Of a DNA stretch of 35,481 nucleotides, positions 1-35,481 are shown piece after piece. The position numbers were made by a program, and so were the translations under genes. The notes under the pieces were generated by a model. The model saw only the letters and a list, made by a program, of their open reading frames with translations, had not been told where the DNA came from and ran no database searches. The first letter of the stretch is position 1. Each line of letters opens with the position of its first letter. Source of the stretch: Oligoflexia bacterium (GTDB lineage: Bacteria; Bdellovibrionota; UBA1018; CAIMNF01); contig CAIMWN010000288.1 of the NCBI GenBank assembly GCA_903845155.1, forward strand, positions 1-35,481, in the 5' to 3' direction.

Positions 1-70
1 GGACGAATGAGAAACAACGCTGAACGTACGCTGTCTCAATGCGCTAAGGATGAAAAGCATCAAGTAAAGA

Positions 71-166
71 ATGGTGGCCCCCCACGCTAGGGCAAGCATA
101 GGTATAACACCAAGACGTCGGTGGAGCCTATGAACTGAGGAATTCGGCCCGGCCAGGTTGAGTTGC
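71..166 (+). other. putative structured RNA segment or long leader
   Basis: No convincing gene covers this stretch, but it can fold. TGGCC at 74-78 can pair with GGCCA at 151-155. Inside, CATAGG (97-102) pairs with CCTATG (127-132), and CACC (108-111) with GGTG (120-123). A small hairpin GATG/CATC lies just upstream (49-52/58-61). The stretch is followed on the same strand by a ribosome site, an 18-codon ORF and a strong terminator, so one transcript probably ends at 322. It could be a riboswitch-like leader, a small RNA whose 5' end is outside the window, or chance pairing. I could not match it to tmRNA, RNase P RNA, SRP RNA or 6S RNA. Confidence 0.3.
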
Positions 167-228
167 TTTAGACAGTTTAAACTACAATTGAATATGCAGA
201 TAAGGGGAAATTTTTGGGAGGAGAGCTA

Positions 229-285
229 ATGAATACTCATGGCGATGATCCACCCCCAAACCCCCCTCAAGATTTGTCACTATGA
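229..285 (+). CDS. possible 18-aa small ORF, proline-rich
   Basis: ATG at 229 is preceded by a very strong Shine-Dalgarno (GGGAGGAG, 216-223) at good spacing. The ORF encodes 18 residues with a Pro/Asn-rich middle (PPPNPP) and stops at TGA 283-285, only 6 nt before the terminator stem. I do not recognise the peptide. The strong ribosome site argues that ribosomes load here. It could be a genuine small protein, or a leader ORF whose translation affects the structured RNA upstream or the terminator downstream; consecutive prolines are known to stall ribosomes without EF-P. Confidence 0.35.
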   Translation: MNTHGDDPPPNPPQDLSL

Positions 286-291
286 CGATCC

Positions 292-322
292 GGGCCCGGT
301 GAATAACCGGGCCCTTTTTTTT
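292..322 (+). terminator. strong rho-independent terminator
   Basis: A 9-bp GC-rich stem (GGGCCCGGT, 292-300, with ACCGGGCCC, 306-314) with a 5-nt loop is followed directly by eight T (315-322). It closes whatever is transcribed from 1-291 and insulates the downstream receiver gene. Confidence 0.9.
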
Positions 323-359
323 GTTCGATGTTCATCGTGAACTTTGCGGTCGTTGAGAT

Positions 360-368
360 TGCTATAAT
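360..368 (+). promoter_or_regulatory. extended -10 promoter (TGcTATAAT)
   Basis: A perfect extended -10 (TG at 360-361, one base, TATAAT at 363-368) lies just upstream of the receiver-like gene. I see no good -35, which extended -10 promoters can lack. Transcription would start near 375, leaving a leader of only about 5 nt before the ATG at 380. Confidence 0.6.
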
Positions 369-379
369 TACGGGGAAAA

Positions 380-781
380 ATGAGTAAATTTAAAGTTTTA
401 TTGATTGAAGATGTTTTGGCTGAACGAATGAGGGTGATGAATGTGCTGAGAGGATTTGATGTCGAAATCGAATCAGCAGTAACTTTTGAGCGCGCACGCG
501 ATCTAGTGGCAAAGCGAAAGTACGATCTCATCATTTCAGAGCTTCTATTGTCGAATTGTCCAGAGTTTCAAGGGGACGGAATTCAATTCTGGCATTTTGT
601 TCAGAACGTTCATCCTGATCACGGACTTTTGTTAGTTGCCGATGACTCGATGCGAAATACGATCGAATTGTTTTTGAAAGATCAGGAACTGCCGGCGATG
701 ATTTCTAAGCCAGTCTGCCACATCGCATTAACGGAAATCCTCCATGATAGGCTGCAATGGGTTAAAAAATTGGCGGCCTAA
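380..781 (+). CDS. response-regulator receiver-like protein lacking the phospho-acceptor Asp
   Basis: This 133-aa protein is a single receiver (CheY-like) domain with no output domain. It opens with the usual hydrophobic strand and acidic pair (LLIED, E10/D11) and keeps the conserved Lys of the SKP motif (K110). At the phospho-acceptor position it has Glu (E54 in DLIISEL) where receivers have Asp, and the usual Thr/Ser after strand 4 is not evident (LLVADDS). It therefore probably cannot be phosphorylated normally, and may act as a constitutive or phospho-independent protein-interaction module. It stands alone between a terminator and smc, with its own extended -10 promoter and a very short leader; a GGGG at 372-375 is the only ribosome-site candidate. 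The fold call is good; the partner is unknown. Confidence 0.8.
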   Translation: MSKFKVLLIEDVLAERMRVMNVLRGFDVEIESAVTFERARDLVAKRKYDLIISELLLSNCPEFQGDGIQFWHFVQNVHPDHGLLLVADDSMRNTIELFLKDQELPAMISKPVCHIALTEILHDRLQWVKKLAA

Positions 782-831
782 GCTTGCCTTTTCTCTCTGA
801 TTAAGTGAAACTTTCCCAAAGTGTCATTTTG

Positions 832-849
832 TTAACACATCATTGTTAA
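832..849. promoter_or_regulatory. dyad TTAACA-N6-TGTTAA upstream of smc
   Basis: A perfect 6-bp inverted repeat (832-837 and 844-849) with a CATCAT spacer lies 24 bp before the smc ATG, in the 92-bp gap after the receiver gene. Its size fits an operator for a dimeric regulator. No clear promoter hexamers could be placed around it. Confidence 0.35.
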
Positions 850-873
850 TTCGACTTGTGGGGGGTAGGCATC

Positions 874-3800
874 ATGCGTATTAAACGCCTAGAGATTCAA
901 GGATTTAAATCATTCAAAGACAAAACAGTCATCTATTTCGATCGTCCCATTACTGGTATTGTCGGACCGAACGGTTCAGGAAAATCCAACATTGTTGATG
1001 CTTTCTTTTGGGTCATGGGCGAACAGTCCTACAAGCACATCCGCTCCAGCGGATCTGACGATATTATTTTCAAAGGCAGCAGTAAATACCAACCACTCGG
1101 GCTCGCTGAGGCCACTTTGGTCATGGAGCAAGATTGCACAGATTTAGACGCCCCTGTGGGTGCAAGCGCCAGCCCAGAAGTCAAAAAGAAGGAAATATCG
1201 GTTACTCGCCGTGTGTACCGTTCAGGCGAAGGCGAATATTTTATTAATGGAGTTCCTGCTCGTCTTAAAGACATTCAAGAATTGTTTTTAGACACCGGCG
1301 TGGGCGCAAAAGGTTATTCGGTGATTGAGCAAGGGCAGATCGACAAGGTGGTGAATTCAAAACCAGAAGATCGTCGCTTGTTAATCGAAGATGCCGCCGG
1401 AATTGCAAAATATAAACAACGCAAAAAAGAATCGCTTCGAAAACTGGAGGGTGCCAATGGCAACCTCATGCGGATTAACGATGTACTTCAAGAAATTGAT
1501 CGCTCACTTTCTAGTTTAGAAAGACAAGCGCAAAAGGCTCGTCGGTATAAGGAATATCGTGCGGAGCTTTTGGAAAAAGAAACCACTTGGGGACGCCGTA
1601 AAAATCAAGTTCTCAAGCGTCAGGTCATTCGGATTATGCAGGATCGTGAAGGTCTTGATCATTTGTTAACTGGACTTAAAGCGGAGCTTTCACAGTGTGA
1701 ATCTGATTTGGAAACTCAACGAATTGTTCAATTAACGGATTCTAAAATTCAGGAACAACTTCAAAGCGAAGTCGAGCGCTCTGTCGCTGATTTAAGTCAT
1801 CATCAAAGTGCACTTGAATTATCACGCAAGCGCCAAGAAGACTTAAATCGTCAATTGGTTCAACTTGATAGTGAGAAAAATCAAATTGAAGGTGACCTTG
1901 CTTATCATCGCGAATCCATTGGTGTAAAAAACGAAGACTTCGTTACTCTCGATGAAAAAGTTGCAGTCATTACTGAGCGCGCAGAGGCTTTGGAGGCCAG
2001 TGTGCGTGATCTACGTGAAGCTCATCATGTTAATAAACGCGAAGCCGAAAGTAAGCGCCGCGAGTTTGTGGCGCTCACGCAAACGTCTTCTCAAAGCTAC
2101 TCAAAAATTGCTGCAATGAAAGAGCGCGTACAAGGTGCGGAATCGCAACTTGCGAAAATTGAAGCACAAGCTCAAGAACTCAGTGAGGTGCTTGCTACAA
2201 CTAAAGAAGAAAAAATAACTTTAAATCAGCGACTTGAAGATAAAACTTCCACTCGCTCTCACACGCGCGACTTAGTGAATGCAAAAAAAGAACTCGTGTC
2301 TTCGATTGAAGTAGAATCAAAATCTGCTCGTCATTCTTATGATCAAGCACTCAAAAATCTCACTTCACTCAGCTCTCGCATGAAGAGTCTTGAAGATCTT
2401 GAAAAAGCACGTGAAGGCATGGCTAACGGACCGAAAAAAGTCTTGGAATGGGCAAAAGAAGAAGGCAAGACCTTCGCCGTCCTTTCAGATTTCATCGAAG
2501 TAGAAGGTGGTTATGATCAAGCCGTGGAAACGGTCCTTGGTCATGCATTTGATCGCCTTTATGTGCAAGATGCGGACACTGCATTTGAAGCGCTTCGTTT
2601 TCTTCGTGACTGCCAAGAGGGAAGTGCCGCCATTCAAATTGCGATTCCAAATCTAGAGCAAAAAGAACGCGCACAATATAATCCACTTCGTAAATTTGTT
2701 CATTTGATTAACCCAACCGGTTACAGCGCTGAAAGTTCAAAAACAGTTCATCAGTTGATTGAGTGTCTGGTGTCTTCGGTTGAAGTGCTAGAAGAAGTGC
2801 CAAATTTAGGCGATATCAAAACCTATCAAGCCGAAAAAATAAGTTTCGTAACGAAGAACGGCATTTGGTTTGATGCAAACCAAGGTGTGTTGTTTGGTGG
2901 AAGCGCTGAAAGTGATCAGGCGAGCAGCATTCTTGCTCGTAAGCGTGTCATTCAAGAACTTCGTGGCGAAGTTGCGAATGCTGAAATCGTGCATGCGAAT
3001 TTAGATGAAAAAGTAAGCATCCTTGCTCAGTCCTTAGAGACTGAACAGTCCGAGCTAAAACTATTGCAAGTGACCTTGGGTGATCTTGAAATTGAAGTGG
3101 GTACACTTGAGCGCGAGTGTGCGCAAAAGGAACGTACGATTCAAGAGATGGCGCGATCATTTGAACGCCAGCAAGATGAAAAGACACAGTATCAAGAGCA
3201 AATTGAACAGTCTTTTAATGAGATTTCCTCTATTGAAACTTCTTTGGTTGAAATTGCCAGTACCCGCGAAACTTTAGAGGCTTGGGTAAAAGATCACGAA
3301 GCTCAACTTGCAGAAAAAGATGCTGAACTCAGAACTGACGAAGAGGAACTTCAGGTGGCTCGAATTCAAGAAGCGTCTGAAAAGGAGCGAAAAAACTCGC
3401 TTAAAAAGGAACTTGAAACGGAACAACGCTATCTGCAAGATCGCGAACGCCGCTTAAGTGAAGTGGAACGTTTACTTGAAACCTTTAATGAAGATCGCAG
3501 TCAGTACTCAGGGAATGACTCCGAGCACGAAGACGCAGTGATGAACTTTACTCGTTCACTTTCTGAGAAGCGTGAAGCGCTTTCTTTGGTTCGTGATCGT
3601 TTGGAGCAAGCAAATACTCAGGTGAACTCTAGAATGGAGCGCATTCGCGAACTTCATAAATTGGGAGATGATAAAACGAAATCAGTCACTCAATTCGCGA
3701 TCGACCTTGAGCGACTCATGGGCGAGCTCAATCATTTAACTCAAAACATGGAAGAGAAGTATGGTGTGGGTTGCTTGGAAGAGTCTGAAGGTCAAAATAT

Positions 3801-4506
3801 TCAAGAAGAGATGAATGATCCAGTTATTACGCTTGAAGTATCGGCCGAAGAGGAAAAGGCCCTTCATGTTGAAGTGGAAGACCTTCGTGATCGCATTCGC
3901 CGTTTGGGCGAAGTAAATACCATGGCAGTTGAAGAGTACGAAGAAATGCAAAAGCGTCATGAGTATCTCTTCAAAGAGAAGGCTGATCTCGAGCATTCTA
4001 TTCAAAACCTGAATGATGCTATTGAGCATATTAATAAGACATCAGAAGAGCGGTTCCAAAAAGCGTTTGAGGCTATTGCGACTCGCTTTGAAAAACTCTT
4101 CCCCATTATTTTTGGTGGTGGACAGGCTCAACTCACGCTCGTGTATCCAGAAGGCTCACAAGATATTTTGGAAGCCGGTGTGGATATTTTAGCGCAACCT
4201 CCGGGCAAGAAGATTTCAAATATGACTCTTCTTTCAGGTGGGGAAAAAGCTTTAACCGCGATATCACTTATTTTCGCAATCTTTATGGTGAAGCCTTCTC
4301 CATTCTGTATTCTGGACGAGGTCGATGCGCCTCTCGATGATACTAATATCGGTAAATTCAATGCCCTGGTTCGCGAGATGTCGGCGAAATCGCAATTCAT
4401 TCTCGTTACCCACAATAAGAAGACGATGGAATTGAATGATACGCTTTATGGTGTGACGATGGAAGAACCAGGAGTATCGCGCATGGTTTCCATCCAACTC
4501 CAGTAA
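874..4506 (+). CDS. smc: chromosome segregation protein SMC
   Basis: SMC is the ATPase core of the bacterial condensin that compacts and segregates chromosomes, normally with ScpA/ScpB. From the chosen start it is 1210 aa, as expected. The N-terminal head carries Walker A (GPNGSGKSN, residues 31-39). Long Glu/Lys/Gln-rich coiled coils flank a hinge at about 515-680. The C-terminal head has the ABC signature (LLSGGEKAL, about 1121-1130) and Walker B (CILDEVDAPLDD, about 1143-1154). A TTG at 856 is in frame, but the ATG at 874 is preferred: it has the GGGGGTAGG ribosome site at 860-868 and begins directly with the typical SMC N-terminus (MRIKRLEIQGFKSF). It is monocistronic here; scpA/scpB are not in the window. 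Confidence 0.97.
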   Translation: MRIKRLEIQGFKSFKDKTVIYFDRPITGIVGPNGSGKSNIVDAFFWVMGEQSYKHIRSSGSDDIIFKGSSKYQPLGLAEATLVMEQDCTDLDAPVGASASPEVKKKEISVTRRVYRSGEGEYFINGVPARLKDIQELFLDTGVGAKGYSVIEQGQIDKVVNSKPEDRRLLIEDAAGIAKYKQRKKESLRKLEGANGNLMRINDVLQEIDRSLSSLERQAQKARRYKEYRAELLEKETTWGRRKNQVLKRQVIRIMQDREGLDHLLTGLKAELSQCESDLETQRIVQLTDSKIQEQLQSEVERSVADLSHHQSALELSRKRQEDLNRQLVQLDSEKNQIEGDLAYHRESIGVKNEDFVTLDEKVAVITERAEALEASVRDLREAHHVNKREAESKRREFVALTQTSSQSYSKIAAMKERVQGAESQLAKIEAQAQELSEVLATTKEEKITLNQRLEDKTSTRSHTRDLVNAKKELVSSIEVESKSARHSYDQALKNLTSLSSRMKSLEDLEKAREGMANGPKKVLEWAKEEGKTFAVLSDFIEVEGGYDQAVETVLGHAFDRLYVQDADTAFEALRFLRDCQEGSAAIQIAIPNLEQKERAQYNPLRKFVHLINPTGYSAESSKTVHQLIECLVSSVEVLEEVPNLGDIKTYQAEKISFVTKNGIWFDANQGVLFGGSAESDQASSILARKRVIQELRGEVANAEIVHANLDEKVSILAQSLETEQSELKLLQVTLGDLEIEVGTLERECAQKERTIQEMARSFERQQDEKTQYQEQIEQSFNEISSIETSLVEIASTRETLEAWVKDHEAQLAEKDAELRTDEEELQVARIQEASEKERKNSLKKELETEQRYLQDRERRLSEVERLLETFNEDRSQYSGNDSEHEDAVMNFTRSLSEKREALSLVRDRLEQANTQVNSRMERIRELHKLGDDKTKSVTQFAIDLERLMGELNHLTQNMEEKYGVGCLEESEGQNIQEEMNDPVITLEVSAEEEKALHVEVEDLRDRIRRLGEVNTMAVEEYEEMQKRHEYLFKEKADLEHSIQNLNDAIEHINKTSEERFQKAFEAIATRFEKLFPIIFGGGQAQLTLVYPEGSQDILEAGVDILAQPPGKKISNMTLLSGGEKALTAISLIFAIFMVKPSPFCILDEVDAPLDDTNIGKFNALVREMSAKSQFILVTHNKKTMELNDTLYGVTMEEPGVSRMVSIQLQ

Positions 4507-4511
4507 TTTAT

Positions 4512-4640
4512 GTAATTCTCGTGAAAACGTAGACCGGGCTGCGTTGGGACTACGGACTCTTTCGGTGCGACGTGCTCTTCGTGCGTCTCCCTCCATCGCC
4601 TTGCCCAACTTCGCGCGATCTACGTTTTGACGAAAATTAC
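4512..4640. repeat. 129-bp element with 22-bp imperfect terminal inverted repeats
   Basis: The ends (4512-4533 and 4619-4640) are inverted repeats matching at 20 of 22 positions. Further inside, GTTGGG (4543-4548) pairs with CCCAAC (4604-4609), and GACG/CGTC plus a direct repeat of CGTGC lie in the centre. It starts 5 nt after the smc stop and ends just before the lolA promoter. It is GC-rich inside and has no run of T after the stem, so it is not an ordinary terminator. Candidates are a miniature inverted-repeat transposon, a REP/BIME-like dispersed repeat, or a large RNA hairpin in the smc 3' region. I saw no second copy in this window and no clear target-site duplication. Confidence 0.6.
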
Positions 4641-4645
4641 TGCCC

Positions 4646-4674
4646 TTGTGAGCCAGGCTCTAAAGCTCTATACT
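4646..4674 (+). promoter_or_regulatory. sigma-70-type promoter for lolA
   Basis: TTGTGA (4646-4651), a 17-bp spacer and TATACT (4669-4674). It lies 35 bp before the lolA ATG and immediately after the inverted-repeat element, so lolA need not depend on smc transcription. Confidence 0.55.
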
Positions 4675-4708
4675 GGTAAGGAACTGAAAGTAATTTAAGG
4701 AAAAAAGC

Positions 4709-5344
4709 ATGAAAATTTTGTTCGTTTCTGCCGTCATCTTATTGTTTGCAAATGTTGCTCAAGCAAAGCTGCCAGCTTTACTTGAAAAAGTTCAAGCGGA
4801 GTATATGAAATCTGCTGGAATTGAGGCCAAATTCGAACAAATTACGGATGTAAAGGCGACGAAGCAAAAAAAGAAGGCCCAAGGACGGATTTGGATTAAG
4901 CGCCCGAATAAACTTCGCTGGGAAACGATCAATCCTGATCCGAATATTTTAATTAGTGATGGAAAGACTTTTTGGTTTTATACGCCGCCCTTTGAAAAGG
5001 GTGAGCGCGGACAAGTCATGATTAAAAAGACGGCCCAGGTTCAAACTCAGTTTTTGAATGCACTTCTCAGTGGATCATTTGATTTTGGTAAAATGAATAT
5101 TGCAATAGCGCCGAAGGCCGCCAATGTTTTTATCTTAAGGCCTAAAGAAGGAACGGCCGGAGATGTTCAGACTGCAGAAGTAACTATTAATCAAGCGAAC
5201 AACCAAATTGAGCGTGTTTACATTGTTCATTCCTCTGGAAATGAAACTGAAATTAAACTTCAAGAAATCAAGCTCACCTCGTCACTTGACGAAAAATTAT
5301 TTAAATACACCCCTGATCGCAACACTGACAAAATTGTGGAGTAG
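4709..5344 (+). CDS. lolA: outer-membrane lipoprotein carrier protein LolA
   Basis: LolA is the periplasmic chaperone that takes lipoproteins from LolCDE and delivers them to the outer membrane. The 211-aa product has a clean signal peptide (about residues 1-19, cleavage after AQA). The mature part shows typical LolA features: an early segment similar to IEAKFEQ, the GRIWIKRPNKLRWE strand region, the DGKTFWFYTP motif, and a C-terminal basic/hydrophobic beta pattern. The ribosome site TAAGGAA sits before the ATG. It follows smc with its own promoter, and the next gene also encodes an exported protein. Confidence 0.93.
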   Translation: MKILFVSAVILLFANVAQAKLPALLEKVQAEYMKSAGIEAKFEQITDVKATKQKKKAQGRIWIKRPNKLRWETINPDPNILISDGKTFWFYTPPFEKGERGQVMIKKTAQVQTQFLNALLSGSFDFGKMNIAIAPKAANVFILRPKEGTAGDVQTAEVTINQANNQIERVYIVHSSGNETEIKLQEIKLTSSLDEKLFKYTPDRNTDKIVE

Positions 5345-5347
5345 GGT

Positions 5348-5376
5348 TTGTTTTTCCCTAATCGTTGAAATACACT
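5348..5376 (+). promoter_or_regulatory. candidate promoter giving a leaderless start
   Basis: TTGTTT (5348-5353), a 17-bp spacer and TACACT (5371-5376). The ATG of the next gene follows after only 6 nt and has no Shine-Dalgarno, so the transcript may begin at or next to the start codon. Confidence 0.4.
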
Positions 5377-5382
5377 GATTCA

Positions 5383-6072
5383 ATGAAGCTAAAAATGATA
5401 TTGATGAGTGTGCTTTTTACTGCGACCGCTTATTCTGCTGAAAAACCAACTTTGGACCCAGCATGTATTGCTTGGGAAAAAGGAAGAACCGAGCTTCAAG
5501 TAAGCATGAGCGCTACCAACGACCAACTCATTGAGAATCTTTCAAAGTATCCGGATCAAAAATCTCATAGCTTCACCTTTATGAAGCCTGAAACCGACCG
5601 TCAAATGCTTACTCGGTTGACGGATATTTCTGAGTGTAAACTATTTTCCTATTTTGATGATTTTAAAACCTTGCTGGCCAAAGAAAATCTATCTCAATCG
5701 CAAAAGAATAAAATCATGAATCTACTTTGGGATCGGATCATCATCAATCATAGTGATGATCGCGACACTCTTTTTAGCATGCGACTTTTTTCTGTTCTAG
5801 TAGAGAAGGTTGTGGATCAAAAGTGGCTTAAGTTGAATGATGCCGGTTATTTTGAATTGTCTCGTGTATTATCCGAAACCGATGGCGCATTTTATTCGTC
5901 TCAGACTTTTTCAAGGGAAGTAAATGGGAAAGGACCTGAAAAATTTAATGGCGTTGAAAAAATGAGTGATGACGAGGTTTACAGTATGTTGCAAAGAATG
6001 CGTAAAGAAAGACAGGGGGCGGACCGAGCGATGCATTCGCTGGTTCGTTGGGTTCAGCGTGTTCGCTTGTAG
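5383..6072 (+). CDS. secreted protein of unknown function
   Basis: I do not recognise this 229-aa protein. The ATG at 5383 is preferred to the in-frame TTG at 5365, because it begins a standard signal peptide (about 19 residues, cleavage after YSA). The mature protein is charged and probably mostly helical. It has Cys residues at the start (DPACIAW) and at SECKLF that could form a disulfide, and no lipobox or membrane span. The C-terminus is Arg-rich. It follows lolA by 38 bp and precedes a GNAT gene by 29 bp, with no visible Shine-Dalgarno. A periplasmic location is likely. Confidence 0.75.
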   Translation: MKLKMILMSVLFTATAYSAEKPTLDPACIAWEKGRTELQVSMSATNDQLIENLSKYPDQKSHSFTFMKPETDRQMLTRLTDISECKLFSYFDDFKTLLAKENLSQSQKNKIMNLLWDRIIINHSDDRDTLFSMRLFSVLVEKVVDQKWLKLNDAGYFELSRVLSETDGAFYSSQTFSREVNGKGPEKFNGVEKMSDDEVYSMLQRMRKERQGADRAMHSLVRWVQRVRL

Positions 6073-6101
6073 GAGTTTTTTGGTTAGGAAAGATTTAAAT
6101 T

Positions 6102-6671
6102 ATGGCACAAATTCAGCCCGTTGAAATTCTCACACACAAGGGTAAGAAGATAATATTAAGAGCTCCCGTAGGCTCTGATGCTGAAGATGTTTTAAAATAT
6201 ATTAGCGAGGTTTTACGTGAGTCAGAGTTCTTTCTTACGTCTTCAGAAGAAATGACTTTAACCGTTGAGCAAGAAAAGGCCTGGATTGAAGGTTTATTAG
6301 AAAAACCAAGATCACTTGCGATCATTGCAGAATACGAAAATCAGGTAGTCGGAATTCTCCATTTTGATTCAGGTCACAGAAAGCGTATTGCGCATACCGG
6401 TGAGTTTGGAATGTCGCTCGACAGTCGATTTCGTGACGAGGGTTTGGGAACGGCTATACTCAAGACTTTCTTAGCATGGGCAACGATTACTCCCGGCATT
6501 GAAAAGATTTATTTGAAGGTGCACATTACAAACGAAAGGGCGATCGCACTTTATAGGAAATGCGGATTCATTCAAGAGGGTTATTTTAAAAACGATCTAA
6601 AGTACGGTGAGAATCAGTATGCTGATTCCATCTTTATGTCCAAATTCGTAAAAACAATTTCTGAGAAGTAA
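6102..6671 (+). CDS. GNAT-family N-acetyltransferase (RimJ/RimL type)
   Basis: A 189-aa acetyl-CoA-dependent acetyltransferase. It has the GNAT core: a central strand (GEFGMSLDSRFRDEG), motif A with the acetyl-CoA loop RDEGLGTAIL at about residues 111-120, and the motif-B region with the NERAIALYRKCGF helix and strand typical of the family. The substrate cannot be told from sequence; RimL-like enzymes acetylate ribosomal proteins, but related ones act on antibiotics, spermidine or amino acids. A TAGGAAAG ribosome site precedes the ATG by about 9 nt. It converges with the flagellin block. Confidence 0.88.
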   Translation: MAQIQPVEILTHKGKKIILRAPVGSDAEDVLKYISEVLRESEFFLTSSEEMTLTVEQEKAWIEGLLEKPRSLAIIAEYENQVVGILHFDSGHRKRIAHTGEFGMSLDSRFRDEGLGTAILKTFLAWATITPGIEKIYLKVHITNERAIALYRKCGFIQEGYFKNDLKYGENQYADSIFMSKFVKTISEK

Positions 6672-6678
6672 AAGAGTG

Positions 6679-6739
6679 GAGGTTCGAAATCACCAGTAGA
6701 GACACCCCAACCGAACCTCGCGGCTCTGTCAGGGTGTCT
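6679..6739. other. interlocked inverted repeats (possible pseudoknot or bidirectional terminator)
   Basis: GAGGTTCG (6679-6686) pairs with CGAACCTC (6712-6719). Within that loop AGACACCC (6700-6707) pairs with GGGTGTCT (6732-6739). The two 8-bp stems interlock, so they form either an H-type pseudoknot or two mutually exclusive hairpins. The element sits in the 131-bp gap between the convergent acetyltransferase and flagellin genes, and either transcript would carry it. There is no long T run on either side, so it is not a textbook terminator. Confidence 0.55.
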
Positions 6740-6802
6740 TTGGATATGAGTGATTAAGACAACTGATATAAGGGGCTAGCTAATGTGATCGGTGTATTTG
6801 GC

Positions 6803-7636
6803 CTAGAGCAGTTTAAGTGCTAATTGCTGCGAAGAGTTTGCTTGCGCTAACACCGCAATCCCTGCTTGTTGAAGGATTTGTTTTTGAGCAAGCGTAGTGG
6901 TTTCTTCCGCTATGTCGGTATCTGCAATTCTCGATCGTGCTTGTTCCAAGTTTTCGGTCGCAATGCCGATAGTATTGGTGGTAGAGACGAGTTTGTTTTG
7001 CATGGCCCCTAAGCTTGCGCGGGCTCCTGATACTCTTGCGATTGCTTCATCAACGCTATCGATGGAGTCCCGTGCTTTGCTAACGGTTAGGGCAGAAGCT
7101 CCGGATACGCCGATCGTATCGGTCGTGATATTGAAGTCTTTCACATTGAATTTAAGGCGATCCGCTTCATTGTTTCTGGCGCCCACTTGGATTTCAAGCT
7201 CGCTTTTATTGGCTTGGCCGTTTAAGAGGGGAGTGCCGTTGAAATTGGTCACATTTGAAATACGATCAATTTCCTGTTTTAAACTTTGGTATTCTTTATC
7301 GATAAAGCCACGCTCACGATCACCGATGGTGTCGGAAGCGGCCTGGATGGAGAGCTCTCGTAGCCTTACGAGAATGTTTCCAACTTCGGAAAGGCCTCCC
7401 TCGGCAACTTGCACTAAGGAGATTCCGTCGTTCGCATTTCTTTCAGCTTGTTTCAGTGAGCGAACTTGCGCGTTCATATTTTCACTGATGGATAAACCAG
7501 CAGCATCGTCACCTGCGGACGTGATTCGGTTTCCCGAAGCAAGTCTGTTATACGTCTTTTGCATTTCCCCATTGGTTTTTTGCAAGTTTCTCTGCGCAGC
7601 CATGGAAGCTAGGTTTGTTCCAATTCTTAATCCCAT
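6803..7636 (-). CDS. fliC: flagellin (downstream copy)
   Basis: A 277-aa filament subunit. The N-terminal D0/D1 region (MGLRIGTNLASMAAQRNL onward, with the RLASGNRI and DDAAGLSIS motifs) and the C-terminal helix ending ALKLL are classic. The ANDGISLVQVAEGG and RELSIQAASDT motifs are present. The exposed D2/D3 domain is almost absent, as in the short flagellins of Bdellovibrio. It is secreted by the flagellar export system, so it lacks a signal peptide. The ribosome site AGGGA is close to the ATG. It lies 304 bp downstream of a second flagellin of the same length. I find no sigma-28 promoter of its own, only a TATACT at 7728-7723 and a 7-bp hairpin (7681-7687/7694-7700) in the probable leader. 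Confidence 0.95.
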   Translation of the reverse strand: MGLRIGTNLASMAAQRNLQKTNGEMQKTYNRLASGNRITSAGDDAAGLSISENMNAQVRSLKQAERNANDGISLVQVAEGGLSEVGNILVRLRELSIQAASDTIGDRERGFIDKEYQSLKQEIDRISNVTNFNGTPLLNGQANKSELEIQVGARNNEADRLKFNVKDFNITTDTIGVSGASALTVSKARDSIDSVDEAIARVSGARASLGAMQNKLVSTTNTIGIATENLEQARSRIADTDIAEETTTLAQKQILQQAGIAVLAQANSSQQLALKLL

Positions 7637-7776
7637 ATCCCTAATACCCTTTCGTCTACGCTGTCCCTGATTTTGCGTGCTTGATTCCGTGAAGAATCAA
7701 ATCTTAATACGCCCTCAAAGCTAGTATACGAAAGTTTCTAACGATATGCATTAAAAAAGTAGAGTAAAATAGTCAA

Positions 7777-7796
7777 TTATTATTAATTAATAATAA
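7777..7796. repeat. perfect 20-bp AT palindrome
   Basis: A perfect, uninterrupted palindrome centred between 7786 and 7787, built only of A and T. It lies between the two flagellin genes, about 140 bp upstream of the downstream flagellin start. It could be a protein-binding or DNA-bending site, or part of an UP-element-like promoter. Confidence 0.6.
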
Positions 7797-7807
7797 CAAT
7801 TGATTGT

Positions 7808-7845
7808 ACTTCAATTAAATTGAATTAGTTAATTCAAATTGAAGT
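7808..7845. repeat. imperfect inverted repeat, 16 bp per arm
   Basis: ACTTCAAT at 7808-7815 and TTGAATTA at 7820-7827 pair with the single block 7830-7845, leaving a 4-nt bulge. It sits 11 bp from the 20-bp palindrome. As RNA it could form a hairpin in the intergenic part of a two-flagellin transcript; as DNA it could be a regulator site. Confidence 0.45.
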
Positions 7846-7891
7846 CGAAAAGCTAAAACAACTCGAGAATCAAATCCAAAAACTCATGGGA

Positions 7892-7916
7892 AGAGAGGGG
7901 GCAAAACCCCCTCTCT
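7892..7916 (-). terminator. GC-rich stem after the upstream flagellin
   Basis: A 10-bp stem (AGAGAGGGGG with CCCCCTCTCT) and 5-nt loop lie 25 bp past the flagellin stop. The T tract that should follow on the minus strand is weak (TTCCCATGAG then TTTTT), so it may be a partial terminator or an mRNA 3'-end stabiliser that lets some reading through into the next flagellin. Confidence 0.55.
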
Positions 7917-7940
7917 CGCACCATGTGTGTGTAGTTTGAA

Positions 7941-8774
7941 TTATCCTAAAAGCTTAAGAGCGCTCATTGAGTTGTTGTTAGCTTGACTGAGGACCGCTGT
8001 ACCTGCTTGCGAAAGGATATTGGTTTTCGTGAGCTCAGCAGTCTCAGAAGCCATATCCACGTCGTAAATACGACTTCTTGCAGCCGACAAGTTCTCTTCA
8101 TAGATCTGTAAGTTACTTACAGTCGATCCGAGACGGTTTTGAAGTGCACCCACTTCAGAGCGGTTTTCAGAGAGCATTTTAATTGCACCATCAATCTTTT
8201 CGAGATTGTGTTGAGCAGCTTCTTTGCTTTCAGTGTTTACATCTGCAATGCCCAAGGCGCTTGCAGAAACATTCAATTTTTGAGTATCAAATTGAAAGCG
8301 ATCCATTTCTTTTGAGTTGTTTAGACCCACTTGAATTTCAAGGTTTTCTCCTTGTCCTGCAAGTAATTTGTGTCCGTTAAACTCGGTAGAGCTTGAAATT
8401 CGATCGATTTCTGAGCGAAGTTGGGTCACCTCTTTATTGATGAAGCCTCGTTCTTTATCACCGATAGTATCAGAAGCCGCTTGAATTGATAACTCGCGGA
8501 AACGAGTTAAAATATTTCCAATTTCGCTCATTCCACCCTCTGCAACTTGCACGAGTGAAATACCATCGTTCGCATTTCGCGAATCTTGGCGAATCGATCT
8601 GATATCCGCTTTCATTTTTTCAGAAATCGCCAAACCGGCAGAGTCGTCTGCGGCTCGAGCAATCCGAGTTCCTGAAGATATTTTCTCCAAACTCGCTCTT
8701 TGTTTCTCATTCGATACACCCAAATTTCGTTGAGCAACGAGTGACTGTACGTTCGTATTAATTCTTAGACCCAT
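7941..8774 (-). CDS. fliC: flagellin (upstream copy, sigma-28 promoter)
   Basis: The second filament subunit is also 277 aa, and clearly a paralogue of its neighbour. The two share long blocks around ANDGISLVQVAEGG and RELSIQAASDTIGD, and diverge in the middle (about residues 150-210). It starts MGLRINTNVQSLVAQRNL and ends ALKLLG. Its ATG has a near-ideal ribosome site (AGGAGG, 8780-8785 region). A sigma-28 promoter at 8930-8956 gives a leader of about 150 nt containing a 7-bp hairpin (8808-8827). The stronger signals suggest it is the more highly expressed of the pair. Confidence 0.96.
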   Translation of the reverse strand: MGLRINTNVQSLVAQRNLGVSNEKQRASLEKISSGTRIARAADDSAGLAISEKMKADIRSIRQDSRNANDGISLVQVAEGGMSEIGNILTRFRELSIQAASDTIGDKERGFINKEVTQLRSEIDRISSSTEFNGHKLLAGQGENLEIQVGLNNSKEMDRFQFDTQKLNVSASALGIADVNTESKEAAQHNLEKIDGAIKMLSENRSEVGALQNRLGSTVSNLQIYEENLSAARSRIYDVDMASETAELTKTNILSQAGTAVLSQANNNSMSALKLLG

Positions 8775-8807
8775 ATTTCCTCCTCAAAGGATTGACCAAA
8801 CCACGTC

Positions 8808-8827
8808 GGAACGAAACTCCTCGTTCC
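8808..8827 (-). other. hairpin in the flagellin leader
   Basis: GGAACGA/TCGTTCC, 7 bp, with a 6-nt loop that reads GGAGTT on the minus strand. It lies about 23 nt upstream of the ribosome site in the sigma-28-driven leader. It may protect the mRNA 5' region or modulate translation; the loop resembles a decoy Shine-Dalgarno. Confidence 0.4.
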
Positions 8828-8929
8828 AGTTGTTTACATAGCCCAATCATAAATTTTGCGACTGTATGCTGTACCGCCGCAAGTTTAATACCTGACAAAT
8901 TAGCTCTGTCAAATACCTTACACTTGATC

Positions 8930-8956
8930 TTATCGGTCAAGTATTTAAAAACTTTA
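8930..8956 (-). promoter_or_regulatory. sigma-28 (FliA) promoter
   Basis: On the minus strand: TAAA (8956-8953), exactly 15 bp, then ACCGATAA (8937-8930). This differs from the FliA consensus TAAA-N15-GCCGATAA at one position only. Its position 156 bp upstream of the flagellin start fits class-late flagellar control. Confidence 0.85.
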
Positions 8957-9010
8957 GAGCGATTTAGTCTGGTATTGTTATTTATTATAAATGCTTGAAT
9001 ATATTAGTGA

Positions 9011-9643
9011 TTATGAAACGTAATATCCTAAGCCGCGCTTAACATTTAATGCGGAGCATAGTTCAGGGATCTTTCGCTTTAAGTTAGTGAGATGAGTATC
9101 AAGGTTGTTTTCAGAGATAGTTGAGTTAGGCCAAACTAAGCTTTGAAGTTCTGTTCGTGTGAGACGTCTGCGTGCGTTAATAAGTGATTCCAGAATTTTA
9201 TGTTCGGTGCTTGTGAGATCAACCCACTTGTTTTGCGAGTAAACGGCTTTCCGTTCTTGATTGAGTCTTAGTTTAAATTCAGTGCCACGATGTTTCTCAA
9301 TAATTTTTTGTAACTCAGCCACTCCCGCGTGCTTTTCGTGGATTCCATTTACGCCTAAATTAATTGCTGAGATGCAGACCTCTTTGTTTGCATGTGAAGT
9401 GACTAAAATAATGGGCAGATTTGTTTTGCATTTACGAAGTGCAGGAATGATCTCTGAAAGATAGTTATTGTTTGTTTTAATTTCCATCAAAACCAGATCC
9501 ATCTTCTCGATTATTTTTTCGTTGGGAACTTCGTAATTGAAGTCTGTCGTGTGATGAATCGTGCAGCTCTCTTTCAGTGATGCTTTCATTGATTCAACAA
9601 AATCTGTTTCGGGATCAATCCATAATGCGTTGATTGGCGTCAT
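9011..9643 (-). CDS. OmpR/PhoB-type winged-helix regulator with an Asp-less receiver
   Basis: A 210-aa protein with an N-terminal receiver-like domain (about 1-120) and a C-terminal winged-helix DNA-binding domain (about 135-210; note LTSTEHKILESLI, the ELQSLVWP recognition region and the final GLGYYV wing). The receiver keeps D10, T82 and K104, but has Glu at the acceptor position (E54 in LVLMEIK), so normal phosphorylation is unlikely. The gene lies directly upstream of the two flagellins on the same strand, though the sigma-28 promoter lies between. A role in flagellar or phase-dependent control is a guess from position. The ATG has no Shine-Dalgarno and lies 6 nt after a -10-like box. Confidence 0.85.
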   Translation of the reverse strand: MTPINALWIDPETDFVESMKASLKESCTIHHTTDFNYEVPNEKIIEKMDLVLMEIKTNNNYLSEIIPALRKCKTNLPIILVTSHANKEVCISAINLGVNGIHEKHAGVAELQKIIEKHRGTEFKLRLNQERKAVYSQNKWVDLTSTEHKILESLINARRRLTRTELQSLVWPNSTISENNLDTHLTNLKRKIPELCSALNVKRGLGYYVS

Positions 9644-9649
9644 GCTTGA

Positions 9650-9678
9650 ACTTTAAGTGCCCTACAAGCCAAAATCAA
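9650..9678 (-). promoter_or_regulatory. candidate promoter giving a leaderless start
   Basis: TTGATT (9678-9673), a 17-bp spacer and TAAAGT (9655-9650), with the regulator ATG 6 nt further on and no ribosome site. Confidence 0.4.
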
Positions 9679-9715
9679 TAGCATTATGCGATGTTGTAAT
9701 TTCTTAACACGTTCA

Positions 9716-10204
9716 TCAAGAATAATTGAGTTGTCGAATTGCTTCGTATGCAACGATACTGACTGAGTTCGATAAATTAAGTGATCGCACTCGTGCGTCC
9801 CACATCGGAATTCTTAGCGTATTTGAAGCATATTTTTCAAGAATCCAATCAGCAAGACCTGTAGTTTCTTTCCCGAAAATTAAATAGCTGCCTGCTTGAA
9901 ACGCGTGTTCGTAAATGGTTTTTCCTGCGCGAGTTTCAATCAAAATAATTTCTGAAGACTTTGGAATTTGCGCAAAAAGATTTTCTGAAGATTCGTGAAT
10001 TACCACATTCAAATGTTCCCAGTAATCGAGCCCTGCGCGTTTTAAATGATGCGCATCCAAACTAAAACCGAGTGGCTTAACGAGGTGTAGCGTGCAGCCA
10101 GTTGCTAGACACAGCCTTCCAATTGTTCCTGTGTTCTGAGGAATTTCAGGTTCAATCAAAACAATATTTAAAGAATTAAGTGCAAGAGCTGATTGTGAAT
10201 TCAT
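9716..10204 (-). CDS. trmL: tRNA (cytidine/uridine-34 2'-O)-methyltransferase TrmL
   Basis: A 162-aa SPOUT-fold methyltransferase that 2'-O-methylates the wobble base of tRNA-Leu isoacceptors using SAM. It has the family motifs: IPQNTGTIGRLC near the start (about 21-32), the SAM-knot motifs FGKETTGL (about 110-117) and RSLNLSNSV near the C-terminus. The length is typical. It starts 1 bp after asnS, so it is the last gene of a pepA-asnS-trmL transcript. Confidence 0.92.
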   Translation of the reverse strand: MNSQSALALNSLNIVLIEPEIPQNTGTIGRLCLATGCTLHLVKPLGFSLDAHHLKRAGLDYWEHLNVVIHESSENLFAQIPKSSEIILIETRAGKTIYEHAFQAGSYLIFGKETTGLADWILEKYASNTLRIPMWDARVRSLNLSNSVSIVAYEAIRQLNYS

Positions 10205-10205
10205 T

Positions 10206-11522
10206 CTAAGGTTTGAGGTGATTCATCATTCGTGGAAATGGAATGGTCTCCCGAACATGCTCAACGCCGGTGACCCACGCAACAGTTCTCTCTAAACCAA
10301 GACCAAATCCCGCATGAGGAACACTACCGTAGCGACGAAGATCCAGATACCATTGATAATCTTTTAAGCTTAAGCCGTGCTCTAAAATTCTTCGTTCAAG
10401 AACTTCAACTTTATCTTCACGTTGTCCGCCGCCGATAATTTCACCATATCCAAAAGGTGCGATCAAATCAGCACCGAGTGCATATTTACCATCGTGATCT
10501 ACGCCATCACCATTTGCATAGTCAGCATGTTTAAAATAAAATGCTTTAATCGATGAAGGAAAGTGATGAATGAAAACGGGTTTACCGAATTCTTCGCCGA
10601 GAGCGGTTTCGTGAGGTGCGCCGAAATCTTCACCCCAAGGAATTTCCATGCCACGCTTTGCAAGGACCTTGAGAGCTTCATCGTAGGTGATTCGAGGGAA
10701 CGGGGCCACAATGGTCTCTAGTTCTTTTTGATTTCTTTCAAGGATCACGAGTTCAGGTTGGCAGTTCTCTAAACAATGTTTCACAATTGAACACACAAAA
10801 GCTTCACCTAGGTCCATGACGTCAGGAAGTTTTCCATATGCCATTTCTGGTTCCACCATCCAAAATTCAGTAAGGTGTTTTCGTGTTTTAGATTTTTCTG
10901 CACGAAAAGTCGGACCAAATGAATAAATATTCCCAAACGCGAATGCTCCCGCTTCACCGTAAAGTTGTCCTGACTGTGTGAGAAAGGCTTTTTCATCAAA
11001 GTAAGGGGTGGAGAAAAGGGTAGAGGTGCCTTCACAAGAGGTAGGAGTAAGGATGGGGGGATCAAAGCGCATGAAACCGCGTTCTCTGAAAAATTGTTGT
11101 ATTGCAAACATGATTTCAGAACGCACACGAAGTGCAGCCCATTGCTTTTGACTTCGAATCCAAAGATGGCGATTTTCCATCAAAAACTCTACGCCATGCT
11201 CTTTGAGTGAAATCGGGTACTCATTGGCAATTTGGACGGTTTCCACTTTGTGAACGGTAAGCTCGAATCCAACTTTTGATCTTGGCTCCTTCCGAACCTT
11301 ACCCGTCACCATGACTGACGATTCTTGTGTGAGTTTTTCAAACTCCTCAAAGGAAGCATCATCACATTCACCCTTAACTAGTACGCCTTGAATGATTCCA
11401 CTCCCATCACGAAGCATCAGGAATTTAATTTTACCAGACGACCGTTTATTGTAAACCCAGCCTTTCAGCGTGACAATTTGATCATCAAACTTAGCAATCG
11501 TTCCAATTTTTGCGTTCATCAT
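10206..11522 (-). CDS. asnS: asparaginyl-tRNA synthetase
   Basis: Class IIb synthetase charging tRNA-Asn, 438 aa. It has an N-terminal OB-fold anticodon domain (about 1-110) and the catalytic domain with motif 2 (FRAEKSKTRKHLTEFWMVEPE) and motif 3 (GFGLGLERTVAW near 408-419). The short length and FWMVEPEMA fit AsnRS rather than AspRS, which carries an extra inserted domain. The start shares bases with the pepA stop (TAATG), and a second ATG follows at once. The GGAG ribosome site lies in the end of pepA, implying translational coupling. Confidence 0.95.
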   Translation of the reverse strand: MMNAKIGTIAKFDDQIVTLKGWVYNKRSSGKIKFLMLRDGSGIIQGVLVKGECDDASFEEFEKLTQESSVMVTGKVRKEPRSKVGFELTVHKVETVQIANEYPISLKEHGVEFLMENRHLWIRSQKQWAALRVRSEIMFAIQQFFRERGFMRFDPPILTPTSCEGTSTLFSTPYFDEKAFLTQSGQLYGEAGAFAFGNIYSFGPTFRAEKSKTRKHLTEFWMVEPEMAYGKLPDVMDLGEAFVCSIVKHCLENCQPELVILERNQKELETIVAPFPRITYDEALKVLAKRGMEIPWGEDFGAPHETALGEEFGKPVFIHHFPSSIKAFYFKHADYANGDGVDHDGKYALGADLIAPFGYGEIIGGGQREDKVEVLERRILEHGLSLKDYQWYLDLRRYGSVPHAGFGLGLERTVAWVTGVEHVRETIPFPRMMNHLKP

Positions 11523-13039
11523 TAATACTCCATTACAAATTCAGCAAAGGTTCTCACATAGGTACCCGTAGCGCCTTTTCGAGGATTGTAGGGTAAAAAG
11601 CCTTGGTCATAAGCGCGGTTAGCAAGATCAATATGCGCCCACTTTGTTCCCTCACGGATGAATTGTTTCATAAAAACTGCGCCACGAATCGTTCCACCGT
11701 AAGAATCGTTCGCACTGTTAGCCATGTCGGCATAAGGTGAGCGAAGGTCTTCAAAGTACTCATCCCACATAGGAAGCTCCCACAGGGCTTCCTCAGTTTT
11801 AGAAGCTGCCTTTTGTAATTGGAACGTGAGCTTTTCATTATTAGAAAAAAGTGCACTGCAGAGTTTTCCAAGTGCAATAGAACAAGCGCCGGTAAGGGTT
11901 GCGGCATTCACTACTACGTCTGGCTTATAATCTTGTGCAAGATCAAGAGCGTCAGCAAGAACCAAGCGACCTTCAGCGTCGGTGTTGATGATTTCAACTG
12001 TTTTCCCGCTGCGTGATTTAATCACGTTACCCGGTTGGGTTGCGCGCCCGTTCGGCATGTTCTCGGTAAAGGCAACAATAGTAACTAGCTTATTTTTTGA
12101 TCCCAATCGAGCAGCCAAAAAAGTGGAGCCTACGATGGTTGCAGCTCCGGTCATGTCATGCTTCATGTCTTCCATGCGCATGGACGGTTTCAGCGAAATT
12201 CCGCCTGAATCAAAAGTGACCCCTTTACCTACCAGTGCGACAGTCTTTGCAGATTTTGCTCCTGTTTTAGGTGTGTATTCCAAAATAACGACGCGTGCTT
12301 CGCGATCAGAGCCATGACTGACCGAAAGGAATAAATCCATTTTCTCCTTTTTGCACTCGGCCTCGTCCATGATTTTACATTTCAGGCCGTATTTCTTAGC
12401 AAGTTTTGCTAAGTCGTTCGCATAATATTCGGGTGTTCCAAAATTAGAAGGTTCGTTTGAATAATCGCGAGCAATAAAAATACAATCGATAGTAGTCAGA
12501 AGGCGATCTGCAAGAGTTTGGAGCCATGCTTGATTCTTGCGATCTTTACTTACCAGGCAAACATGCTCAAGCTTTGGAGCAGTCTTACCTGCGCTTGATT
12601 TATGTTTATCAAAAGTATATGAGGCGAGGTAAAAACCTTGTAGAAAGCCATCTAGAACTTCTTCAGCATGTGATTTTGACGTGTTTTTTAAAAGCACATC
12701 GATATCAATTCCGAAATGTTTTACTTTTTCTGCAGTAATTTTACTGAAGGTAACGGCCCCTGTTTGACGAGCTTTTTCGGGTGAAAAATCTTTCTTGTTT
12801 CCAAGCCCTGCTACTAAAATATTGTTTTTTTCAATGTAAGAAGCTCTGATGAAAAAGGTACTCTTAGCAGAAGCAACAAATACACCACTTTTGCTTAGAT
12901 CCTGAATTTCAGTCAGGGTTTGAGAGTTCACGGCGGCTTCCTTTTTATCGTTTTGAAAATAAAGATAGGCGAGGGTGTCTCCGTCGAATTCTTTAGTGAT
13001 GTGAATGGGGGTTAGTGAATGCACTAAATCGTTTTTCAT
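11522..13039 (-). CDS. pepA: leucyl aminopeptidase (M17)
   Basis: A two-metal cytosolic aminopeptidase that removes N-terminal residues from peptides, 505 aa from the chosen start. The C-terminal catalytic domain has the metal and active-site motifs VGKGVTFDSGG, DMKHDMTGAA and the M17 signature NTDAEGRLVLADAL. The frame stays open upstream to ATGs at 13105-13108, but the ATG at 13039 is chosen because it has an AGGAG ribosome site 7 nt away and the upstream residues look like a translated leader. It heads the pepA-asnS-trmL operon. Its leader includes a CGCACG/CGTGCG hairpin and its promoter lies in the twin-motif element. Confidence 0.94.
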   Translation of the reverse strand: MKNDLVHSLTPIHITKEFDGDTLAYLYFQNDKKEAAVNSQTLTEIQDLSKSGVFVASAKSTFFIRASYIEKNNILVAGLGNKKDFSPEKARQTGAVTFSKITAEKVKHFGIDIDVLLKNTSKSHAEEVLDGFLQGFYLASYTFDKHKSSAGKTAPKLEHVCLVSKDRKNQAWLQTLADRLLTTIDCIFIARDYSNEPSNFGTPEYYANDLAKLAKKYGLKCKIMDEAECKKEKMDLFLSVSHGSDREARVVILEYTPKTGAKSAKTVALVGKGVTFDSGGISLKPSMRMEDMKHDMTGAATIVGSTFLAARLGSKNKLVTIVAFTENMPNGRATQPGNVIKSRSGKTVEIINTDAEGRLVLADALDLAQDYKPDVVVNAATLTGACSIALGKLCSALFSNNEKLTFQLQKAASKTEEALWELPMWDEYFEDLRSPYADMANSANDSYGGTIRGAVFMKQFIREGTKWAHIDLANRAYDQGFLPYNPRKGATGTYVRTFAEFVMEY

Positions 13040-13059
13040 GCGGGTTCTCCTGTTTGTCG

Positions 13060-13075
13060 CGCACGTCACCGTGCG
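13060..13075 (-). other. hairpin in the pepA leader
   Basis: CGCACG/CGTGCG, 6 GC-rich bp with a 4-nt loop, just upstream of the AGGAG ribosome site of pepA. It may influence mRNA stability or ribosome access. Confidence 0.4.
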
Positions 13076-13126
13076 GGTGTTCGCTGTTTTTAGGGTGACC
13101 CTCATCATACCACTGTTTTTCGCTTT

Positions 13127-13202
13127 TAGTGCACTGTAAAGTTGGCCAAAATGGGAAACCTCATTGTGTTAATTAGCAAAAAACAACTTTAACAGTGCAC
13201 TA
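13127..13202. promoter_or_regulatory. divergent regulatory element with two inverted copies of one motif
   Basis: CAACTTTA(A)CAGTGCACTA occurs twice, inverted: on the minus strand at 13144-13127 (without one A) and on the plus strand at 13184-13202. Each copy includes the 8-bp palindrome AGTGCACT. The plus copy runs into a perfect TATAAT (13201-13206) for the sugar-transferase gene; the minus copy runs into TAAAAG facing pepA. No good -35 hexamers are visible, which suggests that the motif is an activator or repressor site placed just upstream of each -10. Confidence 0.6.
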
Positions 13203-13241
13203 TAATCAGTTAGTTTTATGAGTGAGGATTCCTATTAATCA

Positions 13242-14600
13242 ATGATCAAAAAGTATCAAAATTCTGCCGGTGTTGTGACGCGCTTTGCAGATGCCACCTT
13301 TGTGGGTGCAGCATGGCTCTTAGCATACCCCCTCCGTTTTGATTATTTTCAATTCCTCCCTTACCTTGAGCGTCCCAATATTGAACCTTATTTTGCATTG
13401 TTGCCCTTGGTATTAGTTTTGTGGATCGCTGGTTTTCAATTTTTTGGTGTTTACCGCTATGATCGGGTCATTCGCAGGTCAACTGAAGTTTACACTTTGC
13501 TTCGTGCACATTTGGCAACGCTAGTCCTCTTTACTTCGCTCACCTATTTCATTACACAGTTTCGTTTTTCGCGAGGTGTAATCTTGATATTTGGAATTCT
13601 AGTGATGATGGCGTGTTGGCTTTTCAGGGTAGTTTCCAGAAAAGTTCTGAGGATGCTTCATCGTAAAGGAATTAACACCACTTCGCTCATTGCAGTCGGC
13701 GAGGGTAAAGAGCTGAATTTTCTCCTGGAACAATTAAAGCGATATCCAGAGCTAGGGATAGTGCTCGTAAAGCAATTTAGTTCTAATGATTCGGATCAGG
13801 TTCTTTCATTTGTACAATCTGAAAAGCCAAAAGTAATTTTACTCGGACTCCCTCGTACCCATCACGAGCACCTGCATATTCTCATTCAGTCATTAAAGGA
13901 TGAAACGGTCGATCTTCATATTATTCCCGATTATAGCGACTACTTCGCTTTGGGTGCAAAAGTGGAAAGCTTCAATGGTGTTCCGCTGATTCAATTAAAT
14001 GAGTCGCCACTTTTCGGATATCAAGCATGGCTGAAACGATCAATGGATATTGTATTGTCCTTATTGGGACTATTGATCTTGTCGCCGATTTTGATTTTGA
14101 CCGCAACTTTGATTAAACTCACATCGCGTGGTTCTATTCTATATACCCAAGAGCGAATGGGTTTAGATGGTCAAACTTTCAATATGCTGAAATTTCGATC
14201 AATGAAAACCGATGCAGAGGCGAAAACAGGAGCAGTCTGGGCAGTGCAAAATGATGATCGCCGCACAGTCACCGGTAAATTTTTAAGATCAACCAGTATT
14301 GATGAACTACCCCAACTTTGGAATGTGTTTGTCGGTGACATGTCTCTCGTGGGTCCGAGACCAGAGCGACCAGTATTTGTGGGTAAATTTAAGCACGAAA
14401 TTAGCAATTACATGCTCAGGCATAAAGTGAAAACAGGTATTACTGGATGGGCTCAAGTAAATGGTTGGAGGGGGGACACCTCGCTCGAGAAACGAATTGA
14501 GTGTGATCTATATTATATCCGCAATTGGTCTTTGTGGTTTGATGTGAAGATTCTATTTTTCACTCTCTTTAAAGGATTTGTGAATAAAAATGCGTATTAA
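13242..14600 (+). CDS. polyprenyl-phosphate sugar phosphotransferase (WbaP/WcaJ family)
   Basis: A 452-aa inner-membrane enzyme that moves a sugar-1-phosphate from a nucleotide sugar to undecaprenyl phosphate, the first step of an exopolysaccharide or O-antigen repeat. The N-terminal third holds about four membrane spans, followed by a nucleotide-binding-like middle domain. The C-terminal catalytic domain begins at KRSMDIVLSLLGL (about 267) with the membrane hairpin. It then has MLKFRSMKTDAE, DELPQLWNV, the GDMSLVGPRPERP motif and KTGITGWAQVNGWRG. GAGGA about 13 nt before the ATG is the nearest ribosome site. It overlaps the next gene by 11 bp. Confidence 0.93.
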   Translation: MIKKYQNSAGVVTRFADATFVGAAWLLAYPLRFDYFQFLPYLERPNIEPYFALLPLVLVLWIAGFQFFGVYRYDRVIRRSTEVYTLLRAHLATLVLFTSLTYFITQFRFSRGVILIFGILVMMACWLFRVVSRKVLRMLHRKGINTTSLIAVGEGKELNFLLEQLKRYPELGIVLVKQFSSNDSDQVLSFVQSEKPKVILLGLPRTHHEHLHILIQSLKDETVDLHIIPDYSDYFALGAKVESFNGVPLIQLNESPLFGYQAWLKRSMDIVLSLLGLLILSPILILTATLIKLTSRGSILYTQERMGLDGQTFNMLKFRSMKTDAEAKTGAVWAVQNDDRRTVTGKFLRSTSIDELPQLWNVFVGDMSLVGPRPERPVFVGKFKHEISNYMLRHKVKTGITGWAQVNGWRGDTSLEKRIECDLYYIRNWSLWFDVKILFFTLFKGFVNKNAY

Positions 14601-15696
14601 GAAAATCGATCGATATATTTTCACTGAGGTTTTGAACCCTTTCTTGGGCGGGGTTATCTTTTTTGCATTTGTATTTTTAATGTTTCAGGTCCTCAAGCTT
14701 TCAGAGTTCCTGATTATTCATGGGGTAGGGAGTTCGCAAATATTAAAATTAGTCTCTCTCTTGATTATCAGCTTCCTTCCCATTGGACTTCCGATTGCAT
14801 TTTTGTTGGGGGTGCTTGTTGCGTTCTCTCGTTTTTCTAGCGACAGCGAACTTGTGGCGATGAAGGCGGGCGGAATGAGTTTAAATCGAATTGCGGTGCC
14901 AGTATTCGCCATTTCACTTCTGGTTGCTGGATTTTCTCTACTCCTTAATTTAAATTGGGCGCCCTATTCTGAGATTGCTGTTAGAAATTTATATTTAAAA
15001 ATTGGCAATACTAAATTCACGAACGCGATTCAAGAGGGCACCTTTAGTACCGGTTTCTTCAATCTTCTTCTATATGCAGAGAAGGCAAATAATCGCGCAG
15101 GTAAAATGGAACGAGTGTTTATTTATGATGAACGGGATGAGAAGCACCCGGTCACTGTGATTTCGAAAACGGGCGAGCTGATTCGGGTTCAATCCAACGA
15201 AGAAGATTTGGGAGGAGTGGTGCTTCAGTTGCAGGATGGAACCATACATCAGAGCGATCTGGTTGGTTCTAATTATAACAAAGCAAACTTTGGAACTTAT
15301 CAAATCTTTTTCGACATTCCCGATAATACGGGTCAATTTGCATTTAAGCCAAAAATGTTAGGCGCTGAAGAACTCTTGAAGAAGCGTAATCTCATTACTG
15401 AAAATAATTACGAACGACGTGAACTGGATACTGAGTATTGGAGGCGGATCTCTATTGCCCTCACTCCTATTTGTTTTGTTTTTTTAGGCATGGGTTTTGG
15501 GACCGTGAGGACTCGCGGTGCGCGATTTGGAGTGTTGCTCGTGGCATTCGTTACTATGGGTCTCTATTGGCAAATATTGGTGAGTGCTATTTGGTTAGGC
15601 GAGCGGGGGACCTTGCCAGCATGGTTTGCAATGGAAATCCCCAATATCTTGATCTTAATGGCGGGGATCACTTCGTTTAGAAAAGCATCCTGGTGA
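14590..15696 (+). CDS. LPS export permease, LptF/LptG (YjgP/YjgQ) family
   Basis: A 368-aa integral membrane subunit of the ABC transporter that extracts LPS from the inner membrane. It starts with the family N-terminus (IDRYIFTEVLNPFLGG) and three membrane spans within residues 15-125. A periplasmic beta-jellyroll-like domain follows (about 130-270), then three spans to the C-terminus. The SDSELVAMKAGGMS segment after the second span is typical. Only one LptF/G protein is in the window, and I cannot decide between F and G. Overlap with the sugar transferase upstream and the methyltransferase downstream implies one transcript for surface polysaccharide and LPS assembly. Confidence 0.9.
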   Translation: MRIKKIDRYIFTEVLNPFLGGVIFFAFVFLMFQVLKLSEFLIIHGVGSSQILKLVSLLIISFLPIGLPIAFLLGVLVAFSRFSSDSELVAMKAGGMSLNRIAVPVFAISLLVAGFSLLLNLNWAPYSEIAVRNLYLKIGNTKFTNAIQEGTFSTGFFNLLLYAEKANNRAGKMERVFIYDERDEKHPVTVISKTGELIRVQSNEEDLGGVVLQLQDGTIHQSDLVGSNYNKANFGTYQIFFDIPDNTGQFAFKPKMLGAEELLKKRNLITENNYERRELDTEYWRRISIALTPICFVFLGMGFGTVRTRGARFGVLLVAFVTMGLYWQILVSAIWLGERGTLPAWFAMEIPNILILMAGITSFRKASW

Positions 15697-16514
15697 GTAA
15701 ATTTAACGCAGGAGACTACCTTCGTTATCGATTGCATTACCCGGAAAAAATATTTCATCCCCTTCGTTCAGCTTTTTCATCATTTGAATTGCCTCTTAAA
15801 GTATTGGATTTGGGGGCTGGAACGGGTCTCGTGTCCGAATCTTTCCTCCGTTTCTATTCATCGATTGAATTGACCGTAGTTGAGCCTGACCGAGCAATGC
15901 TTAATGAAGCTGTCACGCGTTTGAAAGAGCATTCATCGTTCCTGGTGGGTAAGCTTTCGCGCGCCGAAGACTTACTGATGCCGGCCGATTATTTTGATTT
16001 GATATTAGTGGGCTCGGCTTGGCACTGGATGAATTCAGAAGAAACGTTAAATAGATTAACTAAGATGATTAAGCCGCTCGGATTGGTTTATATATTTGAA
16101 TATCAATTTCCTAAAGCAGGCCCAGAGTTTGAAGGAATCAATGAATGGGTGAGGCGTCAATTCAATTTACACTGGAGAGCTCCTTCGCAAGCTCCCCGAG
16201 GAACTTTGCATGAAATTACGGAATGCTTGAGAAGCTCTCCTTCATTCTCGCAAAGAAGTAAAACTGAGTTTACCCACCAAGAGCTTCAAGATGTTGATCA
16301 ATTCTCAGGAATGATTTTCTCGCAATCGCGGTTTTTGCATTTTGAATCCACTTTGCCCGAGGCAGAGCGAGCGAAGTATCGCTCTCTGGTAAAAGAAATA
16401 CTTCTGGAAAAATGGGGCTTGAATAATCAAATTTCGTTTTTTTATCCTTATCAGGGCTTTCTTTTTCAAAAAAGGCCTGGAATGTCCCACGTCATTGGTA
16501 AAAAATTCACGTAA
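15693..16514 (+). CDS. class I SAM-dependent methyltransferase
   Basis: A 273-aa Rossmann-fold methyltransferase. Motif I is VLDLGAGTGLVSESF (about 36-50), followed by the acidic residue ending the second strand (VVEPDRAM), and a WHWMN segment in the motif-IV region. The GTG start overlaps the upstream stop (GTGA), so it is probably translationally coupled to the permease gene. The substrate is unknown; position suggests a glycan, lipid or small-molecule target, but similar proteins are widely annotated only as generic methyltransferases. Confidence 0.85.
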   Translation: MSKFNAGDYLRYRLHYPEKIFHPLRSAFSSFELPLKVLDLGAGTGLVSESFLRFYSSIELTVVEPDRAMLNEAVTRLKEHSSFLVGKLSRAEDLLMPADYFDLILVGSAWHWMNSEETLNRLTKMIKPLGLVYIFEYQFPKAGPEFEGINEWVRRQFNLHWRAPSQAPRGTLHEITECLRSSPSFSQRSKTEFTHQELQDVDQFSGMIFSQSRFLHFESTLPEAERAKYRSLVKEILLEKWGLNNQISFFYPYQGFLFQKRPGMSHVIGKKFT

Positions 16515-16816
16515 AAACTGACAAAATCCTAACATATGTCAAAAAACCCCCTTATTTTTAGCTATATGTTAACAAAATTGATTTTTCCGCTGTATTTGGT
16601 GAAATATAGGAAGAAAACTTATTAAATATCAATATGTTATCGTTTGTTGATAACTATCGATTATGTGTTGATAACTTTTGAAAGGTTCAATAAAAACATA
16701 AGAACTTATAAGATTCCTTGGTTCTTGCTTAAAGTATTATAAATTGCTGCAAAGCGCATGTTGTTTTTTTGTAATAAAATTAAAAAGCGATCACCATAAT
16801 TAGGTAAGGGTGTCGT
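16515..16816. other. AT-rich convergent intergenic region
   Basis: 302 bp between convergent genes, without an ORF I would support. It contains two direct copies of TGTTGATAACT (16645-16655 and 16666-16676), a GTTATC/GATAAC dyad (16636-16641/16649-16654), and T- and A-rich tracts, but no clear GC-stem terminator for either gene. Confidence 0.6.
16645..16676 (-). repeat. two direct repeats resembling DnaA boxes
   Basis: TGTTGATAACT occurs twice with starts 21 bp apart (two helical turns). On the minus strand each contains TTATCAACA, one mismatch from the DnaA box TTATCCACA. With the adjacent GTTATC dyad this could bind DnaA or another regulator. There is no replication gene nearby, so an origin is not proposed. 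Confidence 0.35.
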
Positions 16817-17155
16817 TTAAGGTTGAGATGGGCTCGGGGTCGTTTCGGGCAGCTTTTTAGTACCAGTAACCCCTTCGGGTGAGGGCTTTATGGTCCCATC
16901 ATTTTCAACAGTGAGTTGATTCAGGGTTAAGGGTTCAAAAGCAGAGGAACGCGTTCTATAGCGCAAACTTGCGACGTCGTTGGTGTCGAAAATAATCTTG
17001 TCCTTTGCTTTAATGACTAAAAACTTGCCTCGTCTTAAAAGGAGCATCATCGACGGTTTTTCATCTGATTGAAAGCGGACCCAAACATCTTCGAGGGCCT
17101 CTAGGCTGATCTTCTTTTTCACTTCCTTTGGCTTCAGGTCGTCACCCTTGTTCAA
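16817..17155 (-). CDS. rodZ: RodZ, C-terminal part (separated by a frameshift)
   Basis: This frame encodes the periplasmic RodZ C-terminal (DUF4115-like) beta domain. The segment ALEDVWVRFQSDEKP, then RRGKFLVIKAKDKI and the following DTNDVASLRYR match the pattern expected of that domain. The apparent TTG start at 17155 has no ribosome site. The same frame stays open upstream through a Ser/Thr/Pro/Ala-rich linker to about 17290, where it overlaps the frame of the N-terminal part. The two pieces are therefore one gene broken by a -1 shift, not two genes. Without repair this piece would not be exported. Confidence 0.75.
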   Translation of the reverse strand: MNKGDDLKPKEVKKKISLEALEDVWVRFQSDEKPSMMLLLRRGKFLVIKAKDKIIFDTNDVASLRYRTRSSAFEPLTLNQLTVENDGTIKPSPEGVTGTKKLPETTPSPSQP

Positions 17156-17973
17156 TTTATCTTCGGGTGTTGCCGAAGGTGATGGCGCTGCAGAAGATGT
17201 TGGTGTTGCTGACGGAGTCGGTGTCGCAGAAAGTGCAAGTATCGCTGCATGTGTCGGAGCTGTAGTCGGGCTGGTGTTGTAACAAATGTCGGTGTTGCTG
17301 TGGATTTGCTTAAGAGGCTTGGTGACGGACTGAGTGTTGGGCTTGCTGCAATCATCGCTGAGGTAGGGGAAGTGCTCGCACTAGAGGACTTTGAGGACGA
17401 AATACTGACAACGGCCATGATGGAAGTGGTGGTGCTGGAGTTTATTACCGAGGAGGTACTTGTTCCTGTAGATGCGGTACTTGGGCTGGTGTTCATTGGG
17501 GTAATGCCTTCTAGGTCAGACATCTCCTCGTTGCTTTGAGTAGTGGTGGCTTCTTCTGTAAATTCTTTATGCTTCTCTTTCCGCTTATGATTTTGAGGTT
17601 TGAAAACCAACAAAACTGCAATTGCAAAGATAGCGGCGGCCGATGCCCCAAAAATTAGCCAGCGTCGATTTTGTTCGAGTTCTTTTCCTTCAAACACGTA
17701 GCCCTGATGGCCTTTGTCGCGGTTTTTTCTTTCCGCATATTTCTCTTCCAGGAATTCATGGTATTGCGAAATGATGTGGTTGCCGTTTAGGCCAAGTGCT
17801 TTTGCATAGGAAACGATAAAGCCACGAGTAAATGCACGAGCAGGTAAATCGCCGTATTGATCTTCTTCAAGTGCGATAAGGATTTTAATATGAATCTTCG
17901 TTGAGGCTGAAATTTGCTCCAGGCTTTTACCAAGTTCCAGTCGTCTTTGTTTAAAGAGTATGCCTGGGGTCAC
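17152..17973 (-). CDS. rodZ: RodZ, N-terminal part with frameshifted tail
   Basis: RodZ links MreB filaments to the cell-wall elongation complex. Residues 1-80 form the cytoplasmic HTH domain (FKQRRLELGKSLEQIS..., DLPARAFTRGFI), followed by a basic stretch and one membrane span (about 104-124). A long Ser/Thr-rich periplasmic linker reaches about residue 236. From there the frame encodes an atypical Arg/His/Leu/Gln-rich tail of about 37 residues, while the linker composition continues in the -1 frame into the DUF4115-like part. The break falls near 17265-17285. It could be a real mutation, or a sequencing/assembly error in this repetitive low-complexity stretch. The start overlaps the upstream TPR gene (ATGA). 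Confidence 0.82.
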   Translation of the reverse strand: MTPGILFKQRRLELGKSLEQISASTKIHIKILIALEEDQYGDLPARAFTRGFIVSYAKALGLNGNHIISQYHEFLEEKYAERKNRDKGHQGYVFEGKELEQNRRWLIFGASAAAIFAIAVLLVFKPQNHKRKEKHKEFTEEATTTQSNEEMSDLEGITPMNTSPSTASTGTSTSSVINSSTTTSIMAVVSISSSKSSSASTSPTSAMIAASPTLSPSPSLLSKSTATPTFVTTPARLQLRHMQRYLHFLRHRLRQQHQHLLQRHHLRQHPKIN

Positions 17974-18740
17974 GGAATCTCTCTTAAGTAACGGTCAGCT
18001 GAAATTGCAGATTCACTCGCAGGGAAAAGCTGCTTGATTTCGAGCAATTTTGCGCGAGCTAGATCATATTTCTTCATTCGAATCAGTGTTTGCCCCAGTG
18101 CCAGATGCGATTCAGACATTGATGCGCACGCATTCTTGGTTGACGTATTAAAATCAGCTTTCGCTAATTCAAATTGACCCTGATCGAGATATATTTTTCC
18201 ACGGTAGTAAGCGGCAACACAGGCAACAGGGCCTCCGTCTTTGAGTGCGCTTGAAAGCCAATAGAGAGCCTGGTTAGGTTTCATTTTCTTGTAATTTAAA
18301 ATTCCAAGATTGGTCTTGGCAATGTAAGCATCTCGAGACAGCAAGTCGTGAGCAGCCTCGGTAAGATATTTCTCCGCTTCGTTCAGCTTTCCTTCGTCCA
18401 TCAGGAGTTTCCCTAATGTGTTTTTAGCAATAGAGAAGTCTGGTTTTAATTCAACCGCTTTTCTTGCTGATTTTACAGCGAGATCAATCTCGGTTTTTTG
18501 AAAGTAGGCTAAAGCGAATAGGTAATGCAGTTCAGGATTCTGAGAGTCTAGATCTTCAGCTTGCTTCAGAGAGATCAGTGCGCCGGTGGAGTCTCCGTCT
18601 GAGATGGATGATGAAGCCACTTCGAGAAAGGCTTGTGCCTTTTCTTTATCACTCATTTTGAGTGGATGGTTGCTTGAAGTAGCGCAACCCGTGACTAGCA
18701 AAATGATGAATCCAACGTTTAAAAGGGAAGTGAAGCTCAT
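17970..18740 (-). CDS. TPR lipoprotein, PilF/PilW-like
   Basis: A 256-aa outer-membrane lipoprotein candidate. It has a hydrophobic signal and lipobox (LVTGC, Cys at about 19), then about six tetratricopeptide repeats (for example NPELHYLFALAYFQKTEIDLAVKSA is one repeat with following DFSIAKNTLG). PilF/PilW proteins assemble the type IV pilus secretin. pilF next to rodZ is a known arrangement in proteobacteria, which supports the call, but TPR lipoproteins are easy to confuse. The ATG has no Shine-Dalgarno and sits 6 nt after TAAAAT. Confidence 0.78.
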   Translation of the reverse strand: MSFTSLLNVGFIILLVTGCATSSNHPLKMSDKEKAQAFLEVASSSISDGDSTGALISLKQAEDLDSQNPELHYLFALAYFQKTEIDLAVKSARKAVELKPDFSIAKNTLGKLLMDEGKLNEAEKYLTEAAHDLLSRDAYIAKTNLGILNYKKMKPNQALYWLSSALKDGGPVACVAAYYRGKIYLDQGQFELAKADFNTSTKNACASMSESHLALGQTLIRMKKYDLARAKLLEIKQLFPASESAISADRYLREIP

Positions 18741-18746
18741 GACAGA

Positions 18747-18776
18747 ATTTTAACGCTTATTTAGTAAAAAGAGCAA
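18747..18776 (-). promoter_or_regulatory. candidate promoter giving a leaderless start
   Basis: TTGCTC (18776-18771), an 18-bp spacer and TAAAAT (18752-18747), with the PilF-like ATG after only 6 nt. It lies within the last codons and stop of the upstream methyltransferase gene. Confidence 0.45.
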
Positions 18777-19875
18777 GAGATTCAACATGGGGGGTTTGTG
18801 GAAATAGATCCAAGACCCCGAGTTTTGAAAGTTTGAACCCATGCTTCACAAAACGTGCGCAGTCCTTTACGAACGAGTCAACGTCACAACCTACTAAAAT
18901 AACGTGAGTGGGTTTCATTAACGCGAGCGAATTTAAAATTCCTTCAGCATCATTGCCCAAACCCTCGCGGGGGGGATCGATAATGACCGAAAGCTGGCCT
19001 GTCTTGATGTGTGCACTTTTGAGCCAAGTGAGGGTCGAGCTGGCATGGAAAGCATAGTTTTCAGGCAAGGCGAGTGGCTTCACGCGTGGAACACTGATGT
19101 CTACGCAATGGATTTCACCAAATTGCTCAGTAAGGCCCAAGCTTAAATTTCCGTGACCGCCAAAAAGGTCGAGAAGGTGAGTGCCAGAGCCGATATGGTC
19201 TTTCACCCAACTTTGAAGCACGGCATTTTGCTCTTCATTTACCTGTCTGAAGCCAAATGCCGAATGTTTTTGATTCCAGGCAGATCGAAGTTTCCCATTT
19301 TGATCGATTTCGACCTCAAGTTTAAAGTCTTCTTCGTTTTTGCCTTCAGATTTTTGAAGTGATTCCTCTCTGAGTTTAGGAATAGCTTGATTGATTCGTT
19401 CATCCGCAATTTCGCAACGGGTGATGGAAACAATTTTATTTGATCCCTTTTCATAGAACCCAAATGCGCCCGACTTTAGATTTCCTCTGAGTTGAACACG
19501 ATTGCGATAATGATATAAGTTTTTAGCGGGCATCTCATCGATGGAGATGGTTTCGGCATTAATTCCGACCCTTTTTAGCGTATGGATCAAGCCTTTTCTC
19601 TTTGTTTCGAACTGTAAAGAATAAGGAAGGTGCTGCCAGCTGCATCCGCCACATTGGGTGAACACCGGGCAGGGTGCGGTTACTCTTATTGGTGAAGGTT
19701 GAATAATCTTCACCAGCTCACCCTGTGAATAGGTTTTTGTTTTCTTAAGTATGCGAATGCTTACTTCGTCGTTAGGCGCAGTGAAGGGAACGAAGACCAC
19801 TTCGCCCGATTCGAGCTTAGCAACCCCGTTTCCACCGCGGGCAATGTCATGAATCTTAACCGTTACTTCAGACAA
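18757..19875 (-). CDS. RlmD/TrmA-family RNA 5-methyluridine methyltransferase
   Basis: A 372-aa SAM-dependent enzyme making 5-methyluridine in 23S rRNA or tRNA. It has an N-terminal TRAM domain (about 1-58), then Cys residues for a 4Fe-4S cluster (C69, C75, C78 in CPVFTQCGGC, and C154 in TRCEIAD). The SAM-binding motif is LLDLFGGHGNLS (about 235-246), followed by DPPREGL and the probable catalytic Cys in VGCDVDSF. The cluster and TRAM domain favour RlmC/RlmD-type rRNA enzymes over TrmA, but the exact target uridine cannot be assigned. Its start overlaps the upstream lipoprotein gene by 13 bp. Confidence 0.9.
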   Translation of the reverse strand: MSEVTVKIHDIARGGNGVAKLESGEVVFVPFTAPNDEVSIRILKKTKTYSQGELVKIIQPSPIRVTAPCPVFTQCGGCSWQHLPYSLQFETKRKGLIHTLKRVGINAETISIDEMPAKNLYHYRNRVQLRGNLKSGAFGFYEKGSNKIVSITRCEIADERINQAIPKLREESLQKSEGKNEEDFKLEVEIDQNGKLRSAWNQKHSAFGFRQVNEEQNAVLQSWVKDHIGSGTHLLDLFGGHGNLSLGLTEQFGEIHCVDISVPRVKPLALPENYAFHASSTLTWLKSAHIKTGQLSVIIDPPREGLGNDAEGILNSLALMKPTHVILVGCDVDSFVKDCARFVKHGFKLSKLGVLDLFPQTPHVESLALFTK

Positions 19876-20252
19876 CGGGATTCTTCAAATACTTCGCGGT
19901 TAACGTTCTTAGTGCAACTGCCGTTATAGCGATTTTCATCCGAGGCTGCGAGATCGCGGCCATTGAGTTCACCGGTTTTGGCGAGGGCTCCGTTGCGGAA
20001 GTCGATGAATATATTATGACCTTTTTTTTCATCTTTTTTGAATTCATAAACCCAGCGAGTGTGATCGCCTTTAGGGTTTACGACTGTGTCAGGCGTGCCG
20101 AGAAGATTCAATACTTCAGACTCGTGCATCCCGTACTTAAGCTTGTTCAGGTTTTGAGCGCTTTCCGCGCCCGAAAAGGTTGCGCAACTCACGATGAGTT
20201 GGCTTCCGATCCCGATTATTGTGATAAAGCGAAGATAGTGACTGTACTTCAT
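19863..20252 (-). CDS. SmpA/OmlA (BamE-like) lipoprotein
   Basis: A 129-aa small lipoprotein: basic N-terminus, hydrophobic stretch, lipobox LIVSC (Cys about 23). The SmpA/OmlA domain follows, with the characteristic YGMHESEVLNLLGTPD motif (about 40-55) and the aromatic strand WVYEFKK. BamE belongs to the beta-barrel assembly complex, but the same fold is used by other envelope proteins, so the specific role is inferred. Two C-terminal Cys could form a disulfide. It starts a three-gene minus-strand run and is divergent from lepA. Confidence 0.8.
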   Translation of the reverse strand: MKYSHYLRFITIIGIGSQLIVSCATFSGAESAQNLNKLKYGMHESEVLNLLGTPDTVVNPKGDHTRWVYEFKKDEKKGHNIFIDFRNGALAKTGELNGRDLAASDENRYNGSCTKNVNREVFEESRCLK

Positions 20253-20505
20253 TTCTCTAGGTTAGCGCATATTGATGCTATTTGTTAAGTTATTTTTGGG
20301 CAGCGCGTATTTTCTGAGCTGAGATTTTAGGTAATGTTGGGACTTTGCCAATGATTTGACGTATTTTTTGCACTTAGTCATCGCCCTCCATATATTCCAC
20401 GCAAGGTGTCATCTTATTGTTTCTTTCATTCCGGTCATCGGGGCTCAGTGCAGCGCTGGAGTTTAATGCATATCCCTGCTACATTGCAGAGACAGAAAAT
20501 AAATT

Positions 20506-22302
20506 ATGCCTAAGAATATTCGCAACTTTTGTATTATTGCTCACATTGACCACGGTAAATCTACGCTCGCAGATCGGATCCTCGAAAAGACGGGAACGGT
20601 AACCGCCCGAGAAATGGAAGCTCAGTTTCTTGATAACATGGATCTTGAGCGCGAGCGCGGGATCACCATTAAAGCGCAAAGTGTTCGTTTGAATTACAAA
20701 GCAAAAGACGGACAAACTTATATTTTAAATTTGATCGATACTCCGGGGCACGTCGACTTCACTTATGAAGTGTCACGTTCTCTTGCGGCATGCGAGGGGG
20801 CAATTTTAGTCGTGGATGCCACGCAAGGCGTAGAGGCTCAAACGCTTGCTAATGTGTTTTTGGCGCTTGAAAATAATCTCGAAGTGTTTCCAGTGATCAA
20901 CAAAATCGATCTTCCTTCTGCGGATCCTGAAAAAGTAAAAAAGGAAATTGAAGATACTATTGGTCTCGTCGATGTATCTCGCTCGGTGTTGGCAAGTGCC
21001 AAGTCGGGCATCGGAATTGAAGACGTCCTTGAGGCGGTAGTGAAGTATATTCCACCACCTAAAGACGACGATAATGGCAAACTGCGCGCACTTATCTTTG
21101 ATAGTTGGTTTGATCCCTATCAGGGCGTGATTGCGCTCATTCGTGTGTTTGACGGTGTAGTGAAGCCCGGAATGAAGATTAAGCTATTTCACGTAGGCAA
21201 AGAATACGAAGTTCAAAAAGTAGGAACATTCGCGCCTAAGTATAAAGATGTAGACCAACTCGCCAGTGGCGAAGTGGGCGCAATTATTTGCGGGATCAAA
21301 GATGTTCGCGATATGAAAGTGGGAGACACAATCATGTCCTTTCTGGATCCACTTTCTGAACCTCTTTCAGGATTTTCAGAAGCAAAGCCAATGGTATTTT
21401 GCGGAGTTTATCCAGTAGAGAGTGATGACTATCACGATTTAAAAGATGCTCTTGAAAAACTAAAACTAAACGATTCTGCAATTGGATATGAGCCAGAAAC
21501 CTCTACCGCACTTGGTTTTGGTTTTCGTTGCGGCTTCCTTGGTCTCCTGCATATGGATGTAGTTCAGGAACGCCTGGAGCGCGAATATGGACTGAATATC
21601 ATTACCACTGCTCCGTCGGTTGTTTACAAAGTGACTAAACTGGATGGCGAAGTTTTGATGTGCGAAAATCCAGCGAAACTTCCAGATCAAATGCTCATCG
21701 AAAAAATTGAAGAGCCCTACATTCGCCTCAGTATTCATATGCCGGCGGAATATGTGGGCGTTGTCATGGCGCTCTGTAATGAACGCCGAGGGATTCAAGA
21801 GAAACTGGATTTTCTGACCAAGGAGCGAGTCACTCTCATCTATCAACTTCCTTTGGGAGAAATGGTATTTGATTTCTATGATCGCCTAAAAAGCTCCACT
21901 CGCGGATATGCGTCCATGGATTACGCTTTACTTGACTACCGCCCGTCCGACTTAGTGAGAATGGATATTCTCATCAATGGGGATCCTCTTGATGCGCTCT
22001 CCTTAATTATTCATGAGTCCAAAGCCCATCACCGTGGACGTGAACTTGCCAAGAAGTTAAGAGAGTTGATTGAGCGGCAAATGTTTCAAATTAATATCCA
22101 AGCGGCCATTGGATCAAAGATCGTTGCCCGTGAAACCATCTCTGCTTATCGAAAAGATGTGACCTCTAAATGTTACGGCGGTGATATTTCCCGTAAACGT
22201 AAGCTTCTTGAAAAGCAAAAAGAGGGCAAGAAGCGCATGAAGCAAGTGGGAAATGTTGAAATTCCACAAGAAGCATTCTTGGCAGTGCTCAAGGTAGATT
22301 AG
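20506..22302 (+). CDS. lepA: elongation factor 4 (LepA)
   Basis: A ribosome-associated translational GTPase, 598 aa, the usual length. The GTPase motifs are in order: G1 AHIDHGKST (about 10-18), the switch-I RGITIKAQ region, G3 DTPGH (about 78-82) and G4 NKID. EF-G-like domains and the LepA-specific C-terminal domain follow ([28 protein letters not shown] region). It is divergent from the BamE-like gene across a 253-bp gap and is followed after 2 bp by a membrane glycosyltransferase, so the two are probably co-transcribed. Only a weak ribosome site (GAGAC) precedes the ATG. Confidence 0.97.
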
Positions 22303-22304
22303 GT

Positions 22305-23891
22305 GTGAGCCTCGACGCGTCTGAGTTTAAGTTACCTCGTTATTTTTTTGTCTTCGCATTATTATTCATCATACTTAAAGTTTATTTCGCATGGATGTTT
22401 CCGGTTATTGGAGACGAAGCCTATTATTTCTATTGGGGAACGCATCCGGCAGGCGGATATTATGATCTCTCCCCAATGATTGGCTGGTGGGAATCTTTTT
22501 TTACTCGCGTTTCTTATCATCCATTTTGGCTCCGCCTTCCTAATTTGCTGACAACGGGGCTTGTGGCATTTGGAATTTATGAATGGCTTGCCACTGTGAT
22601 TCAGAAGCGACGTGCTCTCTTGATTGCCCTTCTTTATTGGTTCGCTCCTGTTCATTTTTTGGGAGTGCTCATATCGCCGGATGTGCCATTACTGCTGTTC
22701 TCGTTTTTTTCTTGCTTCCTTTTTTATCGAACCATGAATAGTTTGAGCGAGGGGGCGGGGAGCTCTTCGCGCTTTTATTTGGGGTTAGTTTTTTCAGGTG
22801 CCCTCTGGGGTGCGGCATTTTCATCGAAGTATTTTGCCGTATTTTTAATTCCAGCGATCCTGATTTGGTTTTTTTATAAAACTGCGCGTTGGAGATTTTC
22901 GCAAAAATGGTTCGCTTTGTTGATGGTCAGCACAGGTGCATTTCCTTTTGTTTTTCAGCACATTTGGTGGAACTCGCAGAATTGTTACGCAAATTTTATT
23001 TTTAATTTTGTCACACGCCAAAAAGTGGATGACGGTCCACTTCTTCAAACATTTGGCTTTTTTCTCATTTATCTCGTTGTTCTAGCGACACCGTTTTTGA
23101 TGAGCGATTCTTTTAGATCCATTCATATAAAACTAAATGAGGGATTTGAAAAAATTGCGGAAGCGGCAGCCCTTCAAAGGTTTCTCTTCCTCATGTGGAG
23201 TGTTCCCATTCTTATTTTTGGACTCACTGCACTCGGTCGAAAGGGCCAGGGGCTGCACTGGTATCTTTCCTATGCGCCCTTCTTTTTTATGTGGGTGGGA
23301 CTAAAGTTATCAGATCAACGCCTAATCAAGCGACTGCAGTCCATGATGGTAATGACCGGAACACTTGCAATAATGGTGCTTCTTATCCTTCAGTTTCCAG
23401 ATAAGACCATCCGATTCATTCTCAATGGTAGGCATGATCAAGACGTGAAAATTGTTTTCAATGGGAGCGATTTTGTCGAGAAAGTTGCTCCCTTTATCAA
23501 TGTCGCTGATCTTATCGTCGCTGATAATTACAGTTTGGCGAGTGAGTACTCCTTATTATTTGGTCCGGGTGCACCAGAAGTCTACGTTTGGGGTGAGGGG
23601 GCTCGATTCGGTCGAGTGTTTGACTGGACCGCTCATTTTGAAAAGTACCGTGATCGGACTTTGTTGCTGATTGCTCGAGGAGAATTGCCTGCGGATCAAT
23701 GGAATCGTTATTTTAGAGAAGTAAAATCTCAGTGGATTGAATTTAAAGGTGCACGCTATTGGATTTCCATTGGGTTTGGTTTTCGAGACCGACTTTATCA
23801 TGACGAAGTACTGCAAAAGGCCTATGAAAAGTACTACAATGGATTTTTGCCTGAATACTTACCGCAGACTTGTCCCTTGCTGAAAGTGTAA
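22305..23891 (+). CDS. GT39/ArnT-type membrane glycosyltransferase
   Basis: A 528-aa polytopic inner-membrane protein with about ten hydrophobic spans in residues 10-360 and a soluble C-terminal part. The first outer loop contains the acidic motif GDEAYYFYW and then YYDLSPMIGWW, the pattern of polyprenyl-phosphate-dependent mannosyl/aminoarabinosyl transferases (GT39/GT83, ArnT-like). It should transfer a sugar from a polyprenyl carrier to lipid A, another glycan or a protein at the outer face of the membrane. The GTG start lies 2 bp after the lepA stop. The acceptor is unknown. Confidence 0.87.
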   Translation: MSLDASEFKLPRYFFVFALLFIILKVYFAWMFPVIGDEAYYFYWGTHPAGGYYDLSPMIGWWESFFTRVSYHPFWLRLPNLLTTGLVAFGIYEWLATVIQKRRALLIALLYWFAPVHFLGVLISPDVPLLLFSFFSCFLFYRTMNSLSEGAGSSSRFYLGLVFSGALWGAAFSSKYFAVFLIPAILIWFFYKTARWRFSQKWFALLMVSTGAFPFVFQHIWWNSQNCYANFIFNFVTRQKVDDGPLLQTFGFFLIYLVVLATPFLMSDSFRSIHIKLNEGFEKIAEAAALQRFLFLMWSVPILIFGLTALGRKGQGLHWYLSYAPFFFMWVGLKLSDQRLIKRLQSMMVMTGTLAIMVLLILQFPDKTIRFILNGRHDQDVKIVFNGSDFVEKVAPFINVADLIVADNYSLASEYSLLFGPGAPEVYVWGEGARFGRVFDWTAHFEKYRDRTLLLIARGELPADQWNRYFREVKSQWIEFKGARYWISIGFGFRDRLYHDEVLQKAYEKYYNGFLPEYLPQTCPLLKV

Positions 23892-23909
23892 CGCTAATGG
23901 TGTTTTGCC

Positions 23910-23938
23910 TTGCTCTGAAAACTGCGACAAGATATGCT
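23910..23938 (+). promoter_or_regulatory. candidate promoter for pyrBC-carA
   Basis: TTGCTC (23910-23915), a 17-bp spacer and TATGCT (23933-23938), just before the GGAGGG ribosome site of pyrB. The leader would be about 14 nt, leaving no room for a PyrR-type attenuator. Confidence 0.4.
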
Positions 23939-23958
23939 TAGTTGCGGAGGGTGTTGCC

Positions 23959-24900
23959 ATGTTCCCAAGTCACCTACTCACCATTCGTGAGTTAAGTTCA
24001 GATCAAATTCGGGCACTCCTTTCCCTATCGAATCGCATCAAAAAAAATCAAGAAGCTTATTCACAAGTCCTCAAAGGAAAAGCAATTTTACAGTTTTTCA
24101 TTGAGAACTCTACCCGTACCAGAATGTCATTTGAGTATGCTACCCGTAAATTGGGTGGCACTAATGTTACCTTTGCTGCAGCAAGTTCTAGTTTGAATAA
24201 AGGAGAAACGCTTCTTGATACCATTCAAACCATTAAGCACTTTGGTGTGGATGCAGTGGTCATGAGACATACTTCAGGGGGAACGCCGGCGTTGGTTGCG
24301 AAAGTATTAGGTAGCCCCGTGCTGAATGCGGGCGACGGCCAGCATGAACATCCCACACAGGCCCTACTCGACGCTCTGACTTTAGCAGAACACTGGCAAA
24401 TGAGTTTTGAAAAGTCATTAAGCTTCGAAGGGAAAAAAGTAATGATTCTCGGGGATATCTTGCACTCGAGAGTGGCGCGATCCCATATTCATCTTTTGAC
24501 TAAGCTTGGAGCAGAAGTCACGCTCTGTGCCCCGCTCACGCTTTTGCCGCCTGACCTTTCATTGTTTCCAAAAGTGAATGTCATTTACCGCCCGGATACT
24601 GCCATTCCAAATATGGACGCGGTGATGTGTTTGCGAATTCAGTACGAAAGACAAAATGGACGGCACATTCCTTCAAAGGAAGAGTATCGCCATTTCTGGG
24701 GAATGACGGAGGTGCGCGCAAAACTCATGAAGTCAGAAGCTGTGGTGATGCATCCAGGCCCCATTAATCGAGGCGTGGAAATTGATCCCGAAGTGGCAGA
24801 TTCAGCACGCTCTTTAATTTTGAAACAAGTTGAAAATGGAATTTGGGTCAGAATGGCTGCACTTGCTTCGTTGTTAAATCCTGAAGGAGTCCGTGCATGA
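23959..24900 (+). CDS. pyrB: aspartate carbamoyltransferase catalytic subunit
   Basis: Joins carbamoyl phosphate and aspartate in pyrimidine synthesis. From the chosen ATG it is 313 aa. The carbamoyl-phosphate motif is STRTRMSFEYA (about 50-60), followed by MRHTSGG, the HPTQALLDALT motif, and HPGPINRGVEI near the C-terminus. The ORF is open from 23905, but the ATG at 23959 has the GGAGGG ribosome site 8 nt upstream and matches the family N-terminus. No pyrI regulatory gene is present, so it is probably a trimer or associates with dihydroorotase. Its stop overlaps pyrC (ATGA). Confidence 0.95.
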   Translation: MFPSHLLTIRELSSDQIRALLSLSNRIKKNQEAYSQVLKGKAILQFFIENSTRTRMSFEYATRKLGGTNVTFAAASSSLNKGETLLDTIQTIKHFGVDAVVMRHTSGGTPALVAKVLGSPVLNAGDGQHEHPTQALLDALTLAEHWQMSFEKSLSFEGKKVMILGDILHSRVARSHIHLLTKLGAEVTLCAPLTLLPPDLSLFPKVNVIYRPDTAIPNMDAVMCLRIQYERQNGRHIPSKEEYRHFWGMTEVRAKLMKSEAVVMHPGPINRGVEIDPEVADSARSLILKQVENGIWVRMAALASLLNPEGVRA

Positions 24901-26222
24901 ACTGCCTGATTAAGAATGGACACGTCGTTGATCCTTCTCAAAACTTAGATCAAGTGCTCGACATTTTAATTGAAGATGGAAAGTTTAAGGCAATCGACAA
25001 GCCCGGTTCATTCGATGCCTCATTTGTTGGGAAAAATATTATTGATGCAAAAGGGCTTGTGGTTGCGCCAGGGTTTATTGATGTGCACGTTCATCTTCGT
25101 GAACCTGGTTTTGAACATAAAGAAACAGTAGCGACTGGGACTCTGGCTGCAGTAAAGGGTGGATTTACGAGTGTTGCATCGATGGCAAACACTTTGCCGG
25201 TAACTGACAATGTGATGATGATCAAATTTATTTTGGATCGCGCAAAAGAAGCCGGAAACGCCCGCGTATTTCCGATTGGTGCAGTCACTAAGGGGCTCAA
25301 AGGCGAATCTTTAGCTGACATTGGCCTCATGGTAGAAGCGGGTGCAAGGGCCATTAGCGATGATGGTATGCCCGTCATGAATTCCGATCTCATGCGCCGT
25401 GCGATGGAATATGCAAAGACCTTTGATGTTCCCATCATTAGTCACGCCGAAGATTTAAATCTTTCTCAAGGTTCCACGATGAATGAAGGAGCGGTGTCTT
25501 CTATTCTTGGATATCGCGGGAACCCAAAAGCATCCGAAGAAATTATGGTTGCCCGAGAAATGGCGTTAGCGCGATTAACTGGTGCACGTGTTCATATTGC
25601 GCATCTCTCTACCATTGAGGGGCTTGAGCAAGTAAAGCGTGCAAAAGACGCGGGTCTTAATGTAACTGCGGAAGTAACTCCTCATCATTTATGTTTGAAT
25701 GAAAAGCTATTCTTGAATGCTCATTCCCATGCCCATCATGCGTGTGTTCATCATCATGCGATTACTGATTACAAAATGGCGCCGCCACTTCGTACCGAAG
25801 CGGATCAAGAAGCCCTCATGGTAGCCCTCAATTCTGGTCTCATTGACATGATCGCTTCAGATCATGCGCCCCATGGGTGTGTCGATAAGGAAGTGGAGCT
25901 GGAGATGGCTGCAAATGGCATTTTAGGCTTGCAGACTACTGTCCCACTGATGTTTGAGCTCATAGCAAAGCAAAAGTTGACTCTAAAGCGGATGATTGAG
26001 GCACTCACCGTTGCTCCGGCAAAGCTTCTTGGTCTTACTGACCATGGAAAAATCAAGGTGGGCGCCCCGGCAGATCTAACTCTTCTTGACCTCGCTCAGG
26101 AATGGGAGTTAACTGCTTCGTCGGTGGTCTCAATCAGTAAGAATAGCCCATTTCTGGGTAGAAAATTTAAAGGTTCAGTACGAATGGTGCTGGTCGGTGG
26201 AGAAGTGAAGAATGGCAGCTGA
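24897..26222 (+). CDS. pyrC: dihydroorotase with a histidine-rich insertion
   Basis: Cyclises carbamoyl aspartate to dihydroorotate. At 441 aa it belongs to the longer (class I/PyrC-AllB) amidohydrolases. Metal motif DVHVHLREPG at 62-71; further ligand motifs SDDG, SHAED, IAHLST and ASDHAPH (catalytic Asp). Between EVTPHHLCLNE and MAPPLR it carries an unusual loop with seven His within residues 276-287 (HSHAHHACVHHH). Related enzymes have a short link there. It overlaps pyrB by 4 bp and carA by 11 bp, so the three enzymes are tightly co-expressed. Confidence 0.95.
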   Translation: MNCLIKNGHVVDPSQNLDQVLDILIEDGKFKAIDKPGSFDASFVGKNIIDAKGLVVAPGFIDVHVHLREPGFEHKETVATGTLAAVKGGFTSVASMANTLPVTDNVMMIKFILDRAKEAGNARVFPIGAVTKGLKGESLADIGLMVEAGARAISDDGMPVMNSDLMRRAMEYAKTFDVPIISHAEDLNLSQGSTMNEGAVSSILGYRGNPKASEEIMVAREMALARLTGARVHIAHLSTIEGLEQVKRAKDAGLNVTAEVTPHHLCLNEKLFLNAHSHAHHACVHHHAITDYKMAPPLRTEADQEALMVALNSGLIDMIASDHAPHGCVDKEVELEMAANGILGLQTTVPLMFELIAKQKLTLKRMIEALTVAPAKLLGLTDHGKIKVGAPADLTLLDLAQEWELTASSVVSISKNSPFLGRKFKGSVRMVLVGGEVKNGS

Positions 26223-27324
26223 GGTGAAAAATAAACCTGGATTATTAGTGGTGGGCGATGAGGTTTTTGAGGGAAAGCTCTTCGGGGCTGTACATGAAGA
26301 GCCCAAGAAAAATATTGCTCTCGGTGAAGTGGTATTCAATACCTGCATGACCGGATACCAAGAAATTCTCACTGACCCATCTTATGCAGGACAAATGGTA
26401 TGTTTTACCACCAGCCACATTGGCAACACGGGGGCAAACTCTGAAGACATGGAATCACAGAAGATCTTCGCTCATGGCGCCATCGTTTCTCATTATAATG
26501 TAAAACCTTCTAACTTTCGTTCGGAGTTTACTCTTGATCACTTCATGAAAGAGCAAGGTCGAATGGGAATTCACTCTGTTGATACTCGTGCACTTACTCT
26601 TTATTTGCGCGACCGCGGTGTCACACCAGGATTCATGATCCCAGAGAGTGAGCGAGATCAAATCTCTGAACTGAAAAAGGAACTCGTAAGACAAGACTAC
26701 GCCAATACTGACTGGATTTTAAAAGTAACGACGCGTGAGCCATATTTGGTGAAAGCTAAGAAAGATGCACGCTATCAAATTGTGGCTTACGATTACGGCA
26801 TCAAAGGCCAATTGCTGCGCGAACTTTCTGACCGAGGTTGTGATGTGAGAGTGGTTCCGGCTGATTTTCCTGCTGAAAAAGTATTAGAAATGAAACCACA
26901 AGGGGTCTTCCTGTCGAATGGTCCTGGGGATCCTTCACTTGCCACGTATGCAGTTAAAAATGTGAAGCATTTGCTGGGCAAGGTTCCTCTCTTTGGTGTG
27001 TGTATGGGCCATCAGGTATTGTCAATGGCGCTCGGAGCGCAGACCTATAAGCTGAAGTTTGGTCATCGTGGTGGCAATCAGCCAGTGAAAAATTTAGTCA
27101 CATCGAGAGTTGAAATCAGTTCGCATAACCACGGCTATGCGGTGGATGCCCTTACGCTTCCTGCGATCGCAAGCGTCAGTCATACCAATTTAAATGATGA
27201 ATGTGTCGAAGGAATCAGCGTTCCTTCGTTAAAGGCGTTCTCGATCCAATATCATCCAGAGAGTTCGCCCGGGCCACACGACTCAAGTTACCTATTCGAT
27301 AATTTTTTAAACTCGCTGAGTTAA
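26212..27324 (+). CDS. carA: carbamoyl phosphate synthase small (glutaminase) subunit
   Basis: Supplies ammonia from glutamine to CarB for carbamoyl phosphate. 370 aa: the N-terminal CPSase domain (MTGYQEILTDPSYAGQMV, about 45-62) and the C-terminal class I glutamine amidotransferase, with catalytic Cys in GVCMGHQVL (about 264-272) and His/Glu in QYHPE. The ATG lies inside the end of pyrC. carB is not adjacent; the next gene converges after 8 bp. pyrB-pyrC-carA therefore makes carbamoyl aspartate and dihydroorotate from one transcript, with CarB supplied from elsewhere. Confidence 0.96.
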   Translation: MAAEVKNKPGLLVVGDEVFEGKLFGAVHEEPKKNIALGEVVFNTCMTGYQEILTDPSYAGQMVCFTTSHIGNTGANSEDMESQKIFAHGAIVSHYNVKPSNFRSEFTLDHFMKEQGRMGIHSVDTRALTLYLRDRGVTPGFMIPESERDQISELKKELVRQDYANTDWILKVTTREPYLVKAKKDARYQIVAYDYGIKGQLLRELSDRGCDVRVVPADFPAEKVLEMKPQGVFLSNGPGDPSLATYAVKNVKHLLGKVPLFGVCMGHQVLSMALGAQTYKLKFGHRGGNQPVKNLVTSRVEISSHNHGYAVDALTLPAIASVSHTNLNDECVEGISVPSLKAFSIQYHPESSPGPHDSSYLFDNFLNSLS

Positions 27325-27332
27325 ATTAAAAT

Positions 27333-27983
27333 TTAGAATTTTGAGTTGAAACCGTAAACATGTTTCACATCAATGTGTGAAAAACGCTGATGTTTCAATT
27401 TCATTTGAGCGAGTTGAAGGATTAGTTTTAAGTGGCGGGACTGCTCCTGATGTCTGATTTTTTTAATTTCACCCATGATGAATGAACGCATCTCAACTGG
27501 ATGAAAGCAAAAGCCTTGTGCAAAAAACCATTTTCCCGCTCTAGGGAAAACTCTGCCCTCAAAAATATCACCGCTTGAAAATGCTTGTTTTAATTTTGAA
27601 TCCATCACTACGTACGTTTTTTTAGAGAATAAATCCTGGATGATTAAATTCTTACTGAAAAAGCTAAACCGCTTTAAAAGAAAAATGGAGTGAATGGATG
27701 ATGATAGATTTTCGTAGAGTATTTTTTCTTCGGGCTGAAACTTACTTGCATTTTGTCTAATGTAGTAACGAATGGGCGGGAGATCGATACCGGGAAGGTC
27801 TCGATCAAATAAATACCAATCCATGAAGAGGCTCATGCGTTGTTCGTATTCGGCATCATCTTCATAGACCACGCCTGCGCGCTCAAAAAATTCTTGTTTA
27901 GCTTTAAATACTTCTGGGTAGTATTCGCCTGTAGTGAACTCCTGGATGACGGGTTCAAGTTTTGCCTGCATTTCTTCGGTCAT
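27333..27983 (-). CDS. conserved-looking protein of unknown function
   Basis: I do not recognise this 216-aa protein. It has no signal peptide or membrane span. Notable segments are acidic (EYEQRMSLFMDWYLFDRDLPG), then IRYYIRQNASKF. A beta-rich central part (IQDLFSKKTYVVMDSK, FEGRVFPRAGKWFFAQGFCFHP) follows, and a basic helical C-terminus. The middle may be a small barrel. It is convergent with carA (8-bp gap); an AT-only hairpin (27328-27342) overlaps its stop. Its ATG is 6 nt after TATAGA and has no clear ribosome site. A small membrane ORF ends 17 nt upstream on the same strand. Confidence 0.75.
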   Translation of the reverse strand: MTEEMQAKLEPVIQEFTTGEYYPEVFKAKQEFFERAGVVYEDDAEYEQRMSLFMDWYLFDRDLPGIDLPPIRYYIRQNASKFQPEEKILYENLSSSIHSIFLLKRFSFFSKNLIIQDLFSKKTYVVMDSKLKQAFSSGDIFEGRVFPRAGKWFFAQGFCFHPVEMRSFIMGEIKKIRHQEQSRHLKLILQLAQMKLKHQRFSHIDVKHVYGFNSKF

Positions 27984-28000
27984 GATTACTCTATACTACA

Positions 28001-28111
28001 CTAGGTAATCAAACTCGCAATCGCGAATATACCTGATGCAGCACCCCCAGCCCAAAGCAAGCTCTGAGTGGTGAAACGTTGGTCAAATTTTGCTATTACA
28101 TTAGAAAACAT
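28001..28111 (-). CDS. small membrane protein, 36 aa
   Basis: A short ORF from ATG 28111 to TAG 28001. It is preceded by a strong purine-rich ribosome site (GGGGGGA, about 7 nt upstream). The first half is polar (FSNVIAKFDQRF) and the second is one hydrophobic segment with small residues (LLWAGGAASGIFAIASLIT), enough for a single membrane span. It lies just upstream of the hypothetical gene on the same strand. It could be a true small membrane protein; there is no toxin-type antisense RNA evident. Function unknown. Confidence 0.5.
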   Translation of the reverse strand: MFSNVIAKFDQRFTTQSLLWAGGAASGIFAIASLIT

Positions 28112-28330
28112 CTTGGAATCCCCCCGTCTTTCTATTGTCTTCGAGATATCCATTGAATCCAATGTGTCACAAATGATTTAACGCTTGTTTCTGTAAGATT
28201 TTAGAATAAGTGTATATTTTTTGTACAGGCCTGTCGTTTGTATTTACATATTCTCTATGTATATTCGATTTGAGTAGTTTTCGCTCTGGCACGGAAGCTG
28301 CTTTACCTATGATCAGGAGAATATGAAAAT
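28112..28330. other. divergent intergenic region with short dyads
   Basis: 219 bp between the small membrane ORF (-) and the lipoprotein gene (+). It contains CATTG/CAATG (about 28153-28166), a perfect 10-bp palindrome ACAGGCCTGT (28225-28234) and TACATA/TATGTA (28245-28250/28256-28261), the last in the expected promoter zone of the lipoprotein gene. AT-rich overall. Confidence 0.5.
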
Positions 28331-28978
28331 ATGAGAGTTATTAATTTATTATCGTTATTAAGTTTAGTGGTGTTGGTAGGTGCTTGCGGATCATCAAATG
28401 GAGCATCCACTGCGGTGGCGCCATTGACTGCTGCTTCAACAGGAGTGACAGGGATTGCGGGTGGAAATTGTGGAATACCAACTCAAAATACTTGGATCAA
28501 TCCGCCGACCGCACTCTATAGTAACGGCCAAGTAGTAGGCAATAATTACACTTTTAGTGCTGGCTCTTTTCAGGTTTATGGTGGAGTTACTACGTTTACT
28601 GCTTCTGCTCCAGTGTGCGCAGGAGATGTGGTCGCTGTAAATCTTGCCGGAACCATGTACGGGTATGATGCATTTTATTGTAATTTTTTAGGAAGCCTTA
28701 ATGGTCCCTACAGCTCAAGCGTAACGGCCACAGCAAGTGCGCTCAGTGTAGTCGTGAATGGGCAGACATTAACCACAGGAAGTGCAACTATTGCTCAAGG
28801 TGGAACATTGCAAGTCAGTGGTAGTTTTACCGCAGCGAGCCCTAGTTATGGTTGCTCAGCTCAAAATATCCTCTATAATGGATCGCCTCAGAACAATTCC
28901 TATTCCTTCGTTCTAGGTACTGCAGTGACTCTTCAACGCTGCACAGACTTAAACGGCAATTCAATTGTCTGCTTCTAA
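28331..28978 (+). CDS. Cys-containing surface lipoprotein of unknown function
   Basis: A 215-aa protein with a signal sequence and lipobox (LVGAC, Cys about 19) followed by a Ser/Ala/Thr/Gly-rich tether. The rest is poor in charge, rich in Ser, Thr, Asn, Gly and Tyr, and predicted beta-rich, with six further Cys (NCGIP, VCAGD, YCNF, YGCSA, RCTD, VCF) that could form three disulfides. It should be anchored to the outer membrane or cell surface. The function is not recognisable. A strong AGGAGA (28315-28320) precedes it; an upstream 3-codon ORF overlaps the start. Confidence 0.8.
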   Translation: MRVINLLSLLSLVVLVGACGSSNGASTAVAPLTAASTGVTGIAGGNCGIPTQNTWINPPTALYSNGQVVGNNYTFSAGSFQVYGGVTTFTASAPVCAGDVVAVNLAGTMYGYDAFYCNFLGSLNGPYSSSVTATASALSVVVNGQTLTTGSATIAQGGTLQVSGSFTAASPSYGCSAQNILYNGSPQNNSYSFVLGTAVTLQRCTDLNGNSIVCF

Positions 28979-28987
28979 ACTTTATTA

Positions 28988-29569
28988 CTAAAGCTTAGGA
29001 ACACTTTCTCTAAACCAAGAATCCTGGTTCGCAAAATCCAAGATCTTAGAAAATCCAGAATACTGAACTCTCCAATTAAACTCAGGTAAGCGTAGGTCGC
29101 AATATTGAAGCGCAACACCCAGATCCCACGCTGCCTGAGTTAAATTATTATTTTGAATCCAAATCGACTCATTCAACTTTGAAAGCTGGTCAAAAGTATC
29201 TAAAATCGAACTCTGATGATCGGCAAGCCACCGAGGTGAAGGAACTTCATGGAGGCGGCACTCCTGAAAATAAAGGACCGAACTCTGCATGATCCCCTCG
29301 CACCACACCGACGCCTGTCTGATTTCAGTTCTCGCCCGAAACTCTCCCGGCCAAATTGCCCCTGTCGTTTCGTGAAGATATTCCAAAATATTTGCTGAAT
29401 CAGATAAGACTCCATCCGGAGTAACCAGTGTAGGAATCATGCCTAGTGGATTGAGTGAAGTGAGCTCCGAGATGGGGGCAAATACATCCACGGCTCTTTC
29501 GACTACCGGCAGTTTTAGTCTCTGCATTGCTAAGCGAATGCGGCGTGCAAAAGGAGACCTGGCGCTCAT
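28988..29569 (-). CDS. glutathione S-transferase-like protein
   Basis: A GST-fold protein, 193 aa from the first ATG. The thioredoxin-like N-domain shows the SARSPFARRIRLAM active-site region, the conserved cis-Pro segment GMIPTL and the SDSANILEYLHE motif (about 56-67). An all-helical C-domain follows. The first ATG would remove the first beta strand; codons upstream in frame (TPFILF) read like that strand and run back to a stop at about 29615, with no ATG, GTG or TTG. Translation may start at a rare ATT (29578) or the protein may really be shortened. A divergent promoter shared with the GT9 gene lies just upstream. Substrate unknown. Confidence 0.82.
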   Translation of the reverse strand: MSARSPFARRIRLAMQRLKLPVVERAVDVFAPISELTSLNPLGMIPTLVTPDGVLSDSANILEYLHETTGAIWPGEFRARTEIRQASVWCEGIMQSSVLYFQECRLHEVPSPRWLADHQSSILDTFDQLSKLNESIWIQNNNLTQAAWDLGVALQYCDLRLPEFNWRVQYSGFSKILDFANQDSWFRESVPKL

Positions 29570-29591
29570 AAATAAAATAAAAGGTGTTTGG

Positions 29592-29599
29592 CTTATAAT
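29592..29599. promoter_or_regulatory. divergent promoter with overlapping -10 boxes
   Basis: TATAAT on the plus strand (29594-29599) overlaps TATAAG on the minus strand (29597-29592), sharing the symmetric TTATAA. The plus box would start the glycan operon at about 29606, and the minus box the GST-like gene at about 29585. No strong -35 on either side. Confidence 0.5.
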
Positions 29600-29616
29600 T
29601 GTAAATTCATGCTAGC

Positions 29617-30726
29617 ATGAAAGGGATTATGCTCAATCCAAAACGCATCCTAGTAACCAAGTTCCGTGCAATGGGCGATACCGTTCTTCTCACCGCAGCA
29701 TTAAAGGAACTTCACCGCCAGTTTCCGTTAGCGCAAATTCATGTTGCTGCTACCGAGCCATGGGTTTGGTTGTTGGACGGATTTCCGGGGGTCACCAAAC
29801 TTTGGCCTGTAACTTGGCATCATGATCGAGGTGCTCGAACCAAGGCCGCAACTCGACTTGCATTTCAATTGAGAAAAGAACATTTCGATGTCGTCTTTGG
29901 TTTTCATGCTTCTCCGGTCGCAGCGATGGTCGCACTTTCGACGGGCGCAAAAGTTCGTTCGATTCACTTTCACAGCTTTAAAGCAAAAAATATGTATTCA
30001 ACGGTGGTAGTTCCAGGAAAAGGAATTATGAAGCCAGTGGTTGAGCGCGACCTCGACACAATTAGGGCGGTAGGTCTGGATGTTCCAGAAGGGGTGATGC
30101 CAGAAATCTTCTTAAAAGAAACTGAAAAGGATTTTGCAAAAGAAGAGCTTCAAGCGTGGGGTATGAAACGGCCAATTCTCGGAGTCGCCCTGGGCGCATC
30201 TCGTGCCACTAAAATTTGGCCCCTTCATCGTTTTGCAGAAGTTTCTCTCCAATGGGTAAAAGAAACAAATGGAAGTGTACTGGTGATTGGTGGGCCAGGT
30301 GAAGAAGCCTTAGCCGAGGAGTTTTTTAGATCCATCCCTAACACTCCTGAAATGAGAAAAGCCGTACAAGTGATGCAGCCTTGTTCTGTGAGGATGCTTG
30401 CTTCTAGAATTTCACAATTGAATGTTCTTCTCGGAAATGATTCAGGGCCGAGACATCTCGCCACTGCACTGGGTGTTCCAACGGTGACTATATTTGGGCC
30501 TGAGCACCCACTCGAGTGGCATCCTTACCCACAAAATCGTCATCCCAGATTATTTGTTGAGCCTCTTCATTGCCGCGTAAATACGGAACCGGGCTCTCCT
30601 CCATGGTGTGGCATTCAAGAATGCATTGTGGAAGCGCATCAATGCATGACTAAAATTACTGCCGATCAAGCCCACGAACAAGTGATGAGAGTATACCAAG
30701 AGTATGGAAAAAATCTCGGGATTTAG
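29617..30726 (+). CDS. glycosyltransferase family 9 (heptosyltransferase-like)
   Basis: A 369-aa GT-B enzyme of the ADP-heptose:LPS heptosyltransferase family. The N-terminus RILVTKFRAMGDTVLLTAAL and the C-terminal motif NDSGPRHLATALGVPTVTIFGP (about 281-302) are diagnostic. It probably adds a heptose or related sugar to the LPS core on the cytoplasmic face. A Cys-rich end (HCRVN, WCGIQECIVEAHQC) is seen in some family members. The ATG at 29629 is an alternative with AAAGGGA just upstream. It opens a five-gene overlapping operon and overlaps the next gene by 23 bp. Confidence 0.9.
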   Translation: MKGIMLNPKRILVTKFRAMGDTVLLTAALKELHRQFPLAQIHVAATEPWVWLLDGFPGVTKLWPVTWHHDRGARTKAATRLAFQLRKEHFDVVFGFHASPVAAMVALSTGAKVRSIHFHSFKAKNMYSTVVVPGKGIMKPVVERDLDTIRAVGLDVPEGVMPEIFLKETEKDFAKEELQAWGMKRPILGVALGASRATKIWPLHRFAEVSLQWVKETNGSVLVIGGPGEEALAEEFFRSIPNTPEMRKAVQVMQPCSVRMLASRISQLNVLLGNDSGPRHLATALGVPTVTIFGPEHPLEWHPYPQNRHPRLFVEPLHCRVNTEPGSPPWCGIQECIVEAHQCMTKITADQAHEQVMRVYQEYGKNLGI

Positions 30727-31615
30727 CCTCGTCAGAAATGGCGTTTCTTTCGATTACCCATTTTTAGAGTCGTGGCGTTCTTTACTGCCATTGGTAGATG
30801 AACTCATTTTAAATGTGGGTGAGAGTGATGACGACACCCTCATTGTGGCAAAGAAGTTTCAGCAAGAAGAGGGGCAAGGGAAAGTAAAAATTATTGAAAC
30901 GGTTTGGCCGCTCCATGACCCAGAGAAAAAGAAATCTGGCCTTATTCTTTCAGAACAAACAAATATTGCCCTCGACGCATGCACTTATGACTGGTGTTTT
31001 TATTTGCAAGCAGATGAAGTACTTCATGAGGCCGATTATCCCCTCATTAAAAAGGCAATCCAAAGTGCGAATGCGGACGTAGAAGCGATTGTTTTTGAAT
31101 ATGCGCATTTTTATGGTTCATTCAATGTCATTCAAAAAACACGTTCTGCTTACCGTAGGGAAATGCGGCTAATCCGAAAATCCTCTCACGCAATCAGCGT
31201 GGGAGACGCTCAGAGTTTTCGAACGCCGGATGGAAAAAAACTGAATGCACTTTTGACGAATGCTCGAATCTTTCATTATGGCTGGGTGAGAACGCCTGAA
31301 GCGATGAAAGAAAAAACTAAGTTTATGGACCAACTTTATCACGGAGACCAAGCCAAAGGTGAGACCACGCCCCATACGGGTGACAACTACCTTTATAAGC
31401 GATTTTGGGGTCTTAAAACTTATTCTGGAACCCATCCGCAGGTGATGGAAAAAAGAATTCAAGATAAAGGATGGAATTGGGATTTGAAAAACTCACCTTT
31501 TATTTATTCTTTAAGTGATCTTAAAAAGATGGTCCTCGATATATATGAGTCCATTACTGGGCATCGCCCTTTTGAGTTTAAAAATTACTTAGTCGGGGGA
31601 AGATTGCACGAATGA
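30704..31615 (+). CDS. GT2-like glycosyltransferase
   Basis: A 303-aa protein with a GT-A fold N-terminal half: a nucleotide-sugar-binding start (ISGFSLVRNG), VDELILNVGESDDDT (about 31-45) and a DxD-like metal site in the segment FYLQADEVLHE (about 104-114). The C-terminal half is specific and unrecognised, with several Trp and Tyr residues. Its start lies inside the GT9 gene and its stop overlaps the next glycosyltransferase (ATGA). A role in building the same surface glycan is inferred from this; the sugar and acceptor are unknown. Confidence 0.83.
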   Translation: MEKISGFSLVRNGVSFDYPFLESWRSLLPLVDELILNVGESDDDTLIVAKKFQQEEGQGKVKIIETVWPLHDPEKKKSGLILSEQTNIALDACTYDWCFYLQADEVLHEADYPLIKKAIQSANADVEAIVFEYAHFYGSFNVIQKTRSAYRREMRLIRKSSHAISVGDAQSFRTPDGKKLNALLTNARIFHYGWVRTPEAMKEKTKFMDQLYHGDQAKGETTPHTGDNYLYKRFWGLKTYSGTHPQVMEKRIQDKGWNWDLKNSPFIYSLSDLKKMVLDIYESITGHRPFEFKNYLVGGRLHE

Positions 31616-32388
31616 ATAATTTATTGCCGATTACGGTTGCGATTATCACCCGAAACGAGAGTGCGCGCATTGCTGATGCCATTCTTAGCGTGAAGCCTTT
31701 TGCCAGTGAAGTCATTGTCGTCGACAGTAAAAGTACCGATGATACGGTTGCAAAGGCTGAATCGTTGGGTGCCAAAGTGGTAGTGAATGAGTTTAAGGGC
31801 TTTGGGCAACAGAAAAATCTTGCCCACGCGCTTGCGAATCAAGAATGGGTTTTGAACTTGGACGCAGATGAACGCATGAGTCCAGAGCTCATTCAAGAAA
31901 TCAGAACTCATTTTCAAGGAACAGGACTCAATGCGATCGATGGTTTTTATCTTCCCAGGAAAACCTGGTATCTCAATCGTTGGATCATGCATGGTGGCTG
32001 GTATCCAAATTATTTGCTTCGTTTGGCGCGAAAGAATAAATCTCATTGGTCCGAACCCAAGCTTCACGAAGCGTTGAAGGTAATTGGGAAGACGGAAAAT
32101 TTACTGCAACCGCTGCTTCACTACAGTTTTCCAAATCAGCGATCCCATACCCTCAAGAATATAGAATATGCCGAACATGCAAAAAATGCGTTGCTGCAAC
32201 GGGGGAAGACCGTCCGGACCATTGATTTTCTAAAACCCTTTTGGAAGTTTTTTGACATTTATATCTTAAAAGCGGGATTTTTAGATGGGGCACCAGGTTT
32301 TTTTATCGCCATTCACTCAGCATATGCCCTTTTTCTGCGCTATACTTATCTCTATGAAGAAACCACTCAAAATACTCGTTCTCGATAA
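31612..32388 (+). CDS. GT2 glycosyltransferase, WaaE/KdtX-like
   Basis: A 258-aa GT-A enzyme typical of LPS core beta-1,4-glucosyltransferases (WaaE/KdtX). It starts ITVAIITRNESARI, continues with EVIVVDSKSTDDT (about 33-45) and GFGQQKNLAH, and has the metal motif LNLDADERMSPE (about 82-93). The C-terminus has a conserved PKLHE and hydrophobic/basic segments that suggest peripheral membrane association (WKFFDIYILKAGFLDG). Start by ATGA overlap. It ends 35 bp inside the amidotransferase gene. Confidence 0.9.
   Translation: MNNLLPITVAIITRNESARIADAILSVKPFASEVIVVDSKSTDDTVAKAESLGAKVVVNEFKGFGQQKNLAHALANQEWVLNLDADERMSPELIQEIRTHFQGTGLNAIDGFYLPRKTWYLNRWIMHGGWYPNYLLRLARKNKSHWSEPKLHEALKVIGKTENLLQPLLHYSFPNQRSHTLKNIEYAEHAKNALLQRGKTVRTIDFLKPFWKFFDIYILKAGFLDGAPGFFIAIHSAYALFLRYTYLYEETTQNTRSR
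32341..32346 (+). promoter_or_regulatory. -10-like box just before the amidotransferase ATG
   Basis: TATACT lies 7 nt before the ATG at 32354, which has no Shine-Dalgarno. It is inside the end of the WaaE-like gene, so it could be an internal promoter giving a leaderless amidotransferase mRNA. No -35 is visible. Confidence 0.35.
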
Positions 32389-33100
32389 TACGAGAGAAGA
32401 AAAATCTTTTGGTAGTAAAAACTTGGTGTACTGGGCGCTCAAAACTAGCCCTGAAGGATCAGAGATTATCGTTCGACGGTCTCCCGATCACGATCTGCCA
32501 CCCGTCGATATTGCTGTGGACGCCATTATCCTTTCGGGCTCTGTTACTTCCTGCGTTGAGTTGAGTGAATCATGGATCAAGCCATATGATGATTTTATTG
32601 CGGCTCATATTACGAAGGGAACTCCCATGCTTGGTGTTTGTTATGGTCATCAGGCAATCGCTCGTTATTTGTTCAGACAAGCCAAAGGAGAACTCAAGTT
32701 AGGGAAGGCAGCAGATGCTGAATACGGGTGGCAGGAGATTCGAAAAGTTGGTGATCATCCATTTTTAGAAAGTCTTCCTCAAAAGTTCAACACTTATGAA
32801 TCCCATTATGAAGAAGTCAGTGAGCTTCCGCCAGGTGCTGTTCTGCTTGCCAGTTCCGAACGGTGCCTCGTGCAGGCCTTTCAAGTTGAACATAAACCTA
32901 TTTTTGGTATTCAATTTCATCCCGAGTATAGTATTGATGAAGCAGAGGCTTCGCTCGCTCAAAAATTAAAAAAGGGCGTACGAAAAGATTGGATATTGAA
33001 CCCAGGTAAAGGCTCGGCGCTTTACGATGAGAATGTAGGAAAGGTGATTTTTGGAAACTTCTTCAGAATTGCAGCAGAACGTCGACGAGAAAATAAGTAA
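32354..33100 (+). CDS. class I glutamine amidotransferase
   Basis: A 248-aa stand-alone glutaminase-type domain. The catalytic triad is visible: Cys96 in GVCYGHQ, His189 and Glu191 in FHPEYS; the SGS of the oxyanion-side loop is also present (about 61-63). It resembles GMP-synthase-like GATase1 proteins, but lacks a synthase domain. The ORF is open from 32285, but the upstream residues overlap the previous gene in another frame and do not fit the family; the ATG at 32354 begins the first strand. Within a glycosyltransferase operon it might amidate a sugar acid, but many such proteins act on unrelated small molecules. Confidence 0.85.
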   Translation: MKKPLKILVLDNTREEKSFGSKNLVYWALKTSPEGSEIIVRRSPDHDLPPVDIAVDAIILSGSVTSCVELSESWIKPYDDFIAAHITKGTPMLGVCYGHQAIARYLFRQAKGELKLGKAADAEYGWQEIRKVGDHPFLESLPQKFNTYESHYEEVSELPPGAVLLASSERCLVQAFQVEHKPIFGIQFHPEYSIDEAEASLAQKLKKGVRKDWILNPGKGSALYDENVGKVIFGNFFRIAAERRRENK

Positions 33101-34064
33101 AAAAGTTAAGCTTAAGCTGGTACTTAAATTTGCTCTGGTAGCCTTTGTTTTTTGGCTTCTTTTTAAAAAGGGAATCGTCACGTCTGAAAGTATTCAGAAG
33201 TTGGTCTCTTCGCCTGTGTCGCTCGCCGCTTGTATCTTTTTGATGTTTCTGAATACCCTTTTTGGCGTTCTTCGATGGCAACTTTTGCTTCGAACACAGG
33301 GCGCGATTCTTACATTTACTAGAACGCTTCATCTTAATCTGATTGGTGCATTTTTCAATATAGCGCTTCCAGGTGCAGTCAGTGGCGATTTTGTCAAAGC
33401 GGTCTATGCTGCAAAATCCTTCAAGAATCAATCAACGGAGCATCAGTCTGCCGTATTTGGCAGCATCATGTTTGACCGAATTCTCGGTGTTTCGGCTATG
33501 GTTTTTGTAGCATCGTTTTCAATCGTGCTTGGACATTATTTGAATTGGGGCGGATCCTTGCCGCCTGTTTTAGAGTATTCCATCGGCCTAGTTGGCATGG
33601 CGATGGTGTTTTTTTATTCCTATTTGTTCTTGTCTCATAAACGTGATCCGCTTTTTACGGTGCTTCAATGGGTGACAAAACGTCATACACGGTTGGCAAT
33701 TATTGATCGAATTTACTTAGGCGTAATGGCATACCGGGCGCACCCCAAGCGCGTGTTCAAGGCAATCGCACTTTCAGTAGTCATTCACAGCTTCGTGGTG
33801 GTGATTGCATTTTTAATCAGTGTGGCAATCTCACCGGTTCAACTTCCATTGGTAGCGCTTGCGGTGGTGGTTCCCATCGGAATGCTCGCGACTTCAGTTC
33901 CCGTTTTACCTGCGGGCGTGGGAACAGGACATGCGGCTTTTTATGGACTCTTTAAGCTCATTGGCTCTGACCAAGGTGCAGAAGTGTTTAGTTGGATTGT
34001 GCTTTTTCAAGTCATGATTGGAATCTGGGGTGGGGTCACTTACCTCCGTCACCGGTCAGACTGA
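33051..34064 (+). CDS. flippase-like / lysylphosphatidylglycerol-synthase-TM family membrane protein
   Basis: A 337-aa polytopic inner-membrane protein with about eight membrane spans, of the UPF0104/AglD2 type. Typical features are the N-terminal span after a basic stretch, the LRWQLLLR motif (about 74-81), GAFFNIALPGAVSGDFVKA (about 98-116) and a C-terminal PVLPAGVGTGHAAF. Members are proposed to move lipids or lipid-linked sugars, or form the membrane part of MprF. The TTG start has a ribosome site (AGGAAAGG, 33037-33044) and lies 50 bp inside the amidotransferase gene. It is the last gene of the glycan operon and ends 1 bp from the convergent cytochrome gene. Confidence 0.85.
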   Translation: METSSELQQNVDEKISKKVKLKLVLKFALVAFVFWLLFKKGIVTSESIQKLVSSPVSLAACIFLMFLNTLFGVLRWQLLLRTQGAILTFTRTLHLNLIGAFFNIALPGAVSGDFVKAVYAAKSFKNQSTEHQSAVFGSIMFDRILGVSAMVFVASFSIVLGHYLNWGGSLPPVLEYSIGLVGMAMVFFYSYLFLSHKRDPLFTVLQWVTKRHTRLAIIDRIYLGVMAYRAHPKRVFKAIALSVVIHSFVVVIAFLISVAISPVQLPLVALAVVVPIGMLATSVPVLPAGVGTGHAAFYGLFKLIGSDQGAEVFSWIVLFQVMIGIWGGVTYLRHRSD

Positions 34065-34065
34065 A

Positions 34066-34923
34066 TTATTTTACGAGTAGGGCGACTTTCTTTTTAGCCA
34101 TATATTTGATGTAGGCCAATAGTTTTTCAATGTCAGCATCACTGAGCGCTTCTTTTGAAAAACCCTTCATTTTTGCTTCCGGCCATGTGCGCAGTTTTTG
34201 AGGATCACGAATCTGCAGGCGAATGGCAGCAAGAGTAAGATACTCAGAAATATTCATAGGCACATTTAAATCGGGTCCCATCTTTGATTCGCCTTGCAAG
34301 TTGAGCGTATGGCAAGAAAAACAGTTTTTCTGGAATACCTTAAATCCAAGATTCACTGGATGAGAGGCAGCTAAAGCTTTCTCTGGAAAGATTGCAGGAA
34401 AGGTTTCGCGGAGAGATGGCTTTACTTCTAATGAACTCAATTGATAGGGCCACTGCTCCTGTCCAATTCCCGAGGCTTTTGGATTCGACCAAATAATGTA
34501 AAAAGGGCCTGGCGTAGCTGCATTTCCTGGCTTGAGTGGCGGCCATTTTGCTCCTTTAGGCTCAATCGCAAGATAAGGCATCGAAAATTTAGGATTTCGA
34601 TTGAGTAAAAGTTCACCATCCAGAGGCGCTGAAAATCCATCTAGGCAATGAAACTGAATAGTCGAATCTGCCGGCACCCCAATCGAATCAAAAAGCGGGA
34701 GAAGGGGCACTGCTTGGTAACTAGTTTTCTTTCCGTTGTTATAAGCAGGATCCGATTCAACTTCAATCGTAGTTAGGTCCGGCCTCTTCATCAATTCAGA
34801 GCGAGAAAAAGTAATCGCTTTTTTCGAAGACTGAATGCTGAAGCTTGGGTCCGATTCTGCGCCGAAAGCGATTGCGTTGAGTAAAAAAATGACGAGGAGA
34901 GAACAGTGGTTTAAAGTTTTCAT
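34066..34923 (-). CDS. c-type cytochrome with N-terminal SUOX-like domain
   Basis: A 285-aa exported protein: signal peptide (about 1-21), an N-terminal domain of about 150 residues, and a class I cytochrome c domain with heme motif CFSCH (201-205) and a Met in AKMKGFSKEALS as likely sixth ligand. The first domain has the order seen in sulfite-oxidase-like molybdopterin domains (IQFHCLDGFSAPLDGELLL, then PGPFYIIW and QWPYQLSSLEV), but shows no obvious cofactor Cys. It may be a cofactor-free structural relic, so this part is tentative. Periplasmic electron transfer is likely; the partner is unknown. The ATG is 9 nt after TATAAA and has only a weak ribosome site. Confidence 0.85.
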   Translation of the reverse strand: MKTLNHCSLLVIFLLNAIAFGAESDPSFSIQSSKKAITFSRSELMKRPDLTTIEVESDPAYNNGKKTSYQAVPLLPLFDSIGVPADSTIQFHCLDGFSAPLDGELLLNRNPKFSMPYLAIEPKGAKWPPLKPGNAATPGPFYIIWSNPKASGIGQEQWPYQLSSLEVKPSLRETFPAIFPEKALAASHPVNLGFKVFQKNCFSCHTLNLQGESKMGPDLNVPMNISEYLTLAAIRLQIRDPQKLRTWPEAKMKGFSKEALSDADIEKLLAYIKYMAKKKVALLVK

Positions 34924-34932
34924 CGCTTCAAA

Positions 34933-34940
34933 TTTATAAT
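34933..34940. promoter_or_regulatory. divergent promoter with overlapping -10 boxes
   Basis: TATAAT on the plus strand (34935-34940) overlaps TATAAA on the minus strand (34938-34933). The minus box would start the cytochrome mRNA about 2 nt before its ATG; the plus box would drive the small ORF and the helicase gene. Confidence 0.45.
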
Positions 34941-34974
34941 GTTTTTAAATTTAATCCAAAGCAAAAGATCCTGT

Positions 34975-35061
34975 ATGGATCAATATCGATATCCTTATTT
35001 TTACTACTGTTTTGAAGCAACTGGGTTTCGTCAAGCTGATGGCGTAATTCATGCAGTGTAG
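34975..35061 (+). CDS. possible 28-aa upstream ORF before the helicase gene
   Basis: ATG 34975 to TAG 35061, ending 5 nt before the helicase ATG. The peptide is rich in aromatic residues (YRYPYFYYCF) and has no family match I know. The ribosome site is weak (AAAAGATCC). The close stop-to-start spacing would allow translational coupling with the helicase gene. It could be a chance ORF. Confidence 0.3.
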   Translation: MDQYRYPYFYYCFEATGFRQADGVIHAV

Positions 35062-35066
35062 ATGGT

Positions 35067-35481
35067 ATGAATTTTCCGGAGCTTCGGCCATTTCAAATAG
35101 AAGCATTTCGTTCACTCAAAAAAAATCAACACACACTGCTAGTGGCGCCAACAGGTAGCGGAAAAAGTCTGATTTTTCAGAAATATTTACAGGAACATGC
35201 TCGAACGGTTCGGGCAGTGATGATTTCTCCCCTCAATGCGCTTGCAAGGCAGCAAGCGAGAAAAATAAATGTCCTCGGCATCGAAGCGAAGCTCGGGGTA
35301 GGAGTAGGGGCAGAAAATCCGCCATCCGGTCCAGGGGTTTGGGTCATTAATCCAGAGCGTTTAGTTGCAAATGAGAGAACCTTCTTTTCAAATTGGCAGC
35401 CCAATTTTCTCATTGTCGATGAGGCCCACTGTATTTGGGAGTGGGGTGAAGGGTTTCGTCCCGAATTTAAGAAGGTGCTCA
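35067..35481 (+). CDS. RecQ-family DEAH helicase, N-terminal part (runs off the window)
   Basis: The first 138 residues of a superfamily 2 helicase. LRPFQIEAFRSL is motif 0 (Q-motif-like) and APTGSGKSLIFQ is motif I at about 29-40. ISPLNALARQQ is motif Ia. The DEAH box is in DEAHCIWEWGEGFRPEF (about 117-133), where the HCIxxWGxxFRPE pattern is the RecQ signature linking ATP hydrolysis to DNA unwinding. It probably acts in DNA repair or recombination. The 3' end is outside the window, so the zinc-binding and HRDC domains cannot be checked. Confidence 0.85.
   Translation, partial: MNFPELRPFQIEAFRSLKKNQHTLLVAPTGSGKSLIFQKYLQEHARTVRAVMISPLNALARQQARKINVLGIEAKLGVGVGAENPPSGPGVWVINPERLVANERTFFSNWQPNFLIVDEAHCIWEWGEGFRPEFKKVL

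Follow-up and report, generated by a model that had tools for sequence, protein, structure and literature searches.

A long imperfect hairpin behind smc in an Oligoflexia bacterium, probably a diverged copy of an insertion unit that targets the 3′ ends of genes

With roughly two chances in three, the long imperfect hairpin that follows smc in the window (the whole 35,481-nucleotide stretch of DNA analysed here) represents a non-autonomous insertion unit of a kind that targets the 3′ ends of genes, here as a diverged and probably decayed copy. It is part of a structurally defined family. Members of this family are placed directly after gene 3′ ends, mostly those of tRNA genes and otherwise often stop codons, and in one orientation. 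As a family of small insertion units it is apparently undescribed in this phylum; a literature search turned up nothing alike apart from a lead in Geobacter and a broad survey covering families of stem-loop repeats.

Results

The hairpin and its surroundings

An earlier note, made from the sequence, had described an inverted repeat with 22-bp arms and further interior pairing between smc and lolA, and had judged that it did not look like a terminator. These observations hold. The outer 22 nt of the arms match at 20 positions, and the arms in full (4512–4548 and 4604–4640; 37 nt, 81% complementary) form the longest inverted repeat of the window. In RNA folding the plus strand reached −53.4 kcal/mol (z −5.97) and the minus strand −56.4 kcal/mol (z −6.12), and none of 200 shuffles folded as well on either strand. 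Pairing extends even beyond these arms, as CAGTAATTT, which spans the smc stop codon (4501–4509), pairs with AAATTACTG (4634–4642). The GC stem with T tract of an intrinsic terminator is not what is seen here, since neither a T tract nor a terminator-like site occurs in 4400–4800, and the hairpin matched no Rfam family at gathering score. Features of the region are listed in Table 1.

Table 1. Features of the smc–lolA region in window coordinates, with copies of a second hairpin repeat of the same genome (locus:positions)
Feature	Position	Strand	Remark
smc	856..4506	+	SMC_N, hinge; intact, proposed insertion just past its stop codon
Left copy of 9-bp direct repeat AGTAATTTA	4502..4510	+	Spans smc stop codon; proposed target duplication
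Long imperfect hairpin	4512..4640	-	Minus is the purine-rich strand, which bears the ladder in the family; recovered by model R2 at 4516-4632 (-)
Ladder core	4543..4609	-	Short helices and purine loops GA/GCA, GA/GA, GA/GA, AA/GUA on the family consensus (R2 alignment)
Tip hairpin GACGCAC-GAAGA-GCACGTC	4569..4587	-	Counterpart of family tip; two pairs broken
Inverted copy of 4501-4509, AAATTACTG	4634..4642	+	Adjoins hairpin; parallels antisense target copy of some tRNA units
Short second part of insert, 46 bp	4643..4688	+	In place of the ~130-150-bp structured second part of full units
Promoter-like site TTGTGA-17-TATACT	4646..4674	+	9/12 matches, based on consensus alone; expectation from shuffles 0.4
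Right copy of 9-bp direct repeat AGTAATTTA	4689..4697	+	Directly 5′ of AAGGA and lolA ATG
lolA	4709..5344	+	Frame overlaps or abuts smc end in the ten genus relatives where found
CTTGTATGAAAGTGATATCA-type hairpin copies	L047:9298-9344; L061:3025-3071; L070:19535-19609; L071:3503-3590		Own genome

A single copy by sequence

The genome that contains the window comprises 4.29 Mb in 337 contigs, and in so fragmented an assembly repeats at contig breaks could escape searches. BLASTN found no second copy of the hairpin in it. A search with the arm pattern returned the two arms themselves and one match with three mismatches, while the pattern read backwards as a control gave three matches; no source IS or transposon appeared in this search of the genome. 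In 40 relatives BLASTN gave no copy of appreciable length, only two short stretches of 22–27 bp, and plasmids and phages gave no match. Several sequence-matched intergenic copies, which the earlier note had named as support for a dispersed repeat, do not exist in these data, where only the window copy is found. The same note would have dropped a dispersed repeat if the copy were single and without conservation in related genomes; this rule would wrongly dismiss the hairpin, because the evidence for its family is structural and not by sequence.

Long hairpins as such are commoner than in resampled sequence: 478 kb of this genome contained 13, where resampling gave 1, and 384 kb from relatives contained 7, where it gave none. 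Some of the hairpins of this genome form repeats of another kind. A second hairpin repeat, with arms like CTTGTATGAAAGTGATATCA, is conserved in sequence and has at least four copies in the 478 kb sampled, and a further one, with arms GTCGTCCCGATCTTTATGTTGA and perfect stems of about 40 bp, occurs at L047:14614-14689 and L065:5865-5934. The genome is also larger than the other 11 of the genus that were compared (2.1–3.4 Mb).

A family recovered by structure

A covariance model built from the window element alone (R1) found single matches in five other genus genomes, every match beside a tRNA gene, and none in the other members of the order that were searched. A second model (R2) was built from these five matches and one further copy from the window's own genome (L049), with the window element excluded. 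R2 recovers the window copy at full length (60.1 bits, model positions 1–122 of 122, E 2.4e-10 genome-wide), a recovery that is partly circular since R1 was derived from that copy. The L049 row was not an R1 match, and R2 then finds some 37 further copies in the genus. It detects about 43 copies in 10 of the 12 genus genomes, seven of them in the genome of the window. Among the 38 pairs of the alignment behind R2, 27 show changes in both partners, where shuffles give 13.5, and sliding the partners against each other makes this signal collapse; these counts lean towards structure because five of the six rows came from a structure-bearing search.

Across the phylum, with the best nine candidates scored per genome, R2 matched in at least 31 of 369 genomes and at least 18 of 182 genera. 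Matches outside the genus have the ladder described below and the tip GGCGTAC-loop-GTACGTC in common. The tip pattern also matched two viral contigs, both without tRNA genes. Some weaker R2 matches (L123, L128, L138, L139, L141 and L142) share ends like GACTGTTGAAAAAG and make up a subgroup that does not lie at tRNA genes.

That the window palindrome arose by chance or slippage, outside any family, would agree with its single copy by sequence. This is very improbable, and a chance hairpin is rejected by the shuffles, none of 200 of which folds as well, together with its recovery by a model built without it.

Anatomy of the ladder

The family hairpin has a variable outer stem and a core that is a ladder, in which short helices are split by tandem G-A mismatches. 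Among 166 internal loops of 2 × 2 nt on the purine strand, 117 have GA opposite GA; on the opposite strand such loops are mostly TC opposite TC. By RNA energies, 63 of 64 copies fold more stably on the purine strand, and this ladder strand is the strand opposite the upstream gene. The window copy is diverged, with a short second part and a core that is partly decayed and broken in the R2 alignment: its tandem G-A loops are present once it is aligned to the consensus and absent from its own minimum-energy fold.

Two long hairpins of the same genome that R2 does not list, at L044 and L054, carry one GA/GA loop each, so that the family may be wider than R2 detects. The hairpin at L044:6936-7123 is very long (188 nt, about −116 kcal/mol) and also has a GGACAGGATGTCC loop, its loops resembling those that tRNA units have in their second part; it is perhaps another branch of the family.

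Placement behind gene 3′ ends and layout of the unit

In the genus, 26 of the 43 copies start at −3 to +7 nt relative to a tRNA gene's 3′ end, all in the same orientation. Five more stand in tandem behind a tRNA-adjacent unit or behind tmRNA with orientation unchanged, and outside the genus 7 of the 21 loci listed show the tRNA 3′-end placement, again in that orientation. Ten copies without a tRNA, the window copy included, start −2 to +11 nt from a same-strand stop codon by mechanical reading frames. Neither the placement at 3′ ends, mainly of tRNA genes, nor the single orientation, nor the reach of the insert to about position 4697 was part of the earlier note.

Many units are about 280 bp long and end in a 19–34-bp copy of the 3′ end of their own tRNA. 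At a cut-off of four mismatches (mostly none were observed), such a second copy lies downstream of 19 of the 33 tRNA-adjacent copies, mostly 270–300 bp on, and of none of 33 shuffled controls; it is absent at this cut-off in the other 14. When loci without a near distal piece were extended up to 20 kb, mostly no distal tRNA copy appeared; L188 has extra matches at 284 and 3358. An antisense copy of the T-arm region accompanies 12 of the 33 (six mismatches at most). The second part of the unit has a branched fold, which in several copies is closed by tRNA-derived stretches.

Hairpin and second part may be exchanged independently, because two units at tRNA-Met genes (L116 in G011 and L133 in G008) have nearly identical second parts and different hairpins. 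Behind a tmRNA gene (L132, G002) units stand in tandem with copies of the tmRNA 3′ end. On contig C266 of the window's genome two units (L136:1467-1676 and 5848-6067) lie 4.4 kb apart in opposite orientation and have a 120-bp repeat in common (93%); here one hairpin seems to be inserted within the second part of another unit.

Tyrosine integrases use tRNA and tmRNA genes as sites, and the elements that they integrate leave an intact tRNA, a distal copy of its 3′ part and a fixed orientation. The present units resemble these elements: the tRNA is intact, its 3′ part, starting at the T-loop, is repeated downstream in 19 of 33 cases, many isotypes and also tmRNA are used, and orientation is fixed. 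They could therefore be attachment-site remnants, or tiny cis-mobilised elements, of such an integrase. However, they span only about 160–300 bp, too short to encode an integrase, and no integrase was identified beside the copies, which were read without protein-family profiles. Moreover, a single family is used at many tRNAs, with a matching copy particular to each, and copies also lie at stop codons of protein genes. The window copy, for its part, lies behind smc and not at a tRNA gene. We regard this origin as rather improbable.

Empty sites and the smc–lolA junction

Empty sites in relatives, which the earlier note had proposed as support for a mobile or dispersed repeat, are found at two places. 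At tRNA-Leu(TAG), two genomes (G011 and G003) run straight from the gene into downstream sequence, as read by eye in the printed flanks, and a third (G002) has the same downstream sequence only after a hairpin and a partial copy of the tRNA 3′ end. The smc–lolA junction is empty in all ten genus relatives with lolA (G001–G010), while lolA was not found in the eleventh genus genome, G011. From the smc stop codon to the conserved VQ motif of LolA the distance is 70–112 nt in these ten and 280 nt in the window. Because the two genes overlap or abut in the ten relatives, the stretch of about 200 bp between them is private to the window genome among the genomes read. The genes are also close together in a more distant relative (L007). 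Relatives begin lolA within the end of smc, and in the window the LolA start and signal-peptide region (4709–4780) is new.

The hairpin arm begins 5 nt past the smc stop codon, in the orientation of the family, and the insert extends past the hairpin as far as a 9-bp direct repeat. If the flanks are joined at this repeat, the smc stop, AAGGA and a lolA ATG some 15 bp downstream would result. As a target copy the 9-bp repeat is only suggestive, because the chance of such a repeat is 0.7–1.8%. It is likewise suggestive that direct and inverted repeats together at the window copy reproduce the arrangement of the tRNA units at a smaller scale. As judged from its match to consensus, the promoter-like site in the second part may serve lolA. 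We also considered the end of smc as a mimic of a tRNA T-arm, and this was unsupported, since the best of several offsets tried ranked only within the top 1.7% of window positions.

A strong fold between two co-directional genes might suggest a cis-acting RNA element that regulates smc and lolA. Such a role is very improbable, as all ten genus relatives that have lolA lack the element at this locus, and the same structure is found at unrelated genes.

A resident 3′-end signal would be an inherited, locally replaced long hairpin whose role is to end or to protect transcripts behind tRNAs and some messages. Placement right behind gene ends, the fixed orientation and the frequent convergent neighbours agree with this explanation. 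Nevertheless, we consider it unlikely: the T tract is missing, sites are empty at tRNA-Leu(TAG) and smc–lolA, tRNA 3′ ends are copied and units stand in tandem, and the structured strand lies opposite the upstream gene. Selection for a 3′-end function alongside mobility is possible.

Discussion

Relation to known repeats and elements

The earlier note had suggested a miniature inverted-repeat element (MITE) or a REP/BIME-like dispersed repeat. The part that stands is a family of dispersed hairpins of insertion type, defined by structure, for which relatives show empty sites. In common with REP, BIME and REPIN elements, its members are extragenic, non-autonomous and dispersed hairpins; in contrast to these, they are far longer, unconserved in sequence and built on a G-A ladder, with no set of short palindromes. 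REP-type repeats are marked by an associated RAYT transposase gene and by many short palindromes alike in sequence; here BLASTN and the arm pattern give one copy. With MITEs the family shares short length, absence of coding sequence, inverted repeats and insertion with empty sites (at smc–lolA in ten relatives and at tRNA-Leu), and the target duplication at the window copy is only suggestive. Unlike MITEs, terminal sequence is unconserved and the target is a gene 3′ end; terminal repeats common to the copies and an IS are not seen, the outer arms differing between copies and the arm pattern being unique in the genome. Neither descent from an IS nor assignment to REP or BIME is shown by these results.

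Integron attC sites, which bear RYYYAAC and GTTRRRY boxes at the hairpin ends, are long imperfect hairpins of which one strand is structured and in which structure is conserved over sequence. By description, the present family is like them in the last three respects.

The nearest lead in the literature, also by description, is a family in Geobacter metallireducens of multicopy intergenic elements with the central palindrome GRCGTAGCGCTGCTACGCC, matched by nucleotide BLAST and predicted to be RNA elements (PMC2700814, Additional file 4). Like the present family, these are intergenic and dispersed, and in a comparison by description only their palindrome is close in form to the tip GGCGTAC-loop-GTACGTC (PMC2700814). 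Unlike it, they are not linked to tRNA 3′ ends in the part of that source consulted (PMC2700814).

A proposed course of insertion

Mobility of the family is suggested by empty sites and copied targets, movement itself being unobserved. According to our proposal, an insertion unit, which we call the GA-ladder hairpin unit, would have entered at the smc stop codon, duplicating AGTAATTTA and leaving smc intact. The insertion would have separated lolA from smc, so that lolA would have come to use a start, and perhaps a promoter, of its own. The unit would be moved in trans by an enzyme that recognises the ladder-folded strand; we propose this strand because only one of the two is suited to tandem G-A mismatches. 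The moving strand may be single-stranded DNA or RNA, and the enzyme a recombinase or a transposase; we keep both alternatives. Neither a moving enzyme nor an autonomous version was found in loci extended up to 20 kb or in an open-reading-frame listing of the 4.4 kb between the two C266 copies.

More tentatively, such units could form a new class of bacterial mobile unit, in which a tandem G-A ladder on one strand is recognised, insertion goes to gene 3′ ends largely regardless of their sequence, and the new unit receives a copy of the target 3′ end and, in some cases, one of its complement too. This is possible but somewhat doubtful.

Implications

At smc and lolA, the window would present a case of an insertion that separates an otherwise overlapping gene pair. 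The family is nearly invisible to sequence search because mainly the fold is conserved, and ordinary repeat surveys would miss such units. Unusually, it combines a one-strand G-A ladder with a constant orientation behind the ends of genes and with copying of tRNA 3′ ends. If mobility holds true, how the enzyme locates the 3′ ends of unrelated genes would become a testable question.
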